Shown here: positions 1-64,000 of the stretch, piece after piece
How positions within the stretch are numbered: the first letter of the stretch is position 1
How the letters are laid out: each line of letters starts with the position of its first letter
NCBI GenBank assembly: GCA_016932475.1
Contig: JAFGCU010000049.1
Location: 62,001 to 126,000 of the forward strand
From: Anaerolineales bacterium
GTDB lineage: Bacteria; Chloroflexota; Anaerolineae; Anaerolineales; RBG-16-64-43
DNA: 64,000 nucleotides
Direction: 5' to 3'
Notes under the pieces: generated by a model
Told to the model about the DNA's origin: nothing
The model's database searches: none
What the model saw: the letters and a program-made list of their open reading frames with translations, nothing else
Made by a program: the position numbers and the translations under genes

Positions 1-1166
1 GCTTCCATCCGGGCGTAATTCTGGGAGGTCGGAGGAACAATCCGCGCCTTTTGGATCAGACCGCCTTCGCCGACAATGTACCTGTGGAACAGCAGACCGC
101 GCGGTGCTTCCGATACGCCGCACCCTTCACCGGCATGTGCTTCGAACTGAATCCGGCTCGGTCCTTGGGGATTATACTCTTTTATCAACCGGATGGCATC
201 CTCATACGCGTCGACCAGTTCGAACGACCGCGCCAGAAGCGCCTTGAAGGGATTGCGGATCGGGAACTGGATTTTCAGTTCTTTGATAAGCGCCTGGGAT
301 GTTTTTCCCAGCTGGCTGTGGTTGAGATTGAACCGGGAGAGCGGACCGACCATGTAGGATCCGCCGTCTTTGGTATGGCTATGAAGGGAATTGCAATGCG
401 CTACGTGTTCCTCCAGGTAGTGTTTCTCATATTCGGTCACCGGGATGTCGACTCCGGAGGAGGAAACGACGCGGCCTTCGAGCATACCGTATTCGTCCGG
501 ATGCCGGGTGGCGACATATTCGGCATCCACCTCAAAATCCGGGTATGCGAGGCCGGCCGCCCAGCGCACCTCCTCCACAGCCGTGGCGGCGGACCATTCC
601 AATTCCGGCAGCAGGGCCTGGAGAGCTTCCGTATCCGGCCATCGGTAGAAGCCGCCCACGGTGGTGGAGACGGGGTGGACGGAACGCCCGCCGATCACGC
701 GCATGAGAGCGTTGCCGACCTTCTTCATCCGCAGCGCCCGGATGACCACTTCCGGCGCGACGGCCGCCAGGCTGATCGCGCTCTCCTGCCCGAGCAAGTC
801 CGGCGCCTGTAGGAGATAGATGTGCAGGGCATGACTCTGGATCCACTCGGCGCAATACAGCAGCTTGCGCAGCGCGCGGATGGAAGGGGTGATCGTAATC
901 CCCTGGGAGGCCTCCAGGGCGTTGACGGAGCTCATCTGGTAGGCGACCGGGCAGATCCCGCAGATCCGGGCGGTGATGTCCGGCACTTCGTACAGCGACC
1001 GCCCGCGCAGAAAGCTTTCAAAGAACCGCGGGGGTTCGTAAATATTCACCTTGATCTCGCTGATCTTGCCGTCTTTCACGCCGATATACAGTCCCCCTTC
1101 GCCCTCCACGCGGGCCAGGGCCGGGACATCGATCGGGCGGATTTCCGTGACTTTGGTCGCGCTCAT
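1..1166 (-). CDS. [NiFe] hydrogenase large (alpha) subunit, 3' end cut by window
   Basis: Catalytic subunit carrying the Ni-Fe site of a cytosolic group 3-type hydrogenase. Reading leftward from ATG at 1166 gives about 388 residues. The N-terminal active-site motif RICGICP is present with Cys69 and Cys72; the C-terminal DPCxxC motif would lie beyond position 1. The start overlaps the small-subunit stop by four bases (ATGA), so the two are translationally coupled. It is the last visible gene of a five-gene minus-strand operon whose subunit make-up (Fe-S beta, flavin gamma, small delta, large alpha) matches group 3b NAD(P)-linked hydrogenases, sometimes called sulfhydrogenases. The group 3b call is inference from operon composition; group 3d or F420-type enzymes have other partners. 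Confidence 0.93.
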   Translation of the reverse strand, partial: MSATKVTEIRPIDVPALARVEGEGGLYIGVKDGKISEIKVNIYEPPRFFESFLRGRSLYEVPDITARICGICPVAYQMSSVNALEASQGITITPSIRALRKLLYCAEWIQSHALHIYLLQAPDLLGQESAISLAAVAPEVVIRALRMKKVGNALMRVIGGRSVHPVSTTVGGFYRWPDTEALQALLPELEWSAATAVEEVRWAAGLAYPDFEVDAEYVATRHPDEYGMLEGRVVSSSGVDIPVTEYEKHYLEEHVAHCNSLHSHTKDGGSYMVGPLSRFNLNHSQLGKTSQALIKELKIQFPIRNPFKALLARSFELVDAYEDAIRLIKEYNPQGPSRIQFEAHAGEGCGVSEAPRGLLFHRYIVGEGGLIQKARIVPPTSQNYARME

Positions 1167-1957
1167 TTCTTTTTCTCCTCGGCGAAGATCGATTCCGCCG
1201 CTTGCGCAAAAGCCGGTGCAAATCCGGTCACGTGGCTGAGCAGGCGCGCGGTTTCCCGTGGATCCTTTTCCAACGCCCGCAGGGCGGGAACCAGGGTATT
1301 CATATCCGCACCCGGCTGGGGACCAAAGCACCCGTAGCAGCCGCGGCCGCAGGAGGGGCACAGGGCGCCGCACCCGGATCGGGTGACCGGGCCCAAGCAC
1401 AGCATGCCCTTCGAAACCATCACGCACACGGTGCCGTTCCGCTTGCAATCGAGGCATACGGAATGCTGAGGGAGGTTGGGTTTGCGGCCCTGCAGCAGGG
1501 CGGTGATCGCTTCCAGCACTTCCGCGCGGCTGACCGGGCAGCCGTAAAGTTCCAGATCGACCTTGACATGATCCGAGATCGGGGTGGCTTTGGGTAGGTA
1601 ATGCAGGTATTCCGGATGGGGGTACACCGCGCGGGCGAATTCGTCCACATCCGCCCGGTTGCGGAGGGCTTGAATCCCGCCGGCCGTGGCGCAGGCGCCG
1701 ATGGCGATCAGGATCTTCGCCTCCTCGCGGATCTTTTTAATGAGTTCAGCCTCGTGCGGGGTGCTGACCGACCCCTCGACGAGGACCACGTCGTACGGGC
1801 CGGGAAGCACGCGCCGGCGGGCTTCCAGGAAGTTGGCGATTTCGACCGCACCGGCCAGCGCCAGAAGCTCGTCTTCCATATTTAGCAGCTGCAGCTGGCA
1901 ACCGTCGCAGGAGGAAAATTTAAAAACGGCTACTGTAGTTTTACAGGGGGCTGGCAT
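1163..1957 (-). CDS. [NiFe] hydrogenase small (delta) subunit
   Basis: Electron-transfer subunit that relays electrons from the Ni-Fe site through Fe-S clusters. 264 residues from ATG at 1957, which overlaps the stop of the flavin subunit (TAATG); an upstream in-frame start is possible but would run back into that gene. SSCDGC (Cys17, Cys20), GACATAGG and YGCPVSR supply proximal-cluster ligands. A Cys-rich C-terminal half (CLDCKRNGTVC, MLCLGPVT, CGALCPSCGRGCYGCFGP) can bind two further clusters, as in group 3 soluble hydrogenases. There is no Tat signal, which agrees with a cytoplasmic enzyme. Confidence 0.93.
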   Translation of the reverse strand: MPAPCKTTVAVFKFSSCDGCQLQLLNMEDELLALAGAVEIANFLEARRRVLPGPYDVVLVEGSVSTPHEAELIKKIREEAKILIAIGACATAGGIQALRNRADVDEFARAVYPHPEYLHYLPKATPISDHVKVDLELYGCPVSRAEVLEAITALLQGRKPNLPQHSVCLDCKRNGTVCVMVSKGMLCLGPVTRSGCGALCPSCGRGCYGCFGPQPGADMNTLVPALRALEKDPRETARLLSHVTGFAPAFAQAAESIFAEEKKK

Positions 1958-2829
1958 TAGAATTCCTCCACGCTGAAATACGGCTCGATTGCAGAAAATG
2001 GAAATACCGGACCGTCTTTGCAGACGAAGAACGGGCCGAGTTGGCAGTGGCCGCAGGAACCCTGCCCGCATTTCATATTCCGTTCCAGCGAGACGAAGAT
2101 CTGATCGGCGGGGATCCGGCGCGCGAGCGCCTCGAACACTACGAAGCGGATCATGATCTCCGGCCCGCAGGTCATCACGGCGGTTTTGGCCGCATCAAAT
2201 CGGTAGCGATAGAACAGCAGCGGGACCACACCGACCTGGCCTTTCCACGTGTCGTCCGCGCGGTCGACGGTGACCTGGATGTCGATATCGGCCTTGCGCC
2301 ACTCCTCGAACTCCGCGGTGTACAGCAGGTCGCTCGGCGTCCTGGCTCCATACAGCAGGATCACCTTGCCGAACTTCGCGCGGTGGCGCAGGATATGGTA
2401 GATGACCGGGCGCAGCGGCGGCAGGCCGATGCCTCCGGCGGCGAGGAGGATGTCCTTACCCTCCAGCTGCTCAATCGGCCAGTGGGTTCCGAACGGACCG
2501 CGCAAGCCGATCGTGTCGCCGGCTTTAAGGCGGCTGATGGCGTTGGTGACATTGCCGACAAAACGGACGGTGTGGCCGATCGTATCCCGCTTTTCACCAT
2601 CGGAGCAGATCGAGATGGCCGCTTCGCCGTAACCTGGCAGAAACAGCATGTTAAACTGGCCAGGCGCGAAGGTGTACGCCTTTTGCAGCGCGGGATCCTT
2701 GAATCGCAGCCAGACGGTCCCCGTTTTCTCGATTTCCTGTTTGATGTCCACGACTTCCGCCCAGGAGGGCGAAAGCAGGTCTTCGGACGACACGGCGGCC
2801 GGACGATTGGTTGCAACAAGTGTGGTCAT
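1957..2829 (-). CDS. hydrogenase FAD/NAD(P)-binding (gamma) subunit
   Basis: Ferredoxin-NADP reductase-type subunit that passes electrons between NAD(P)H and the hydrogenase clusters. 290 residues from ATG at 2829, which overlaps the beta-subunit stop as ATGA. The N-terminal half is an FAD-binding beta-barrel; the middle holds the nucleotide-binding stretch LLAAGGIGLPPLRPV; the C-terminus has a [2Fe-2S] motif with Cys254, Cys259, Cys262 and Cys270 (KCGQGSCGHC...VC). This arrangement is that of HydG/HyhG of archaeal sulfhydrogenases and of PyrK/anaerobic sulfite reductase B relatives. The hydrogenase neighbours decide the assignment. Confidence 0.93.
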   Translation of the reverse strand: MTTLVATNRPAAVSSEDLLSPSWAEVVDIKQEIEKTGTVWLRFKDPALQKAYTFAPGQFNMLFLPGYGEAAISICSDGEKRDTIGHTVRFVGNVTNAISRLKAGDTIGLRGPFGTHWPIEQLEGKDILLAAGGIGLPPLRPVIYHILRHRAKFGKVILLYGARTPSDLLYTAEFEEWRKADIDIQVTVDRADDTWKGQVGVVPLLFYRYRFDAAKTAVMTCGPEIMIRFVVFEALARRIPADQIFVSLERNMKCGQGSCGHCQLGPFFVCKDGPVFPFSAIEPYFSVEEF

Positions 2830-3947
2830 GAACGGGCCTCCTTCCGCAGCGCGGCGACTTGTTCGGTGATGTCGATCTTTACCGGGCACCAAGTGATGCA
2901 GCGGCCGCAGCCGACGCACCCCAGAACGCCGTACTGTTCCTTCCACGAACCGAGCTTGTGGGAAAGCCATTGGCGGTAGCGCGAGCGCGTGTTCGGCCGC
3001 GTATTGCCGCCGGCCTGGTAGGAAAACCCCGGATTGAAGCAGGAATCCCAGACCCGCTCGCGTTCGGTTTCGTTTCCATCCAGGCTGGTGTGATCCTGGG
3101 TATCCCAGCAAAAGCAGGTCGGGCAGACGAGTGTGCAGGAGGCGCAGGACATGCAGCGTTTGGCGACCGCCTCCCATTCAGGGTGATTGAGGTTTTTTAG
3201 GATCAGATCCGGCAGATCGCGGACATCCATCCGACGGCCCATTTTTTCCCTGGCCGCGGCCAGACCCTGATCGGCTTTTTGCTGCAGGGAGGCATCCGCC
3301 GGCTGAAGCGGCATACCTTTGACGATCTCCTTGCCCGCTTCCGAACCGATCTCCAATATAAATACATCGTCCAATTCGGTCAGGGCGAGGTCGAAATCCC
3401 CGCCGGCCTTCGGGCCGGTTCCCATGGAGTCGCAGAAGCACGTCCCGCCCGGATGAAGGCAGTTCACGGCGACGAGGAACGCGTTCTTCCGCCGGTCCCG
3501 GTACAATGGATCGGTGAAGTCGTCGCGCATAAAAGCCATATCCTGGATCTTTATCGCGGCGATGTCGCACGGGCGCACGCCGATCATCGCGATCTGCGGT
3601 GCGGGTTCGGAGGGTTTTTCCACATTCCAATTGCCGTTCTTGCGGGCTGTAAACAGAGAGACCCGCGGCGGGAAGAAGAATTGCTTCCAGGATTGGGCGC
3701 CGGGGGTGATGTCGAAATAGCGTTTGTTGCCGCTGGGCACGATCCGATACTGGCCGGCGTTTTCGACGCTTGTCAGCCCCTGCGGAAGATCCGCGAGGCC
3801 GGCGATCGGCCCACAAACCACCGCATCGTCACGGATGCGGGGGCCGACGGTGCGGTAGCCCTTTTCGCGCAGCCGCGACAGGATTGTGTCGAGCTGGGCT
3901 TTCGGCAGCGCAGCGATGGTGCCGATGTTCAAGTGAAGTTCAGCCAT
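2826..3947 (-). CDS. hydrogenase iron-sulfur (beta) subunit
   Basis: 373-residue 4Fe-4S dicluster subunit of the HydB/HyhB and anaerobic sulfite reductase A type. Two ferredoxin motifs lie near the C-terminus: CMSCASCTLVCP and CVGCGRCITWCP. The N-terminal region includes GVRPCDIAAIKIQD and a Cys pair (GGTCFCDS), typical of the family. The start at 3947 overlaps the end of the upstream cNMP-domain gene by eight bases, so expression should be coupled. It would link the flavin subunit to the small subunit. Length fits the family. Confidence 0.92.
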   Translation of the reverse strand: MAELHLNIGTIAALPKAQLDTILSRLREKGYRTVGPRIRDDAVVCGPIAGLADLPQGLTSVENAGQYRIVPSGNKRYFDITPGAQSWKQFFFPPRVSLFTARKNGNWNVEKPSEPAPQIAMIGVRPCDIAAIKIQDMAFMRDDFTDPLYRDRRKNAFLVAVNCLHPGGTCFCDSMGTGPKAGGDFDLALTELDDVFILEIGSEAGKEIVKGMPLQPADASLQQKADQGLAAAREKMGRRMDVRDLPDLILKNLNHPEWEAVAKRCMSCASCTLVCPTCFCWDTQDHTSLDGNETERERVWDSCFNPGFSYQAGGNTRPNTRSRYRQWLSHKLGSWKEQYGVLGCVGCGRCITWCPVKIDITEQVAALRKEARS

Positions 3948-4431
3948 GAGGTGCCTCCGAGGATGGTTGGGAGAACATATCCAGGAGCTGCATTCGCGTC
4001 GCCAGCAGGCGGCCGGCGATGACGTTGGCAACATGATGCATGACGGCATACCCCAGCTTGGGATCCGTCTGGCAGGCCTGATGCAATTTTGCGGCATCGA
4101 TGGCAAGCAGTTGCCCGGTGCATACCCCGACTGCGGTGAGAGTTCGTTTGGGGGATACATCCGCGACACTCGACCACCCCAGCACTTCAAGAGGCTCGAC
4201 CGTCAGGATCCGCAGGCGGCCGCGGTTGGGAATATGTAACTCCAGCGCGACCCGGCCCTCCATGACGATGTAGAGATATTCACTCTTATCCCCTTCGTGA
4301 AAAATCTCCTGTTTTTCGCTCATGGGAATGAGTTTGGAGACGCCGGCGATAACCTCAACATGCTCATCGGTTAAATCCGAAAAAAGCGGCAGCGAGCACA
4401 ACATGGACGAGGTGACGGAATCGGAACCCAT
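3940..4431 (-). CDS. cyclic-nucleotide-binding (Crp/Fnr-like) sensor domain protein without HTH
   Basis: 163 residues that hold a cNMP-binding beta-roll only. The stretch HEGDKSEYLYIVMEGRVAL is the classic roll signature. The chain ends shortly after the C-helix (FSQPSSEAPHG), so no DNA-binding winged helix is present and it is unlikely to be a free-standing repressor. The start at 4431 is fixed by a strong AAGGAGG ribosome site and lies downstream of its own promoter. It is the first gene of the hydrogenase operon and overlaps the beta subunit. A role as ligand-responsive modulator or assembly partner of the hydrogenase is inference only. Confidence 0.85.
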   Translation of the reverse strand: MGSDSVTSSMLCSLPLFSDLTDEHVEVIAGVSKLIPMSEKQEIFHEGDKSEYLYIVMEGRVALELHIPNRGRLRILTVEPLEVLGWSSVADVSPKRTLTAVGVCTGQLLAIDAAKLHQACQTDPKLGYAVMHHVANVIAGRLLATRMQLLDMFSQPSSEAPHG

Positions 4432-4475
4432 GTGTTTCCTCCTTGCGGGTATAGAAACCATACGGACGGGGGGTA

Positions 4476-4503
4476 ATTGTAGCATTTTTCACAAATAAAT
4501 CAA
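4476..4503 (-). promoter_or_regulatory. promoter of the hydrogenase operon
   Basis: On the minus strand: -35 TTGATT (4503-4498), 16-base spacer, -10 TACAAT (4481-4476) preceded by TGC (extended -10). It lies about 45 bases upstream of the first gene's start codon and is back to back with the aspartate kinase promoter. Confidence 0.7.
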
Positions 4504-4539
4504 TAGATTTTTTCGATGAGGGGTTGCAGCAGGAAAATT

Positions 4540-4548
4540 TGGTATAAT
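4540..4548 (+). promoter_or_regulatory. extended -10 promoter of the aspartate kinase-asd unit
   Basis: TGG-TATAAT (TATAAT at 4543-4548) is a perfect -10 hexamer with an extended TGn. No good -35 is seen at 16-18 bases; TTGCAG at 4524 is too close. Transcription would begin near 4555, just ahead of the leader peptide. Confidence 0.7.
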
Positions 4549-4581
4549 GACGTAGGGAAAACAATCCGGAGAAATATTCTG

Positions 4582-4650
4582 ATGAACCACTTCCAGAAAT
4601 TTACCCCGTCCCTTCCGGGAACCACGACTACTACCACCATTCGCACCTGA
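4582..4650 (+). CDS. threonine-rich attenuator leader peptide
   Basis: A 22-residue open frame that starts MNHFQKFTPSLPG and continues with six Thr in a row, then Ile-Arg-Thr-stop. Eight of 22 residues are Thr, with codons at 4603, six consecutive from 4621 to 4638, and 4645. GGAG at 4568-4571 is a suitable ribosome site. Its position between a promoter and a terminator ahead of aspartate kinase matches the thrL class of leader peptides: ribosome stalling at Thr codons when charged tRNA-Thr is scarce would allow read-through. The sequence is unrelated to enterobacterial ThrL, so this seems to be an independent instance. Confidence 0.88.
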   Translation: MNHFQKFTPSLPGTTTTTTIRT

Positions 4651-4715
4651 GCGCGATACAGGCCAAATGCCCGTCGCGCCGGATGCGCATACCCCGGAAG
4701 CGACGGGCTTTTTTT
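4651..4715 (+). terminator. attenuator: antiterminator and terminator hairpins
   Basis: Terminator: GCCCGTCGC (4669-4677) pairs with GCGACGGGC (4700-4708), followed by seven T (4709-4715). A competing antiterminator is visible: GCGCGA (4651-4656) pairs with TCGCGC (4674-4679), with an inner GGC (4661-4663)/GCC (4669-4671), and so uses the terminator's 5' arm. TCGC (4641-4644) can pair with GCGA (4653-4656) as a protecting stem. The leader stop codon ends at 4650, so a ribosome finishing the leader would cover the antiterminator arm. Confidence 0.85.
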
Positions 4716-4740
4716 ATTAACCGCACGACTGGAGGAGAAG

Positions 4741-6153
4741 ATGGCGGAACGCACGTTGGTGATGAAATTCGGCGGGACTTCGGTGGGAAGCCCGGAGGCA
4801 CTGCGGGGAATGGCGGAAATCGTAGGCCGCAACCTTAAAAAATGGCCCCGGTCGGCGGTGGTTGTATCCGCGATGGGCGGCGTGACCGACCTGCTTCTGG
4901 CCGGCACCGCCGCCGCCATCCGCGGTGACACCGACCTTGTAAAACATGCGGTCCGCGACATTTCGAAAAGACATATGGACGCGATCCGCGCGGGCGGGCT
5001 GGACCCCGAAACCGGAGAAGCGATCGAGGGTTTTATCCGGGAATTGAAGAACCTGTATCACGCCGTTACCATCCTGCGGGAGGCTTCCCCGCGCGCGATG
5101 GATGCGATCGCCTCTCTGGGAGAACGGATGAGCATCCAAATCGTCGCCGGCTACTTGAACCAGGCCGGAGTGCGCGCCTTTCCCCTGGAAGCGTCCAGTT
5201 TTCTCCTGACGGATTCCAAATTTCAGAATGCTTCCCCGATCATGCTCGAAATCCCCGCGCGCGCCAAGCCGGTTTTCGCTCCGATCTTCGCACGCGGCGA
5301 GGTCCCGGTCGTCACCGGGTTTATCGGCGCCACATCCGAAGGCGTGATCACCACGCTCGGACGCGGCGGTTCGGATTTCAGCGCGGCGATCGTCGGGGTG
5401 GCGATCCGGGCGGACGAGGTCTGGATTTACACCGACGTGGACGGCGTGATGACGGCCGATCCGCGTACCGTTCCGGATGCGCGCAGCCTGCCCTCGCTTT
5501 CCTACCGTGAAATTTCCGAGATGGCGTTTTATGGCGCCAAGGTCGTCCATCCAAAAACCATCCGCCCCTGCATCGAGCGGGGGATTCCGCTCTGGATCAA
5601 GAATACCTTCCATCCCGACCATCCAGGAACGGTGATCCTGGCCAATGGGCAGACCACGTCCGACGTGATCAAGGCGGTCACCGCCATCCGCAACCAGACC
5701 TTGATCACGGTCAAGGGCGGGGGGATGCTGGGAATTCCCGGCATTGCGGCGCGGACCTTTGCGGTGGTCGCGCGGATGAGCGTGTCGGTGACAATGATCA
5801 CACAGGCATCCTCCGAGCAGAGCATCTGCCTCTCCGTCCCCAGTTCCAGCGGGAAGGCTGTGCAAGCCGGCCTGGAGGAGGAATTCCGCCGGGAAATCGA
5901 CCGCGAAGACATCGACGCAATCGAAGCGCTCGAAAATTGCGTGATCGTGACGGTTGTCGGGGAGGGAATGCGCAAGACCCATGGAGTTTCCGGGCGGATA
6001 TTCAGCGCCCTGGGAGCGACCAGCGTTAATGTTATTTCGATCGCGCAGGGATCGTCGGAATGCTCGATCAGCATGGTCGTTGGCAAAGACGACGAAATCC
6101 CCGCGGTCCGGGCAATTCACGCGCTGATCGTATCGAAAGAAAACGTGCTGTAA
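4741..6153 (+). CDS. lysC: aspartate kinase
   Basis: Phosphorylates L-aspartate, the first step toward threonine, lysine and methionine. 470 residues; the N-terminal motif MKFGGTSVGS binds nucleotide and substrate, and GRGGSDFSAAIVG and YTDVDGVMTADPR are kinase-family signatures. Two ACT domains fill roughly residues 310-470 and would bind effector amino acids. There is no fused homoserine dehydrogenase. GGAGGAG at 4731-4737 sets the start. The Thr-rich leader upstream implies control by threonine supply, so it could be called a thrA-type kinase by function; the symbol lysC follows the monofunctional family. asd follows 75 bases later. Confidence 0.93.
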   Translation: MAERTLVMKFGGTSVGSPEALRGMAEIVGRNLKKWPRSAVVVSAMGGVTDLLLAGTAAAIRGDTDLVKHAVRDISKRHMDAIRAGGLDPETGEAIEGFIRELKNLYHAVTILREASPRAMDAIASLGERMSIQIVAGYLNQAGVRAFPLEASSFLLTDSKFQNASPIMLEIPARAKPVFAPIFARGEVPVVTGFIGATSEGVITTLGRGGSDFSAAIVGVAIRADEVWIYTDVDGVMTADPRTVPDARSLPSLSYREISEMAFYGAKVVHPKTIRPCIERGIPLWIKNTFHPDHPGTVILANGQTTSDVIKAVTAIRNQTLITVKGGGMLGIPGIAARTFAVVARMSVSVTMITQASSEQSICLSVPSSSGKAVQAGLEEEFRREIDREDIDAIEALENCVIVTVVGEGMRKTHGVSGRIFSALGATSVNVISIAQGSSECSISMVVGKDDEIPAVRAIHALIVSKENVL

Positions 6154-6164
6154 ACCCTACTCAC

Positions 6165-6205
6165 CCCCGAACCCCGTCCCCTCCGCAGGGGCACGGCGTC
6201 CGGGG
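6165..6205 (+). other. hairpin between aspartate kinase and asd
   Basis: Imperfect long hairpin: outer CCCCG (6165-6169) with CGGGG (6201-6205) and an inner CCCC-TCCGCA-GGGG loop. No T tract follows. It could stabilise or process the bicistronic mRNA. Confidence 0.45.
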
Positions 6206-6227
6206 ATGAGGAAATCCTGGAGGACTC

Positions 6228-7283
6228 ATGAAAAAAATCCCCGTTTCCATTCTCGGCGCGACCGGCATGGTCGGGCAGCGGTTCGTGCTGCTTCTGGATC
6301 AGCATCCATGGTTCCAGGTCGTCGCGCTGACCGGATCCGACCGGTCGATCGGACGGACGTACGGCGAAGCGTGCCGGTGGGTTCTGGCCGATCCGATGCC
6401 GGAGTATGCGCGCACGATGGTCGTTCAGGCGACCGAACCGGATGCGGAATCCGCGCTGGCGTTTTCGGCCCTGCCGGCGGATTTGGCGCGCGAAGCCGAG
6501 CCGCGGTACGCACGGGCGGGGAAGGGGATTTGCTCGAACGCATCGGCCTACCGGCAGGAACCGGATGTGCCGATCCTGATTCCGGACGTCAACCCGGATC
6601 ACACCCGCCTCATCGACGCCCAGCGCAAGATCCGCGGGTGGAAGGGGTTCATCGTCACCAATCCCAATTGCACGAGCACGGGGCTGACGATGGCGCTGCG
6701 GCCCATTCTGGATGCATTCGGGATTCAGCGCGCGATCGTCGTTTCCATGCAGGCCATATCCGGAGCGGGCTACCCGGGCGTGGCCTCGCTCGACATCCTC
6801 GATAATGTCATACCGAACATCGGCGGCGGGGAAGAGGAAAAAGTGGAAAGCGAACCGCGCAAGATGCTGGGGAGCCTTTCCGATGGAAAGATCGAACCGG
6901 CGCCGTTCCAAATGTCCGCCCACACCAACAGGGTGGCGGTGTCGGACGGGCACACGGTGTGTGTCAGCCTGGAGCTCGGGAAGCGGGCCGCGCCGGAGGA
7001 AATCCGCAAGGCGCTGGAAGGGTATGAATTTCCGGAGGCGGTCCGCGGGCTGCCCAGCCTGCCGGAAAAATTCATCGAAGTGCGCGGGGAACAGGACCGG
7101 CCGCAGCCGCGCAAGGACCGCAATGCCGGCGGCGGGATGACCGCCGTCGTCGGCCGCATCCGGCCGGATCCGGTCTGGGATATTAAATTCGTCGTCCTGT
7201 CCCACAATACGATCCGCGGCGCGGCCGGGGGCGCGCTGTTGAACGCCGAATTGCTGGTTGCCCAGAAATACATCGACCGGTGA
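6228..7283 (+). CDS. asd: aspartate-semialdehyde dehydrogenase (archaeal/fungal-type)
   Basis: Reduces aspartyl phosphate to aspartate semialdehyde with NADPH. 351 residues; SILGATGMVGQRF is the NADP-binding loop and FIVTNPNCTSTGL holds the catalytic Cys. MQAISGAGYPG and SAHTNRVAVSDGHT place it in the archaeal/fungal branch rather than the enterobacterial one. CTGGAGGA just upstream is the ribosome site. It follows aspartate kinase on the same strand and should share the attenuator-controlled transcript. Confidence 0.94.
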   Translation: MKKIPVSILGATGMVGQRFVLLLDQHPWFQVVALTGSDRSIGRTYGEACRWVLADPMPEYARTMVVQATEPDAESALAFSALPADLAREAEPRYARAGKGICSNASAYRQEPDVPILIPDVNPDHTRLIDAQRKIRGWKGFIVTNPNCTSTGLTMALRPILDAFGIQRAIVVSMQAISGAGYPGVASLDILDNVIPNIGGGEEEKVESEPRKMLGSLSDGKIEPAPFQMSAHTNRVAVSDGHTVCVSLELGKRAAPEEIRKALEGYEFPEAVRGLPSLPEKFIEVRGEQDRPQPRKDRNAGGGMTAVVGRIRPDPVWDIKFVVLSHNTIRGAAGGALLNAELLVAQKYIDR

Positions 7284-7321
7284 AAATAAAACGCGGGGGC
7301 ACGGCATGCCGTGCCCCCGCG
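7284..7321 (-). terminator. terminator of the rho-M23 operon
   Basis: A perfect 15-bp palindrome with no loop, CGCGGGGGCACGGCA and its complement (7292-7321). On the minus strand it is followed by TTTTATTTTC, so it terminates the leftward peptidase transcript. On the plus strand no T tract follows, but it may also block 3' decay of the asd mRNA. Confidence 0.8.
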
Positions 7322-7355
7322 GGTTGCATCACGACCGAACGGTCCGCGCCTCGGT

Positions 7356-8534
7356 TTACGGCAGGTAATTCAACGGATTCACATACCCCAGCGTCTCGCT
7401 CTGCATCTCAAAATGAAGGTGCGGACCGGTGGAATTGCCGGTGCTGCCGCCCAATCCGATAACCTGCCCGCGCATCACATCATATCCGCAGCCGGAGTAG
7501 ATCACGCTCAGATGGGCGTAGACCGTCTGCCAGCCGTTGCCATGATCAATCACAATCAGGTTGCCGTACCCCCAGGTGCTCCAGCCGGAGAACACCACCA
7601 CGCCGGAGTCGGACGCGTAAATGTTGTCTCCCATGGAGAGATGAATATCGATGGCATGATGCCAGTCCGCATATGGGTTTCCGCGTGAAGTGTCGCGGCC
7701 GTCGGTTGGCCAGACGAAGTAGCCGCTGCCCTGGGCGCTGCTCAGGTACGGCCCCTGGCATGCTCCCGATCCGCCCCAGGACCACTTCATACTGTCGGTG
7801 CGCCGCAAAATCGGAACCTGCCACTGGACGAATTCGCGCGAGCCGCCGGGGATGACAATCCAGGTGCCTGCGCTGATGCCGGGATTCTTCGGATCCGCGT
7901 TCGAATCGAGATTGTTGCCCGGCCAGGAGATGATCTCGACCAGCTCGACCTTGAACCGCTCGGCGATGACGTCCAGCCGGTTCCCCTCCTGCCACTGGTA
8001 GTACACGCCGTCGACCGGCAGGATGAACAGCTCCATGCCCGGCATCAGCAGGTCCGGATTGTCTTGAAGCGTGTTTTGGTTGGACCAGAACAGCGTTTCC
8101 GGCATGAGGTTGAACTTTTGCGCGATCCCGAACAGCGTGTCCCCGGTCGTGACGGTGTATACGACCACCTCCGAACGCGGTTGATCGGGAAGGTAGGTGA
8201 TGTAATTGATCGAGCGTGAAATAAACGCATTCGGATTCCCGTCGGAGGAGGCCGGCAATGCGGCCGCCGCGCGGATCGAATAGGTCGGCGTCCGCGCCTC
8301 CGGGGAGGGGTTGATTTCAATTTGCGCCGGAAGCAGTTCCAGAATCGAGGAACGCGCCAGCCAGGCGCCAACGGCGACGATCAGCAGGATCAGAAAATGA
8401 CCCGCATACCGCATGGCGGGGGCGCGCAATCCGGAGTGGGTGATCGATTCCCAGATCGACGACAGCCGCGAAGTTTCCGGCTCTTCATCTTTTCTGGGCG
8501 GGAACGGCCAGGACGGTTTATTAGATGAGTTCAT
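7356..8534 (-). CDS. LysM/M23 murein endopeptidase, membrane-anchored (paralogue B)
   Basis: 392 residues. One transmembrane segment (about residues 44-62, HFLILLIVAVGAWLA) follows a cytoplasmic N-terminus. A LysM domain (VYTVTTGDTLFGIAQKFNL) and a second, degenerate LysM-like unit precede a C-terminal M23 (LytM) metallopeptidase. Zinc-site motifs are intact: HHAIDIH (HxxxD) and GPHLHFEM (HxH). It should cut peptide cross-links in the wall outside the cell. It is a paralogue of the gene just upstream, by tandem duplication, separated by 70 bases. Confidence 0.9.
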   Translation of the reverse strand: MNSSNKPSWPFPPRKDEEPETSRLSSIWESITHSGLRAPAMRYAGHFLILLIVAVGAWLARSSILELLPAQIEINPSPEARTPTYSIRAAAALPASSDGNPNAFISRSINYITYLPDQPRSEVVVYTVTTGDTLFGIAQKFNLMPETLFWSNQNTLQDNPDLLMPGMELFILPVDGVYYQWQEGNRLDVIAERFKVELVEIISWPGNNLDSNADPKNPGISAGTWIVIPGGSREFVQWQVPILRRTDSMKWSWGGSGACQGPYLSSAQGSGYFVWPTDGRDTSRGNPYADWHHAIDIHLSMGDNIYASDSGVVVFSGWSTWGYGNLIVIDHGNGWQTVYAHLSVIYSGCGYDVMRGQVIGLGGSTGNSTGPHLHFEMQSETLGYVNPLNYLP

Positions 8535-8604
8535 GGTTTATTCGAAAGTCCATCATAGGCCTGCCCGGAGCGGCGGTCAAGCGCGCGGAGGGGAAAGGTA
8601 GGGT

Positions 8605-9702
8605 TTACGGAAGCAAACCCCACGGATTTTGGCCGACTCCGTTGTAGCGCATTTCGAAATGCAAATGCGGGCCGGTAGAGTTGCCGGTTGTCCCGCCACC
8701 CCCCAGCAAGCTCCCGGTCCATACCTGCTGGCCGCATTGCACGGCTGGATAGTCCAAATGGGCGTAGAAGGTATGCCAGCTGTTGAGGTGGTCGACGATG
8801 ACCAGGTAACCGTATCCGCGGTCGCTCCAGCCGGTAAACACCACCACGCCGGTCTGGGCGGCGTAAACCGGCTGGCCGATGTAGACCTGGATGTCAATCG
8901 CGGGATGGGTAGGTCCGAAATCGTAACCGGAAAGGTTGTGGTTGACCGTCGGCCAAGCCCAGGCATCGGTGCCCGCCGTGCCGTTGTATTTTCCCGAACA
9001 GGTACCCGGTCCAAGATTATAGGTCCGGCTGCTCCCGCCGGTAGAGACCGGCGCAACCTCCCAGGAGAAGGGGCGCCAGCCGCCGGGAATGATCACCCAA
9101 CTGCCGGTCAGGACGACCGGATCGAGCGGATTGAGGTTGTTCCCCGGCCAGTCGATGATGGCGTCCGGGGTGACATGGAATTCCGCGGCGACGGATTCCA
9201 AGCTGTCCCTTTCCTGCCACTGGTAGAAAGCGCCGTCGACGGGCAGGATGAAGAGCACCTTGCCGGGGATTAAGAAGTTGGGATCGTCTTTCAGAGTCTC
9301 CGAGTTTCCCCACAAGATGCTTTGCCAGGTCAGATGGAATTTCTCCGCGATCGTGGAAAGGCTGTCGCCCCGCATGACGGTGTATTCGGTCACCCAGGAG
9401 GATCCGCGCTCGGGAATTTCCGTATGCGGATCGACGGACCGGCGGATTTGAACGGAGTAGGATGAAGCGGAAACGTCCGGGAGGGCCTCCGGATCGATGA
9501 CAACCGTCGGGATTTCGGAACCCGCGCCGGAAACCGGGTTTGGGCTGGTAAGGTTATACGGGCTGGCGGTGAAAGCCTGCCAGGCCCAATAACCGATCGC
9601 CGAGAAGACGGCCAGGGATACCAGGCTGCCGGCCCAGAATTTCCAATTGCGCCAGGCGGGTGTTTCTTCCGCCGGGCAGGGTTCGGGCGCCGTTTCCGAC
9701 AT
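8605..9702 (-). CDS. LysM/M23 murein endopeptidase, membrane-anchored (paralogue A)
   Basis: 365 residues with the same layout as its downstream paralogue: short cytoplasmic N-terminus, one membrane span (about residues 24-45), LysM (EYTVMRGDSLSTIAEKFHL), a second weak LysM and an M23 domain with HPAIDIQ and GPHLHFEM. The ATG at 9702 overlaps the rho stop as TAATG, so the two are coupled. Divergence between the two paralogues is substantial, especially in the linker regions, so the duplication is not recent. Confidence 0.9.
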   Translation of the reverse strand: MSETAPEPCPAEETPAWRNWKFWAGSLVSLAVFSAIGYWAWQAFTASPYNLTSPNPVSGAGSEIPTVVIDPEALPDVSASSYSVQIRRSVDPHTEIPERGSSWVTEYTVMRGDSLSTIAEKFHLTWQSILWGNSETLKDDPNFLIPGKVLFILPVDGAFYQWQERDSLESVAAEFHVTPDAIIDWPGNNLNPLDPVVLTGSWVIIPGGWRPFSWEVAPVSTGGSSRTYNLGPGTCSGKYNGTAGTDAWAWPTVNHNLSGYDFGPTHPAIDIQVYIGQPVYAAQTGVVVFTGWSDRGYGYLVIVDHLNSWHTFYAHLDYPAVQCGQQVWTGSLLGGGGTTGNSTGPHLHFEMRYNGVGQNPWGLLP

Positions 9703-10982
9703 TAGAAGTTGTCCTTCGCCAGGCTTTCCAGGAATTCCATATTGTCGTTGGTTTGCTGCAGACGCTGCAGGATGGCCTCGGTGGCGGTGGTGATATCCAG
9801 GCCCGCGCCGCCGGGGGGCGGGGTGATCATCTGGCCGACCATCCGGCGCATCAGCCAGACGCGCGGGGTGATATCCGGCCCGAGCAGCAGTTCTTCGCGG
9901 CGGGTGGAGGAGCGTTCGATGTCGAAAGCCGGGAAGATTCTGCGTTCCTGGAGCTTGCGCGAGAGCAGCAGTTCCATGTTGCCGGTCCCCTTGAACTCCT
10001 CGTAGATCACGTCGTCCAGACGCGAGCCGGTATCCACCAGGCAGGTGGCGATGATCGTGAGCGATCCGCCGTCCTCGATGTTGCGCGCGGCGCCGAAGAA
10101 ACGCTTGGGCGGATAGAGAGCCGCCGGGTCGAGGCCGCCGGAGAGAGTCCGCCCGGACGGGGTGACGACAAGATTATAAGCGCGTCCGAGGCGGGTGATC
10201 GAATCCAGCAGTATGACCACATGATGGCCGATTTCCACCAGCCTTTTGGCCCGTTCGAGCGCGATTTCGGCCACCCGGACGTGCGAGGTGACCGGTTCAT
10301 CGAAAGTCGAGGCGATCACCTCGGCGTCGACCGAGCGGTCCATATCGGTCACTTCCTCGGGCCGTTCGCCGATCAGCGCCACCATCAGGTGGACGTCCGG
10401 GTATTTGATCGAAATGGAGTTGGCTATGTGTTTGAGGACGGTGGTCTTGCCGGCTTTGGGCGGGGAGACGATCAGGCCGCGCTGGCCGCGCCCGATCGGG
10501 GCGACCAGGTTAAGCAGCCGGGTGGTCAGTTCGTGCGGATCGGTCTCCAGATCGAAACGCTGATCCGGAAAAATCGGCACCAGGTCCTCAAAGATCGGCC
10601 GCTGTTTGGCGGCTTCCGGGTCCAACCCGTTGATCGCCTCCACCCGCAGCAGACCGTAATACTTCTCGGTTTCCTTCGGCGCGCGCACCTGGCCGATCAC
10701 CATATCGCCGGTGCGCAGGCTGAACCGCCGGATCTGGGACTGCGAGACGTAGATGTCGTTCTGGCCGGGAAGGTAATGATCCGCCCGCAGGAACCCGATG
10801 CCTTCGTCGACGATTTCCAGAATGCCGCCGCGCAGCTCCAGCCCCTGGCGCTCGGCGTTCGCCTGCAGCAGGCGCAGGATCAGGTCTTCCTTCTTCATCC
10901 GCGCGCCGCTGGGAATTTCGAATTCCTTGGCCATGCGGCGCATATCGACAAGGGATGTTTTTTCGAGTTCGGATATGTTCAT
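9702..10982 (-). CDS. rho: transcription termination factor Rho
   Basis: Hexameric RNA-dependent ATPase that ends transcription. 426 residues: an N-terminal Rho-N helical region (residues 1-45), a cold-shock-like RNA-binding domain ([15 protein letters not shown]) and a RecA-like core with Walker [23 protein letters not shown], Walker [17 protein letters not shown] and the R-loop region. All motor motifs are present and length is normal. It heads an operon with two wall peptidases. No strong ribosome site is seen before ATG 10982. Confidence 0.96.
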
Positions 10983-11170
10983 GTAGGGGCTCTCATTTCT
11001 TGAATGGGAAGGATGGACAAAAAAGGTGGCCGAATGATAGGGAGGCGGAGAAGTTAATTGTCCGAAAAAATCCGAAGATGATCCGGCGGCTTCACGGTTG
11101 GCGCCCGGTTCGCGGGCGGACGATCAACAGGAATCACGGTGCTCGGAAAATCCAGTCGGTAAAAAAAGGG

Positions 11171-11246
11171 TGGTGACCCACGGGGGACTTGAACCCTCAA
11201 CCAACTGATTAAGAGTCAGCTGCTCTACCGATTGAGCTAGTGGGCC
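11171..11246 (-). tRNA. tRNA-Lys (anticodon CTT)
   Basis: A full cloverleaf on the minus strand: acceptor GGCCCAC with GTGGGTC, D-arm AGCTCAATCGGTAGAGC, anticodon loop CTCTTAA giving CTT, T-loop GGTTCAAGTCC, discriminator A. The 3' CCA is encoded (11173-11171). One G-T pair in the acceptor stem. Confidence 0.96.
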
Positions 11247-11371
11247 AGTTTGATTTCATTCGCCCGGGCCTGCAGACCGTCCCGGCAGGTGGGTTTATGG
11301 TGAAAGAAGCATCTCAATATTACCTGAATCAACCGGAGTGTCAAGACCGGCATGGAGGCGGCGGAAAAAAA

Positions 11372-12223
11372 TCACCCGCTCCGTCCTTGGCGGATCCGAG
11401 TGGTGATCCACCCTTTGCGCGGAGCAAAAAGAAACGCCAGCAGGAAGAGGCCGGTGGCGGAAAGGACCACGGACGCGCCGGATGCGATGTTGAGGTAATA
11501 GCTGGCATACAGGCCGGTGATCCCGGCGAGGAGTCCGAACAGCGCGGAGAACAGCACCATCTCCGGGAAGCGCCGCGTCACCAGGTATGCCGTGGCGGCG
11601 GGGGTGACCAGCATGGCGGTCACGAGCGCCACCCCGGTCACCTGCAGGGACACCACGATCGTCAGCGCGATGATGATCAGAAAAGCGGTCCGCAGCAGGT
11701 CGATGGGCAGGCGGAGCGTCGCTGCCAGGATCGGGTCGAACGTGACGATCAACAACGGGCGGTACGCCAGGAACAGGAGGAGGAGGATCCCGGCGCCGAT
11801 GACGGCAATTCCGAGCAGGTCCTCCGGCCGGACACCCAGCAGGTTGCCAAACAGGATATGGCTCAGGTCGGTGGCATAGGAGCGGATCGTGCTGATCAGC
11901 GCGATCCCGAGGGCGAGGGCCGACGAGAAGAGGATCCCGATCGCGGTGTCCTCCTGCAGCGCCCCTTTCCGGGAAAGGAACGCAATGCCGGCCGCGACGG
12001 CACCGGCGGCGACCAGGGCTCCGAGCGTTAAATTAGCGCCCACCAGATAGGCCACGGCCACCCCGGGCAGGATCGAATGCGCGATCGCATCCCCGAGGAA
12101 CGCCATCGAGCGCAGGATGACAAAACAGCCGACGACGGAGCACAACACGCAGACGAGGCCGACGGCGACGAACGCGCGCTGCATGAATTCGAATTCCAGG
12201 GGAGTGAGAAGGAAGTCGATCAA
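11372..12223 (-). CDS. metal (Zn/Mn) ABC transporter permease
   Basis: ABC-3 family inner-membrane permease of the ZnuB/MntB/TroC type, 283 residues with about eight hydrophobic helices. The start chosen is TTG at 12223, preceded by GGAG at a good distance, because the upstream in-frame ATG at 12259 would overlap the ATPase gene by 29 bases with no ribosome site. Third gene of a solute-binding protein, ATPase, permease unit on the minus strand. Zinc versus manganese cannot be told from the sequence. Confidence 0.88.
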   Translation of the reverse strand: MIDFLLTPLEFEFMQRAFVAVGLVCVLCSVVGCFVILRSMAFLGDAIAHSILPGVAVAYLVGANLTLGALVAAGAVAAGIAFLSRKGALQEDTAIGILFSSALALGIALISTIRSYATDLSHILFGNLLGVRPEDLLGIAVIGAGILLLLFLAYRPLLIVTFDPILAATLRLPIDLLRTAFLIIIALTIVVSLQVTGVALVTAMLVTPAATAYLVTRRFPEMVLFSALFGLLAGITGLYASYYLNIASGASVVLSATGLFLLAFLFAPRKGWITTRIRQGRSG

Positions 12224-12230
12224 TGGGGAA

Positions 12231-13019
12231 TCACTCCGGGCAGTACTGATCGACCACAACCAGGTTGTCGAAATCGAGCGCGCTGGGGCCGAACGCGCGG
12301 CGGATGATGTCCTTGCGCATCACTTGGTCCGGCGGACCGGCGGCAATCAATGTGTGATTGAGCAGGAGGATGTGATCGAACCGGCCGGCCGCAAGATTTA
12401 AATCGTGGGTCGCCACCAGGGTCGTCACGCACATGCTGCGCAGATGCGCCAGGATTTCGATCACCTTATCCTGCGTCGTCTGATCCACGCCGTTGAAAGG
12501 CTCGTCCATCAGAAGGATGTGCGGTTCCTGAGCCAGCGCCCGGGCAAGGAAAACCCGCTGTTGCTGGCCACCCGAAAGATCGGCAAGGGAGGTATTGCGG
12601 ATCGGCAAAATGCCCATCTCGTCCATACTTCGCATAGCCACATCGGTATCTTCTTTATTTAACTTTTTAAGCCATCGTTTTTTTCCGAATCTTCCCATTA
12701 AAACAACATCCTGAACCGTAGCCGGAAACCGCCAATTGATCTCATCCCGCTGCGGCACGTATGCCAGGCAATCCACATGATGACCGAGCGGCAGGCCGTG
12801 TATCAGAACTTCGCCCCTCCGGATGGGCAGAAGACGGGTCATGACTTTTAATAATGTGGATTTGCCGGCGCCGTTCGGACCGACCAGCGCCACCCTCATC
12901 CCCTGAGGAATATTAAAGGAAACATCCGCGAGAGCAAGACCTCCGTTGTATCCCGCATCCACATGGTGGAATTCCAGACGGGCATTCTCGCACTTCGGCA
13001 CGAACGGGTCGTCCGTCAT
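12231..13019 (-). CDS. metal (Zn/Mn) ABC transporter ATP-binding protein
   Basis: 262 residues; Walker A GPNGAGKST, signature LSGGQQQR, Walker B ILLMDEP, and a switch His in VATHDLN. Homologous to ZnuC/MntB-type ATPases. The start at 13019 overlaps the stop of the binding-protein gene (ATGA). It energises import through the downstream permease. Confidence 0.93.
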   Translation of the reverse strand: MTDDPFVPKCENARLEFHHVDAGYNGGLALADVSFNIPQGMRVALVGPNGAGKSTLLKVMTRLLPIRRGEVLIHGLPLGHHVDCLAYVPQRDEINWRFPATVQDVVLMGRFGKKRWLKKLNKEDTDVAMRSMDEMGILPIRNTSLADLSGGQQQRVFLARALAQEPHILLMDEPFNGVDQTTQDKVIEILAHLRSMCVTTLVATHDLNLAAGRFDHILLLNHTLIAAGPPDQVMRKDIIRRAFGPSALDFDNLVVVDQYCPE

Positions 13020-13924
13020 CGCAGCGCCTCCACGAGGAGGTTCACATTATGCCTCATCATCGCCAGATACGTGGCCGCGATGCCGCCGGGAGGGGTGAGC
13101 GAATGCGTATACAAACCGGTGACGACGCGGCAACCGGCCTCGCGTGCGATCTGATCCGCCATCTGCGAATTGACGCACGTCTCAAGGAATATCGCCCTGG
13201 CGCCGGATGCGCGGATTTTCACCACAAGGTCCGCCATTTGGGAAGCGGTCGGCTGGGCATCCGGGCTTACACCGGGAAAAATCGAACCTAGAATCACAAA
13301 CCCATAACGGTCGGCGAAGTATCCAAGGCTTTCATGATTGGTGACCAGGATTTTCTGATCGGGGGCGATCTGTGCGACCTGAGTGGAAATCCACCGATCC
13401 AATTCATCCAGGGAAGCCGTGTACGTTTCCGCATTCCTGCGGTACAGGGACTCCCCCTCCGGGTCAAGCTGAACCAAGCCTGCGAGGATGTTGGATACAT
13501 ATGTCTTGACCAGGATCGGATTCATCCAAAAATGAGGATCGGCATCGGAGTGGGCGGATCCACCCTCGCGGGAACGACCCACAAGACCGGACGACGCGGC
13601 GACCACGATTCGCGTTCCGCCGATGGACTCCAATCCGGCTTCGAGCCAACCCTCCAAACCGGCTCCGTTGACAATCAACAGATCGCTGTCTGAGACAAGG
13701 ATCATATCCCGGGGAGTGGGTTCAAACTCATGGGGTTCGATACCGTATGGAATCAGAGGGGCCACGACCAACCGGTCGCCGGCAATGTTTTGAGCGATAT
13801 CGGCGAGAAAATTTTCCGCCGCCGTTACCGCGAACGGGGAGGGGGAGGCATCGGCCGGACGGCAGCTCCAGCCGAAAAGGGATAACAGAACCAGGGGAAG
13901 AACCATGGAAACGTTTTTTTTCAT
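13016..13924 (-). CDS. metal ABC transporter substrate-binding protein (ZnuA/TroA family)
   Basis: 302 residues from ATG at 13924; a TTG seven codons upstream is a less likely start. The signal peptide MKKNVSMVLPLVLLSLFGWSC ends at a Cys that may be lipidated, although GWSC is a poor lipobox. Metal-ligand motifs of cluster A-I proteins are seen: GIEPHEFEPTPRD, DPHFWMNP and NHESLGYFADRYGF. The usual His-rich loop is short (SAHSDADPH). The fourth ligand region reads FLETCVN. First gene of the importer operon behind a strong promoter that carries a palindrome. Confidence 0.9.
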   Translation of the reverse strand: MKKNVSMVLPLVLLSLFGWSCRPADASPSPFAVTAAENFLADIAQNIAGDRLVVAPLIPYGIEPHEFEPTPRDMILVSDSDLLIVNGAGLEGWLEAGLESIGGTRIVVAASSGLVGRSREGGSAHSDADPHFWMNPILVKTYVSNILAGLVQLDPEGESLYRRNAETYTASLDELDRWISTQVAQIAPDQKILVTNHESLGYFADRYGFVILGSIFPGVSPDAQPTASQMADLVVKIRASGARAIFLETCVNSQMADQIAREAGCRVVTGLYTHSLTPPGGIAATYLAMMRHNVNLLVEALR

Positions 13925-14048
13925 CGGATCCCGCAGAAGGAACAAAAGTTAAGGTTTTCCATGGCGGTCGGCATGCAGCATGGCACGGTTTTTGTACCCA
14001 ATGCGGTGGCGGTATTTTCTGCCGGATGCGTGTGGGTGGTGCCCGCCA

Positions 14049-14077
14049 ATAGTATAACCTTGACATAGGGGTGTCAA
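14049..14077 (-). promoter_or_regulatory. metal-importer promoter with overlapping palindromic operator
   Basis: Minus strand: -35 TTGACA (14077-14072), 17-base spacer, -10 TACTAT (14054-14049). The -35 is one half of an inverted repeat TTGACA-N6-TGTCAA (14060-14077). A metal-responsive repressor is a plausible ligand; the site does not match the Fur/Zur or DtxR consensus I know. Confidence 0.65.
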
Positions 14078-14121
14078 TCCGGACCGGTTGTGGATCCGGC
14101 GGGATACTCGCCGCCCGGGAA

Positions 14122-14151
14122 TTGAGCTGCCGTCCGCGGGAAGGTGATACA
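14122..14151 (+). promoter_or_regulatory. possible promoter of the Asp-box lipoprotein gene
   Basis: TTGAGC (14122-14127), 18-base spacer and GATACA (14146-14151), 33 bases ahead of the start codon. Both boxes are imperfect. Confidence 0.4.
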
Positions 14152-14183
14152 CTCCGGACGATGCTCGAAAGAAGGAGAGTCGG

Positions 14184-15500
14184 ATGAACACACGGACAAG
14201 AATATCGATAACCGGCCTGCTGGTGACCGTGCTCGCGGCCTGCAACCTGACCCAAACGGGAAAACCCACGGCGATCCCATGGGATACCTTGCGCGTCACT
14301 GCAACCATCGCGACGCTTCCCTCCGGCGGCCTGATCGAAGCTTCGCCAACCCCGACTTTATCCACGCCGACCCAAACTCACACGCCAACGGCGGATCCGC
14401 TGGCGGTTCCGCGGTTGGGCGCGGGTACGGCGATCGATATTCTGCGTCTGGAAATGCTGGATGCGCTGAACGGCTGGGGAATTGGCGGGCCGCGGGCGAG
14501 CGGCGCCGCGAACCGTGTCTTCGCCACCCGGGACGGGGGAGCCACCTGGGTCGAAGTCTCCCCGCCGGAACCCGTGCCGTCGGCCGGCGCGGAAGTATCG
14601 GCGGCAATCGGGTACTTTGCGGATGCCCAGACAGCATGGGTAACGTACCACGCGTCGATACCCGCGGGCGTCCCCGAAAACCCGGTGGTGTGGCGGACCG
14701 ATGACGGGGGTGAGACATGGCAGGCCGGATCCGAACTGGATACGTCCGGTCTGACCGAAACGTACTGGGTCTCGCACATCAATTTTTCCGGCAAGCAATA
14801 CGGCTGGTTGCTGGCGCATGTGGGGGCGGGCATGAATCACGATTACATCGCGCTGTACCGGACCGCCGACGGCGGCGCAACCTGGTCGCGCGTGATCGAC
14901 CCGGCGACCGACGGGGGAATCCAAAGCTGCACGAAAACCGGAATGGCGTTTTCCGACGGCTCGAACGGCTGGCTGACCGGGAACTGCAACGGAGTGCGTC
15001 CGGGCGCATTCCTCTTCCAGACGAAGGATGGCGGCTCCCATTGGGATCCGGTGAGCCTGGCGGCACCCGCCCCTCATCCGGATCTGTTCACCGCGGATCA
15101 ATACGCGTGCTGGGTGCGCGCGCCGTTCCTGAACGGCAACCAGGCGTATCTGGGCGTGGAATGCGCGGATATGGGCAATCCGGCAGCGGGCAACATCACC
15201 TTTTTGTACCGATCGAGCTCCGGCGGCGCGCCAACCCCGCAGGCCTATCCCGGCGGCGACCTGTTCACCCTGGATGGCAACCGCATCTGGGCGCTGGGGA
15301 AGGAGATCTTCCGCTCCGACACGGCGGGGGTCAGCTGGACGAAACTCGCCACGGTCACCTGGGACGGGCAGTTTGATTTCGTCGGCGCGCAGCTGGGGTG
15401 GGCGGCCGTGCGGAAGGGATCGGAATACGGATTGGTCCAGACCACCGACGGCGGCAGCCTGTGGGTTCAGCTCTCGCCCGTGATCGCCGCCGGGCCGTGA
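14184..15500 (+). CDS. lipoprotein with Asp-box beta-propeller (Ycf48/BNR-like)
   Basis: 438 residues. Lipoprotein signal MNTRTRISITGLLVTVLAAC, with LAAC as the lipobox and Cys20 as the anchor. A Thr/Pro-rich linker (about residues 50-75, SPTPTLSTPTQTHTPTADP) tethers a propeller with repeated Asp-box signatures: TRDGGATWVEV, RTDDGGETWQA, RTADGGATWSRV, QTKDGGSHWDP and QTTDGGSLWVQL. Such folds occur in sialidases and in Ycf48-type assembly factors; no catalytic residues point to an enzyme. AAGGAGAG precedes the start. Function unknown; a surface binding or scaffold role is inference. Confidence 0.82.
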   Translation: MNTRTRISITGLLVTVLAACNLTQTGKPTAIPWDTLRVTATIATLPSGGLIEASPTPTLSTPTQTHTPTADPLAVPRLGAGTAIDILRLEMLDALNGWGIGGPRASGAANRVFATRDGGATWVEVSPPEPVPSAGAEVSAAIGYFADAQTAWVTYHASIPAGVPENPVVWRTDDGGETWQAGSELDTSGLTETYWVSHINFSGKQYGWLLAHVGAGMNHDYIALYRTADGGATWSRVIDPATDGGIQSCTKTGMAFSDGSNGWLTGNCNGVRPGAFLFQTKDGGSHWDPVSLAAPAPHPDLFTADQYACWVRAPFLNGNQAYLGVECADMGNPAAGNITFLYRSSSGGAPTPQAYPGGDLFTLDGNRIWALGKEIFRSDTAGVSWTKLATVTWDGQFDFVGAQLGWAAVRKGSEYGLVQTTDGGSLWVQLSPVIAAGP

Positions 15501-15576
15501 TCCTCCGTCGTAATAGACGATTTCCCGGGAATTTAATCCCGCACAGCTCCGGTCTTTGGCTTATAATTTCCACAGC

Positions 15577-20790
<5,214 letters not shown>

Positions 20791-20839
20791 TCCCGGGAAG
20801 GAGGCGGGGGCGCATCCGCAACCCCGCATCGTACGGCTG

Positions 20840-20845
20840 TATAAT
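20840..20845 (+). promoter_or_regulatory. -10 box upstream of the PstS-like gene
   Basis: A perfect TATAAT at 20840-20845, 84 bases before the start codon. No matching -35 is visible. Confidence 0.4.
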
Positions 20846-20929
20846 CCCGGATACCCATGATATCCGCAAGCCCGGACGCGGCAGATCGCACTCCGCGGAT
20901 GGATGGGATGCCGTTTCGGCAGGGATCAC

Positions 20930-21730
20930 ATGAAAGATAAATTCCGGCGCGGATTGATTATTTCCTTGTTCGCCTCCTGCGCGCTTTCCGGCTGCCGGGA
21001 AGCGTCGGACCCGGTGGATATTCCGCGACTCACGATTGCGGCGGCCGCATCGCTCGCGCCGGCGGCTTCGGCCTTGCGGACCGGTTTTGCCGGTATCCAT
21101 CCGCAAGGGGATGCCTTCATCCTCGAACCGATGGACGACAGGGTTGTTCCCGCGGCCTTCGACGGCGGCGGGATTTCCGCTGTCTTTCAATGGCAGGAAC
21201 CGCCGGCCGAGGATTGGTCGGCGCTGATCGGGTGGACCGGCATCTGCTTCGCGGTCCATCCCGGCAATCCGGTGGAGAATATATCCGCCGTGCAGGCGCG
21301 CGCGATCTACACCGGATTGATCCGGCAATGGGAGGAAGCGGGCGGATCGTCCGGGGAGATTCATGCAATGGCTTATGAATCGGAAAGCCCGTGGGCCGCG
21401 CTGTTCGAAGGCGTCGTGCTCGCGGAAAGCCGGCTGACCGCCGGTGCCATGATCGCACCGTCGCCGGAAGCGGTTCCAGCCGCCATCGCGGCCGATCCGC
21501 AGTCGATCGGGTTTATGATGCTGTTTCAGGATGCGCCGGGTGTGCGGATCCTGACCGTGGATGGCGCCTCCGCGGATTATCCCGGACTGCTCTCCGGGGC
21601 GTACCCATTCCGTATCCCGATCTTTCTGCGGGCGCGGGAACCGGTTGCCGCGGAGATCCTCTCCTTCGCGGGCTGGGCGCAGTCGGTTTCAGGGCAGGCG
21701 ATTCTGATGCAACTTCAATCACGGGAGTAA
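20930..21730 (+). CDS. PstS-like phosphate/anion-binding lipoprotein
   Basis: 266 residues from ATG at 20930 (MKDKFRRGL). The signal peptide ends at LSGC, so the protein should be lipid-anchored. The body resembles the PBP-like domain of phosphate-binding proteins: LTIAAAASLAPAASAL near the N-terminus, then ICFAVHPGNPVENISAVQARAIYTGLIRQWEE, and a C-terminal SVSGQAILM that matches the end of PstS-type proteins. No Pst permease or ATPase genes follow, so it is an orphan; phosphate as ligand is not proven. Confidence 0.7.
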   Translation: MKDKFRRGLIISLFASCALSGCREASDPVDIPRLTIAAAASLAPAASALRTGFAGIHPQGDAFILEPMDDRVVPAAFDGGGISAVFQWQEPPAEDWSALIGWTGICFAVHPGNPVENISAVQARAIYTGLIRQWEEAGGSSGEIHAMAYESESPWAALFEGVVLAESRLTAGAMIAPSPEAVPAAIAADPQSIGFMMLFQDAPGVRILTVDGASADYPGLLSGAYPFRIPIFLRAREPVAAEILSFAGWAQSVSGQAILMQLQSRE

Positions 21731-21736
21731 ACAACG

Positions 21737-22723
21737 ATGAATTCACTTTCCCATCCGGAACGCATGCGTGCCGTCCTGGCCGGAGAGCACCCCGACCGTG
21801 TCCCGGTCGGATTGTGGCGGCACTTTCCCGTCGACGACCAGGATCCGGCGGCGCTCGCGGATTCCTCGATTGCGTTTCAACAGGAATACGATCTGGATCT
21901 GATCAAAGTCACACCGGCCTCCTCCTTCTGCCTGAAGGACTGGGGCGTACAGGATGTGTGGGAGGGAAACACCGAAGGCACGCGGGTTTATTCGGCAACC
22001 GTCATCCAAAAGCCGGGGGATTGGGGACGGTTGAAAATCCTTGACCCGCTGAAAGGGTATCTGGGGGATCAATTGAACTGTCTGAAGGAAATCGTCCGAA
22101 GGGTGAAAGGCTCCGTTCCCGTCCTGCAAACCGTTTTCAACCCGCTGGCGCAAGCCAGGCACCTGTGCGGACCGGATAGGCTCAAGGAGCACCTGGTTCG
22201 TTACCCCGAAGCCCTGCGGGCCGGCCTGGACATCATCGCCCGGTCGACTGTCCTTTTCGTCGAGGCGTGCATGGATCGCAAGATCGATGGGATCTTCCTC
22301 GCCGTTCAGCATGCCAATGCGACTTTCCCGGGGGAGGCGGAATACCGCACCTGGGCGGTCCGGGATGATCTGGCGATCCTGCAGGCGGCGCGCGGCGGAT
22401 GGTTGAATATGCTGCACCTGCATGGCCTCAAGGTCTACTTCTCGCTGGCCGCGGAGTATCCGGTGCAGGTCGTCAATTGGCACGACCGGGAATCCGGACC
22501 GTCGCTGGAAAGCGGGCATCAACTGTCCCGGAAGACGGTCTGCGGCGGCTGGCGGCAATGGGAGACGATGGTGCTGGGAGACGGGGAGAAAATCGAAGCG
22601 GAAGCGAAGGATGCCATCCGGCAGATGAGGGGCAGGCACCTGATCCTGGGGACGGGCTGCGTCACGCCGATCATTGCGCCCCGGACCTGCCTGAAGGCGG
22701 CGGCGAAACCCAGAAAACCGTAA
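21737..22723 (+). CDS. uroporphyrinogen decarboxylase-family protein
   Basis: 328 residues with the UroD/MtaA barrel fold: MNSLSHPERMRAVLAGEHPDRVP is the usual N-terminal helix and GRHLILGTGCVTPIIAP the C-terminal signature. Members include HemE and corrinoid methyltransferases (MtaA, CmuA). No other haem or methyltransferase gene is adjacent, so the substrate is open. It follows the PstS-like gene by six bases and may be co-transcribed. Confidence 0.75.
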   Translation: MNSLSHPERMRAVLAGEHPDRVPVGLWRHFPVDDQDPAALADSSIAFQQEYDLDLIKVTPASSFCLKDWGVQDVWEGNTEGTRVYSATVIQKPGDWGRLKILDPLKGYLGDQLNCLKEIVRRVKGSVPVLQTVFNPLAQARHLCGPDRLKEHLVRYPEALRAGLDIIARSTVLFVEACMDRKIDGIFLAVQHANATFPGEAEYRTWAVRDDLAILQAARGGWLNMLHLHGLKVYFSLAAEYPVQVVNWHDRESGPSLESGHQLSRKTVCGGWRQWETMVLGDGEKIEAEAKDAIRQMRGRHLILGTGCVTPIIAPRTCLKAAAKPRKP

Positions 22724-22740
22724 AAGTTAATGGTCTACAA

Positions 22741-22812
22741 AAACCTTAACGCAAAGACGCATGGACACAAAGAAAAATGATTTTGGGTTTTATCGCGCCT
22801 TCGCGTTAACGC
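22741..22812. repeat. dispersed hairpin repeat (GCAAAGACGC type)
   Basis: Left arm TTAACGCAAAGACGC and right arm GCGCCTTCGCGTTAACG form an imperfect hairpin in the gap between convergent genes. It resembles the CACCAAGACAC repeat family found elsewhere in the window. Confidence 0.55.
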
Positions 22813-22880
22813 AATTCCTGAAAAAATCCAGTTTAGGCCAATATTCAAATCCGTATTTAAAATCCAATAATATCCAAACG

Positions 22881-23990
22881 CTATTCGTTCTTGCCCCAGA
22901 TGATCCCTTCGATGTTGCGGCGGGTCCGCCGCGCGTAAGAACGCGCGCGTGTAAATATTCGATCGGTCAGGGGGATTTGGCGCCGTTTTTTCGGCGCCGG
23001 GCTGACCCATTTAATGACCGAGGCGGCCCAGGTTAACCCCGCCCCGAACGCGACCAGGACGATGTTATCCCCGGGGAGAATCCGCCCCTCGGAGAGCGCT
23101 TCGCACAATGCGATCGGGATGGATGCGGTCGAGGTGTTTCCGTAGCGGTCGATGTTCACCACGAACCTGTCCATCGGCAGCTCCAGGTCCTTGGCAGCCG
23201 ATTCGATGATCCGCCGGTTGGCCTGATGCGGCACGATCAGACGGATGTCGTTGAGCGCGAGCCCGGCTTTTTCCAGCACCTCGCGGATTCCGGCGACGAT
23301 CACCCGCGTCGCAAACCGGTAGACGCCCCTGCCATTCATCACGATCGCATGCTTATTGTCCTCGATCGTCTCGAGGGAAGCCGGCATCCGGCTGCCTCCG
23401 GCCGGGATCATCAGCAGGTCCCCGCCCGAACCGTCGGCGTGCAGCGCGAAGGAGAGCAGGCCGCCGGGTTTTTCGTTCGCCTGAAGCACGACCGCGCCCG
23501 CGCCGTCGCCGAACAGCACACAGGTGGAGCGGTCGCTCCAATCAATCAGGCGGGACATGGTTTCCGAGCCGATCACCAGCGCATTCGAATAGGCGCCGGA
23601 GGCGATCATCTGCGACGCGACGGAAAGCGCGTAAGGGAAACCGGAACAGGCCGCGAGCAGATCGAACGCGGCGGCGTTGCTGGCGCCGATTTGATCCTGC
23701 ACGAGGCAGGCCGTCGAGGGCATCAGGAATTCCGGCAGGCTGGTGGCGACGATGATCAGATCGAGTTTCCGGGCGGGGACGCCGGCCGTTATCAGCGCCT
23801 GGACGCCCGCTTCCACGGCGAGGGTGGCGGTGGATTCGCGCGGCCCGACGATGTGCCGCTCGCGGATCCCGGTCATCGACTGGATCCATTCGTCGCTGGT
23901 ATCCACCATCCGCGACAGATCCTCGTTGGTCAGGATCTGCTGCGGCACGCTCATTCCCCAGCCGATGATGTGCGCGTAGCGGGTCGGCAT
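22881..23990 (-). CDS. fabH: 3-oxoacyl-ACP synthase III (KAS III)
   Basis: Condenses an acyl-CoA with malonyl-ACP to start fatty acid synthesis. 369 residues; Cys115 in LLAACSGFP is the nucleophile, PHQANRRI gives the His and NIDRYGNTSTASIP the Asn of the catalytic triad. About 36 extra C-terminal residues (from near 333) are strongly basic and not part of the KAS III fold. It follows fabF by four bases on the minus strand. No ACP, fabD or fabG is adjacent. Confidence 0.93.
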   Translation of the reverse strand: MPTRYAHIIGWGMSVPQQILTNEDLSRMVDTSDEWIQSMTGIRERHIVGPRESTATLAVEAGVQALITAGVPARKLDLIIVATSLPEFLMPSTACLVQDQIGASNAAAFDLLAACSGFPYALSVASQMIASGAYSNALVIGSETMSRLIDWSDRSTCVLFGDGAGAVVLQANEKPGGLLSFALHADGSGGDLLMIPAGGSRMPASLETIEDNKHAIVMNGRGVYRFATRVIVAGIREVLEKAGLALNDIRLIVPHQANRRIIESAAKDLELPMDRFVVNIDRYGNTSTASIPIALCEALSEGRILPGDNIVLVAFGAGLTWAASVIKWVSPAPKKRRQIPLTDRIFTRARSYARRTRRNIEGIIWGKNE

Positions 23991-23994
23991 GTGG

Positions 23995-25245
23995 TTATTC
24001 GGATCCCTCCGGCAGCCGGCGGAAGATCACCGCCGCGTTGTGTCCGCCGAATCCGAAGGAATTCGACATGACGATGCGGACCGTTTTCCTGCGCAATTGA
24101 TTGGGCGTGTAATCCAGATCGCAATCCGGATCCGGCGTTTCGTAATTTATCGTCGGGGGGATCATGCCGTCGCGGATGGCCAGGACCGAGATAGCCGCTT
24201 CGAGCCCGCCGGCGGCTCCCAGCAGATGCCCGGTCATGGATTTGGTGGAAGAGACCGCCACGGCACGGGCGGCGGCTCCAAACGTGTCCTTGATCGCGCG
24301 GGTTTCCCCTTTGTCGTTCAACACCGTGCCTGTGCCGTGGGCGTTGATGTAATCGACCGCGGCGGGATCTATCCCGGCCTGCGCCAGCGCCAGACGCATG
24401 CACATGGCGGCGCCCGAACCGTCTTCGAGGGGGGCGGATATGTGGTGGGCATCGTCCGTGGTGCCGTACCCGGCGAGCTCCGCGAGGATGGGCGCTTTCC
24501 GCGACCGGGCGTATTCCAATTCCTCGAGGACGATGATTCCGGCGCCCTCGCCGATGATAAACCCGCTGCGATTTTTATCGAACGGACGCGACGCGGCGGA
24601 CGGGGGATCGTTCTGCTCGGACAGGGCGCCCATCACGCCGAAACCGGCGACGCCGATCGGGGTGATTGTCGACTCCGCGCCGCCGGCAATCATCACATCG
24701 GCGGCTCCGCGGCGGATGACCTCGGCGGCTTCGCCGATCGCGTTGGTGCCGCTGGCGCACGCGGAAACGATGCAATGGTTGGGGCCCCGCGCGCCGGTAT
24801 GAATGGCCACCTGGCCGCCGGCATTGTCGGCCAGCAACATCGGCACCAGAAACGGGCTGATGCGGTTCGGTCCGTTTTTCCGGAGGACTTCCATCTCGGA
24901 CATCAGCGTGCCGATGCCGCCCATGCCGGTGCCGACCAGGACGCCGGTCCTCTCGGGCGACGATACCGGGATGGATAGGCGTGCCGCGGCGAGCGCTTCC
25001 AGCGAGGCTGCCACGGCGAATTGCGTGTACCGGTCCATCCGCCGGCTTTCCTTGCGCCCGAGGACGGCCGCGGGATCGAATCCCTTAACCTCCGCCGCGA
25101 TCCGGGTCTTGAAAGTCGAGGCATCGAATGCGGTGATGTAACCCACGCCGGATTGTCCGGCGCAAATATTCCGCCATGCCGTGGGAACGTCATTGCCGAC
25201 CGGGGTTACACAGCCCAGGCCGGTTACCACCACTCGTCTTGTCAC
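23995..25245 (-). CDS. fabF: 3-oxoacyl-ACP synthase II (KAS II)
   Basis: Chain-elongating condensing enzyme, 416 residues. Cys163 in SACASGTNAIGEA, His in NAHGTGT and His in KSMTGHLLGAAGG complete the Cys-His-His triad. NSFGFGGHNAAVIF is the usual C-terminal signature. First of a fabF-fabH pair. Confidence 0.96.
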   Translation of the reverse strand: MTRRVVVTGLGCVTPVGNDVPTAWRNICAGQSGVGYITAFDASTFKTRIAAEVKGFDPAAVLGRKESRRMDRYTQFAVAASLEALAAARLSIPVSSPERTGVLVGTGMGGIGTLMSEMEVLRKNGPNRISPFLVPMLLADNAGGQVAIHTGARGPNHCIVSACASGTNAIGEAAEVIRRGAADVMIAGGAESTITPIGVAGFGVMGALSEQNDPPSAASRPFDKNRSGFIIGEGAGIIVLEELEYARSRKAPILAELAGYGTTDDAHHISAPLEDGSGAAMCMRLALAQAGIDPAAVDYINAHGTGTVLNDKGETRAIKDTFGAAARAVAVSSTKSMTGHLLGAAGGLEAAISVLAIRDGMIPPTINYETPDPDCDLDYTPNQLRRKTVRIVMSNSFGFGGHNAAVIFRRLPEGSE

Positions 25246-25324
25246 AATCCCTCCAGCCGCCGATTTTACTGCTTTATCACCCCGCGGGGAAGATCGATTC
25301 CGCGGATTCGTCGGCGATTTTCAT

Positions 25325-25353
25325 TTGCGGTATCGTTTTGGATGGTTTATACT
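25325..25353 (+). promoter_or_regulatory. promoter of the glycosyltransferase gene
   Basis: TTGCGG (25325-25330), 17-base spacer, TATACT (25348-25353), about 37 bases before the start codon. Confidence 0.7.
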
Positions 25354-25389
25354 CGCATTTACGCGGACAGGTGGAGGAAATTCAACCCC

Positions 25390-26349
25390 ATGAAACCGAC
25401 TTTTACGGTTGTCATACCGGTATTCAATGAAGCGGAAAGCATCACTGAATTTCACCGGCGGCTGCGCGGCATGAGCCGCAAGGCGGGGGATACTTGGGAA
25501 TTTATTTATATCAACGACGGTAGCACGGATGCATCGCCCGATCTCCTGAGACAATTCGCCCAATCCGATCCATGCGTGCGGGTAATCGATTTCGTCCGGA
25601 ATTTCGGGCACCAGATCGCCGTCACCGCCGGGTTGGATTCGGCCCGCGGCCGCGCGGTGATTATCATCGACGCAGACCTGCAGGATCCTCCGGAGGTCAT
25701 CCCGGAGCTGATCGCCCGATGGCGGGAAGGAAACGAAGTCGTCTTTGCCGTCCGGGCGGAGCGGGAAGGCGAAACCTGGATCAAGGAACTCACCGCCAAG
25801 GTTTTTTACAGGCTGATATTCCGTATCACCGACATAAAAATCCCGCTCGATACGGGCGATTTCCGGCTGCTGGACGAAAAGGTCGTGGCCGTTATGCGGC
25901 AGATGCGCGAACGGCACCGTTTTCTGCGCGGGATGGCCTCCTGGGTGGGGTTCCGCCAGGTCGGCGTCCCATACCGGCGGCATGCCCGCTATGCCGGCAA
26001 AACCAAATACCCCTTCAGCAAGATGATGCGGCTGGCGCTGAATGCGATCACGTCGTTCTCCTATTTTCCGCTGCAGCTAGCCACCTATGTCGGGTTTGTG
26101 TGCGCGACCATCGCGGCGATATCGATCCCGGTCGTGATCGTCTTGCGGTTGACCGGGTCGGGCGCCTTTTTCGGGCAGGCCACGACGTTGATCTCGGTTT
26201 TGTTCCTTGGGGGCGTTCAATTGATCTGCCTTGGGATTCTGGGTGAATATGTCGGCCGGATTTACGACGAGGTGAAGGGCAGACCGCTGTACATCGTGCG
26301 CGAGGAACCACGGTCCATGGGAAAGGCCGCGGCCGGCAAAAAAGGATGA
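25390..26349 (+). CDS. family 2 glycosyltransferase (GtrB/DPM1-like), membrane-bound
   Basis: 319 residues from ATG 25390 with GGAGGA upstream. The GT-A domain has VVIPVFNEAESI, YINDGSTDAS and IIDADLQDPPEVI (DxD-type metal site). Two C-terminal membrane helices (about residues 225-295) are followed by VGRIYDEVKGRPLYIV. This is the layout of undecaprenyl/dolichyl-phosphate sugar synthases such as GtrB and ArnC relatives. It probably transfers a sugar to a lipid carrier at the inner membrane. Confidence 0.9.
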   Translation: MKPTFTVVIPVFNEAESITEFHRRLRGMSRKAGDTWEFIYINDGSTDASPDLLRQFAQSDPCVRVIDFVRNFGHQIAVTAGLDSARGRAVIIIDADLQDPPEVIPELIARWREGNEVVFAVRAEREGETWIKELTAKVFYRLIFRITDIKIPLDTGDFRLLDEKVVAVMRQMRERHRFLRGMASWVGFRQVGVPYRRHARYAGKTKYPFSKMMRLALNAITSFSYFPLQLATYVGFVCATIAAISIPVVIVLRLTGSGAFFGQATTLISVLFLGGVQLICLGILGEYVGRIYDEVKGRPLYIVREEPRSMGKAAAGKKG

Positions 26350-26385
26350 TCCGGACCTGAATTCGGTTTCTACCAAGGGGGAGTC

Positions 26386-26991
26386 ATGATCCATCCAACC
26401 GATCTCGTGTTGATCGCCATTTTAAATAACCGCCGCGATTTCGAGGTGCTTCGGCTGCTCGGGTGGTACCGCATCCCGCTGCGGTTTGCGCCGAAGATCG
26501 TCGATGTGGACGCGATTGCCTTCTACCAGACCGCCCGGTTTGGGGAGGAGAAATGGAGCATCCGTTATGCCGCGCGGGTCCAGGGGTTCGAACTGGTGAA
26601 ACGGGTGGAACTGTTCCGGGATGAGGAAGACCATCCACGGGCCCAGGAAGAATATTACAAACTGCAGCTTGGCCCGCTCGAGGCGCTGCCCCACGCCATC
26701 CCCGCGCGGTCCTGGAAACGGCTGACGTTTGTGTATACGACCGGGGAGCGGTTGCTGAGCGCCGGGGAGATCGGCGATCTGGCGATTTCGGCCGGAGACC
26801 GGGAGAGCGTTTGGCGGGCGCTGCGCGACCGGGCCCATCCAGCGACCCGGAAAACCACCTCCGCCGATTTGTTTCATTGGCCGGATGCCATGGAAGCTTT
26901 CTTTGACTTCACGAAAGACACGAAGCCCGTCCAAGACCACGACGGGCCGGGGGAAAACATGAAGGATACGAAAAATTGTGAAAACAAATAA
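26386..26991 (+). CDS. conserved hypothetical protein
   Basis: 201 residues, no signal or membrane segment. The N-terminal stretch (LVLIAILNNRRDFEVLRLLGWYRIP) and AFYQTARFGEEKW, YYKLQLGPLEALP and TFVYTTGERLL look like a conserved domain; I believe similar proteins occur in other Chloroflexota, but function is not known. GGGGGAG precedes the start. The last 40 residues run into a dispersed hairpin repeat and are probably not conserved, so the natural stop may have been lost. Confidence 0.65.
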   Translation: MIHPTDLVLIAILNNRRDFEVLRLLGWYRIPLRFAPKIVDVDAIAFYQTARFGEEKWSIRYAARVQGFELVKRVELFRDEEDHPRAQEEYYKLQLGPLEALPHAIPARSWKRLTFVYTTGERLLSAGEIGDLAISAGDRESVWRALRDRAHPATRKTTSADLFHWPDAMEAFFDFTKDTKPVQDHDGPGENMKDTKNCENK

Positions 26992-27085
26992 GAAATCCAC
27001 GAAATGCAGGAAGGCCATAAAGAGAAAGTATTTTACATCTTCGTGTTCTTCAGGTTTTCCTTCGTGTATCTTCGTGGACTCTTAT
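26905..27085. repeat. dispersed hairpin repeat (CACGAAGACAC type)
   Basis: Left arms CACGAAAGACACGAAG and ATGAAGGATACGAAAA oppose right arms CTTCGTGTTCTTCAGG and CCTTCGTGTATCTTCGTGG. It also has GCCCGTC/GACGGGC (26926-26945). It overlaps the 3' end of the hypothetical gene and sits between convergent genes. Confidence 0.55.
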
Positions 27086-27495
27086 CCCTCCATCACTTTA
27101 ACGATGACCCGCCGCTCGCGCGGACCGTCGAATTCCGCCAGGAACACGCCCTGCCACGATCCGAGCAAAAGACGGCCATCCTCAATCAACAGGAATTGGC
27201 TGGCGCCCAGCAGGGAGGAGCGGACGTGCGCGGGAGAATTCCCCTCTTGGTGCCTGTGCGCCGCAGAGGACGGAGCCGTCTGGTGTTCGAGGGTATGGAG
27301 GATATCCGCGGGAACGGCGGGATCCCAGTTTTCATTCAACGTCAGGGCGGCCGTGGTATGAGGAAGGAACAGGAAACACACGCCGTTTTTAATGCCGCTG
27401 CGGTCGACTGTCGCCTGAACCTGCCCGGTGATATCGATCAATTGCTGAGCGGCGCGAGAGGAAACAAAAAACGTGTTTTTTAAGGGCTCGGCCAT
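27082..27495 (-). CDS. YjbQ/UPF0047 family protein
   Basis: 137 residues from ATG 27495. FLFLPHTTAALTLNENWDPAV and HVRSSLLGASQFLLIEDGRLLLGSWQGVFLAEFDGPRERRV are the two signature regions, with the conserved His of HTTAA. Family members have been reported to have weak thiamin-phosphate synthase activity; the true role is unsettled. It follows the PEBP gene by four bases. Confidence 0.88.
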   Translation of the reverse strand: MAEPLKNTFFVSSRAAQQLIDITGQVQATVDRSGIKNGVCFLFLPHTTAALTLNENWDPAVPADILHTLEHQTAPSSAAHRHQEGNSPAHVRSSLLGASQFLLIEDGRLLLGSWQGVFLAEFDGPRERRVIVKVMEG

Positions 27496-27499
27496 CGGA

Positions 27500-27961
27500 T
27501 CACCGGCTGTAGGTTCCCAGCAGCGATCCCGAATCCAGAAGGTGACTCTGGATCGCCTCGCGCAGGCGCGCCGCAGTGCTTTCCGCAGGCAGGTCCAGGA
27601 TCCGGTCGATCGCGAAAATTTTGAAGAAGTACCGGTGGGGCTTGCCCGGAGGCGGGCAGGGACCGCAATAGCCGTGCTTTTGAGCGTCGTTGACGCCCTG
27701 GCGCCCGATACCCGGCACATCCGGATTTTTCTCCACCCCTTCGGGAAGCTGATTCCGATCGGGAGGGATGTTGAATAGGACCCAGTGCACAAAAGTGCCG
27801 GAGGGAGCATCCGGGTCTTCCATGATCAAGGCGTAGGATCTCACGGCCATAACGGATTTATTCCAGGAGAGGGCGGGCGAGAGATTATCGCCGTTGCAGG
27901 CATGCCGCCGGGGGATCACGGCACCCTCGGAAAATGCGGAAGAGGTCAGGATAATAGCCAT
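27500..27961 (-). CDS. YbhB/YbcL-type phosphatidylethanolamine-binding (PEBP/Raf-kinase-inhibitor-like) protein
   Basis: 153 residues. SPALSWNKSVMAVRSYALIMEDPDAPSGTFVHWVLFNIP and GYCGPCPPPGKPHRYFFKIFAID are the diagnostic CR1 and CR2 ligand-pocket motifs. No signal peptide. AAAGGAGG lies upstream of ATG 27961, and a TATAAT (27999-27994, minus) suggests its promoter. Confidence 0.92.
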   Translation of the reverse strand: MAIILTSSAFSEGAVIPRRHACNGDNLSPALSWNKSVMAVRSYALIMEDPDAPSGTFVHWVLFNIPPDRNQLPEGVEKNPDVPGIGRQGVNDAQKHGYCGPCPPPGKPHRYFFKIFAIDRILDLPAESTAARLREAIQSHLLDSGSLLGTYSR

Positions 27962-27993
27962 ACGATCCTCCTTTTCGCGCCTACGCAGAAATT

Positions 27994-27999
27994 ATTATA
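27994..27999 (-). promoter_or_regulatory. -10 box of the PEBP-YjbQ pair
   Basis: TATAAT on the minus strand, 33 bases ahead of the start codon; no clear -35. Confidence 0.45.
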
Positions 28000-28083
28000 C
28001 TTCGTGTCTTCGTGGGATTAATTCATCCGTCGCCATGGATAATCCATTGAGTAATCACCATCACGACACAAAGCAGATCTCTC

Positions 28084-28440
28084 CTAGTACAGCAATCCCC
28101 AATCCGCTCCGGTATCCTCATCCATCATCGATTGTTCCCAGGCTTCCTCGCCCATTTCCATGACCACGGGCAATCCCAAAGCCTGCTCCGCCTTCTGTCT
28201 GGCGTTTTCCATCAGCGCCGGACCGTACGGGCAGAAAGGCGTGGTCAGGATCATCCGGATGGAAGCGTTCTTATCCCTTATCTCCACTTCCCGGATCATA
28301 CCCAATTGCAGGATACTCAACCCCAGTTCCGGATCCATGACCTCGCCGAGGGCCTTGCGCAGCGCTTCCGTCTGCTGCGGATGCGACCGGTCGGCCAGCC
28401 AGAGCGTCTTGGGGGTGGAAGCGTCCGAAGGCTCAGCCAT
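28084..28440 (-). CDS. DUF59/MIP18-family (SufT/PaaD-like) protein
   Basis: 118 residues with EALRKALGEVMDPELGLSILQLGMIREVEI, the DUF59 signature, and TPFCPYGPALMENARQKAE carrying the conserved Cys. Members help Fe-S cluster assembly or delivery (SufT, PaaD, CIA2). It overlaps the 3' end of sufR by eight bases and sits in the suf locus, which supports a cluster-carriage role. Confidence 0.88.
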   Translation of the reverse strand: MAEPSDASTPKTLWLADRSHPQQTEALRKALGEVMDPELGLSILQLGMIREVEIRDKNASIRMILTTPFCPYGPALMENARQKAEQALGLPVVMEMGEEAWEQSMMDEDTGADWGLLY

Positions 28441-29083
28441 TGCCGGGCTCCTTTTTCACTGCGCCGATCAAATACGTGCACGAGTCTGAACCGGTGCGGA
28501 TGCACGAAGTTCTTTCCACCGGCGCGCCGAGCGCCCGCGAGATCATGGCCGCGTCCAGGGCGCAGATCTCCGGATGGGAAAGGCTGATGCGCGAGTACGG
28601 GCAGGCCAGCTCGGTGAGGCAATACTGTCCGGCGCCGGTGCTTTCCACGCGCGCGACAAATCCTTCCCGGGTGAGCAGTTCAACCAGGCGGTCCAGACGA
28701 CGGGGCAGCGGAAGCGCATCCAACTCCGCCTGCCACACTCCGGCCATGCTGGAAGCAACCTCCGCCAATAGCTTTGCCACCATCTCCGGCGGCAGGTGTT
28801 CCTTCATCTGATCCAGAAGCAAATTGGTGAATTGGTAATACCGGGAGGAGTTCCGTTCCAGCGCGTCTGCCGTTAGTTTATATACCTGGCGGGGTCGGCC
28901 GACGCCGTGCCGTTCATCGCGCACTTCGATCATCCCCTCCGCCTGCAACGCCGTCAGGTGATGGCGCACGGCTATCGGCGTAACGTTAACTGCCGTCGCC
29001 AACTCAGAAACCGTCATCTGCCCATGAGATCGCAAAGCCTGGAAAATTCTTTCCCTGGTTGGTTCGGTGTCGGAAGTGTTCAT
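28433..29083 (-). CDS. sufR: SufR-type Fe-S-sensing transcriptional repressor
   Basis: 216 residues: an N-terminal winged helix-turn-helix (MTVSELATAVNVTPIAVRHHLTALQAEGMI) and a C-terminal Cys-rich sensor with Cys155, Cys161, Cys174, Cys194 and Cys202, enough to bind a 4Fe-4S cluster. It is divergent from sufCBD and faces a large palindrome. In cyanobacteria and mycobacteria SufR represses suf when its cluster is intact; the same logic is inferred here. The predicted start site lies about two bases before ATG 29083 with no ribosome site, so the mRNA may be leaderless. Confidence 0.9.
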   Translation of the reverse strand: MNTSDTEPTRERIFQALRSHGQMTVSELATAVNVTPIAVRHHLTALQAEGMIEVRDERHGVGRPRQVYKLTADALERNSSRYYQFTNLLLDQMKEHLPPEMVAKLLAEVASSMAGVWQAELDALPLPRRLDRLVELLTREGFVARVESTGAGQYCLTELACPYSRISLSHPEICALDAAMISRALGAPVERTSCIRTGSDSCTYLIGAVKKEPGNG

Positions 29084-29091
29084 TTCTGCCT

Positions 29092-29120
29092 ATTTTATTG
29101 ATAAAAATATAAATAGTCAA
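29092..29120 (-). promoter_or_regulatory. sufR promoter
   Basis: Minus strand: TTGACT (29120-29115), 17-base spacer, TAAAAT (29097-29092). The -35 is the left arm of the operator palindrome. Confidence 0.7.
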
Positions 29121-29150
29121 TATATAATATAAAAATATAATATATTGACT
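29115..29150. promoter_or_regulatory. palindromic operator shared by sufR and sufC (likely SufR site)
   Basis: AGTCAATATAT (29115-29125), 14-base AT-only centre, ATATATTGACT (29140-29150): perfect 11-bp arms. Each arm contains the TTGACT -35 box of one of the two divergent promoters, so a bound repressor would shut both. Confidence 0.8.
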
Positions 29151-29174
29151 ACCTGCCACAATAAATGCTATACT
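29145..29174 (+). promoter_or_regulatory. sufC operon promoter
   Basis: TTGACT (29145-29150), 18-base spacer, TATACT (29169-29174); the start codon is at 29198 with GAGG at 29189-29192. Confidence 0.75.
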
Positions 29175-29197
29175 CAATCGAATTTAATGAGGTTTCC

Positions 29198-29983
29198 ATG
29201 GCCAGTCTTCTAGAGATACAAGATTTGCACGTAAATATCGGCGAGAAACCCCTGCTTAACGGCGTCAGCCTGGCCATTCGTCAGGGTGAAGTGCATGCAC
29301 TCATGGGCCCGAATGGCACCGGCAAGTCCACGCTTGCCTATGCGCTGATGGGGCATCCCGGGTACGCTGTTACCAGCGGGAAAATCCTGCTTGACGGGAC
29401 GGATGTCCTCGGGCTGTCAACCGACGAACGATCCCGGATGGGACTATTTCTTGCGTTTCAATACCCGGTCGCCATTCCGGGCGTATCGGTCGCCAATTTC
29501 CTGCGCACGGCGATCAACGCGCGGCGGCGCGCGCTGGATCCGCAGGATAAGGGTATTCCGGTTCCGGAATTCCGCAAGATGCTGAAAGCCAAGCTTGAGA
29601 TGCTCCAGATCCCGGTCGAGTTCGCCGGGCGATATTTAAATGATGGGTTCTCCGGCGGCGAAAAGAAGCGGATCGAAGTGCTTCAGCTGGCGGTCCTCCT
29701 CCCAAAATTCGCTGTCCTGGATGAAACGGATTCAGGGTTGGACATCGATGCGCTGCGGATCGTTGCCAGCGGCGTGGATGCCATCTCCGGACCAGATCTG
29801 GGCGTGCTCGTGATCACCCACTACCAGCGGATTCTCAATTACATCAAGCCGCAATTTGTGCATGTGATGTTCGACGGCCGGATCGTCGAATCCGGCGGCG
29901 CGGATCTGGCCCTACGGCTGGAGGAGCAGGGTTACGATTGGATCCGCCAAAAGTACGCTGCGGCAGGGACGGCAAAGGCCTGA
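29198..29983 (+). CDS. sufC: SUF system ATPase
   Basis: ABC-type ATPase of the SufBCD scaffold, 261 residues. Walker [10 protein letters not shown], signature FSGGEKKR, Walker [13 protein letters not shown]. Start MASLLEIQD at 29198 is preferred over an in-frame ATG at 29165 that lies inside the promoter. First gene of sufC-B-D. Confidence 0.96.
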
Positions 29984-29984
29984 C

Positions 29985-31394
29985 ATGACGCAGAACGGGA
30001 AACCGCAATGGGAAGGCCCCAGCGAATATCCATACGGCTTTCGCGATCCGGAGGAGTACCTCTACCGTGCGCAGCCCGGGTTGCACCGCGAGGTGGTCGA
30101 GGAGATCTCCTACCGGAAGGGCGAGCCGGATTGGATGCGCAAGCTGCGTCTGGAGGCGTTCGACCATTTTCTCGGGCGGCCGATGCCCGCCTGGGGCGGC
30201 GACCTCGCGGATTTAAATTTCGACGAGATCACCTTCTATATCCGTCCGAGCGACCGCACGCAGGTTTCCTGGGATGAAGTCCCGGAGACCATCAAGCGGA
30301 CCTTTGACCGTTTGGGCATCCCCGAAGCCGAACGCAAGCTGCTGGCGGGAGTCGGCGCGCAGTACGAATCCGAAATGGTCTACCACAACATTCAGCAGTC
30401 TCTGGAGAAAAAGGGGGTGCTTTTCCTATCAAGCGACGACGGCCTGAAGAAATACCCCGATATCTACAGGGAGTATTTCGGCACCGTCGTCCCGCATACC
30501 GATAACAAATTTGCCGCGCTCAACACGGCTTTCTGGTCGGGTGGGTCCTTTGTCTACGTGCCGGCGGGCGTGCATGTGGACCTGCCGCTTCAGGCGTACT
30601 TCCGGCTTAACGCCCAGGGCGTAGGTCAGTTCGAGCGGACGCTGATCATCGTCGATGAAGGGGCCTCCGTCCACTACGTCGAGGGCTGCACCGCTCCGAT
30701 GTACACACGGGATTCCCTGCACTCCGGGGTAATCGAGATCATTGTCCGGCGCGGCGCGCGCATGCGCTACACGACGATCCAGAACTGGTCCACCAATGTA
30801 TACAACCTCGTCACCCAGCGCGCGCTGGTCGGGGAAGGCGGGGTCATGGAATGGGTGGATTCCAACCTCGGCAGCCGGCTGACGATGAAGTATCCGGCCT
30901 GCATCCTGCAGGGCAAAGGCGCGCACGGCGAAATCCTCTCCATGGCGTTTGCCGGCCGCGGACAGCACCAGGATGCCGGCGGAAAAATGATCCACCTTGC
31001 GCCGGGCACGAGCAGCAAGATCACTTCCAAATCAATCAGCAAGGCCGGCGGGCGGTCCTCCTACCGCGGTCTGGTGAAAGTCCTTCCCGGCGCGACGGGA
31101 TCAAAATCCAATGTGGTGTGCGACGCGCTGCTTCTGGATTCGGATGCCCGGACGGATACGTATCCGACAATCCGCACCGAAGCCGAGCAGGTGGAGATCG
31201 GGCATGAGGCGACGGTCAGTAAAATCGGCCAGGAGCAGCTGTTTTACCTCCGCAGCCGCGGATTGACCGAAGAAGAAGCCGTTACCATGGTGGTCTCCGG
31301 TTTCATCGAGCCGCTGGTCAAGGAACTCCCGATGGAATATGCGATCGAAATGAACCGGCTGATCCAGATGCAGATGAGCGGATCGGTGGGTTAG
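29985..31394 (+). CDS. sufB: Fe-S cluster assembly scaffold SufB
   Basis: 469 residues; core scaffold on which Fe-S clusters form. Typical motifs are [34 protein letters not shown] (with a ligand Cys), [14 protein letters not shown] and SRGLTEEEA. It starts one base after the sufC stop. Length is normal. Confidence 0.97.
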
Positions 31395-31401
31395 GCGGAA
31401 T

Positions 31402-32829
31402 ATGGCGAGAAGATCCGAACGGGCATGTGAAAAGGGCGATCCAGCCGCGGCCAAACCGCCGTCGCTGACCGATATCCAGGTCGAGGCGATTGGACGGGAG
31501 ACGGGCGAACCCGGGTGGATGGTGGATTTGCGCCGGGCGGCGTTTGAGAGCTACCGGCGGATGGAGATGCCCTCGCCGGCTGCCGATGCGTGGCGCCGCA
31601 CGGATTTGCTTCATTTCCCGTACTCAGAATTGAACCTGGAGGCCCTGGCGGTTTCCGGGAAGCCAAAGCGCGTCCCGGCGTCCTGGCTAAAACCCGTCGC
31701 CGGCGTGCGGACCGGCGGGCAGCTGGCGTTGGAAGACCGGAGTGTGCACACCGCCGACTTGCATGAAGACCTTGCCCGCGCGGGTGTGATCTTCATGCCG
31801 TTCTCGCAGGCGGTCCGGGAGCATCCGGATCTCGTGCGCCGTCTGATGGGAAGCGTTATCCCGCCCACGGCCGATATTTTTGCGGCACTGATCTCGATCC
31901 TGTTTGACTCCGGCTTCCTCCTGCACGTCCCGAAGGGAGTCCGGATCGAAAAACCCCTTCATTCGCTGCTTTGGTCCTCCGGGGAAGGCCTGCGTGCGTG
32001 GAGGCTCTTGGTCAATGTCGAGGAGGGTGCGGAAGTCAGCCTGCTGCATGAGGTGGCCTCGCCGGAGCGCGCTGCTGCGGCGGCGCGGCTTGACATCGTC
32101 GAATTAATCGTCCACCCCGGCGCGACGCTGCGATTCGTCATGACCCAGGCGTGGGGCGGCAACATCGTCCGCGTGGCGCATGAAAAGGCGGCCGTGCACC
32201 AGGGCGGACGGCTTTTCTGGGGCAACGCCGAGTACGGTGCCCGTTCCACTAAAGTGTTTTCCACGTTGGATTTGAAGGGGGAAGGGGCCTCGGCGCAATG
32301 GTCCAGGATCCAGGTGCTGGACGGCGAACAACGGGCGGATATCACCACATCGCAGAAGCACTTGGCGCCGAGAACCGTCTCCGATCTGCTCAGCAAAGCC
32401 GTTCTCCTGGGCGGTTCGGAATCCAACGCGAGCGGGATGATCCGGATCGAACCGGAGGCCGCCGGCGCCGACGGCTATCAGGGGAACCGGATTCTGATTC
32501 TGTCGGAGCGCGCCAAGGCGGAGGCGGTGCCGGGATTGGAGATCCTCTCGGATGACGTACGCTGTTCGCACGAAGTCTCGATCGGCGGATTGGATCCGGA
32601 TGAGCTTTTCTACCTCCGTTCGCGGGGAATTCCGGAGGAGGAATCCAAGACCCTGCTGGTGGAGGGCTTCCTGGAGGGTGTGCTCGCCCGGATACCGGAT
32701 GAGGAAATCCGCCGGCGGATGCACCTTGCCGCCAGCGCCAAAATGAAGACAATGGATGCAGGGCAACTTCCACATACGCAGTTCATCCGGAAGCAGGCGA
32801 TGCCGGACGCAGAGGGAGCGCAGTTATGA
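31402..32829 (+). CDS. sufD: Fe-S cluster assembly protein SufD
   Basis: 475 residues; partner of SufB in the SufBC2D complex. The C-terminal half has the SufBD beta-helix core ([53 protein letters not shown]) and the N-terminal part aligns with SufD (WRRTDLLHFPYSELNLEAL). The stop overlaps the next start as ATGA. Confidence 0.94.
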   Translation: MARRSERACEKGDPAAAKPPSLTDIQVEAIGRETGEPGWMVDLRRAAFESYRRMEMPSPAADAWRRTDLLHFPYSELNLEALAVSGKPKRVPASWLKPVAGVRTGGQLALEDRSVHTADLHEDLARAGVIFMPFSQAVREHPDLVRRLMGSVIPPTADIFAALISILFDSGFLLHVPKGVRIEKPLHSLLWSSGEGLRAWRLLVNVEEGAEVSLLHEVASPERAAAAARLDIVELIVHPGATLRFVMTQAWGGNIVRVAHEKAAVHQGGRLFWGNAEYGARSTKVFSTLDLKGEGASAQWSRIQVLDGEQRADITTSQKHLAPRTVSDLLSKAVLLGGSESNASGMIRIEPEAAGADGYQGNRILILSERAKAEAVPGLEILSDDVRCSHEVSIGGLDPDELFYLRSRGIPEEESKTLLVEGFLEGVLARIPDEEIRRRMHLAASAKMKTMDAGQLPHTQFIRKQAMPDAEGAQL

Positions 32830-33158
32830 CATCCGTAGCGGTTTCCATCGGGGATATCGTCGAAGTGTTTTGCGATCACAAGCGCAGCGGCCGCAGGGTG
32901 CGCGATTGGGTCGAAGGCGTCGTCGTGCACGCCGATGACCGGATGACGGCAATCCAGTTCCGCAATGACGTGTACCTGACCGATGGATGGATGGTGCCCG
33001 ACCGGATCCTGTGGTTCAACAAGGGGTCGGTGAAAATCCGGCTTGCGAAGAAAAGCCGCGGAGCCGCCGTATCCACCAAACCCAGACCCGTCGCGCCGGA
33101 ACGGAGAAGAAAAAACGTCGCGCCGGAGCGAAAGCCCGTCCGGTCCAGTAAGAAATAG
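32826..33158 (+). CDS. small basic protein in the suf operon
   Basis: 110 residues, not recognised. Residues 1-70 look like a small beta-rich domain (VSIGDIVEVFCDHKRSG, WVEGVVVHADDRMTAIQF, GWMVPDRILWF) that resembles KOW/Tudor-like barrels. Residues 71-110 are a Lys/Arg/Pro tail. It is coupled to sufD by a four-base overlap and precedes sufS by 24 bases. An accessory role in cluster assembly or nucleic-acid binding is speculation. Confidence 0.65.
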   Translation: MTSVAVSIGDIVEVFCDHKRSGRRVRDWVEGVVVHADDRMTAIQFRNDVYLTDGWMVPDRILWFNKGSVKIRLAKKSRGAAVSTKPRPVAPERRRKNVAPERKPVRSSKK

Positions 33159-33182
33159 AATTCCGAAAAGCGCCAGGCAGCC

Positions 33183-34433
33183 ATGAAAGCCGAAACCTTC
33201 TCACGAAAATATGGGATCGATATAGAGCGCATCCGGGCGGATTTTCCGATCCTTAAGCGGCAGATCAAGCCCGGCATCCCGCTTGTCTACCTCGACTCCG
33301 CGGCTTCTTCCCAGAAACCGAGCGCGGTGATTGACGCGATGTCGGAGTATTACCGGAATCACCATGCCAATATCCACCGCGCGGTCCACACGCTGGCCGA
33401 GGAAGCCACCGGCATGTACGAAGCGGCGCGCGCGAAGATCGCCGCCTGCATCGCGGCGCAGCCCGAAGAGATCGTCTTCACCCGCAATGCGACCGAGGCC
33501 ATCAACCTGGTGGCGCAGTCCTGGGGCAGGACCCATTTGAAAGCGGGCGACCGGATTCTCCTCTCCGAGATGGAACACCACAGCAACCTGGTGCCCTGGC
33601 AGATCCTGGCCAAAGACCGGGACCTGCAGTTGGATTTCATTCCTCTGACCGGCAGCGGCGAACTGGACCTTGACGCTTGTGAAACGCTCCTCGGGCGCGG
33701 GCCGAAACTGGTGGCCTTGACGCAGATGTCGAATGTGCTCGGGACCATCGTCCCGATCCGCGAGATCGTCCGCTCGGCGCACCGCGCCGGCGCCCGGCTG
33801 CTGGTGGACGCGGCGCAAGCCGCTTCGCACATGGCGATCGACGTCCTCGACCTGGATGCGGATTTTATGGCGATCTCCTCCCATAAAATGTGCGGCCCGA
33901 CGGGGATCGGCGCGTTGTACGGCAAGACCGAGGTTCTCCGCGATATGCCGCCGTTCCTCGGCGGGGGCGATATGATCCGCAAGGTCGATTGGCGTTCGTT
34001 CGAGCCGAACGACCTGCCGTACATTTTCGAGGCAGGCACGCCGGCGATCGCCGAAGCGGTGGGCTGGGGAGCGGCGGTCGACTATCTGACCGCTATCGGA
34101 TTCGAAGCCATCCACAGGCATGAAACGGATATTGCGGCCTATGCGATGGAGTCGCTGCGGGAGATGCCCGGCCTGACGGTTCTCGGGCCGGAACCGTCCA
34201 AGCGGGGAGGGGTAGTCTCCTTTACGCTGGAAGGCATCCATCCGCATGATATTGCGCAGATTCTCGATTCATACGGGATCGCGGTCCGTGCCGGGCATCA
34301 TTGCGCGATGCCGCTTCATACCAGGCTGGGGCTCTCGGCGACCACCCGGGCTTCCTTTTACCTGTACTCCACATTCGAGGAAGTCGACGCGCTGGCCGCG
34401 GGGCTGCGGAAAGTGCGCGCGATTTTCGCTTGA
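33183..34433 (+). CDS. sufS: cysteine desulfurase SufS
   Basis: PLP enzyme that takes sulfur from cysteine for cluster assembly. 416 residues; Lys235 in SSHKMCGP binds PLP and Cys374 in GHHCAMP is the persulfide-forming residue. TEAINLVAQSWG and MEHHSNLVPWQ are group II (SufS/CsdA) signatures. It is followed by sufU, its usual sulfur acceptor in SufE-less systems. Confidence 0.96.
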   Translation: MKAETFSRKYGIDIERIRADFPILKRQIKPGIPLVYLDSAASSQKPSAVIDAMSEYYRNHHANIHRAVHTLAEEATGMYEAARAKIAACIAAQPEEIVFTRNATEAINLVAQSWGRTHLKAGDRILLSEMEHHSNLVPWQILAKDRDLQLDFIPLTGSGELDLDACETLLGRGPKLVALTQMSNVLGTIVPIREIVRSAHRAGARLLVDAAQAASHMAIDVLDLDADFMAISSHKMCGPTGIGALYGKTEVLRDMPPFLGGGDMIRKVDWRSFEPNDLPYIFEAGTPAIAEAVGWGAAVDYLTAIGFEAIHRHETDIAAYAMESLREMPGLTVLGPEPSKRGGVVSFTLEGIHPHDIAQILDSYGIAVRAGHHCAMPLHTRLGLSATTRASFYLYSTFEEVDALAAGLRKVRAIFA

Positions 34434-34440
34434 GGCAGCC

Positions 34441-34827
34441 GTGGACGATCTCTACCGCCAGCAGATCATCGACCGCTACAAACATCCGCTCAAACGCGGG
34501 ATGCTGGATCCGCACGATATTACCTATGAGGATGAGAATCCGCTGTGCGGCGACAAGCTGCGGATCGATCTACGCGTTAGTCCGGAGGGCATCATCACCG
34601 AAGCCGCTTTTTCGGGCGACGGCTGCGCCATATCGCAGGCGTCCGCGGATTTGCTGACCGAATACATCGAAGGCAAGCCGCTCGAGGAAGTCCGCACGCT
34701 CTCCAAGGAGGATATCCTCGATCTGCTGGGGATCGAACTGAGCCCGATCCGGTTGAAATGCGCGCTTTTATCGTTGAAGGTTTTAAAGGCGGGCGCATAC
34801 GGGATGAAGGAAGAGAAAGACGCATAA
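34441..34827 (+). CDS. sufU: SufU sulfur-transfer/scaffold protein
   Basis: 128 residues from GTG at 34441 with GAGG before it. The three conserved Cys are Cys36 (NPLCGD), Cys62 (GDGCAIS) and Cys107 (RLKCALL), with Asp38. It probably accepts persulfide from SufS as a zinc protein, as in Firmicutes. Last gene of the suf operon; no terminator is evident downstream. Confidence 0.93.
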   Translation: MDDLYRQQIIDRYKHPLKRGMLDPHDITYEDENPLCGDKLRIDLRVSPEGIITEAAFSGDGCAISQASADLLTEYIEGKPLEEVRTLSKEDILDLLGIELSPIRLKCALLSLKVLKAGAYGMKEEKDA

Positions 34828-35246
34828 AGGGATCGTCCCCCGCGTGGGCCGGGCGGGAATCCATATACAAGAAGAACGCAACAATACTTCATGAATTTAT
34901 CAACTCATGGATGCCGGCCGAAAGCACGCCGGCATGACGACCGGCTGGAATCTCGTCCTCCCGGCACCTGCCCCTCGCGAAGCATCCCGGCCCGCATCAG
35001 GGTCATGCGCCGGGATGAATGCAACGCAGGGGTCATCCCGGCCGGGATCCACGGGAATTGCGAAAGCCATCCATCCGAATTCACCAGAATGCCGGCTGCG
35101 AATGCGCCGGCGGGATACCCCGCCGGCGTCTCGGGACGCGATTATCCGCTTTTAATTACTCCGAATGCGGGGAATCTCCTTCCCGTGGTAAAATTCTTGG
35201 CTGTTGTGAACCCATAATTTTCCTCTCCTGAAAGGAGCAAATCAGA
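34828..35246. repeat. intergenic block of GC-rich inverted repeats (REP/MITE-like)
   Basis: No gene. Contains ATGCCGGC (34911-34918)/GCCGGCAT (34928-34935), CGCCGGCGGG (35105-35114)/CCCGCCGGCG (35119-35128), and several GGGATCC, CATCCCGGCC and GCGGGAATCC remnants of the GTCATTCCCGCG family. AAGGAG at about 35228 serves ppdK; a clear promoter was not found. Confidence 0.6.
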
Positions 35247-38024
35247 ATGTCTGCAGCAAAAAAGAAAACCTCGACCGTCAAGCGGGCGAAGAAAACGTCT
35301 TCGGCCGCCGGTAAATCCAGGAAGTGGGTATATCTTTTCAGTGAAGTGGCCCAAGCTGAGAAGTACGCAAAATCCTGGGAGGGCGTGCGCGCCCTGCTGG
35401 GCGGCAAAGGCGCCGGCCTGGCGGATATGAGCCGGGGCGGGTTGCCCGTTCCGCCCGGATTCACGGTCACCACCGAAGCCTGCAATGCCTACCTCGCTGC
35501 CGGAGAGAAGTTCCCCCCCAAATTGTGGGATCAGGAAGTGGCCGCCATGCGGCAGGTGGAGAAGCTGACCGGCAAGAAATTCGGAGATCCCAAAAATCCG
35601 CTCCTGGTCTCATGCCGCTCCGGCGCCAAGTTCTCGATGCCCGGAATGATGGACACGGTCCTCAACATCGGGCTGAACGACGACACCGCCAAGGGCATGA
35701 TTGACCTGACCAAAAACGAAAAATTCGTCTATGACGCCTACCGGCGCCTGGTGCAGATGTTCTCCTCGGTGGTGCTGGGCGTGGCGAAGGATGATTTCGA
35801 GCGGGTGCTGGAGACCTACCGGCACAAGCGGAACATCGCCAACGACGCCGAACTTCCGGTCGAGGACCTCAAGGCGATCACCGCGGAGTTCAAGAAGATC
35901 GTGGTCGAGAAGACCGGGCGCGAATTCCCGAATGATCCGATGGAACAGCTCAAGCTGGCGACCGAGGCGGTCTTTAAATCCTGGAACGGGAAGCGCGCCG
36001 TCGATTACCGCAACGCGGCCAAGATCGCCCACGATCTCGGGACGGCGGTCAACATCGTGACGATGGTCTTCGGGAACATGGGCGAGGGGAGCGGCACGGG
36101 CGTGCTGACCACCCGCAACGTCTCTGACGGCTCCAAGGCGATCGAAGGTGACTTCCTGCTCAACGCCCAGGGAGAAGATGTCGTCTCGGGCTCCCGCCAA
36201 ACGATGCCGATCGCCGAGATGACGACCGTCATGCCGAAGATGTACGCCGAGCTGGAAAAATACTGCAAGCGGCTTGAAAAATATTACCGTGAGACGCAGG
36301 ACATTGAATTCACCGTCGAACGCGGAAAGCTGTGGATGCTCCAGACCCGGAACGCCAAGCGCACCGCCCAGGCCGCGATCCGGATCGCCGTGGATCTGGC
36401 CGAAGAGAAACTGATCACCAAGGAAGAGGCGGTCTGGCGCGTGCAGCCCGAACACGTCGATTTTTATCTGCACCCCCAGTTCGACGTCTCCGAAAAGAAA
36501 TTCGCCGCCTCGCGCGGCGATCAGATCGCCAAAGGCCTGAACGTTTCCCCGGGCGCGGCCGTCGGCCAGATCACCTTCGACGCCGATACCGCGGAAAAGT
36601 GGTCGAAGGAAGATAAAAAAGCCGTGATCATGGTCCGGCCGGAGACCACCCCCAACGATGTGCACGGCATGCTCGCCGCCAAGGGCATCCTCACCAGCCG
36701 GGGCGGACGCACCTCGCACGCCGCGCTGGTCGCCCGCCAGTTCGGCATCCCGGCCGTCGTCGGCGTGGCCGCGATGGACGTGGACGTCGAACGGCGCCAG
36801 TGCAGCGTGGCCGGCAAGACCTACCATGAGGGCGATTGGATCTCCCTCGACGGCACGACCGGCGAGATCTTCTCCGGGAAGATCAAGACCGCGGATCCCT
36901 CCTTCGACGATCCGAATCTGCTCAAGCTGCTCTCCTGGGCGGACGGCATTCGCAAACTCGGGATCTGGGCCAATGCGGATTACCCGCCCGATGCGCGCCG
37001 TGCCCGCGACTTCGGCGCCGAAGGCATCGGACTGTGCCGCACCGAGCATATGTTCTTTGAAACCGAACGCCTGCCGATCGTCCAGAAGATGATCCTCGCC
37101 AAGTCCGTGAACGAACGGAAAACGGAACTCGATAAGATCCTCCCCTTCCAGCGGGCGGATTTCGACGGCCTTTTCCGCGCCATGGACGGGCTTCCGGTGA
37201 CGATCCGCCTGATCGATCCGCCGATGCACGAGTTCCTGCCTTCCCAGAATGCGCTGCTGCAGGAAGTGATCGAGCTGCGCATCAAGGGCAACGACCCCGT
37301 GCTGCTGAAGGAAAAGGAAAAACTGCTGACAGCGGTGGAGGGCATGCATGAAGCGAACCCGATGCTCGGGTTGCGCGGCGTCCGGCTGGGCATTCACATC
37401 CCGGAACTGACCCGCATGCAGGTGCGCGCGATCTTCGAAGCCGCCTGCCAGTGCGCCAAGGAAGGGATCGACGTGCACCCCAAGATCATGATCCCGCTGA
37501 CCTCGCACATCAACGAGCTGAAGGTTCAGCAGACCGCGCTGGAAGACGAAGCCCGCATGGTGATGACCGAACAGGGCATCAAGATCGATTACCAGTTCGG
37601 CACGATGATCGAGATTCCGCGCGCGGCCCTCACCGCCGGCCAGATCGCCGGGATGGCGCAGTTCTTCTCGTTCGGCACCAATGACCTGACCCAGATGACC
37701 TTCGGGATCTCGCGCGACGACGCCGAGAAGGGCTTCCTGATCGAATACATCGACAAGAAGATCCTCCCGGAGAATCCGTTCGCGTCGATCGACGAGGACG
37801 GGGTCGGAAAATTGATGGACATGGCCGTGCGCGACGGCCGCGCCACCCGCAAGACGCTCGACGTCGGGATTTGCGGAGAGCACGGCGGCGATCCGAAATC
37901 AATCAATTTCTGCCACAGGATCGGCTTGAATTATGTGTCCTGCTCGCCCTTCCGGGTACCGATCGCCCGGCTGGCCGCAGCCCACGCGGTGTTGAACGAA
38001 AAAATGGGTGAGAAAGAGAAATAG
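35247..38024 (+). CDS. ppdK: pyruvate, phosphate dikinase
   Basis: Interconverts pyruvate, ATP and Pi with PEP, AMP and PPi. 925 residues: an ATP-grasp N-domain (LLGGKGAGLADMSRGGLPVPPGFTV), the swivelling His domain (GILTSRGGRTSHAALVAR with the phosphorylated His) and a C-terminal PEP/pyruvate barrel (CRTEHMF, SFGTNDLTQMTFG, DVGICGEHGGDP with the catalytic Cys). The first 26 residues are an extra Lys/Ser/Ala-rich tail. A strong terminator follows. Confidence 0.97.
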   Translation: MSAAKKKTSTVKRAKKTSSAAGKSRKWVYLFSEVAQAEKYAKSWEGVRALLGGKGAGLADMSRGGLPVPPGFTVTTEACNAYLAAGEKFPPKLWDQEVAAMRQVEKLTGKKFGDPKNPLLVSCRSGAKFSMPGMMDTVLNIGLNDDTAKGMIDLTKNEKFVYDAYRRLVQMFSSVVLGVAKDDFERVLETYRHKRNIANDAELPVEDLKAITAEFKKIVVEKTGREFPNDPMEQLKLATEAVFKSWNGKRAVDYRNAAKIAHDLGTAVNIVTMVFGNMGEGSGTGVLTTRNVSDGSKAIEGDFLLNAQGEDVVSGSRQTMPIAEMTTVMPKMYAELEKYCKRLEKYYRETQDIEFTVERGKLWMLQTRNAKRTAQAAIRIAVDLAEEKLITKEEAVWRVQPEHVDFYLHPQFDVSEKKFAASRGDQIAKGLNVSPGAAVGQITFDADTAEKWSKEDKKAVIMVRPETTPNDVHGMLAAKGILTSRGGRTSHAALVARQFGIPAVVGVAAMDVDVERRQCSVAGKTYHEGDWISLDGTTGEIFSGKIKTADPSFDDPNLLKLLSWADGIRKLGIWANADYPPDARRARDFGAEGIGLCRTEHMFFETERLPIVQKMILAKSVNERKTELDKILPFQRADFDGLFRAMDGLPVTIRLIDPPMHEFLPSQNALLQEVIELRIKGNDPVLLKEKEKLLTAVEGMHEANPMLGLRGVRLGIHIPELTRMQVRAIFEAACQCAKEGIDVHPKIMIPLTSHINELKVQQTALEDEARMVMTEQGIKIDYQFGTMIEIPRAALTAGQIAGMAQFFSFGTNDLTQMTFGISRDDAEKGFLIEYIDKKILPENPFASIDEDGVGKLMDMAVRDGRATRKTLDVGICGEHGGDPKSINFCHRIGLNYVSCSPFRVPIARLAAAHAVLNEKMGEKEK

Positions 38025-38038
38025 GATCCACGGGAAAT

Positions 38039-38074
38039 AAAAAAAAGGCTGCCGATCAGGCAGCCTTTTTTTTA
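38039..38074 (+). terminator. rho-independent terminator of ppdK
   Basis: GGCTGCC (38047-38053), loop GATCA, GGCAGCC (38059-38065), then eight T. An A run precedes it, so it may act in both directions and also end the HNH transcript. Confidence 0.92.
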
Positions 38075-38150
38075 TAATTTCTTCATCCGACCGTGGGTTG
38101 TCGAAAAAGTGGAATGACAGGTTTTCGAGGGCAGCTCGCCCGGTTTGGCC

Positions 38151-38226
38151 GTCATTCCCGCGTGTTCTTGGCGGGAATCCGGGGTTTTCAGGAGTGGATG
38201 CGCGTGAAGGGACGCGCGGGCATGAC
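38151..38226. repeat. MITE-like element with terminal inverted repeats
   Basis: GTCATTCCCGCG at the left and CGCGGGCATGAC at the right are inverted copies with one mismatch; inside, ATTCCCGC pairs with GCGGGAAT (38154-38178). About 76 bp in the gap between ppdK and the HNH gene. Confidence 0.6.
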
Positions 38227-38271
38227 GATCGTTGGGTATCCGGCGCTTTTTATCCAACCTCGGATTTGTTG

Positions 38272-38775
38272 TTACCATCCCTCAAGGTACGAACGCCATT
38301 CCCCAAACTCCGACAAATAATGCCCAAACAGATACATCGCCGAACGCGGGGGTTCCATGGGCGGACGTTTCAGGCGCATATGGACCTCCTCGGGCAACCG
38401 ACCGCCTTTTTTGCGGTTGCATGGCGGGCAGGCGGCGACCAGATTGCTCCACACGTGCGCGCCGCCGCGAAACCGGGGCAGGACGTGATCGACCGTCAGG
38501 TGCAGCGTCTGTCGGCCGCAATACTGGCAGGTGTACTCATCCCGCCGGAAAACCTCCCGCTTGGAGAGATGCGGGCGCGGGCGGGGCGGATGGATCATTT
38601 TTTGAAGTTGAATGACAGAAGGGATCGGGTACGACAAACGGACGGTATGGATCAGACCGCGGCCGTTGGCCACGAGCCGGGCTTTTCCACCGATGATCAG
38701 ATGCAAAGCCCGCCGCGTATCGCACACGTGGAGGGGTTGGAAATTCGCATTAAGAACCAGCACCGGCGTCTTCAT
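38272..38775 (-). CDS. HNH endonuclease family protein
   Basis: 167 residues from ATG 38775. N-terminal region VLVLNANFQPLHVCDTRRALHLIIGGKARLV, then the HNH core: FRRDEYTCQYCGRQTLHLTVDHVLPRFRGGAHVWSNLVAACPPCNRKKGG with two CxxC zinc knuckles and the His-Asn pair. This is a widespread chromosomal HNH family whose substrate is unknown; it is not tied here to a phage or restriction system. Confidence 0.9.
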   Translation of the reverse strand: MKTPVLVLNANFQPLHVCDTRRALHLIIGGKARLVANGRGLIHTVRLSYPIPSVIQLQKMIHPPRPRPHLSKREVFRRDEYTCQYCGRQTLHLTVDHVLPRFRGGAHVWSNLVAACPPCNRKKGGRLPEEVHMRLKRPPMEPPRSAMYLFGHYLSEFGEWRSYLEGW

Positions 38776-38795
38776 GGATGGACCAATCGCGCGGG

Positions 38796-38824
38796 AGTAT
38801 AGCACCATCCGCCGGATGCGCAAG
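38796..38824 (-). promoter_or_regulatory. promoter of the HNH gene
   Basis: Minus strand: CTTGCG (38824-38819), 17-base spacer, TGC-TATACT (38801-38796), an extended -10. The start codon is 20 bases downstream. Confidence 0.6.
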
Positions 38825-38836
38825 TTTCCCGGTGCG

Positions 38837-39850
38837 CTAGGAGAGTATCGACCGGCGAAGAGAAGCCAGCCGCGCCCCTGCCAGGCCGGGATTGCGCTCC
38901 AGGGCATACAACCCGCCGGGTCCTTCCATCGCCAACGAGGCGGAGATGCATCCGGCCAGCGCGGATTCGACGGGATTAAAAGCCGCACGCCATGTCGCGA
39001 GAAATCCGCCGCAGAAGGAATCTCCGATGGCAAGCGGATTCCGCATCTCCACCGGATAGAACGGGATAAAATTATGGCTTCGGGTTTCGGAATCATAAAC
39101 ATGGATGCCCGAGTTTCCCCGCTGAAGGAGGACGATCTTGGGTCCCCATCGCGCAATGCGTTCCGATAGTGCGCCCGCATCCGCATCCATCCGGCTGAAA
39201 AAAGTCTGCAGCGACGATTCGCGGGTGAAAAGGATGTCGACGCCATGCAAGACCTCGCGCATTTGGGGGCGAAACGACGGAAGGAGCATACCGTCCGGCG
39301 GTGAAAGCACAAGGGTGCCTACCCCAAAACGGCGCAAGGCGACCGACAGGGTGATCTGGCTCTGATAATGGCAGGGAGCGATGTATGCGGCGCAGGCCTG
39401 ATGGTATTCGGCTGGAATATCCTCGGCCCGCACCGCGGTTTCCGGAAGCGGATGAGCGGCATTCTCCGAAAGCGACGGGGGCGAGTATTCCAGCAGTTCA
39501 TCCGGGCACGTCCGGTTGTATTTGATGTAGTATTTCACCGGGTCCCAATCGATATGTTTTTCCCAGGTTTCGTAATAATGAAAACCGAGGCTGGGTGAGG
39601 AATCGGGCAGGAGCCTTATCCCGGCGGTGCCGATTCCCGCGCTCCGGATCTCCTGCACGGTTTGCGGAGAAAAATTTTTACCGACGCGCGATACCAGGCC
39701 AATGGAATCCCGGGTCCACGGTCTTGCTCCCGCCGCGGCGTACAACGCCGGGCCGCCCGGAATACGGGGATGGCTTTTTCCATCCGGCAGGAGAAAATAT
39801 TCCATGCGGAGGGGACCCACGAAGAGCAGTGTCGGTATCTCGGCAGTCAT
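38837..39850 (-). CDS. PfkB-family sugar/nucleoside kinase-like protein
   Basis: 337 residues from ATG 39850. N-terminal GGPALYAAAGARPWTRDSIGLVSRVG and C-terminal NPLAIGDSFCGGFLATW (variant of the GAGDSF catalytic loop with Asp) mark the ribokinase fold. The second motif is AIGD rather than GAGD, seen in some active members. A central insertion (about residues 90-170) is unusual. Substrate unknown. Confidence 0.8.
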   Translation of the reverse strand: MTAEIPTLLFVGPLRMEYFLLPDGKSHPRIPGGPALYAAAGARPWTRDSIGLVSRVGKNFSPQTVQEIRSAGIGTAGIRLLPDSSPSLGFHYYETWEKHIDWDPVKYYIKYNRTCPDELLEYSPPSLSENAAHPLPETAVRAEDIPAEYHQACAAYIAPCHYQSQITLSVALRRFGVGTLVLSPPDGMLLPSFRPQMREVLHGVDILFTRESSLQTFFSRMDADAGALSERIARWGPKIVLLQRGNSGIHVYDSETRSHNFIPFYPVEMRNPLAIGDSFCGGFLATWRAAFNPVESALAGCISASLAMEGPGGLYALERNPGLAGARLASLRRSILS

Positions 39851-39901
39851 AGGAAAATATTTACGCGTTGCGGATCTGAATTGCCAAGCGGATCCGTCCG
39901 C

Positions 39902-39931
39902 TTGCGCCGCTTTGCCAATCGGCGATATAAT
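39902..39931 (+). promoter_or_regulatory. promoter of the response-regulator gene
   Basis: TTGCGC (39902-39907), 18-base spacer, TATAAT (39926-39931). Confidence 0.6.
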
Positions 39932-40013
39932 GAGCATGCGGTCGGATATTCCTCGGCGGTTCGATTGTCAGACGGCGAAGCATATCACTTCCGAAAAAGC
40001 CTATCATATCACT

Positions 40014-40691
40014 ATGACTCCCGCGAAAGTTCTTCTGATCGAATCCGATCGCACCACCGTCCCGTCGCACAGCTCGGCACTTTTGAAAAAGGGATTTGCG
40101 CTTTTTGTGGAAAATTCACCGCGCAAAGCCGCCGACCGTGCACGCGCCGCCAAACCGGACGTGATCGTGCTCGACGCCATCTCGCTGCGCACTTCGGGGA
40201 TACGGCTGTGCCGTCACTTGCACAAGGAAGTCGGAGACTGTCCGATCGTCCTGATCACCCGCGCCATCCTCTCCAATCCGGATGAGATCGGAGCCCAATC
40301 CGTGCTCGTGCCGCCTTTTACACCGCGCAAGCTGTTGAACGCCGTTCAGCGTCAGCTGCCGAGCGACGAAGAGAGTTCCATTCAGGCCGGGCCGATCCGG
40401 ATCAACACCAAACAAAGAAAAATCTCCTGCGGCGGACGGGAGGATCAGGTTACACCGAAGGAAGCGCAATTGCTGGAGGTGTTCCTGCGCCACCCCGGGA
40501 TCCTCCTGACCCGGAAATTCCTCATCAAAGCCGTCTGGGATACGGATTACACCGGAGACACCCGCACGCTCGACGTCCACATTTCATGGCTGCGGCAAAT
40601 CCTCGAACCGGATCCCTCCTCGCCGAGGTATTTGAAAACCCTGCGCGGACAGGGGTACCGGCTGGATATCCCCGAAACCGGAAAAAAGTAA
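40014..40691 (+). CDS. OmpR/PhoB-type orphan response regulator with atypical receiver
   Basis: 225 residues from ATG 40014. The receiver (residues 4-115) keeps Asp54 (VIVLDAIS) and an acidic pair (ESD at 10-12), but the conserved Lys is replaced: VLVPPF instead of the usual KPF. The C-terminal winged helix is complete (QVTPKEAQLLEVFLRHPGILLTRKFL, RTLDVHISWLRQIL, LKTLRGQGYRL). No histidine kinase is near. Signalling may not depend on standard phosphorylation. Confidence 0.88.
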   Translation: MTPAKVLLIESDRTTVPSHSSALLKKGFALFVENSPRKAADRARAAKPDVIVLDAISLRTSGIRLCRHLHKEVGDCPIVLITRAILSNPDEIGAQSVLVPPFTPRKLLNAVQRQLPSDEESSIQAGPIRINTKQRKISCGGREDQVTPKEAQLLEVFLRHPGILLTRKFLIKAVWDTDYTGDTRTLDVHISWLRQILEPDPSSPRYLKTLRGQGYRLDIPETGKK

Positions 40692-40699
40692 ATCGTTCG

Positions 40700-40905
40700 T
40701 CATTCCCCCGCGTCTTTGGCGTGAATCCATTCCACTTGTCTTGAGGATTTCGACGATTTTTGCCGGATACCCGTTGAGATCACACGGGTAAGACGCCGCT
40801 TTTCCGTATCTCATTCCCGCGTGAAATAAGCGGGAATCCATTTACCTTGTCGCGAGGATTGCAGCGCATCTTTCCGGATCCCCGCCGGGAGCGCGCGGGC
40901 AGGAC
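40700..40905. repeat. two diverged copies of a GTCATTCCCGCG-type element
   Basis: The two roughly 105-bp units start with GTCATTCCCCCGCG (40701) and CTCATTCCCGCG (40811), share GAATCCATT, CTTGTC, GAGGATT and GCCGGAT or TCCGGAT at the same offsets, and end with GTAAGACG and GGCAGGACG. ATTCCCGC (40813-40820) and GCGGGAAT (40830-40837) form a hairpin. Confidence 0.6.
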
Positions 40906-40928
40906 GAACCAGTAAAAATCTCCGCCAA

Positions 40929-42251
40929 CTACTTTATCTCAATCCGCCTCTCCCCCGTCGACACCGCCCCGTCCGAACAGATCGCGCGCAGGAATATCCT
41001 GTAGGAACCCGCGCGGGAATATGTGTGGGAGAGCGACGTTTCCGTGGAACCTTTCCTCCAGGGGCGCGCCGCCTGGTGTTCGCTGCGGATGACATCGCCC
41101 CGGTAGTCGAAATCCGCCTCCCAATAATCCAAGGAAACGGGGAAGCCGTCCGGAAGGCAGGGTGACAGGCCGGCAAGCGTAACGGTCACCCGGCGCCGAT
41201 CCGCGCGAACGGCGGCTGTCAGGCGGATGCGCTTGGCGGCGGCGGGCATTTCACGGACGAGCGAATCGATTGCGTACGGACGCGATCGGCCGAGCGCCAG
41301 GCGGCGTTGGCAAATGGAGATCGATTGCGGAAGCGTGTCGCATCCGATCCATCGCCGGGAAAGAGAATCGGCGGTGCGCAGCGTGGTGCCCGACCCGCAG
41401 AAGAAATCCCCCACCAGATCACCCTTGGTGCTCGAGGCCTGCAGAATGCGTTCGAGCAGGGCTTCCGGTTTCTGGGTCGGGTAGCCGGTTCGTTCGTTGT
41501 GCAGGCGCGCGATTACGGGGAAATACCACCAATCTTCCGGGATTTTTCCGCGCAGCAGGTCCGGCTTCTTGCCGAACCCGGCTTTCGGGGAGGAAGCAAA
41601 TGTCCGGTGGGTGCTCGGGTGATACGGGACGCGGATCCGGTCAGGATAGAAGGCCCGCGTTTTCCCGCGCCCGTAGACCAGAATGGTATCGTGCTTGCGG
41701 TTGAAATAAGATTTTCCGGGGGAAGGCCCGTGGTAGACCCAGATGATCTCGTTGATGAAATTTTCGGCGCCGAAGAGCTCGTCCAGCAGAACTTTCGCAA
41801 AATGCACCGCCCGCCAATCCAGATGCAGGTACAAGGTGCCGTCGGCGGCCAGCAAATCCCGCATCCGGATCAGCCGCGGATACAACATGGAAAGATACTC
41901 CTCGATCGAATTCCAGGAATCGGCGTAGCCCTCGCCGAGCCGCCAGGTTTCCGGTTTCCGGGAATCTTCGCCCCGGCCGATCCGGCGGTCAAACCCCTTG
42001 CCGGTGGCGAACGGCGGATCGCAATAGATCAGGCGGAATTTCCCGCGCATCTCCTCCAGCAAGGCATCCATGACGGCGAGGTTATCGCCGAGGATCAGGC
42101 GGTTGAGGGGAGAGGTTTTCTTTTGGATGCGGGTTCCGGATGGATAAATTTCCATGAGACGGTGGAGCGGGGCGGGGCGCGGCGGAGGAACGGCGGATTT
42201 GCCATTCCATTCCAGACGGACGGTAGGCGTTTCTCCTTTGCGCATGGGCAT
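40929..42251 (-). CDS. solitary DNA methyltransferase (DPPF, beta-type) with extra C-terminal domain
   Basis: 440 residues from ATG 42251 (42245 is also possible). Motif IV YCDPPF (residues 76-81) precedes motif I DFFCGSGTTL (about 282-291), the beta-type order, so it modifies adenine-N6 or cytosine-N4. GYPTQKPEALLERI is motif X. After about residue 340 a non-catalytic C-terminal region ends with ETSLSHTYSRAGSYRIFLRAICSDGAVSTGERRIEI, which resembles a PKD/Ig-like beta-sandwich. No restriction enzyme is adjacent. It follows argS by 34 bases. Confidence 0.85.
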   Translation of the reverse strand: MPMRKGETPTVRLEWNGKSAVPPPRPAPLHRLMEIYPSGTRIQKKTSPLNRLILGDNLAVMDALLEEMRGKFRLIYCDPPFATGKGFDRRIGRGEDSRKPETWRLGEGYADSWNSIEEYLSMLYPRLIRMRDLLAADGTLYLHLDWRAVHFAKVLLDELFGAENFINEIIWVYHGPSPGKSYFNRKHDTILVYGRGKTRAFYPDRIRVPYHPSTHRTFASSPKAGFGKKPDLLRGKIPEDWWYFPVIARLHNERTGYPTQKPEALLERILQASSTKGDLVGDFFCGSGTTLRTADSLSRRWIGCDTLPQSISICQRRLALGRSRPYAIDSLVREMPAAAKRIRLTAAVRADRRRVTVTLAGLSPCLPDGFPVSLDYWEADFDYRGDVIRSEHQAARPWRKGSTETSLSHTYSRAGSYRIFLRAICSDGAVSTGERRIEIK

Positions 42252-42285
42252 GTCGGACCGATTCTTTTCGGGAAATTCCGGCCGG

Positions 42286-44097
42286 TTACATTGCCTGCGG
42301 CGCTGCAATCCCCAGCAGCTGAAGACTGTTGGCCAGGGTCTGGCGGGTGGCGGCCACGATCGCCAACCGCACGTCCCGAATGCCCGCCTCCGCGTTGAGG
42401 ACCGGGCATTCGCGATAAAAATCCGTAAATGCCTTGGCCAGAAAATACGCGTAATTGGCCATGTACAGCGGTTTGTATTCCTCCGCCGCCCGGTCCACTT
42501 CGCCGGGAAACCGCGAGATCCAATCGATCAGGGTGATCTCCGCGGGGTGCATATAGTAGGCGGGCAGCGCCGCCCGGGGAACGCCCCCGGTTTTTTCCAG
42601 GATGCTCGAGGCGCGGACATGCGCGTACTGGATGTACGGCGCAGCCTGCCCGTCGAAGCTCAGCGCGGTATCCCATGAAAACACGATCTGCTTGGTGTTG
42701 TCCACCGCCAGCATGACATATTTCATCGCGCCGAGCCCGACCTGGTTGGCGGTCGCTTCGCGTTCCGCGCCGGTCAGGTTGGGATTTTTTTTGGCGATGA
42801 TTGCGGAAATCCTGCGCCGGGCTTCTTCGGCGACGTCCAGGTAATAGACGATGTTCCCTTTCCGGGAGGACATGGTGCCTTCCGGAAGCGTGACTATTTC
42901 ATACGCCAGGTGGAAGCATTTCGCGGCCTGCGGAAACCCCCACAGATTAAGAATCTGGAACGCCTGCTGGAAGTGCAGACTCTGCCGGACATCGACGACA
43001 TATACGGAGCGATCGACGTGGTATTGCTCGAACTTGATTTTCGCCAGCGCCAGATCCTTGGTGAGGTACAGGCTGGTTCCGTCCGAACGCAGAATCACCG
43101 CGACCCGGTACGTTTCCTTCTTCAATCCTAGTTTGTCGTCGATGCGGACGATTACCGGCCCGCCGGTCGGGCGCTCATCTTCGGCGATCCCGCGCGCGAT
43201 CAGTTCGTCGACGATCGTTTTTCCCAATTCGTCCGCCTGGCTTTCGAAGAAGAACACATCGATCGGAATATTGAGTTCTTGTAGGACCGCATCCAGTTCG
43301 TCCAGGCTCCACTTCCGGGTGCGTTCCCACAGTTCGCGGATTTTCTTGTCGCCGGTATCCCAAAGCCGGTACAGATCCCGCACCTCGGCTTCGTAGCCCT
43401 CGCGGGTCGCGCGCTGGGCCTCGGTTTCATCCGGGTGCGGTTCCAGCAGTGTGGACGCCTCGGTGTAAATCTGCCCAAGCCAGCGTCCGCGTTCCATCGC
43501 CCCGGCCGGCTCCTTGCCGGCGTGGAACTTCTGATACCCCCACATGCATTTCACCACACCCAGGCCGATGTCGCCCGGGTAAGCGGCCCGGATCGTCTTG
43601 TAACCGGCGAATTCGGTCAGGCGGGCAAGCGCTTCTCCGAGGACCACATTCCGGAAATGCCCGATGTGGAAGGAATGATGTGTATTTGGATTGGCGTGCT
43701 CCACCATAACCGTTTCGGTTTTCGGAGTCCCGCGGCCGTAGTCCGGGCCGAGCGAAAGAACCGCTTCCAGCACTTTCTCGACGTAGGGTTTGGTTTCGAA
43801 AGAGATGTTGAGGTAGCCGCGGATGGCTTCGATCCGCGCAAACCCCGCCGGGAGCGTGATTTCAGAGGCGATCTGTTCCGCCAATTGCTGGGCTTGCTGT
43901 GGAACGGGCAGGGTGGATTTCTTGTTGCGGGCAAGAAATGCCGCCGCTTTTAAGCAGCCGGATGTTCCCAGACCCCATTGGCCGGAAAAAGGAATCGGCG
44001 CCCATTCAACCGCGGCGGGATCGGTAATGCCCCGGCGGGCAAACCCGTCGAGTATTTGACTGCCGATGGAATCGATTTCTGCGCTGTAAATTCTCAT
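42286..44097 (-). CDS. argS: arginyl-tRNA synthetase
   Basis: 603 residues. Class I signatures: HANPNTHHSFHIGHFRNVVLG (HIGH region) and EGTMSSRKGN in place of KMSKS, as usual for ArgRS. The N-terminal Add1 domain and a C-terminal anticodon-binding DALR domain (residues about 480-603) are present. Slightly longer than the common 550-580 residues. Confidence 0.95.
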   Translation of the reverse strand: MRIYSAEIDSIGSQILDGFARRGITDPAAVEWAPIPFSGQWGLGTSGCLKAAAFLARNKKSTLPVPQQAQQLAEQIASEITLPAGFARIEAIRGYLNISFETKPYVEKVLEAVLSLGPDYGRGTPKTETVMVEHANPNTHHSFHIGHFRNVVLGEALARLTEFAGYKTIRAAYPGDIGLGVVKCMWGYQKFHAGKEPAGAMERGRWLGQIYTEASTLLEPHPDETEAQRATREGYEAEVRDLYRLWDTGDKKIRELWERTRKWSLDELDAVLQELNIPIDVFFFESQADELGKTIVDELIARGIAEDERPTGGPVIVRIDDKLGLKKETYRVAVILRSDGTSLYLTKDLALAKIKFEQYHVDRSVYVVDVRQSLHFQQAFQILNLWGFPQAAKCFHLAYEIVTLPEGTMSSRKGNIVYYLDVAEEARRRISAIIAKKNPNLTGAEREATANQVGLGAMKYVMLAVDNTKQIVFSWDTALSFDGQAAPYIQYAHVRASSILEKTGGVPRAALPAYYMHPAEITLIDWISRFPGEVDRAAEEYKPLYMANYAYFLAKAFTDFYRECPVLNAEAGIRDVRLAIVAATRQTLANSLQLLGIAAPQAM

Positions 44098-44144
44098 ACC
44101 GGATATGCAGAAAGGCGGATGGATTGTCTTCCGGCCCTTATGAG

Positions 44145-44168
44145 CAAAAGCCCCCTGAGAAAGGGGGC
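44145..44168 (-). terminator. terminator after rpsT
   Basis: Minus strand: GCCCCC (44168-44163), loop TTTCTCA, GGGGGC (44155-44150), then TTTTGC. The short T tract suggests partial read-through into argS, which begins 48 bases on. Confidence 0.7.
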
Positions 44169-44199
44169 CATGCGGGCTGTGGTTCCCTGGGTGCCGGAC

Positions 44200-44508
44200 T
44201 TAAGCCTTCTTCTTGGCAGGCGCTTTCTTCTTGGCGGGTACTTTTACGTCCGCCGGTGCCTTCATGGCGTTCAACTCCCGCAGCAGCCTGCTCTTTCTGC
44301 GGGCGGCATTGTTCTTGTGGATGACGCCCTTCGAAGCGGCTTTATCCAACTCGCGAATTGCCGTTTTGATCGCCGCTTCCTTGGTTTCCTTGTCAGCGGT
44401 CTTGGCCGTTCCGACAGCGGACCGTGCGCGGGTCCGGATGATGCGGTTCTGCACCCGTTTGCGCTCGTTGCTGCGGATGCGCTTAATAGCGGACTTTAAA
44501 TTTGCCAA
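44200..44508 (-). CDS. rpsT: 30S ribosomal protein S20
   Basis: 102 residues; MANLKSAIKRIRSNERKRVQNR and GVIHKNNAARRKSRL are S20 signatures. Start codon is TTG at 44508 with TAGGAGG nearby; non-AUG starts on rpsT are known elsewhere (UUG in E. coli) and allow translational autocontrol. The C-terminus has an extra KKKAPAKKKA tail. Confidence 0.95.
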   Translation of the reverse strand: MANLKSAIKRIRSNERKRVQNRIIRTRARSAVGTAKTADKETKEAAIKTAIRELDKAASKGVIHKNNAARRKSRLLRELNAMKAPADVKVPAKKKAPAKKKA

Positions 44509-44536
44509 CCTGGCCTCCTAAAATTGAATGCACGAT

Positions 44537-44566
44537 ATTATACCCTCCCTGTTTCCGTGCTGTAAA
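44537..44566 (-). promoter_or_regulatory. rpsT promoter
   Basis: Minus strand: TTTACA (44566-44561), 18-base spacer, TATAAT (44542-44537). Confidence 0.75.
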
Positions 44567-44615
44567 GGTTGGGCAGGGCGGTGATTGCCGCGCCCGGAAA
44601 CCCGATCCGGCGGAA

Positions 44616-44644
44616 TTGACACCCGATTATTTCCTGAGTACACT
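44616..44644 (+). promoter_or_regulatory. plsY promoter
   Basis: TTGACA (44616-44621), 17-base spacer, TACACT (44639-44644). It leaves a leader of about 140 bases before the start at 44790. Confidence 0.7.
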
Positions 44645-44789
44645 GTCCCCTTCCCAGGGCACTTTGAACACTCGGTGGATCGGTTCGGGCGAAGCGAGGG
44701 ACGCATGCGTCACCCCCCGGCCGACCCGGGAACTATTCCGTTCCAACAGTGTTAATCAGGCAAATCCTCCGCAAGGGAGAAAAACCGGA

Positions 44790-45503
44790 ATGGATTTTCT
44801 ATTACCCGTCGGTCTGACGGTGATGGGATACTTGATGGGATCGATACCAAACGGTATGTTGATGGTCCGGCTGACCACGGGCAAGGACATCCGGCAGATC
44901 GGCAGCGGCCGCACGGGCGGAACAAACGCGATGCGGGCCGGCGGATCCCTGGCCGGGTTGGCGACGGGCATTCTGGATGTGCTGAAAAGCCTGCTGGCGG
45001 TGGGAATATGCCGATGGATCATGCCCGGATGTTTCTGGCTCGACACGCTTGTCGGATTGGCCGCCGTAATCGGGCACAACTACTCCATCTTCAGCATCGA
45101 CTGGAAAGACACCCGGTTCGGCCGGATACCGGTTTTCCACGGCGGGGCTGGTGCGGCGCCCACCCTGGGCGCCGCGGTGGCGTTTTGGTTCCCCAGCCTG
45201 TTCATCATCCTGCCGGTAGGCCTGCTGGTCTTTCTGTTTGTCGGGTACGCTTCGGTTACCACGCTGGTAAGCGGATTGACCGTTATCATCCTCTTCTCGA
45301 TCCGCGCGGCGCTCGGGTATTCCTCCAAATGGTATGTGGTGTTCGGAGTGGTGTCTTTGGGGTTGATGATCTGGTCTCTGCGCCCGAATATCGACCGGCT
45401 GATCCACGGGACGGAGAGGGTGGTGGGGCTGCGGGCGCTTTGGCAAAAGCGGCGGAATCCCGCGGGCGGGGAGAGCGCGTCAACGCCGGACGAGCACCGT
45501 TAA
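44790..45503 (+). CDS. plsY: PlsY-family glycerol-3-phosphate acyltransferase
   Basis: 237 residues, five or more membrane helices. GSIPNGMLMVRLTTGKDIRQIGSGRTGGTNAMRAGG matches the PlsY loop (GSGNxGxTN-type, here GSGRTGGTN) that binds acyl phosphate, and VIGHNYSIFSIDWKDTRFGR covers the second loop. It uses acyl phosphate to make lysophosphatidate. The 3' end overlaps the convergent membrane-protein gene by 24 bases. A paralogue rather than the main PlsY is possible. Confidence 0.83.
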   Translation: MDFLLPVGLTVMGYLMGSIPNGMLMVRLTTGKDIRQIGSGRTGGTNAMRAGGSLAGLATGILDVLKSLLAVGICRWIMPGCFWLDTLVGLAAVIGHNYSIFSIDWKDTRFGRIPVFHGGAGAAPTLGAAVAFWFPSLFIILPVGLLVFLFVGYASVTTLVSGLTVIILFSIRAALGYSSKWYVVFGVVSLGLMIWSLRPNIDRLIHGTERVVGLRALWQKRRNPAGGESASTPDEHR

Positions 45504-46322
45504 GACCAGAATCGCGACTGCGTCGATTAAGAAATACTCCAACAGCACGGATTTATTTTTCGGATCATTCGGGCGGATTTGCGTGACGCCGACGACGGTG
45601 TGAGTCGCCAGCGTCAGCACCAGGCCGAATGTGACCGACGATACGGGCAGGTAAAACAGCGGGAGCGCCAGTTCGGCGACCAGCAACCCGACCCCCGACG
45701 CGAAATACTTCCGGATCGACATCCCCGATTCCAGCAAATCCAGCAGCCGCAGGGCGATCGCCGCCACACCCACCGCGATGACGGGCAGCGCGAACGTCAG
45801 CCGGGTCTGGCTGGCATGAATAGCGTTCAGCAGCATGGCCAGCATGGTCAGGCCGAGGATGTTCAAGCCGACCGATGCCAGGTCGAAGCGGACCCCCTTT
45901 TTTTCGATCGTCAGATATTCGCATACGATGCTGAAGATCAGCAGCCCGGTCACCATGACAAGCCCGAACCACCAGCGCGGGCCCGGCGGGAACATATTCA
46001 CCGCCGCGCTTCCCCCGAATGCGGTGATCCCGGGAAGGATCCAATGGATGGCTGTTCCTCTTGTCCGTTGCCCCTCCGGCGCCCCGGACAGGGCGGGGTG
46101 CGTCCGCAGGATGCTTTCGGTACCCACGACCACAAGCAGCGCCAACAGGAGCATGAACAACAGGTTCCCATTGAGTTCGATCACCCATTGGATGTTCCAT
46201 ACCGTTAAACGGATGCCGCGGCTGGGGATCTCCACAAAACGGGAAATCCCGTTCACCAGGAGAATGACCGCGGAGATGGTGCTCAGATGCCGGATGTCTA
46301 TTTTTAATTTATAATTGTTCAC
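45480..46322 (-). CDS. multi-pass membrane protein, unknown function
   Basis: 280 residues with about eight hydrophobic segments, short charged loops and no recognisable motif. The start at 46322 has no strong ribosome site. It converges on and overlaps plsY. Not assigned to a family. Confidence 0.7.
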   Translation of the reverse strand: MNNYKLKIDIRHLSTISAVILLVNGISRFVEIPSRGIRLTVWNIQWVIELNGNLLFMLLLALLVVVGTESILRTHPALSGAPEGQRTRGTAIHWILPGITAFGGSAAVNMFPPGPRWWFGLVMVTGLLIFSIVCEYLTIEKKGVRFDLASVGLNILGLTMLAMLLNAIHASQTRLTFALPVIAVGVAAIALRLLDLLESGMSIRKYFASGVGLLVAELALPLFYLPVSSVTFGLVLTLATHTVVGVTQIRPNDPKNKSVLLEYFLIDAVAILVLTVLVRR

Positions 46323-46399
46323 ATCCGGATTTTATCACGGGATATTCCGCCGCGAAGAGCACGAATCCCGGAAAATTCGCGGCGTCCGCGAGGCGCTGA

Positions 46400-47209
46400 A
46401 TGATTCTCTTGGCGGTTGTGCTTGGATGGATTTCCGCCGTCGTCGTCAACGGTTTGGCGGATAATCTGCTGCGCGAGGAGGCCTGGTCGCTCCGCTCGGG
46501 GTGGATCCCCCGCTGTCAATATTGTGATTCGCCGCGAAAGTTCCTGGATTGGTCCGCCGTCATCTCCACGCTTTTCTTCTCCGGCCGCTGCCGGCGCTGC
46601 AGCGCACCGCGGCCGTTGCGGGACCTTCTGACGGAGGCGTTCCTGTGGCTCGGTTTTCCCCTCATTCTTACAACCGGCCGCGCCGATATCCATGCCTTGC
46701 TCACCGGGGGGATGATCCTTTCCGCTGGCATACTTTTTTCGATAATCGATTTTGAACACCGCGCCGTCATCGGCGAAGCCGTCCTGTTTGTTTCTCTGGC
46801 GCTGCTTCTGGACGGCCTGACATATGGGGTGGATTACCCGATCCGTATGCTGATCGGCGGATTGACAGGCTTTGCGGTTTTTTTGCTGCTTTTCCTGCTT
46901 GGGAAAGCGCTCGCATTCCTCTTTGGAATCGGGCACGACATCGAACCGCTAGGATTCGGCGACGTCATCCTGGCGGCTTTCATCGGGATCATCACCGGTT
47001 GGCCGGCTATCCTGCTCGCAATTTTTGTGTCGATCTTTCTCGGGGGCTTCGCCGGCTTGGGGATGGCTCTCATCCTGGCCGTGAGAAGGTCCCCGCTGAA
47101 GAACGCGACCATGGCCTACGGCCCGTATCTGTTGACGGCCGGACTGCTGATTTTCTTCTTCGGGACGCCGTTCCTGGGCGGAATACTGAATATATTGTCT
47201 GCGTTCTAA
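46400..47209 (+). CDS. prepilin peptidase (A24 family, type IV leader peptidase)
   Basis: 269 residues, membrane protein. The cytoplasmic Cys loop CQYC...CRRC is present near residues 38-60. The two catalytic Asp are in SIIDFEHRAVIGE and LGFGDVILAAFIG (canonical GxGDxKL, with Ile in place of Lys). It would cleave and N-methylate type IV pilin-like precursors. No pilin or assembly genes are in the window. Confidence 0.85.
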   Translation: MILLAVVLGWISAVVVNGLADNLLREEAWSLRSGWIPRCQYCDSPRKFLDWSAVISTLFFSGRCRRCSAPRPLRDLLTEAFLWLGFPLILTTGRADIHALLTGGMILSAGILFSIIDFEHRAVIGEAVLFVSLALLLDGLTYGVDYPIRMLIGGLTGFAVFLLLFLLGKALAFLFGIGHDIEPLGFGDVILAAFIGIITGWPAILLAIFVSIFLGGFAGLGMALILAVRRSPLKNATMAYGPYLLTAGLLIFFFGTPFLGGILNILSAF

Positions 47210-47949
47210 GTTGAAACTTCGGGAAAATCACAGACCACTAAGACACCAAGACACGAAGACACTGAGGAACATGATTGGTGAAAATCTTTACCAAAGGAAG
47301 AAAGGAAAGTAACAGCAAGTGATGGTGAAAAGGTAAACCCGCGCGGAAGGATGATGAGGCGGGGCGTGGCAGGTGCGGAATCGCAAATGAGGAAAGGCGA
47401 AGTAAATTACAACCGCCAAAGGCGGTGGCCCCGTCTACAATCACGACGGGGCATGCTGTAGAACGTCGCACCTGGAGGTGTACTCCTACCGGCTATTTAT
47501 CGTTGCCGGGCAGCCTTCCCGGTTCCCCTCCCCCCGAGATCGCTCCCCCCCATCCCGAAGGGATGGGGGGATTAGAACCATCCTCTGAAACGGAGGAACC
47601 CTGGGGGGAAGGGTAGTCGGGCTATGATGCGGTATTTTTCCTGTATCCTTTGAGAACACATCAGCCCGATTGTCACATGATTATTCAGCCTAAAAAAAAT
47701 CCACTTCACCGGTAGACCCTTTTCATTCTACTCACTGCCATAGGCAGTGGTTCTGAAACCTAATAAATAGGATCCTGCAAACGCGCGACGCCGCTGTTCG
47801 ATCAGATTCGGCGGGAGCGCATTTTCCAGTTGAAGCGTCCAAAAGCTGCCGCCTCTGACTGCGGAAAGGGACCGGTGGGCAACCGGATAAAAAAAAGACG
47901 GGCTGACATTATTTCGGTCAGCCCGTCTTTTTTTTTTGGGGGGGGAGGA
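47210..47949. other. 740-base non-coding block with strong secondary structure
   Basis: Between the convergent prepilin peptidase and secF genes. It starts with a CACCAAGACAC-type repeat remnant (47229-47265). It then holds hairpins CCCCGTC/GACGGGG (about 47428-47451), CCCCCCATCCC/GGGATGGGGGG (47546-47570), TCGGGCT-AT-GATG/CATCAGCCCGA (47617-47669) and CACTGCC/GGCAGTG (about 47741-47757), and ends at a strong terminator. No open frame is convincing. A structured RNA or a mobile-element remnant is possible. Confidence 0.6.
47889..47937. terminator. bidirectional terminator (secF and candidate plus-strand RNA)
   Basis: GACGGGCTGAC (47897-47907), loop ATTATTTCG, GTCAGCCCGTC (47917-47927); A8 on the left and T10 on the right, so it works on both strands. 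Confidence 0.93.
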
Positions 47950-48894
47950 CTATGCTTTCGCCTTTGCGGGACGGCGGAACCTGGAAAACCAGTTTTCCCA
48001 TTCGCGGTTTTCCCAGACCACCAGAATGGCAGCCGCGTTGAAGATCGATGAGTAAGCGCCGCTGGCCATCCCGACCAGGAGGATGATGATGAAATTCCTG
48101 GTGGTAACGCCCCCGAACAGCGCCATCGCAAACAGCGTGAACAATACGGTGAGCGTGGTGTTGATCGAACGGTCAAGCGTCTGCACGATGCTGTGGTTGA
48201 CGACGGATTCGAAGGCGGTGTATTTGTATTTCACCCGGTTTTCCCGGATCCGGTCGAAAACCACGATGGTGTCGTGGACGGAATATCCGATGACAGTCAG
48301 GACAGCCGTAAGGAAAAGGGCATCGGCTTCCCAGCCAAGGGTCAACCCGAGGATGGCCTCCAGCCCGAGGAGGATCAGAACGTCGTGGAGCATGGAAAAA
48401 ACCGCCGCCAGTCCGTAACGGGAGGCGTTGGGAAGTTTCCGGAAAGCAAACCAAATATAAAGCGCAATGGCGACCGCGGCGAGTGCCACGGCGCCCGCTG
48501 CGCGCTGGGCGACTTCACCTCCCACCGACGCGCCGACATTGTCGGCCAGATTCAACGTCACTCCACCGAAGGTTTCATTCAGGACGGCAAGGACCTGGTC
48601 GATGGTGGCCTGGTCGATCTGCTGGACCCGCAGGACGATCCCGTCCTCGCCCAGGGTCTGGATTTGCATGCTTTCCAGCGAATTTTCCGCGGTGTTGACG
48701 GTGAGGTTCGCGAGCGCCGTCCGCACCTCATTCGGCGCAGGCGCCGTTCCGGAGTTGAAGAGGATCTCCAGCATCGTCCCGCCGGTGAAATCGATGGACG
48801 GCTTAAGACCGCCCAGGGCCAGCGCGACGATCCCGGGGATGATGATCAGCAGGGAAAGACCGAAGAACCAGTACCGCTTGCCGATGATATTCAT
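47950..48894 (-). CDS. secF: protein translocase subunit SecF
   Basis: 314 residues, six membrane helices. GLKPSIDFTGGTMLEI at the first periplasmic junction and VLTVIGYSVHDTIVVFDRIREN in helix 4 are SecF signatures. It uses the proton-motive force with SecD to pull preproteins out. Its start overlaps the secD stop by four bases. Confidence 0.96.
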   Translation of the reverse strand: MNIIGKRYWFFGLSLLIIIPGIVALALGGLKPSIDFTGGTMLEILFNSGTAPAPNEVRTALANLTVNTAENSLESMQIQTLGEDGIVLRVQQIDQATIDQVLAVLNETFGGVTLNLADNVGASVGGEVAQRAAGAVALAAVAIALYIWFAFRKLPNASRYGLAAVFSMLHDVLILLGLEAILGLTLGWEADALFLTAVLTVIGYSVHDTIVVFDRIRENRVKYKYTAFESVVNHSIVQTLDRSINTTLTVLFTLFAMALFGGVTTRNFIIILLVGMASGAYSSIFNAAAILVVWENREWENWFSRFRRPAKAKA

Positions 48895-50387
48895 CCCGTA
48901 CTCTCCGTGTTCGAGGGGGTGTCTTCTGCAATGCCAAACCAGGAATGCCGCTCCGAGAAATCGACACGGTCCAGCACGAGGTGCAGCAGATTGCGGGTTA
49001 CAAGAATGGCGGTGAACATGCTGACCAGCACGCCCACGGCCAGGGTGATGGCAAAACCCTTAACGATGCTGGCGCCGAACGTGCCGCCGAACCAGATCAG
49101 GATGCCGCAGGTGATCAGGGTGGAGATGTTGGAATCCCGGATCGACAGCCAGGCCCGGGCGAATCCCGTATCCACCGCATCGCGCAGCACCTTGCCCCCC
49201 CGCAGTTCCTCCTTCATCCGTTCGAAGATCAGGACGTTGGCATCGACGGCCATGCCCACCGAAAGGATGAATCCGGCGATGCCCGGCAGGGTGAAGGTGA
49301 CCGGGATCAGCCGGTATATCGTAAGGCTGGTCAGGGCGTACAGGATCAGCGCCACATCGGCCAGCGCGCCCGGCAGCCGGTAATACAGCAGCATGAAGAG
49401 CGCCACCGCGATCAGCCCGATCGCACCGGCGAGCAGCGAGCGGCGGAGCGAATCCTGCCCGAGGGTCGGGCCGACCGTCTTCTCGCGGATGACCTTAAGC
49501 GGGACGGGCATCGCGCCGTAGGTTAAAAGAATGGCCAGTTGGTTGGCTTGCGCGGCGGTGAAGCTTCCGGAAATGGAGCCGTAACCGCCCAGGATGGGTT
49601 CGCTGACCGTCGGGCAGGAAATCACGACTTTATCCAATACGATGGCCAGATACCACCCGGTGTGATTGGTCGTGTAATCGGCGAAGATCTTCGCGCCGTT
49701 TTCGGTCAGGAGGAAGTCGACGCTCGGCTGGTTGGCCGCATCCCTGCCCACCTGCGCGTTCTCCAGGTCCGCCCCGGTCATGATGGTGTGATACACCATT
49801 CCGGGGACGGCGGTCGGGGCGCCGGTCGGCGTCGCTTGAAGGTCCAATCCCGCCGCGCCTGCTTCGGTTGCAATCACGACGAAGCCCTGGGTCGGCGTCA
49901 TCGTCGGCTGCGGGGTGTTGGTCAGGAACGGCGTAAAGATGCCGGAGGGAGTTCCGGAGAGCGAAGGTCCCGAGGCTGTGAGGTGATCGGTCTCGATGGT
50001 CGTGTTTTCTTCGATCCGGTACTGGGTTTCGACGAACTCGAGCAAACCCGTGTTTTGGATGAGCTTGCGGGCCTCTTCCGGATTGTCGTATCCCGGCAGC
50101 TCGACGACGATCCGGCGCGGCAGGGAGACCTGGACCACGGCTTCGCTGACGCCCAGCGCGTTGACTCGGTTCTCGATCACGCCGGCCGCGACTTCCAGGG
50201 ATTCGGCGGGGATGTCCTGATCCGCCGGAAGGTCGGCTTCCAGCAGAATCTGCTGCCCGCCCTGAAGGTCCAAGCCCTGGCGAATGCGTGTTTCCTGGCC
50301 GAACACCAGGATGTTCTTTGGTATGTTGACAACCATGATCGCAATCACCATGAGGATGACCGTAACCCATGTAATGGCCCGACTCAT
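48891..50387 (-). CDS. secD: protein translocase subunit SecD
   Basis: 498 residues from ATG 50387, set by GGAGG upstream. GLDLQGGQQILLE, the P1 periplasmic domain and GIAGFILSVGMAVDANVLIFERMKEELR are SecD signatures. The periplasmic region contains a Thr/Pro-rich insert (about residues 140-200, for example FLTNTPQPTMTPTQG). Coupled to secF. Confidence 0.95.
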   Translation of the reverse strand: MSRAITWVTVILMVIAIMVVNIPKNILVFGQETRIRQGLDLQGGQQILLEADLPADQDIPAESLEVAAGVIENRVNALGVSEAVVQVSLPRRIVVELPGYDNPEEARKLIQNTGLLEFVETQYRIEENTTIETDHLTASGPSLSGTPSGIFTPFLTNTPQPTMTPTQGFVVIATEAGAAGLDLQATPTGAPTAVPGMVYHTIMTGADLENAQVGRDAANQPSVDFLLTENGAKIFADYTTNHTGWYLAIVLDKVVISCPTVSEPILGGYGSISGSFTAAQANQLAILLTYGAMPVPLKVIREKTVGPTLGQDSLRRSLLAGAIGLIAVALFMLLYYRLPGALADVALILYALTSLTIYRLIPVTFTLPGIAGFILSVGMAVDANVLIFERMKEELRGGKVLRDAVDTGFARAWLSIRDSNISTLITCGILIWFGGTFGASIVKGFAITLAVGVLVSMFTAILVTRNLLHLVLDRVDFSERHSWFGIAEDTPSNTESTG

Positions 50388-50459
50388 TCCATCTTCCTCC
50401 AAACAGCAAAATATCTGCCGCGGCAAAAACGCCCATCGCCGGTTCAGGCAGACGCCGAC

Positions 50460-50465
50460 ATTATA
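50460..50465 (-). promoter_or_regulatory. extended -10 of secDF
   Basis: TGT-TATAAT on the minus strand, between the HAD gene and secD, 73 bases before the secD start; the -35 is poor. Confidence 0.5.
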
Positions 50466-50478
50466 ACATCCGTCTTCT

Positions 50479-51300
50479 TTACTTCCCGGTCCCCGTCCAG
50501 ACGGCCTGAATCGCCGGCAAATCGTCGGTCACCCAGGTCGGGCGGATTCCGCTTTTTCGAAGCGTTTTTCGGCTGGTGATGCCGGTCAGGACCAGAATAC
50601 TCTTCAATCCGGCATTCTTCGCCCCCAGAATGTCCGTCTCGAGCCGGTCTCCCACGGCCGCGATGCGCGCTTTCGGAAGCCCCAGGCGGGCCACGGCCAT
50701 CTGCATGATCGCCGGGTAGGGTTTCCCGATGATTTTCGGCCGGATGCCGCTGGCCGCGGTCAGGGCGGCCAGAATCGCCCCGTTTCCGTGTGCGATGCCG
50801 CGTTCGGTGGGGAAGGTGACATCCCCGTTGGTGCCGATGAACCGCGCGCCCCGGTTCAGGTTGATGGTGGCGCAGGCGAGTTTGTTCCAGTTCAGGTCGC
50901 GATCCATCCCGCAGATCACATAGTCCGCGTCCAGGGCGTCCGGACCCGCCACCCGGAGCCCGGCTGATTCCACCGCCCGGATCAGGCCTTCCTCGCCGAT
51001 CACGTAGGCGCGCTTTCCCGGCCCGGCCGCGGCTCTGAGGTGTTCCGCCGTCGCGGTGGCGGAAGTAAGGATTTCCTCCGGCGCGGCTGTCACGCCCATC
51101 CGGGCAAGTTTTTGAATATAGCTGGCAATTGTCAGGCTGGCGTTATTGGTCGCAAGAACAAACCGGATTTTTCGTTCCCTCAGGAATCGAAAAAAATCCG
51201 GCATCCCCGGGAGGGGTGATTCTCCCTCCCAGAGGACACCGTCCATATCCATAATCAGGCCGCGCAGGGCCGAGAGGTCCGAAGTTTTTGGGGCGGGCAT
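50479..51300 (-). CDS. HAD-superfamily IIA hydrolase (NagD/p-nitrophenylphosphatase-like)
   Basis: 273 residues from ATG 51300. Motif I GLIMDMDGVLWEG, motif II VLATNNAS, motif III Lys in IIGKPYP and motif IV AVGDRLETDILGAKNAG are all intact. Phosphatases of this group act on sugar or glycolytic phosphates or nucleotides. It lies 13 bases after clpP. Confidence 0.92.
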   Translation of the reverse strand: MPAPKTSDLSALRGLIMDMDGVLWEGESPLPGMPDFFRFLRERKIRFVLATNNASLTIASYIQKLARMGVTAAPEEILTSATATAEHLRAAAGPGKRAYVIGEEGLIRAVESAGLRVAGPDALDADYVICGMDRDLNWNKLACATINLNRGARFIGTNGDVTFPTERGIAHGNGAILAALTAASGIRPKIIGKPYPAIMQMAVARLGLPKARIAAVGDRLETDILGAKNAGLKSILVLTGITSRKTLRKSGIRPTWVTDDLPAIQAVWTGTGK

Positions 51301-51313
51301 GGGTAGGGCGCCG

Positions 51314-51964
51314 TTACTTGGCGCTCTTGGCCGCCTTGTCCGGCTTCTCGGTGGCGAGCACCTGGTCCACAAATCCGTACGTGATCGCGGCCTGGGCGTC
51401 CAGGTAGAAATCCCGGTCGGTGTCGCGTTCGATCGCGTCCAAAGTCTGGCCGGTATGCCGGACGAGGATCTGATTGAGCACGGTCCGCAGCCGGAGGATC
51501 TCCTTAGCCTGGATCTCCACATCGCTGGCCTGGCCCTGCGCGCCGCCCAGCGGCTGGTGCACGTGGATCGTCGCATGGGGCAGTGCGTACCGGAAGCCCT
51601 TGGTTCCCGCCGCCAGAAGGACGGTTCCGAAGGATGCCGTCACCCCGATGGCATAGGTGCAGATCCGGTTGGTCATCTGGACCTGCTGCATCGTGTCGTA
51701 GATGGCCAGACCGGAGTAGACCTGCCCTCCGGGACTGTTGATGTAAATGTGGATTGGTTGCTCGGAATCCTCGTGGTTAAGGAACAGCAGTTCCGCGACG
51801 ACGAGGTTGGCGACGACGTCGTTGATCGGCGTCCCGATAAAGATGATTCGTTCCTTCAGGAGCAGCGAGAAAATATCGTAAGCGCGCTCCCCGCGGGCGT
51901 TGGTTTCGATGATATGGGGCACGAAAATCGGCACCCCTTCGGATGACGAACTGTTTGTCGGCAT
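51314..51964 (-). CDS. clpP: ATP-dependent Clp protease proteolytic subunit
   Basis: 216 residues. Catalytic triad Ser111 (GVTASFGT), His136 (HVHQP) and Asp185 (DTDRDF). YINSPGGQVYSGLAIYDTMQ is the family signature. The serine context (VTASFG instead of QAASMG) and PHATIHVHQP (instead of PNSRIMIHQP) differ from standard ClpP, so this could be one of two ClpP paralogues. It follows tig, as in many bacteria; clpX is not next to it. Confidence 0.93.
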   Translation of the reverse strand: MPTNSSSSEGVPIFVPHIIETNARGERAYDIFSLLLKERIIFIGTPINDVVANLVVAELLFLNHEDSEQPIHIYINSPGGQVYSGLAIYDTMQQVQMTNRICTYAIGVTASFGTVLLAAGTKGFRYALPHATIHVHQPLGGAQGQASDVEIQAKEILRLRTVLNQILVRHTGQTLDAIERDTDRDFYLDAQAAITYGFVDQVLATEKPDKAAKSAK

Positions 51965-51966
51965 GA

Positions 51967-53319
51967 TTACCCTCCAGAAGGATGCGGGGACTGGGATTCC
52001 GCGAGCGCCGGGGCCGCGCCTTTTCCGATCTCGACCACCCGCCGGACGATCAGGCGCGACATCACGTCGTTGGCGGCCAGATGGCGAAGTGTTTCTTCCA
52101 TGGATTTCCGGTTCTTGTTTTTGCCGGCGCTTTCGGCGAACACCGATTGATACACATCGACCTGTTCGTTGATTTCCGCCTCGGACGGCTCGAGTTTTTC
52201 CTTTTTCACCAGTTCGGTCAGGAGCAGGCGGCGGATGAGTTTCCGGCGCGCATCCGGTTCCAGCTGCGTCCGCAGACCCTTAATCCCTTCCGGGACGGTC
52301 CGCAGATACACCTCCAATGATGTTTTCCGCTGTTCCAGCCGCCGCGCCAGGGTTTGGATCTCGTCGTCGATCTCCTCCTCGAGCATCGCCGGCGGGAAGG
52401 TGATTGCGGCTCCTTCGACCATCTTTTCAATGACGCTGTCCGCGTATTCCTCTTCCCTGGCTTCCACCGCCCGTTTTTCCAGGCTCGTCCGGACCTCCTG
52501 GCGCAGTTCCTCGACGGTGTTGAATTTGCTGACCGCCTTGACCACGTCCTCATCCCAGTCCGGGATCCGGCGGACCTTCACTCCCAGGCACTTGACGGTC
52601 AACTGGGCTTTCCGCCCTTTCAACCGGGCGATCGGAAAAGTATCCGGGAACTGAAGGTTGACCGTGCGGGTTTCGCCTTCGGTGATCCCCTCGAGTGCCG
52701 GGCCGGCCCCCGGGTAGCGGCCGCCGAGATTGTCGTCCAGATCCAGGTCCTGCGGATTGGATTCGCCCTCGAACACCAGCGGATCGAGCTTGCCGTCCGC
52801 GGACAAAATCCCGGCCTTCGCGTCGACCGAAAGCACGTCTCCTTTTTGAGCCGGGCGCGTCACCGGTTCGAGCAGGGATTGCGACTCGCGCAGCTGCTCC
52901 ATCGCCCGCTCGACGTCCGCGTCGGGAATGGCCGGAGATTCGAACGGCACGCGCGCCGCGCGGTATTCGCCGATTTCCACGACCGGCTGGGTCGGGATGA
53001 GGAACTCAAGCGTCAGCGGCTGGCGCGAGACGATCCGCTTCATGGTGCCCACGGCCGACGGCTCCAGCTTCTCCGCTTCGAGCGCCTGGCGGTACACTTC
53101 CGGGCCAAGCACATCCAGCGCTTCATCCAGAATCGCGTCCTCGCCCCAGGTTTGGAGCACGACGGAGTAGGGGGCCTTGCCCTTTCGAAACCCCGGCAGG
53201 TTCTGTTTCTCCGACATTCGCCGCGCCGCCTTCTGCATCGCGGATTCCACCGCGGCGGAATCGACCTCGATCGTGACCAGCGCCTCGCAGGTTTCCTTCC
53301 GCTCGACCTGTATTTTCAT
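51967..53319 (-). CDS. tig: trigger factor
   Basis: Ribosome-bound chaperone, 450 residues from ATG 53319. The ribosome-binding signature is NLPGFRKGKAPYSVV. The PPIase (FKBP) domain is present in the middle (KGDVLSVDAKAG...ALEGITEGETRTVNLQFPD). A long helical C-terminal domain follows. It is two bases upstream of clpP. Confidence 0.95.
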   Translation of the reverse strand: MKIQVERKETCEALVTIEVDSAAVESAMQKAARRMSEKQNLPGFRKGKAPYSVVLQTWGEDAILDEALDVLGPEVYRQALEAEKLEPSAVGTMKRIVSRQPLTLEFLIPTQPVVEIGEYRAARVPFESPAIPDADVERAMEQLRESQSLLEPVTRPAQKGDVLSVDAKAGILSADGKLDPLVFEGESNPQDLDLDDNLGGRYPGAGPALEGITEGETRTVNLQFPDTFPIARLKGRKAQLTVKCLGVKVRRIPDWDEDVVKAVSKFNTVEELRQEVRTSLEKRAVEAREEEYADSVIEKMVEGAAITFPPAMLEEEIDDEIQTLARRLEQRKTSLEVYLRTVPEGIKGLRTQLEPDARRKLIRRLLLTELVKKEKLEPSEAEINEQVDVYQSVFAESAGKNKNRKSMEETLRHLAANDVMSRLIVRRVVEIGKGAAPALAESQSPHPSGG

Positions 53320-53374
53320 GAATAGAAATTCCTTCCTTGGGAAAATGTCACGCATCCGGATTCCGGGATGAGTG

Positions 53375-53456
53375 TGGGGAAGGAGGGACTTGAACCCTCA
53401 CGCCTTGCGGCACATGATCCTAAGTCATGCCTGTCTGCCAGTTCCAGCACTTCCCC
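53375..53456 (-). tRNA. tRNA-Leu (anticodon TAG)
   Basis: Minus-strand class II tRNA: acceptor GGGGAAG with CTTCCCC, anticodon stem CATGA/TCATG with loop CTTAGGA, a variable arm (TGCCGCAAGGCG), T-loop GGTTCAAGTCC and discriminator A. CCA is not encoded (CAC follows). Confidence 0.95.
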
Positions 53457-53598
53457 GGCGGCCGGATTATAGCGCGTGGGGGATTTTCCGGAAAGATGCG
53501 TTGACACGCCTTTGCGCATCCCGTATCATTCCCCCGCCGGTTCCCCCTCTTCCGCCGGCGCTTCCCATCTCCGCCGATCCTGCCGTTGCGAGGTACAC

Positions 53599-56145
53599 GT
53601 GAAAAACATTCCAGGCACCGTACGGAAAGTGGACATCGACCGCGAGGTCCAGCAATCCTATCTGGATTACGCGATGAGCGTGATCGTGGCGCGGGCGCTG
53701 CCGGATGCGCGCGACGGGCTGAAGCCCGTCCAGCGGCGCATCCTGTATGCGATGAACGATATGAGCCTCTCGGCTTCGAATGCGTACAAGAAATCCGCCC
53801 GGATCGTGGGAGAAGTGCTGGGGAAATATCACCCGCACGGAGACATGGCGGTTTATGAAACCATGGCGCGCATGGCGCAGGATTTTTCGATGCGCTACAT
53901 GCTGGTCGACGGCCAGGGGAACTTCGGGTCGGTGGACGGCGATCCGCCCGCGGCGATGCGTTACACCGAGGCCCGCCTGGCGCCCCTCGCCACGGAGATC
54001 CTGACCGATCTGGAAAAGGACACGGTCGCCTACTCGCAGAACTTCGACGGCTCGCTCAAGGAGCCGGACGTCCTGCCGGCGGCGGTGCCGAACCTGCTGG
54101 TCAACGGCGCCACCGGCATCGCGGTCGGGATGGCGACCTCGATCCCGCCCCACAACCTGGGCGAGGTATGCGATGCCCTGGTGTTCATGCTGCGCTCGTG
54201 GGGCCGGCTGGATGAGATCTCGGTCGAGGAACTCACCCGCCACATCAGCGGTCCGGATTTCCCGACCGGCGGGCTGATCCTCGATCCGGCCGGGAGCGAG
54301 GAGGGCCTGCTGGCGGCCTACGGCTCCGGGCGCGGGAAGATCTCCGTCCGGGCGCGGACGCACATCGAGGAAACCACCCGCGGGCGGTCGCGGATCCTCG
54401 TCACCGAGCTGCCCTATCAAGTTAACAAGGCCGCGCTGCTCGAACGGATCGCCGATCTGGTGCGCGACGGCACCCTGGAGGGAATTGCCGATCTGCGCGA
54501 TGAATCCGACCGGCGGGGGATGCGGGTGGTTATCGACCTGCTGCGGACGTCGGATTCACGCCAGGTGCTGCGCGACCTCTACAAGCGCACCCCGATGGAA
54601 ACGACCTTCAGCATCAACCTGCTGGCCCTCGTGAACAACGAGCCGCGGATGCTGACGCTCAAGCAGGCGCTGCGGGTGTTCCTTGATCACCGGCTGGATA
54701 TCATCCGCAAGCGCAGCGCATACGACCTGGCGCGCGCCAGGGAACGCGCCCACATCCTCGAAGGGTTGCGGGTCGCGCTGAAGAACCTCGACGAGGTGAT
54801 CCGGCTCATCCGCGGGGCAAAGGATACCGACGAAGCCCGCGCCAAGCTGCAGAAGCGGTTCAAGCTCAGCGAGGTCCAGGCCAACGCGATCCTGGATATG
54901 CCGCTCAAACGGCTGGCGGCGCTCGAACGCGAGAAGATCGAGCTCGAATACAGGGAAAAAGTCGCGCTGATCAAACAGCTGGAAAAAATCCTCGCCTCGC
55001 CGAAGCTCCTGCGCCAGGTGCTGGTCGACGATCTTCTGCGGGTGAAAAAACTATACGCCGATCCGCGGCGCAGCATCATCGTTCACGGCTGGGCGGCCGA
55101 ACCGGAAGCGCCGGTCACGGCCGAAGACGCCGAGCCCGCAACCGAATCCTGGATTGTTTTTCTGCGCGGCGGCGAACTCGCCCGGATCGCCGAACCCAAG
55201 CCGCCGTCCGCATTCGCGAAGAACCCGCCCCGGTTTATCCTTAAAGCCACCTCGCGGGATATTCTCTACCTGTTCACCGAAAAGGGGCGCGCGGCGTCGA
55301 TCCCGGTCCATACCATCCCCGCGCGCGAGGCTCCCAAGGACGGCGTCCCGTTCCCCACCCTGTGCGCGCTGGAAGCCCGGAGCCGGGTGATCGCCGGATT
55401 GGCCGTTGCCCCCGCCGCAGGAGGCTCGGTCGAAGACACCCGCTCGATCCTGCTTTCCACCCGCAAAGGGATGATGAAAAAGACGCTGGTCCGGGATCTT
55501 CCGGGGTCCTCGTCGCAGGTGCTCCAGGCGATGAAAGTGGCGCCGGAGGATTCGGTCGGCTGGGCGATCACCCTTTCCGGGAAGGATGATATTCTGCTGG
55601 CCACCAGCGCCGGGATGAGCATCCGGTTCCGCGAGGACGAGATCCGGCCGACCGGATGGGGAACGGCCGGGGTGATGGGTATCCGGCTGACACGGCCCGA
55701 TGAGCAGGTCGTGCTGACCGCCGCACCGTCCGCCCGCGAGGAGATCCTGCTCGTATCGGACGCCGGGCAGGCCAAACGCACGCCCGCCGCGCAATACCCG
55801 GTTCAGGGCAGGTACGGGGTGGGAATCGCGACCTGGAAGACCGGCGGGAAGACGCGCTTGCTGGGCGGATTCGCCGGAACGCAGCAGGATAAAATGGCCC
55901 TGGTTTGGAAGGACGGACAATCCAGGGTGCTCTCGCTGGACGAAGCCCCGAAGCGCGGACGGCCGGGCGCCGGCAAATCCATTCTGCCAAAGAAAACCGC
56001 GGGTATTCTGGATGCGATCGTTCCGATCCGCATGAAAGGCAATCCGCTTCCAAAAAAGAGGAAGTCATCCAAACCGTCCAAACCGGTGAAACCGGCTAAG
56101 CATGCCCGCAAAACGGACCGGAAGGCGAAACGCAGAAAGAAATGA
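53599..56145 (+). CDS. DNA gyrase/topoisomerase IV subunit A
   Basis: 848 residues from GTG 53599 with GAGG upstream. The breakage-reunion domain has the catalytic Tyr122 ([10 protein letters not shown]) and the quinolone-pocket motif [12 protein letters not shown], with Met83 and Glu87 in E. coli numbering. The C-terminal beta-pinwheel is present, but no clear GyrA box (QRRGGKG) is seen; [18 protein letters not shown] sits there instead. This leaves GyrA or ParC open. A Lys-rich tail ends the chain. No gyrB is adjacent. Confidence 0.93.
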
Positions 56146-56188
56146 TTTTTTACCCGGGATGGAATAACATCCGTAACTCAATTCGCGC

Positions 56189-57628
56189 ATGAAAAAAAAG
56201 TCGGACGTACCGGAAATCGTTGAGCGGTTTATCCGCCGCCATGGTCTCTTCGATCCGCGGGAGAAGATCCTGGCGGCCGTCTCCGGCGGCGCCGACAGCC
56301 TGTGCCTGTTGCTGGTGCTGCATCAATTGGGATATGCGCTTCACATCGGGCATTTCGACCACGGCCTGCGGCCTGAAAGCGGCCGGGACGCGGATGCGGT
56401 CCGCCGGGCGGCGGAACGGTTGGGGCTTCCATTCAGCCTTGGGCAGGGGGATGTGCGCGAGCATGCCGGCCGTAACCGGATGACCATGGAAGAGGCGGCG
56501 AGGGACCTGCGCTATGCTTTCCTCCTCCAGACGGCGAAGCAAGCCGGCCTGACCGCGGTTGCCACCGGCCATACCATGGACGATCAGGCCGAAACCGTCC
56601 TGATGCATCTGATCCGCGGGTCCGGGCTGAAAGGGCTCGGCGGGATCCGCCCGGCCGGGAGGATCCCGGTCCGGGGTGATAAGCCCGTCGACGCCGCAAT
56701 CTGCGTTGTCCGCCCATTGTTGTGCCTGACTCACGCCCAAACCGCGGGATACTGTGCGCAGGCGGACTGGACACCGCTCGAGGATTCCACCAATCAGGAT
56801 ACCGGTTTTACACGCAATAAAATCCGGAGGGAGTTGATCCCGCGGCTGGAGGAATACAACGCATCGATCGTCGATGCGCTTTCCCGTTTTGCGGAAGTCG
56901 CCCGGGCGCAGGATGATTTTCTCGAACAGGCCGCGGCAAAGTTATGGGATCAATCCGCCGGAGAATTGGCGCCTGGATTGCTGCGCTACCCGCTGGAATC
57001 TTTCCGGAACGAACCTTTAGCCGTCCGGCAGGCGCTTCTGCGCCGGGCCGTTATGCGGCTTACCGGCACGCTGGAAGACCTGGCCTTTGACCAGGTGGAT
57101 CGTGTGCTTGATTTCGTGCAGGACGTCTCCGGCCCGTCGCGGATGGATCTGGCACTGGGCGTGGATGTGGAGGTCGAAAAAGAATGGCTGGTCTTGCGAT
57201 TCCAGGCCGATCTGCCCGCGGCGCCGGAATGGGAAGCGCTTGAGCTTCCCTGTCCGGGAAGCCTTTCCATCCATCATCCGGAATGGAAGTTTGTCCTTTC
57301 GGAGACGGATCGCTCCGAACTTTCCGATCCGGAACCGGATACGGACAGGTGGACAGTCCGGATTGACGCGGACCGAATCCGGCTCCCGCTGACAATCCGG
57401 AAACGTAAGACAGGGGATAAGTTCCATCCTTTGGGGATGGCAGCGCCCCAGTCGTTGAACGATTTTCTCTCATCACATCATCTGACCTTCAGTGAGCGGG
57501 ATCACTGGCCGCTTGTATGCGATGCAGATGGGATCATCTGGATCCCGGGCTACCGGCTGAAAAATGGGATTGCCGGTGAGAAGGGGAGCCGTCGGTGTCT
57601 GAAGGTCCATGTCGATAGAAAAGGCTGA
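56189..57628 (+). CDS. tilS: tRNA(Ile)-lysidine synthase
   Basis: Makes lysidine at C34 of the AUA-reading tRNA-Ile. 479 residues; PP-loop SGGADS at residues 32-37, HFDHGLRPES, and ATGHTMDDQAETVLMHLIRGSGLKGL are the N-terminal signatures. The C-terminal substrate-binding domain ends with RKRKTGDKFHPLGM and WIPGYRLKNGI. 43 bases after the topoisomerase gene. Confidence 0.95.
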   Translation: MKKKSDVPEIVERFIRRHGLFDPREKILAAVSGGADSLCLLLVLHQLGYALHIGHFDHGLRPESGRDADAVRRAAERLGLPFSLGQGDVREHAGRNRMTMEEAARDLRYAFLLQTAKQAGLTAVATGHTMDDQAETVLMHLIRGSGLKGLGGIRPAGRIPVRGDKPVDAAICVVRPLLCLTHAQTAGYCAQADWTPLEDSTNQDTGFTRNKIRRELIPRLEEYNASIVDALSRFAEVARAQDDFLEQAAAKLWDQSAGELAPGLLRYPLESFRNEPLAVRQALLRRAVMRLTGTLEDLAFDQVDRVLDFVQDVSGPSRMDLALGVDVEVEKEWLVLRFQADLPAAPEWEALELPCPGSLSIHHPEWKFVLSETDRSELSDPEPDTDRWTVRIDADRIRLPLTIRKRKTGDKFHPLGMAAPQSLNDFLSSHHLTFSERDHWPLVCDADGIIWIPGYRLKNGIAGEKGSRRCLKVHVDRKG

Positions 57629-58122
57629 TTTCCCCCAATGAAATTAGCGCCTACCTTTTAATATGGGTTTATCAATGCCGATAAGACGATAGTAAAAAAT
57701 CCTAATAAATCAGGTAAAAAACCGCAAAGCAGCGCTATCTATGCGAATAGATCTTCGTAAGAAGGTTTTTTGGTTTGGCATGATTTGACTATCGGGTCAT
57801 GAACACCAAAATATGGGCAGTTGCGCCAAGCAGGATGAATGACTAATCCCTAAAGTAAGAACTTGCACTATTTGAAACCGTCGCTCACGGGGTGGGCGCC
57901 GATAGGAACCGATTGAATGGAGAAAAAATTCGGTGTTATCGTTTTTTGTCTATGCTGTAAAGAAAAGAAAAACCGGCTGAACGGTTTACGAAAAAAGTTC
58001 CCATCGACTATGAACAAACTTGAGAATTGGAGCCGCCGCCCGGGACCGTGATATTGGCGTCGATATAACATCCCCATTGCGCCGCATCGCGCGATTTCTT
58101 TCCTGCGGTCCATTAAATAGAA
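57629..58122. other. AT-rich non-coding stretch
   Basis: About 490 bases visibly richer in A and T than the neighbouring genes, with A5-T6 runs and no convincing frame. It holds GTAAAAAACCGCAAAGC at about 57713, which partly recalls a c-di-GMP riboswitch but lacks the rest of the fold. No repeat family of this window is present. Confidence 0.45.
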
Positions 58123-58159
58123 ACCGGGGTGAGAACTCTGCCCAATCCTTCACCCCGGT
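58123..58159 (-). terminator. terminator of the H1-like gene
   Basis: Minus strand: ACCGGGGTGA (58159-58150), 17-base loop, TCACCCCGGT (58132-58123), then TTCTATTTAAT. A perfect 10-bp stem. Confidence 0.75.
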
Positions 58160-58187
58160 GCTATGTACCGATGGAAAGACGGCCGTC

Positions 58188-58745
58188 TTACTTTCTGCCT
58201 TTTTTCTTGGCGGTCTTCTTGACAGCTTTCTTGACGGTCTTCTTGACGGTCTTCTTGACGGCCTTCTTGACGGCCTTCTTGGACTTCTTGACCTTCTTGA
58301 CCTTCTTGGCGGCTTTCTTGACGGTTTTCTTCGCAACTTTCTTGACCGGCTTCTTGGCGACTTTCTTGGCCTTCTTGACTACCTTCTTGACGGCCGGTTT
58401 CGGTGACTCGGCCACGGGAGCCGGAAGCTCTACGGGAGTGGGAGCAGGCTCGTAAGCCGGCGGCTCGACTGGCGGAAAAGGAGCGGGAATGTCTGTCATA
58501 GGCTTCTTGTCCTCCTGATAGGATTGGATGCGAATGGGGACCGAGGATGCGGCGGGGGCACTCAAAGGTGCATGATGGCGCAATTGATCCAAGGGAATTT
58601 TCAGCGCCTTGCGGCACCGTGGGCAGTGTTCCACGTGATGCCTGGCTTGAGTGGCATCCGCGGCGGCGAGGGCAGCCGCAACCGCATCGGAACTCATTTG
58701 AAATGCCCAGCTGCAATATTGACACCTCCAAGAAAACGCGGACAT
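58188..58745 (-). CDS. zinc-finger protein with histone H1-like Lys/Ala tail
   Basis: 185 residues from ATG 58745, set by AGGAGG. Cys8/Cys11 and His37-x3-Cys41-x2-Cys44 make a zinc-finger (zf-HC2-like, as in anti-sigma factors). A Pro-rich linker (PPVEPPAYEPAPTPVELPAPV) follows, then about 75 residues made almost wholly of KKAVKK/KVAKK repeats and ending KKKGRK. The tail is like eukaryotic H1 or bacterial Hc1-type DNA-binding tails. DNA compaction or RNA binding is inferred; no membrane helix is present, which argues against a classic anti-sigma factor. Confidence 0.8.
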   Translation of the reverse strand: MSAFSWRCQYCSWAFQMSSDAVAAALAAADATQARHHVEHCPRCRKALKIPLDQLRHHAPLSAPAASSVPIRIQSYQEDKKPMTDIPAPFPPVEPPAYEPAPTPVELPAPVAESPKPAVKKVVKKAKKVAKKPVKKVAKKTVKKAAKKVKKVKKSKKAVKKAVKKTVKKTVKKAVKKTAKKKGRK

Positions 58746-58766
58746 CAACGCCTCCTGTGTCTTTCC

Positions 58767-58794
58767 AATATACACATATTTTCCAGAAATGCAA
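58767..58794 (-). promoter_or_regulatory. promoter of the H1-like gene
   Basis: Minus strand: TTGCAT (58794-58789), 16-base spacer, TATATT (58772-58767). Confidence 0.55.
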
Positions 58795-59062
58795 ATGGTT
58801 TCGGAAAGTATTCCCCATAATGTTCAGGCGACCGAAGCGGACGACCGGGGTTCCGTCGACGTCCTCAACCGGACTGCCACCATCAACCCGGTCCAATGGA
58901 ATTCGCCTCCGGAAGCATTGCATGACGGGAGTCGGACAGGTCGTTCCGGACCGGGAACCGGTATGGAAAGCGCCCGGATTGCGGGAAAGAGGCGTATGGC
59001 GGTATGCATCAGGCGCGTGAGGGCAATCCGGGTCGATACTCGACAATATTTATCCGGATTTC

Positions 59063-59091
59063 TTGACAACCTATCCAGAAGACGCTACAAT
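59063..59091 (+). promoter_or_regulatory. sod promoter
   Basis: TTGACA (59063-59068), 17-base spacer, TACAAT (59086-59091): a near-consensus housekeeping promoter about 94 bases before the start. Confidence 0.82.
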
Positions 59092-59184
59092 CCCTGCTCT
59101 CACAGGTGTGATACTTCGCTGCAGGAACCCACTCGGCACCGGATGCGGATCCGGTGTCGACGGCAAGCAGGAAGGAGCAAACCC

Positions 59185-59793
59185 ATGCCGTACGAGTTGC
59201 CCCCCCTCCCGTATTCCTATGACGCCCTCGAACCGCACATCGACGAACAAACCGTCCGTTTGCATCATGACAAACACCACAAGGCGTATGTGGACGGGTT
59301 GAACAACGCCGAGGCGAAACTGGCCGATGCGCGCGAGAAGGCCGATTTCGCACTGGTCAAGCATTGGGCCCGCGAGCTGGCGTTTCACGGCTCGGGGCAC
59401 ATTCTGCATTCCCTCTACTGGGCCACGATGGCGCCGGCCGGAAAAGGCGGAGGCAAGCCGGAAGGGGAACTGCTGCGCCAGATTGCTTCCGATTTCGGAT
59501 CCTACGAGACTTTCGCCGGGCAGCTCTCGGCCTCGGCGGCCGCCGTGGAAGGGTCCGGTTGGGCGGTGCTGGCGCTTTCGCCGCTCGGGAAGAAACTGGA
59601 AATCCTCACCGCCGAAAAACACCAGGATCTGACCCAGTGGGGGGCCGTGCCGATCCTGACAATCGACGTCTGGGAGCACGCGTATTACCTGAAGTATCAA
59701 AACCGCCGGGCGGATTACATCGCCGCCTGGTGGAATGTGGTGAATTGGCAGGAAGCGGCTTCCCGTCTGACCAGCGCATTAAAAAGGATGTAA
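59185..59793 (+). CDS. superoxide dismutase (Fe/Mn)
   Basis: 202 residues with no signal peptide. Metal ligands are the His of TVRLHHDKHH, the His of HGSGHILHS and the Asp/His of DVWEHAYYLKY. Fe versus Mn use cannot be settled. AAGGAG before ATG 59185. It disposes of superoxide in the cytoplasm. Confidence 0.95.
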   Translation: MPYELPPLPYSYDALEPHIDEQTVRLHHDKHHKAYVDGLNNAEAKLADAREKADFALVKHWARELAFHGSGHILHSLYWATMAPAGKGGGKPEGELLRQIASDFGSYETFAGQLSASAAAVEGSGWAVLALSPLGKKLEILTAEKHQDLTQWGAVPILTIDVWEHAYYLKYQNRRADYIAAWWNVVNWQEAASRLTSALKRM

Positions 59794-59870
59794 TTCATTC
59801 GGCGCCCGGCGGGATTGGATCAATCCGGAGTTGCCCCGACGGGCTATCTTTTTTTCCAAGGAGATATCCC

Positions 59871-60266
59871 ATGCCCCATGTGATCACCAGTTTGTGCCTG
59901 CGGGACGGCGGCTGCAAAGATGTTTGCCCGGTCGAAGCGATCGTGCCGGGAAAACCGGCGTCGGAATGGCCGTGGTATTACATTGATCCGGATACCTGCA
60001 TCGATTGCGGCGCTTGCGTGGCGGAATGCCCGTTCGAAGCGATCTTCCCCGACAGCGAAGTCCCCGCCGCGCACGTCGCCAAAGAAGGCCAGCGTCTGTC
60101 GCGTCCGGAAGGCACCGCCGTTTACGACGGCACCGACCATAACAAGCAACCGGTCCATCTTGACCATACGGTCGTCCTGAAAGCCGGCGAGACGGTCGAT
60201 CTGAAACCGGACATCGCGGTCAACGCAAAATTCTTCCAAGAGGGCCCCGGACACTCGGCGAAGTAA
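59871..60266 (+). CDS. ferredoxin with two Cys motifs and C-terminal extension
   Basis: 131 residues. SLCLRDGGCKDVCPVEAI (Cys-x5-Cys-x3-Cys-Pro) and CIDCGACVAECP can bind two clusters. About 65 residues after the second motif form an extra domain (HLDHTVVLKAGETVDLKPDIAVN) not found in small bacterial ferredoxins. AAGGAG precedes the start. An electron carrier; partner unknown. Confidence 0.9.
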   Translation: MPHVITSLCLRDGGCKDVCPVEAIVPGKPASEWPWYYIDPDTCIDCGACVAECPFEAIFPDSEVPAAHVAKEGQRLSRPEGTAVYDGTDHNKQPVHLDHTVVLKAGETVDLKPDIAVNAKFFQEGPGHSAK

Positions 60267-60317
60267 TCGGCCTTGATCGCCGGCCCCACTCCCGTTTCAT
60301 CGCACACGAAATCCGGA

Positions 60318-60351
60318 AACCCTTAGGGTTGCTTCTCACCTAAGGGTTTTC
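60318..60351 (+). terminator. terminator after the ferredoxin gene
   Basis: AACCCTTAGG (60318-60327), 11-base loop, CCTAAGGGTT (60339-60348), then TTC. A strong 10-bp stem with a weak T tract. Confidence 0.7.
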
Positions 60352-60373
60352 ATTGTGAGGTTCGGAGGAAGGC

Positions 60374-61801
60374 ATGGAAGATTTCCGGATCGAGAAGGAT
60401 TCGCTGGGAGAGGTGCGCGTTCCCAGGAATGCTTTTTACGGGGCGCAAACCAGGCGCGCCGCGGAGAATTTTCCCATCACCGGCAAACGGCCGTACCGGG
60501 CTTTCATCTGGTCGGTGGCGGTGATAAAAAGCGCGGCGGCCGAGGTGAACGGCGCGCTGGGCCTGCTGGACGCGGCCAAGTCGGCGGCTATCGTTCGCGC
60601 GGCGGAAGAAGCGGCGGCCGGGACCTGGGACGCCGAATTCGTCGTGGATCCGATCCAGGCCGGCGCCGGGACCAGCCACAATATGAACGCCAACGAGGTC
60701 ATCGCCAACCGCGCCACCCAGCTGATGGGCGGCACGCTGGGGGAATACCGCGTCAGCCCGAACGACGATGTCAACATGGCGCAATCCACAAACGATGTCA
60801 TCCCCTGCGCGATCCGGCTCGGGATCCTGTGGCGGCTGGATGAACTGCTTTCCACGGTGGGCGGACTCGGCCAGGCGCTTGCGGAGAAGGCGGATGAATG
60901 GGACGGGGTGATCAAATCCGGGCGCACCCATCTTCAGGATGCAGTTCCCCTCCGCCTGGGACAGGAATTCGGCGCCTATGCGGAAGCCGTGCGGCACGAC
61001 CGCGAGCGGCTGGTAGCGGCGGGACAGGCCCTCCTCCGGCTGGGGATCGGCGGGACCGCCACCGGGACCGGATTGAATGCCCACCCCGAATACGCCCGGC
61101 GGATGGTAAAACGCCTGGCGGAACGCACCGGATGGAAGCTTCAGGAAGCCGGCAACCGTTTCGAATCCATGCAGTCGATGGCCGACGTCGCGCAATTCTC
61201 AGGTTCGATGCGGACGCTTGCCCTCACCCTGGTCCGAATCGCCAACGATCTGCGGCTTCTGGCGTCCGGTCCCGCCTCCGGTTTCGACGAAATCCGTTTT
61301 GCCCCGGTCCAGCCCGGGTCGTCGATCATGCCCGGCAAGGTCAATCCGTCGATGGCCGAAATGCTGGATATGGCGATGTTCCATGTCATCGGGCTGGATA
61401 CGGCGATTGCGCTTGCGACCCAGGCCGGCCAGCTGGAATTGAACGTGATGCTGCCGATGATCGCCAACGACATCTTCGAGATGATGCACGTGACGATCGG
61501 GGCGGTCGGCGCGTTTACCGAACGGGGTGTCAAAACGCTGCGAGCCAACCCGGCCAAGGCCGAAGCAATGCTTGACCGCAACGCCGCGATTGCCACGGCG
61601 CTTAACCCGCTGATCGGGTATCTTGCGGCGTCCGAACTCGTCAAAGACGCGAACGCACGGGGACGATCGATCCGCGAACTGGCGCGCGAAAAGGCCGCGG
61701 CATCCAAGCTAATCCACAAAGATCTTCAACGGCCGGTGACCGTCAAGGAAGTGGAAGAAGCGCTGGGGAACCTCCGAAAGATGACCGAAGGGGGATTGTA
61801 G
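60374..61801 (+). CDS. class II fumarase/aspartate ammonia-lyase family lyase
   Basis: 475 residues. The superfamily signature is GSSIMPGKVNPSMAEM; NMNANEVIANRA, QSTNDVIPCAIR, SGRTHLQDAVPLRLGQEF and GTATGTGLNAHPEY are also typical. The residues after GKVNP (SMAEM) fit neither the fumarase (TQCEA) nor the aspartase (VIPEV) consensus, so the substrate is uncertain. GGAGGA precedes the start. Single gene between a terminator and a repeat array. Confidence 0.88.
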   Translation: MEDFRIEKDSLGEVRVPRNAFYGAQTRRAAENFPITGKRPYRAFIWSVAVIKSAAAEVNGALGLLDAAKSAAIVRAAEEAAAGTWDAEFVVDPIQAGAGTSHNMNANEVIANRATQLMGGTLGEYRVSPNDDVNMAQSTNDVIPCAIRLGILWRLDELLSTVGGLGQALAEKADEWDGVIKSGRTHLQDAVPLRLGQEFGAYAEAVRHDRERLVAAGQALLRLGIGGTATGTGLNAHPEYARRMVKRLAERTGWKLQEAGNRFESMQSMADVAQFSGSMRTLALTLVRIANDLRLLASGPASGFDEIRFAPVQPGSSIMPGKVNPSMAEMLDMAMFHVIGLDTAIALATQAGQLELNVMLPMIANDIFEMMHVTIGAVGAFTERGVKTLRANPAKAEAMLDRNAAIATALNPLIGYLAASELVKDANARGRSIRELAREKAAASKLIHKDLQRPVTVKEVEEALGNLRKMTEGGL

Positions 61802-61844
61802 GATTCTTTTGCCGCCGGAACGCCAGGAAAATAATTTATCTTTG

Positions 61845-62345
61845 CACCTTCGTGTCTTGGTTATTTTTCCGTTCTCTATTGTAGTAAAACGGTAAAAAAA
61901 AAATATAAACCACCAAGGCACAAAGACACCAAGAGAATATTGCCTCCTCTTGCCTTTGTGTCTTCGTGTCTTGGTGATGGATACTCTTTTATTCATTGGA
62001 TTAATCCGGCAAATCTGAAAAATAAGTAAACCACCAAGTCACCAAGACACCAAGAGGATATTTACCCTAGTTGTTATCGTGTCATCGTGTCTTCGTGTCT
62101 TGGCGGCAGATTCTCTCTTATTCATTGGATTAAACCGGCAAATCTAAAAAATAATAAAAACACCAAGTCACAAAGACACCAAGAGGATATTTACACTTGT
62201 TGTCTTCGTGTCTTCGTGTCTTGGTGGTAGATTCTCTGTTATTCATTGGAGTAAACCGGTAAATCTGAAAAATAATAAAACCACCAAGACACCAAGAAAT
62301 TCTTTCTATTTCGCGCGCTTCTGATTTTCCTTCGTGTCCTTCATG
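61845..62345. repeat. tandem array of hairpin repeats (CACCAAGACAC/GTGTCTTGGTG)
   Basis: Three repeats of about 121-129 bases with flanking partial copies. Each unit has the boundary ATTCATTGGA (61991, 62120, 62241), then an AT stretch, a left arm such as CACCAAGTCACCAAGACACC, a loop with AGAGGATATTTA, and a right arm such as CGTGTCTTCGTGTCTTGG. No open frame. Related single copies occur at 22741, 26905 and 47229. Confidence 0.85.
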
Positions 62346-62353
62346 GAAGAGAA

Positions 62354-63115
62354 TTACTCCGCCGGCAATAATCCGATCGACCCGTCCGGCAGCTGCCATG
62401 GGATTGCGTCATCCATGATCCGGAAGATGACCGACCCTTGCAGATAGGGGCCGCGCTTCCGGCATTCGGCGACCAGCGCATCCGGCGCGAGCGTCGAAAG
62501 CAGGTGCTCGGGATCCAATCCCGCCAGCGAAGATTCGCTCGGGCAGGGGCCCGCCGCGAACATGGATTTGACGACCCGCAGTTCCTGGCGCAGACCGGCG
62601 ATCGGATCCGGGCCGCCTTGGGATAAAAACGCAACCAGGTCGTCTCCGCGCAGATAATTGCCGTCGATTTGCACGCCGCCGGTGCGATTCACGACCGTGG
62701 AAAAACCATCTCGGTCGATGGCGACCACGATCGCGGGCTGCGGGATGCAGGGGATCTGGGGAATGCGGGCGGAGGCGCCGAACGGATCTGAGAGGAAATC
62801 GCGCAAAACCGCGGGATGTCCAACCGCCGTGGTGATTATCAGCGCCGGGGAGATTCCCCTGAACTCCGCGCCCCCGTTTCCATCCAGCATGAGAACCCAA
62901 ACCGACGACAATTCGGCGGGGGTCCGGAACGAATCGTATCCGAGGTAGACGAGGTTAAGAGGCGCCTGCTTGGGCTCGGCCGGGGAAGCGGTTTTCCCGC
63001 CGGTCCATGACCCCAGGGCAAGTCCGGTCACAAGACAGACCGCGATCACCAGGAGAAACGGGATGATCCGGCTGCCGGTTTTTTGATCGCTCAATTCCAC
63101 CGCGTCGTGATCCAC
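62354..63115 (-). CDS. LCP-like (LytR-Cps2A-Psr) membrane protein, divergent
   Basis: 253 residues from GTG 63115. One membrane span (about residues 17-36), then an extracytoplasmic domain. AIVVAIDRDGFSTVVNRTGGVQIDG resembles the LCP core that ends in GGV. Arg residues that bind phosphate in active LCP enzymes are sparse, so it may not be a ligase. It lies 26 bases after murA. Confidence 0.6.
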   Translation of the reverse strand: MDHDAVELSDQKTGSRIIPFLLVIAVCLVTGLALGSWTGGKTASPAEPKQAPLNLVYLGYDSFRTPAELSSVWVLMLDGNGGAEFRGISPALIITTAVGHPAVLRDFLSDPFGASARIPQIPCIPQPAIVVAIDRDGFSTVVNRTGGVQIDGNYLRGDDLVAFLSQGGPDPIAGLRQELRVVKSMFAAGPCPSESSLAGLDPEHLLSTLAPDALVAECRKRGPYLQGSVIFRIMDDAIPWQLPDGSIGLLPAE

Positions 63116-63141
63116 GTATCGCGCCCTTGTCGGAAAAAAAC

Positions 63142-64000
63142 CTATACCGCCACGCGTTGAATATCCGCGCCGAGTGCCTTCAGCTTCTCATCGATCCGTT
63201 CATACCCGCGGTCGATCTGTGAGATATTGCGGATCTTCGAAGCGCCCTTGGCCGCCAGCGCGGCCAGGATCAGCGACATGCCGGCCCGGATGTCCGGGCT
63301 CTCCAGATTTTCGCCCATCAGTTCGTTTTTTCCCTGGACGATCGCCCGGTGCGGATCGCACAGGATGATGCGCGCGCCCATGCTGACGAGTTTGTCGGTG
63401 AAGTACATCCGGCTTGGAAACATCCAGTCGTGGAAAAGAACCGTTCCCTGAGCCTGCGTGGCGACGGTGATCGCGATGCTGGTCATGTCGGTCGGGAACG
63501 CCGGCCAGACGTTGGTCTTGATTTCCGGGATCGCGCCGCCTAGATCCTGTTCGATCGTCATGCGCTGGGAGGAGGGAACAAGGATGTCGGCCCCGTCGAT
63601 CTGCCAATCCACTCCCAGCCGGCGGAATACGAGCCCGGTCATGCCCAAGTGCTCCGGCTGCGTGTTCCGGATTCGGATCTCCCCGCCGGTCACCGCCGCC
63701 GCGCCGATGAAGCTGGCCACCTCGAGATAATCCGCTCCCAGCGTGTACTCCCCGCCGTGCAGCCGCTCGACGCCCTCGATCTTCAGCACGTTGGACCCGA
63801 TGTGCTGGATCCGTGCCCCAAGGGTATTTAGGAACTGGCACAGATCCTGGACATGCGGTTCGGAGGCGGCGTTGCGCAGAACGGTTTTCCCCCTGGCGAG
63901 CACGGCGGCCAAGATCGTATTTTCGGTCGCGGTGACCGAAGCCTCGTCCAGGAGGATATCCGCGCCCGCCAGGCGGTCCGCCTGCATATCGAACATCCGC
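63142..64000 (-). CDS. murA: UDP-N-acetylglucosamine 1-carboxyvinyltransferase, 5' part outside window
   Basis: The C-terminal 285 or so residues of the EPSP-synthase fold. LLDEASVTATENTILAAVLARG, LGADYLEVASFIGAAAVTGG, FPTDMTSIAITVATQAQG and LESPDIRAGMSLILAALAA are MurA motifs. The N-terminal part with the catalytic Cys loop is beyond position 64000. First committed step of peptidoglycan synthesis. A divergent MurA paralogue is possible. Confidence 0.92.
   Translation of the reverse strand, partial: RMFDMQADRLAGADILLDEASVTATENTILAAVLARGKTVLRNAASEPHVQDLCQFLNTLGARIQHIGSNVLKIEGVERLHGGEYTLGADYLEVASFIGAAAVTGGEIRIRNTQPEHLGMTGLVFRRLGVDWQIDGADILVPSSQRMTIEQDLGGAIPEIKTNVWPAFPTDMTSIAITVATQAQGTVLFHDWMFPSRMYFTDKLVSMGARIILCDPHRAIVQGKNELMGENLESPDIRAGMSLILAALAAKGASKIRNISQIDRGYERIDEKLKALGADIQRVAV

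Follow-up and report, generated by a model that had tools for sequence, protein, structure and literature searches.

The 64,000-nucleotide stretch of Anaerolineales DNA analysed here (the window) contains a sufR gene that is divergent from a sufCBDS operon. The two are separated by a 115-bp intergenic region (77% A+T), with sufR on the minus strand and sufC on the plus strand. A long inverted repeat lies in this region, which raises the question of whether it is a regulatory site and, if so, which protein would read it. The features on which the analysis draws are as follows.

28084..28440, minus strand: SufT-like gene (FeS_assembly_P), 118 aa, PF01883 E 8e-16; overlaps the end of sufR
28433..29083, minus strand: sufR, 216 aa, with a winged-helix N-terminus and C161, C174, C194 and C202 (TIGR02702, HTH_20/HTH_5, alignment)
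29092..29097, minus strand: sufR promoter -10 box TAAAAT, 8 nt from the start codon (promoter scan)
29115..29120, minus strand: -35 box TTGACT of the sufR promoter (promoter scan; operator offset in relatives)
29115..29150, no strand: 36-bp palindrome, comprising the operator and the outer bases that complete both -35 boxes (sequence, shuffles, uniqueness in the genome)
29119..29146, no strand: predicted SufR operator proper, 28 bp, AATATATAATATAAAAATATAATATATT (gapless alignment, PWM, model R1)
29145..29150, plus strand: -35 box TTGACT of the sufC promoter (promoter scan; TTGAC abuts the operator in relatives)
29169..29174, plus strand: sufC promoter -10 box TATACT, with TGC before it as an extended -10 (promoter scan)
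29198..29983, plus strand: sufC, first gene of the suf operon (TIGR01978, 342 bits, over cut-off)
29985..34827, plus strand: remainder of the suf operon, i.e. sufB, sufD, a 110-aa ORF, sufS and a sufU-like gene, the last assigned by position and sequence likeness only (TIGR01980, TIGR01981/TIGR01980, TIGR01979; ORFs)

The 110-aa ORF between sufD and sufS (32826-33158, plus strand) has no match in Pfam or NCBIfam.

Symmetry and promoters of the sufR-sufC intergenic region

The sequence AGTCAATATATAATATAAAAATATAATATATTGACT at positions 29115-29150 is a near-perfect 36-bp palindrome that has no second exact match in the 3.65 Mb genome. Its outer 11-base arms are exact complements and 15 of its 18 mirror pairs match, a degree of symmetry attained by none of 2000 dinucleotide shuffles of the 115-bp intergenic region. 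An exact inverted repeat of any kind with 11-base arms arose in 0.4% of 2000 such shuffles, and the pattern GTCAA-N24-TTGAC in 0 of 5000 shuffles of the region; the palindrome is not due to chance. The initial annotation had described it as two exactly symmetrical arms about an N14 spacer, which holds for the outer arms, but the spacer masks further mirror pairs within a conserved core, and the GAT..ATC motif that is kept in relatives sits inside it.

A promoter scan identified TTGACT-N17-TAAAAT for sufR (minus strand, 29120..29092) and TTGACT-N18-TATACT for sufC (plus strand, 29145..29174), the latter with a TG before its -10 box (extended -10, TGCTATACT). Each arm therefore supplies TTGACT to a promoter that points outward, as had been proposed, with spacers of 17 bp for sufR and 18 bp for sufC. 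This geometry recurs in relatives, where the sufR-side TTGAC abuts the operator at offset 0 in 102 of 112 loci and is followed by a 17-bp spacer in 98 of the 112, and where the commonest -10 element beside the operator is TG plus TATAAT or TATACT. Because the -10 box stands 8 nt before the ATG, the sufR mRNA is predicted to be leaderless, and probably is so; in about half of the 112 loci only 6-10 nt separate the -10 box from the start codon of sufR.

The operator is conserved across Anaerolineae

SufR is present in 54 of 61 related genomes, and the relatives are placed in Anaerolineae, Chloroflexota (named contigs). The 53 sites upstream of the relatives' sufR genes yield the consensus AATATnnTAGATWWWTATCnTAAATATT, in which A11 and T18 are nearly invariant. 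The 28-bp operator of the window aligns without gaps with 38 other operators, and a symmetric matrix trained on 39 sites gives it a score of 35.2, inside the range of the training sites. With the covariance model R1 it is the only site found in the window; its score of 9.5 bits is weak, owing to the correction for A+T-rich composition that a covariance search applies.

The matrix was applied to 80 named loci (417,644 bp) that had been picked by their SufR protein only and had not been used to build it, although a few share their genome with a training site. A lack of conservation upstream of close sufR homologues had been named in the initial annotation as grounds for giving up the proposed site; the scan instead located the operator, class-wide, upstream of sufR in 77 of 80 cases and upstream of sufC in 37 of 40, and model R1 agrees. 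Across the 417,644 bp, the matrix returned zero sites away from the upstream regions of sufR and sufC. Of the 40 relatives that have both genes in the stretch analysed, 36 carry them as a divergent pair, with one common site in 26 pairs and two sites in 7; in three divergent GC-rich loci (L054, L067 and L083), sufR lies beside sufC with no scored site. The motif search elsewhere in the window's own genome, also suggested in the initial annotation, returned no further operator sites besides the one between sufR and sufC, and the regulon there therefore looks purely local, as far as operator sequence can tell.

The operator is separable from the -35 boxes and depends on SufR

Genomes in which sufR and sufC lie apart, by up to 195 kb, distinguish the operator from the promoters that it adjoins, as each promoter then has its own operator. 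Specifically, in genome G051 the two genes are 195 kb apart (sufR at C2:624 kb, sufC at C2:819 kb) with one operator copy each, and in L079, L086, L100 and L108 sufC is a short distance from sufR and each gene again has its own operator. At such separated genes, the GAC that completes TTGAC is kept on the promoter side only, whereas both sides retain the core and the AATAT arms; the operator is therefore the core plus the AATAT arms, and the outer GAC is part of the -35 boxes. Consistent with this delimitation, the distal operator half at sufR-type promoters is 74-100% conserved per position. Thus, the symmetry of the arms originally singled out is real, but their outermost GAC is -35 sequence, which leaves the 28-bp AATAT...ATATT element as the operator itself.

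The operator also depends on SufR. In genomes that have no SufR orthologue, sufC has no operator in all but one of those checked; the exception is a weak sufC site in L317, from genome G025, whose only SufR-like protein is 31% identical.

Sites at superoxide dismutase genes

In family f11, operator sites outside the suf locus recur at superoxide dismutase (SOD) genes. The Fe/Mn-SOD sites overlap the promoter -10/+1 region in several genera and lie beside the -35 box in L262, and a Ni-SOD site occurs in a genome that has no Fe/Mn-SOD; genomes of this family have a single kind of SOD, which is Fe/Mn in 20 and Ni in 10 of 31. The threshold was reached by 12 of 31 SOD upstream regions (9 of 21 for Fe/Mn, the 21 including the window's own SOD, and 3 of 10 for Ni), as compared to 5 of 6200 shuffled versions of these regions; the lineages that bear these SODs are related, and the 12 sites are not all independent. 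Loci with such sites include L244, L248, L253, L262, L265 and L289. We hold with moderate confidence that the SufR of Anaerolineae reads a 28-bp operator unlike those described and that, in at least one family, it also controls SOD of the Fe/Mn or Ni type. The SOD sites would widen the predicted SufR regulon to oxidative defence and, if this is true, a single Fe-S sensor would answer cluster damage with both repair and the removal of superoxide.

The Fe/Mn SOD of the window (59185-59793, plus strand) has no SufR operator by score; its promoter reads TTGACA-N17-TACAAT, and a half-like AATATTTATCCGGAT is found upstream of the -35 box. The ORF at 58188-58775 (minus strand) encodes a long lysine/alanine/valine-rich tail that is histone H1-like. 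Single operator-like sites were also seen at L164 2238-2265 (a DtxR-family regulator), L259 1255-1282 (metE) and L299 1244-1271 (a NuoE-like [2Fe-2S] protein).

Alternative explanations of the palindrome

The symmetry could be a by-product of two back-to-back sigma-70 promoters embedded in A+T-rich filler, with no regulator involved. Facing TTGACT boxes are palindromic by themselves and the outermost TTGAC vanishes on a promoterless side, in keeping with such an origin. However, the core and the AATAT arms are conserved on the promoterless side with fixed spacing, and promoters of separated sufC genes carry this core as well, as does the -10/+1 region of SOD promoters. We consider this explanation very unlikely, and two promoters alone were rejected, as the persistence of core and arms where there is no promoter contradicts them. 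An action in RNA, as the hairpin or terminator of one transcript, would suit the length of the inverted repeat, but both predicted transcription starts are downstream of the repeat, its fold would consist of A+T pairs only, and the promoter/terminator scan of the sufR-sufC region found no terminator. Mirror positions are paired in 65.4% of cells versus 68.2% in shuffles, i.e. there is no compensatory covariation, and in 65% versus 38-48% when the partner is slid. This pattern therefore fits a protein site in DNA and not an RNA stem; the hairpin was rejected, and an RNA role has a negligible probability.

Another iron or redox regulator, of the Fur/PerR or DtxR type, might instead bind the site and control both suf and sod. 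The core TGATAATTATCA resembles one half of a Fur box, Fur-type regulators often target SOD genes, and one operator-like site does lie at a DtxR-family gene (L164). Set against these points, no iron-uptake gene appears among the sites examined, the window's genome has a single site, sufC is without a site in nearly all of the SufR-less genomes checked, and the operator type changes with the SufR clade. Taken together, these observations make a Fur/PerR- or DtxR-type regulator an improbable reader of the site and point to SufR.

A model for SufR control

The protein encoded beside the operator is, judged by its sequence, a SufR homologue and not a certified TIGR02702 equivalog: it matches this family with an E value of 2.3e-31 and 109.1 bits, below the curated cut-off of 178.8, which is exceeded in 0 of 201 Chloroflexota genomes. 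Its N-terminal winged helix-turn-helix matches HTH_20 and HTH_5 over cut-off, and C161, C174, C194 and C202 are invariant in an alignment of 15 diverse relatives. The C-terminal cysteine ligands for a [4Fe-4S] cluster that typify SufR are thus present, and by analogy the protein probably carries such a cluster. The SufT-like gene, which follows sufR in many relatives, is probably co-transcribed with it.

SufR of cyanobacteria and actinobacteria represses suf and itself (PMC8593673, PMC6034842, PMC13421787). By analogy, we infer that SufR is the protein that binds here, that it acts as a repressor, and that the holo form is the binding form; 28 bp could provide room for one SufR dimer, as the initial annotation proposed, or for two. 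The palindrome is very probably the SufR operator, at which holo-SufR would repress sufR(-sufT) and sufCBDS until loss of the cluster derepresses them. In this model, holo-SufR, a winged-helix repressor, would bind the 28-bp AATAT...ATATT element. As this element is flanked by the two -35 boxes of the divergent sufR(-sufT) and sufCBDS promoters and reaches into their inner edge, the bound protein would bar RNA polymerase from both promoters simultaneously, in line with the joint repression proposed in the initial annotation. When the Fe-S supply fails, through iron shortage or oxidative damage, the cluster would be lost and SufR released, and the suf operon and sufR itself would be derepressed.

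Comparison with known SufR systems

The arrangement resembles that of Synechocystis, where SufR (sll0088) is likewise encoded divergently to the suf operon, and the repression predicted here for both suf and sufR, acting through shared intergenic sites, parallels that of cyanobacterial SufR (PMC8593673, PMC6034842, PMC13421787). The C-X12-C-X27-C spacing of the ligands is also shared, as C161/C174/C202 correspond to C203/C216/C244 of Mycobacterium tuberculosis Rv1460, for which a leaderless sufR mRNA, probable here, is stated as well (PMC6034842). The systems differ in their sites. In Anaerolineae, one common site is commonly fused to both -35 boxes, whereas Synechocystis is reported to have two separate sites of different affinity (PMC6034842). 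In the actinobacteria Streptomyces avermitilis, M. tuberculosis and Corynebacterium glutamicum, sufR heads the suf operon instead of diverging from it, and the S. avermitilis site (CAAC-N6-GTTG) lies over the -10 box (PMC11995493), whereas the Anaerolineae site touches the -35 boxes. In place of the cyanobacterial CAAC-N6-GTTG, the Anaerolineae operator is the A+T-rich, 28-bp consensus given above. The expectation that the two sites differ is borne out, as the 28-bp operator does not contain that motif, which is absent within one mismatch upstream of sufR in L183, a copy of the window locus.

According to one review, SufR occurs only in cyanobacteria and some actinobacteria (PMC8593673). Our literature search returned CAAC-N6-GTTG as the only SufR site, in cyanobacteria and S. 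avermitilis, and found no paper on SufR of Chloroflexota. The predicted SufR-type control would thus span a large chloroflexotal class with an operator other than CAAC-N6-GTTG, and the 28-bp motif is a ready tool for finding SufR targets.

Other Chloroflexota have other operators. An exact CAAC-N6-GTTG is located 36-52 bp before sufR in eight loci of one other Chloroflexota family, and in L172, L173 and L177, also from other Chloroflexota, a GTCAACC..GGTTGAC palindrome whose arms are both -35 boxes lies between divergent sufR and sufC. In a SufR tree, the three operator types fall on separate branches, with support of 100/100 for the canonical type, 100/99 for the GTCAACC type and 68/41 for the Anaerolineae type, which forms one weakly supported group. 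The recognition helices read SKQGALRHL, TAVAVRKHL and NPISVRHHL, respectively. Judged from tree and helix sequences, the operator type goes with SufR clade and recognition helix, and three types matched to three helices offer a natural series in which to follow how repressor and site change together.

Many genomes also encode another SufR-like protein, which is more distant (about 30-37% identity) and not located beside suf; at L225, a related A+T-rich palindrome lies beside the promoter.
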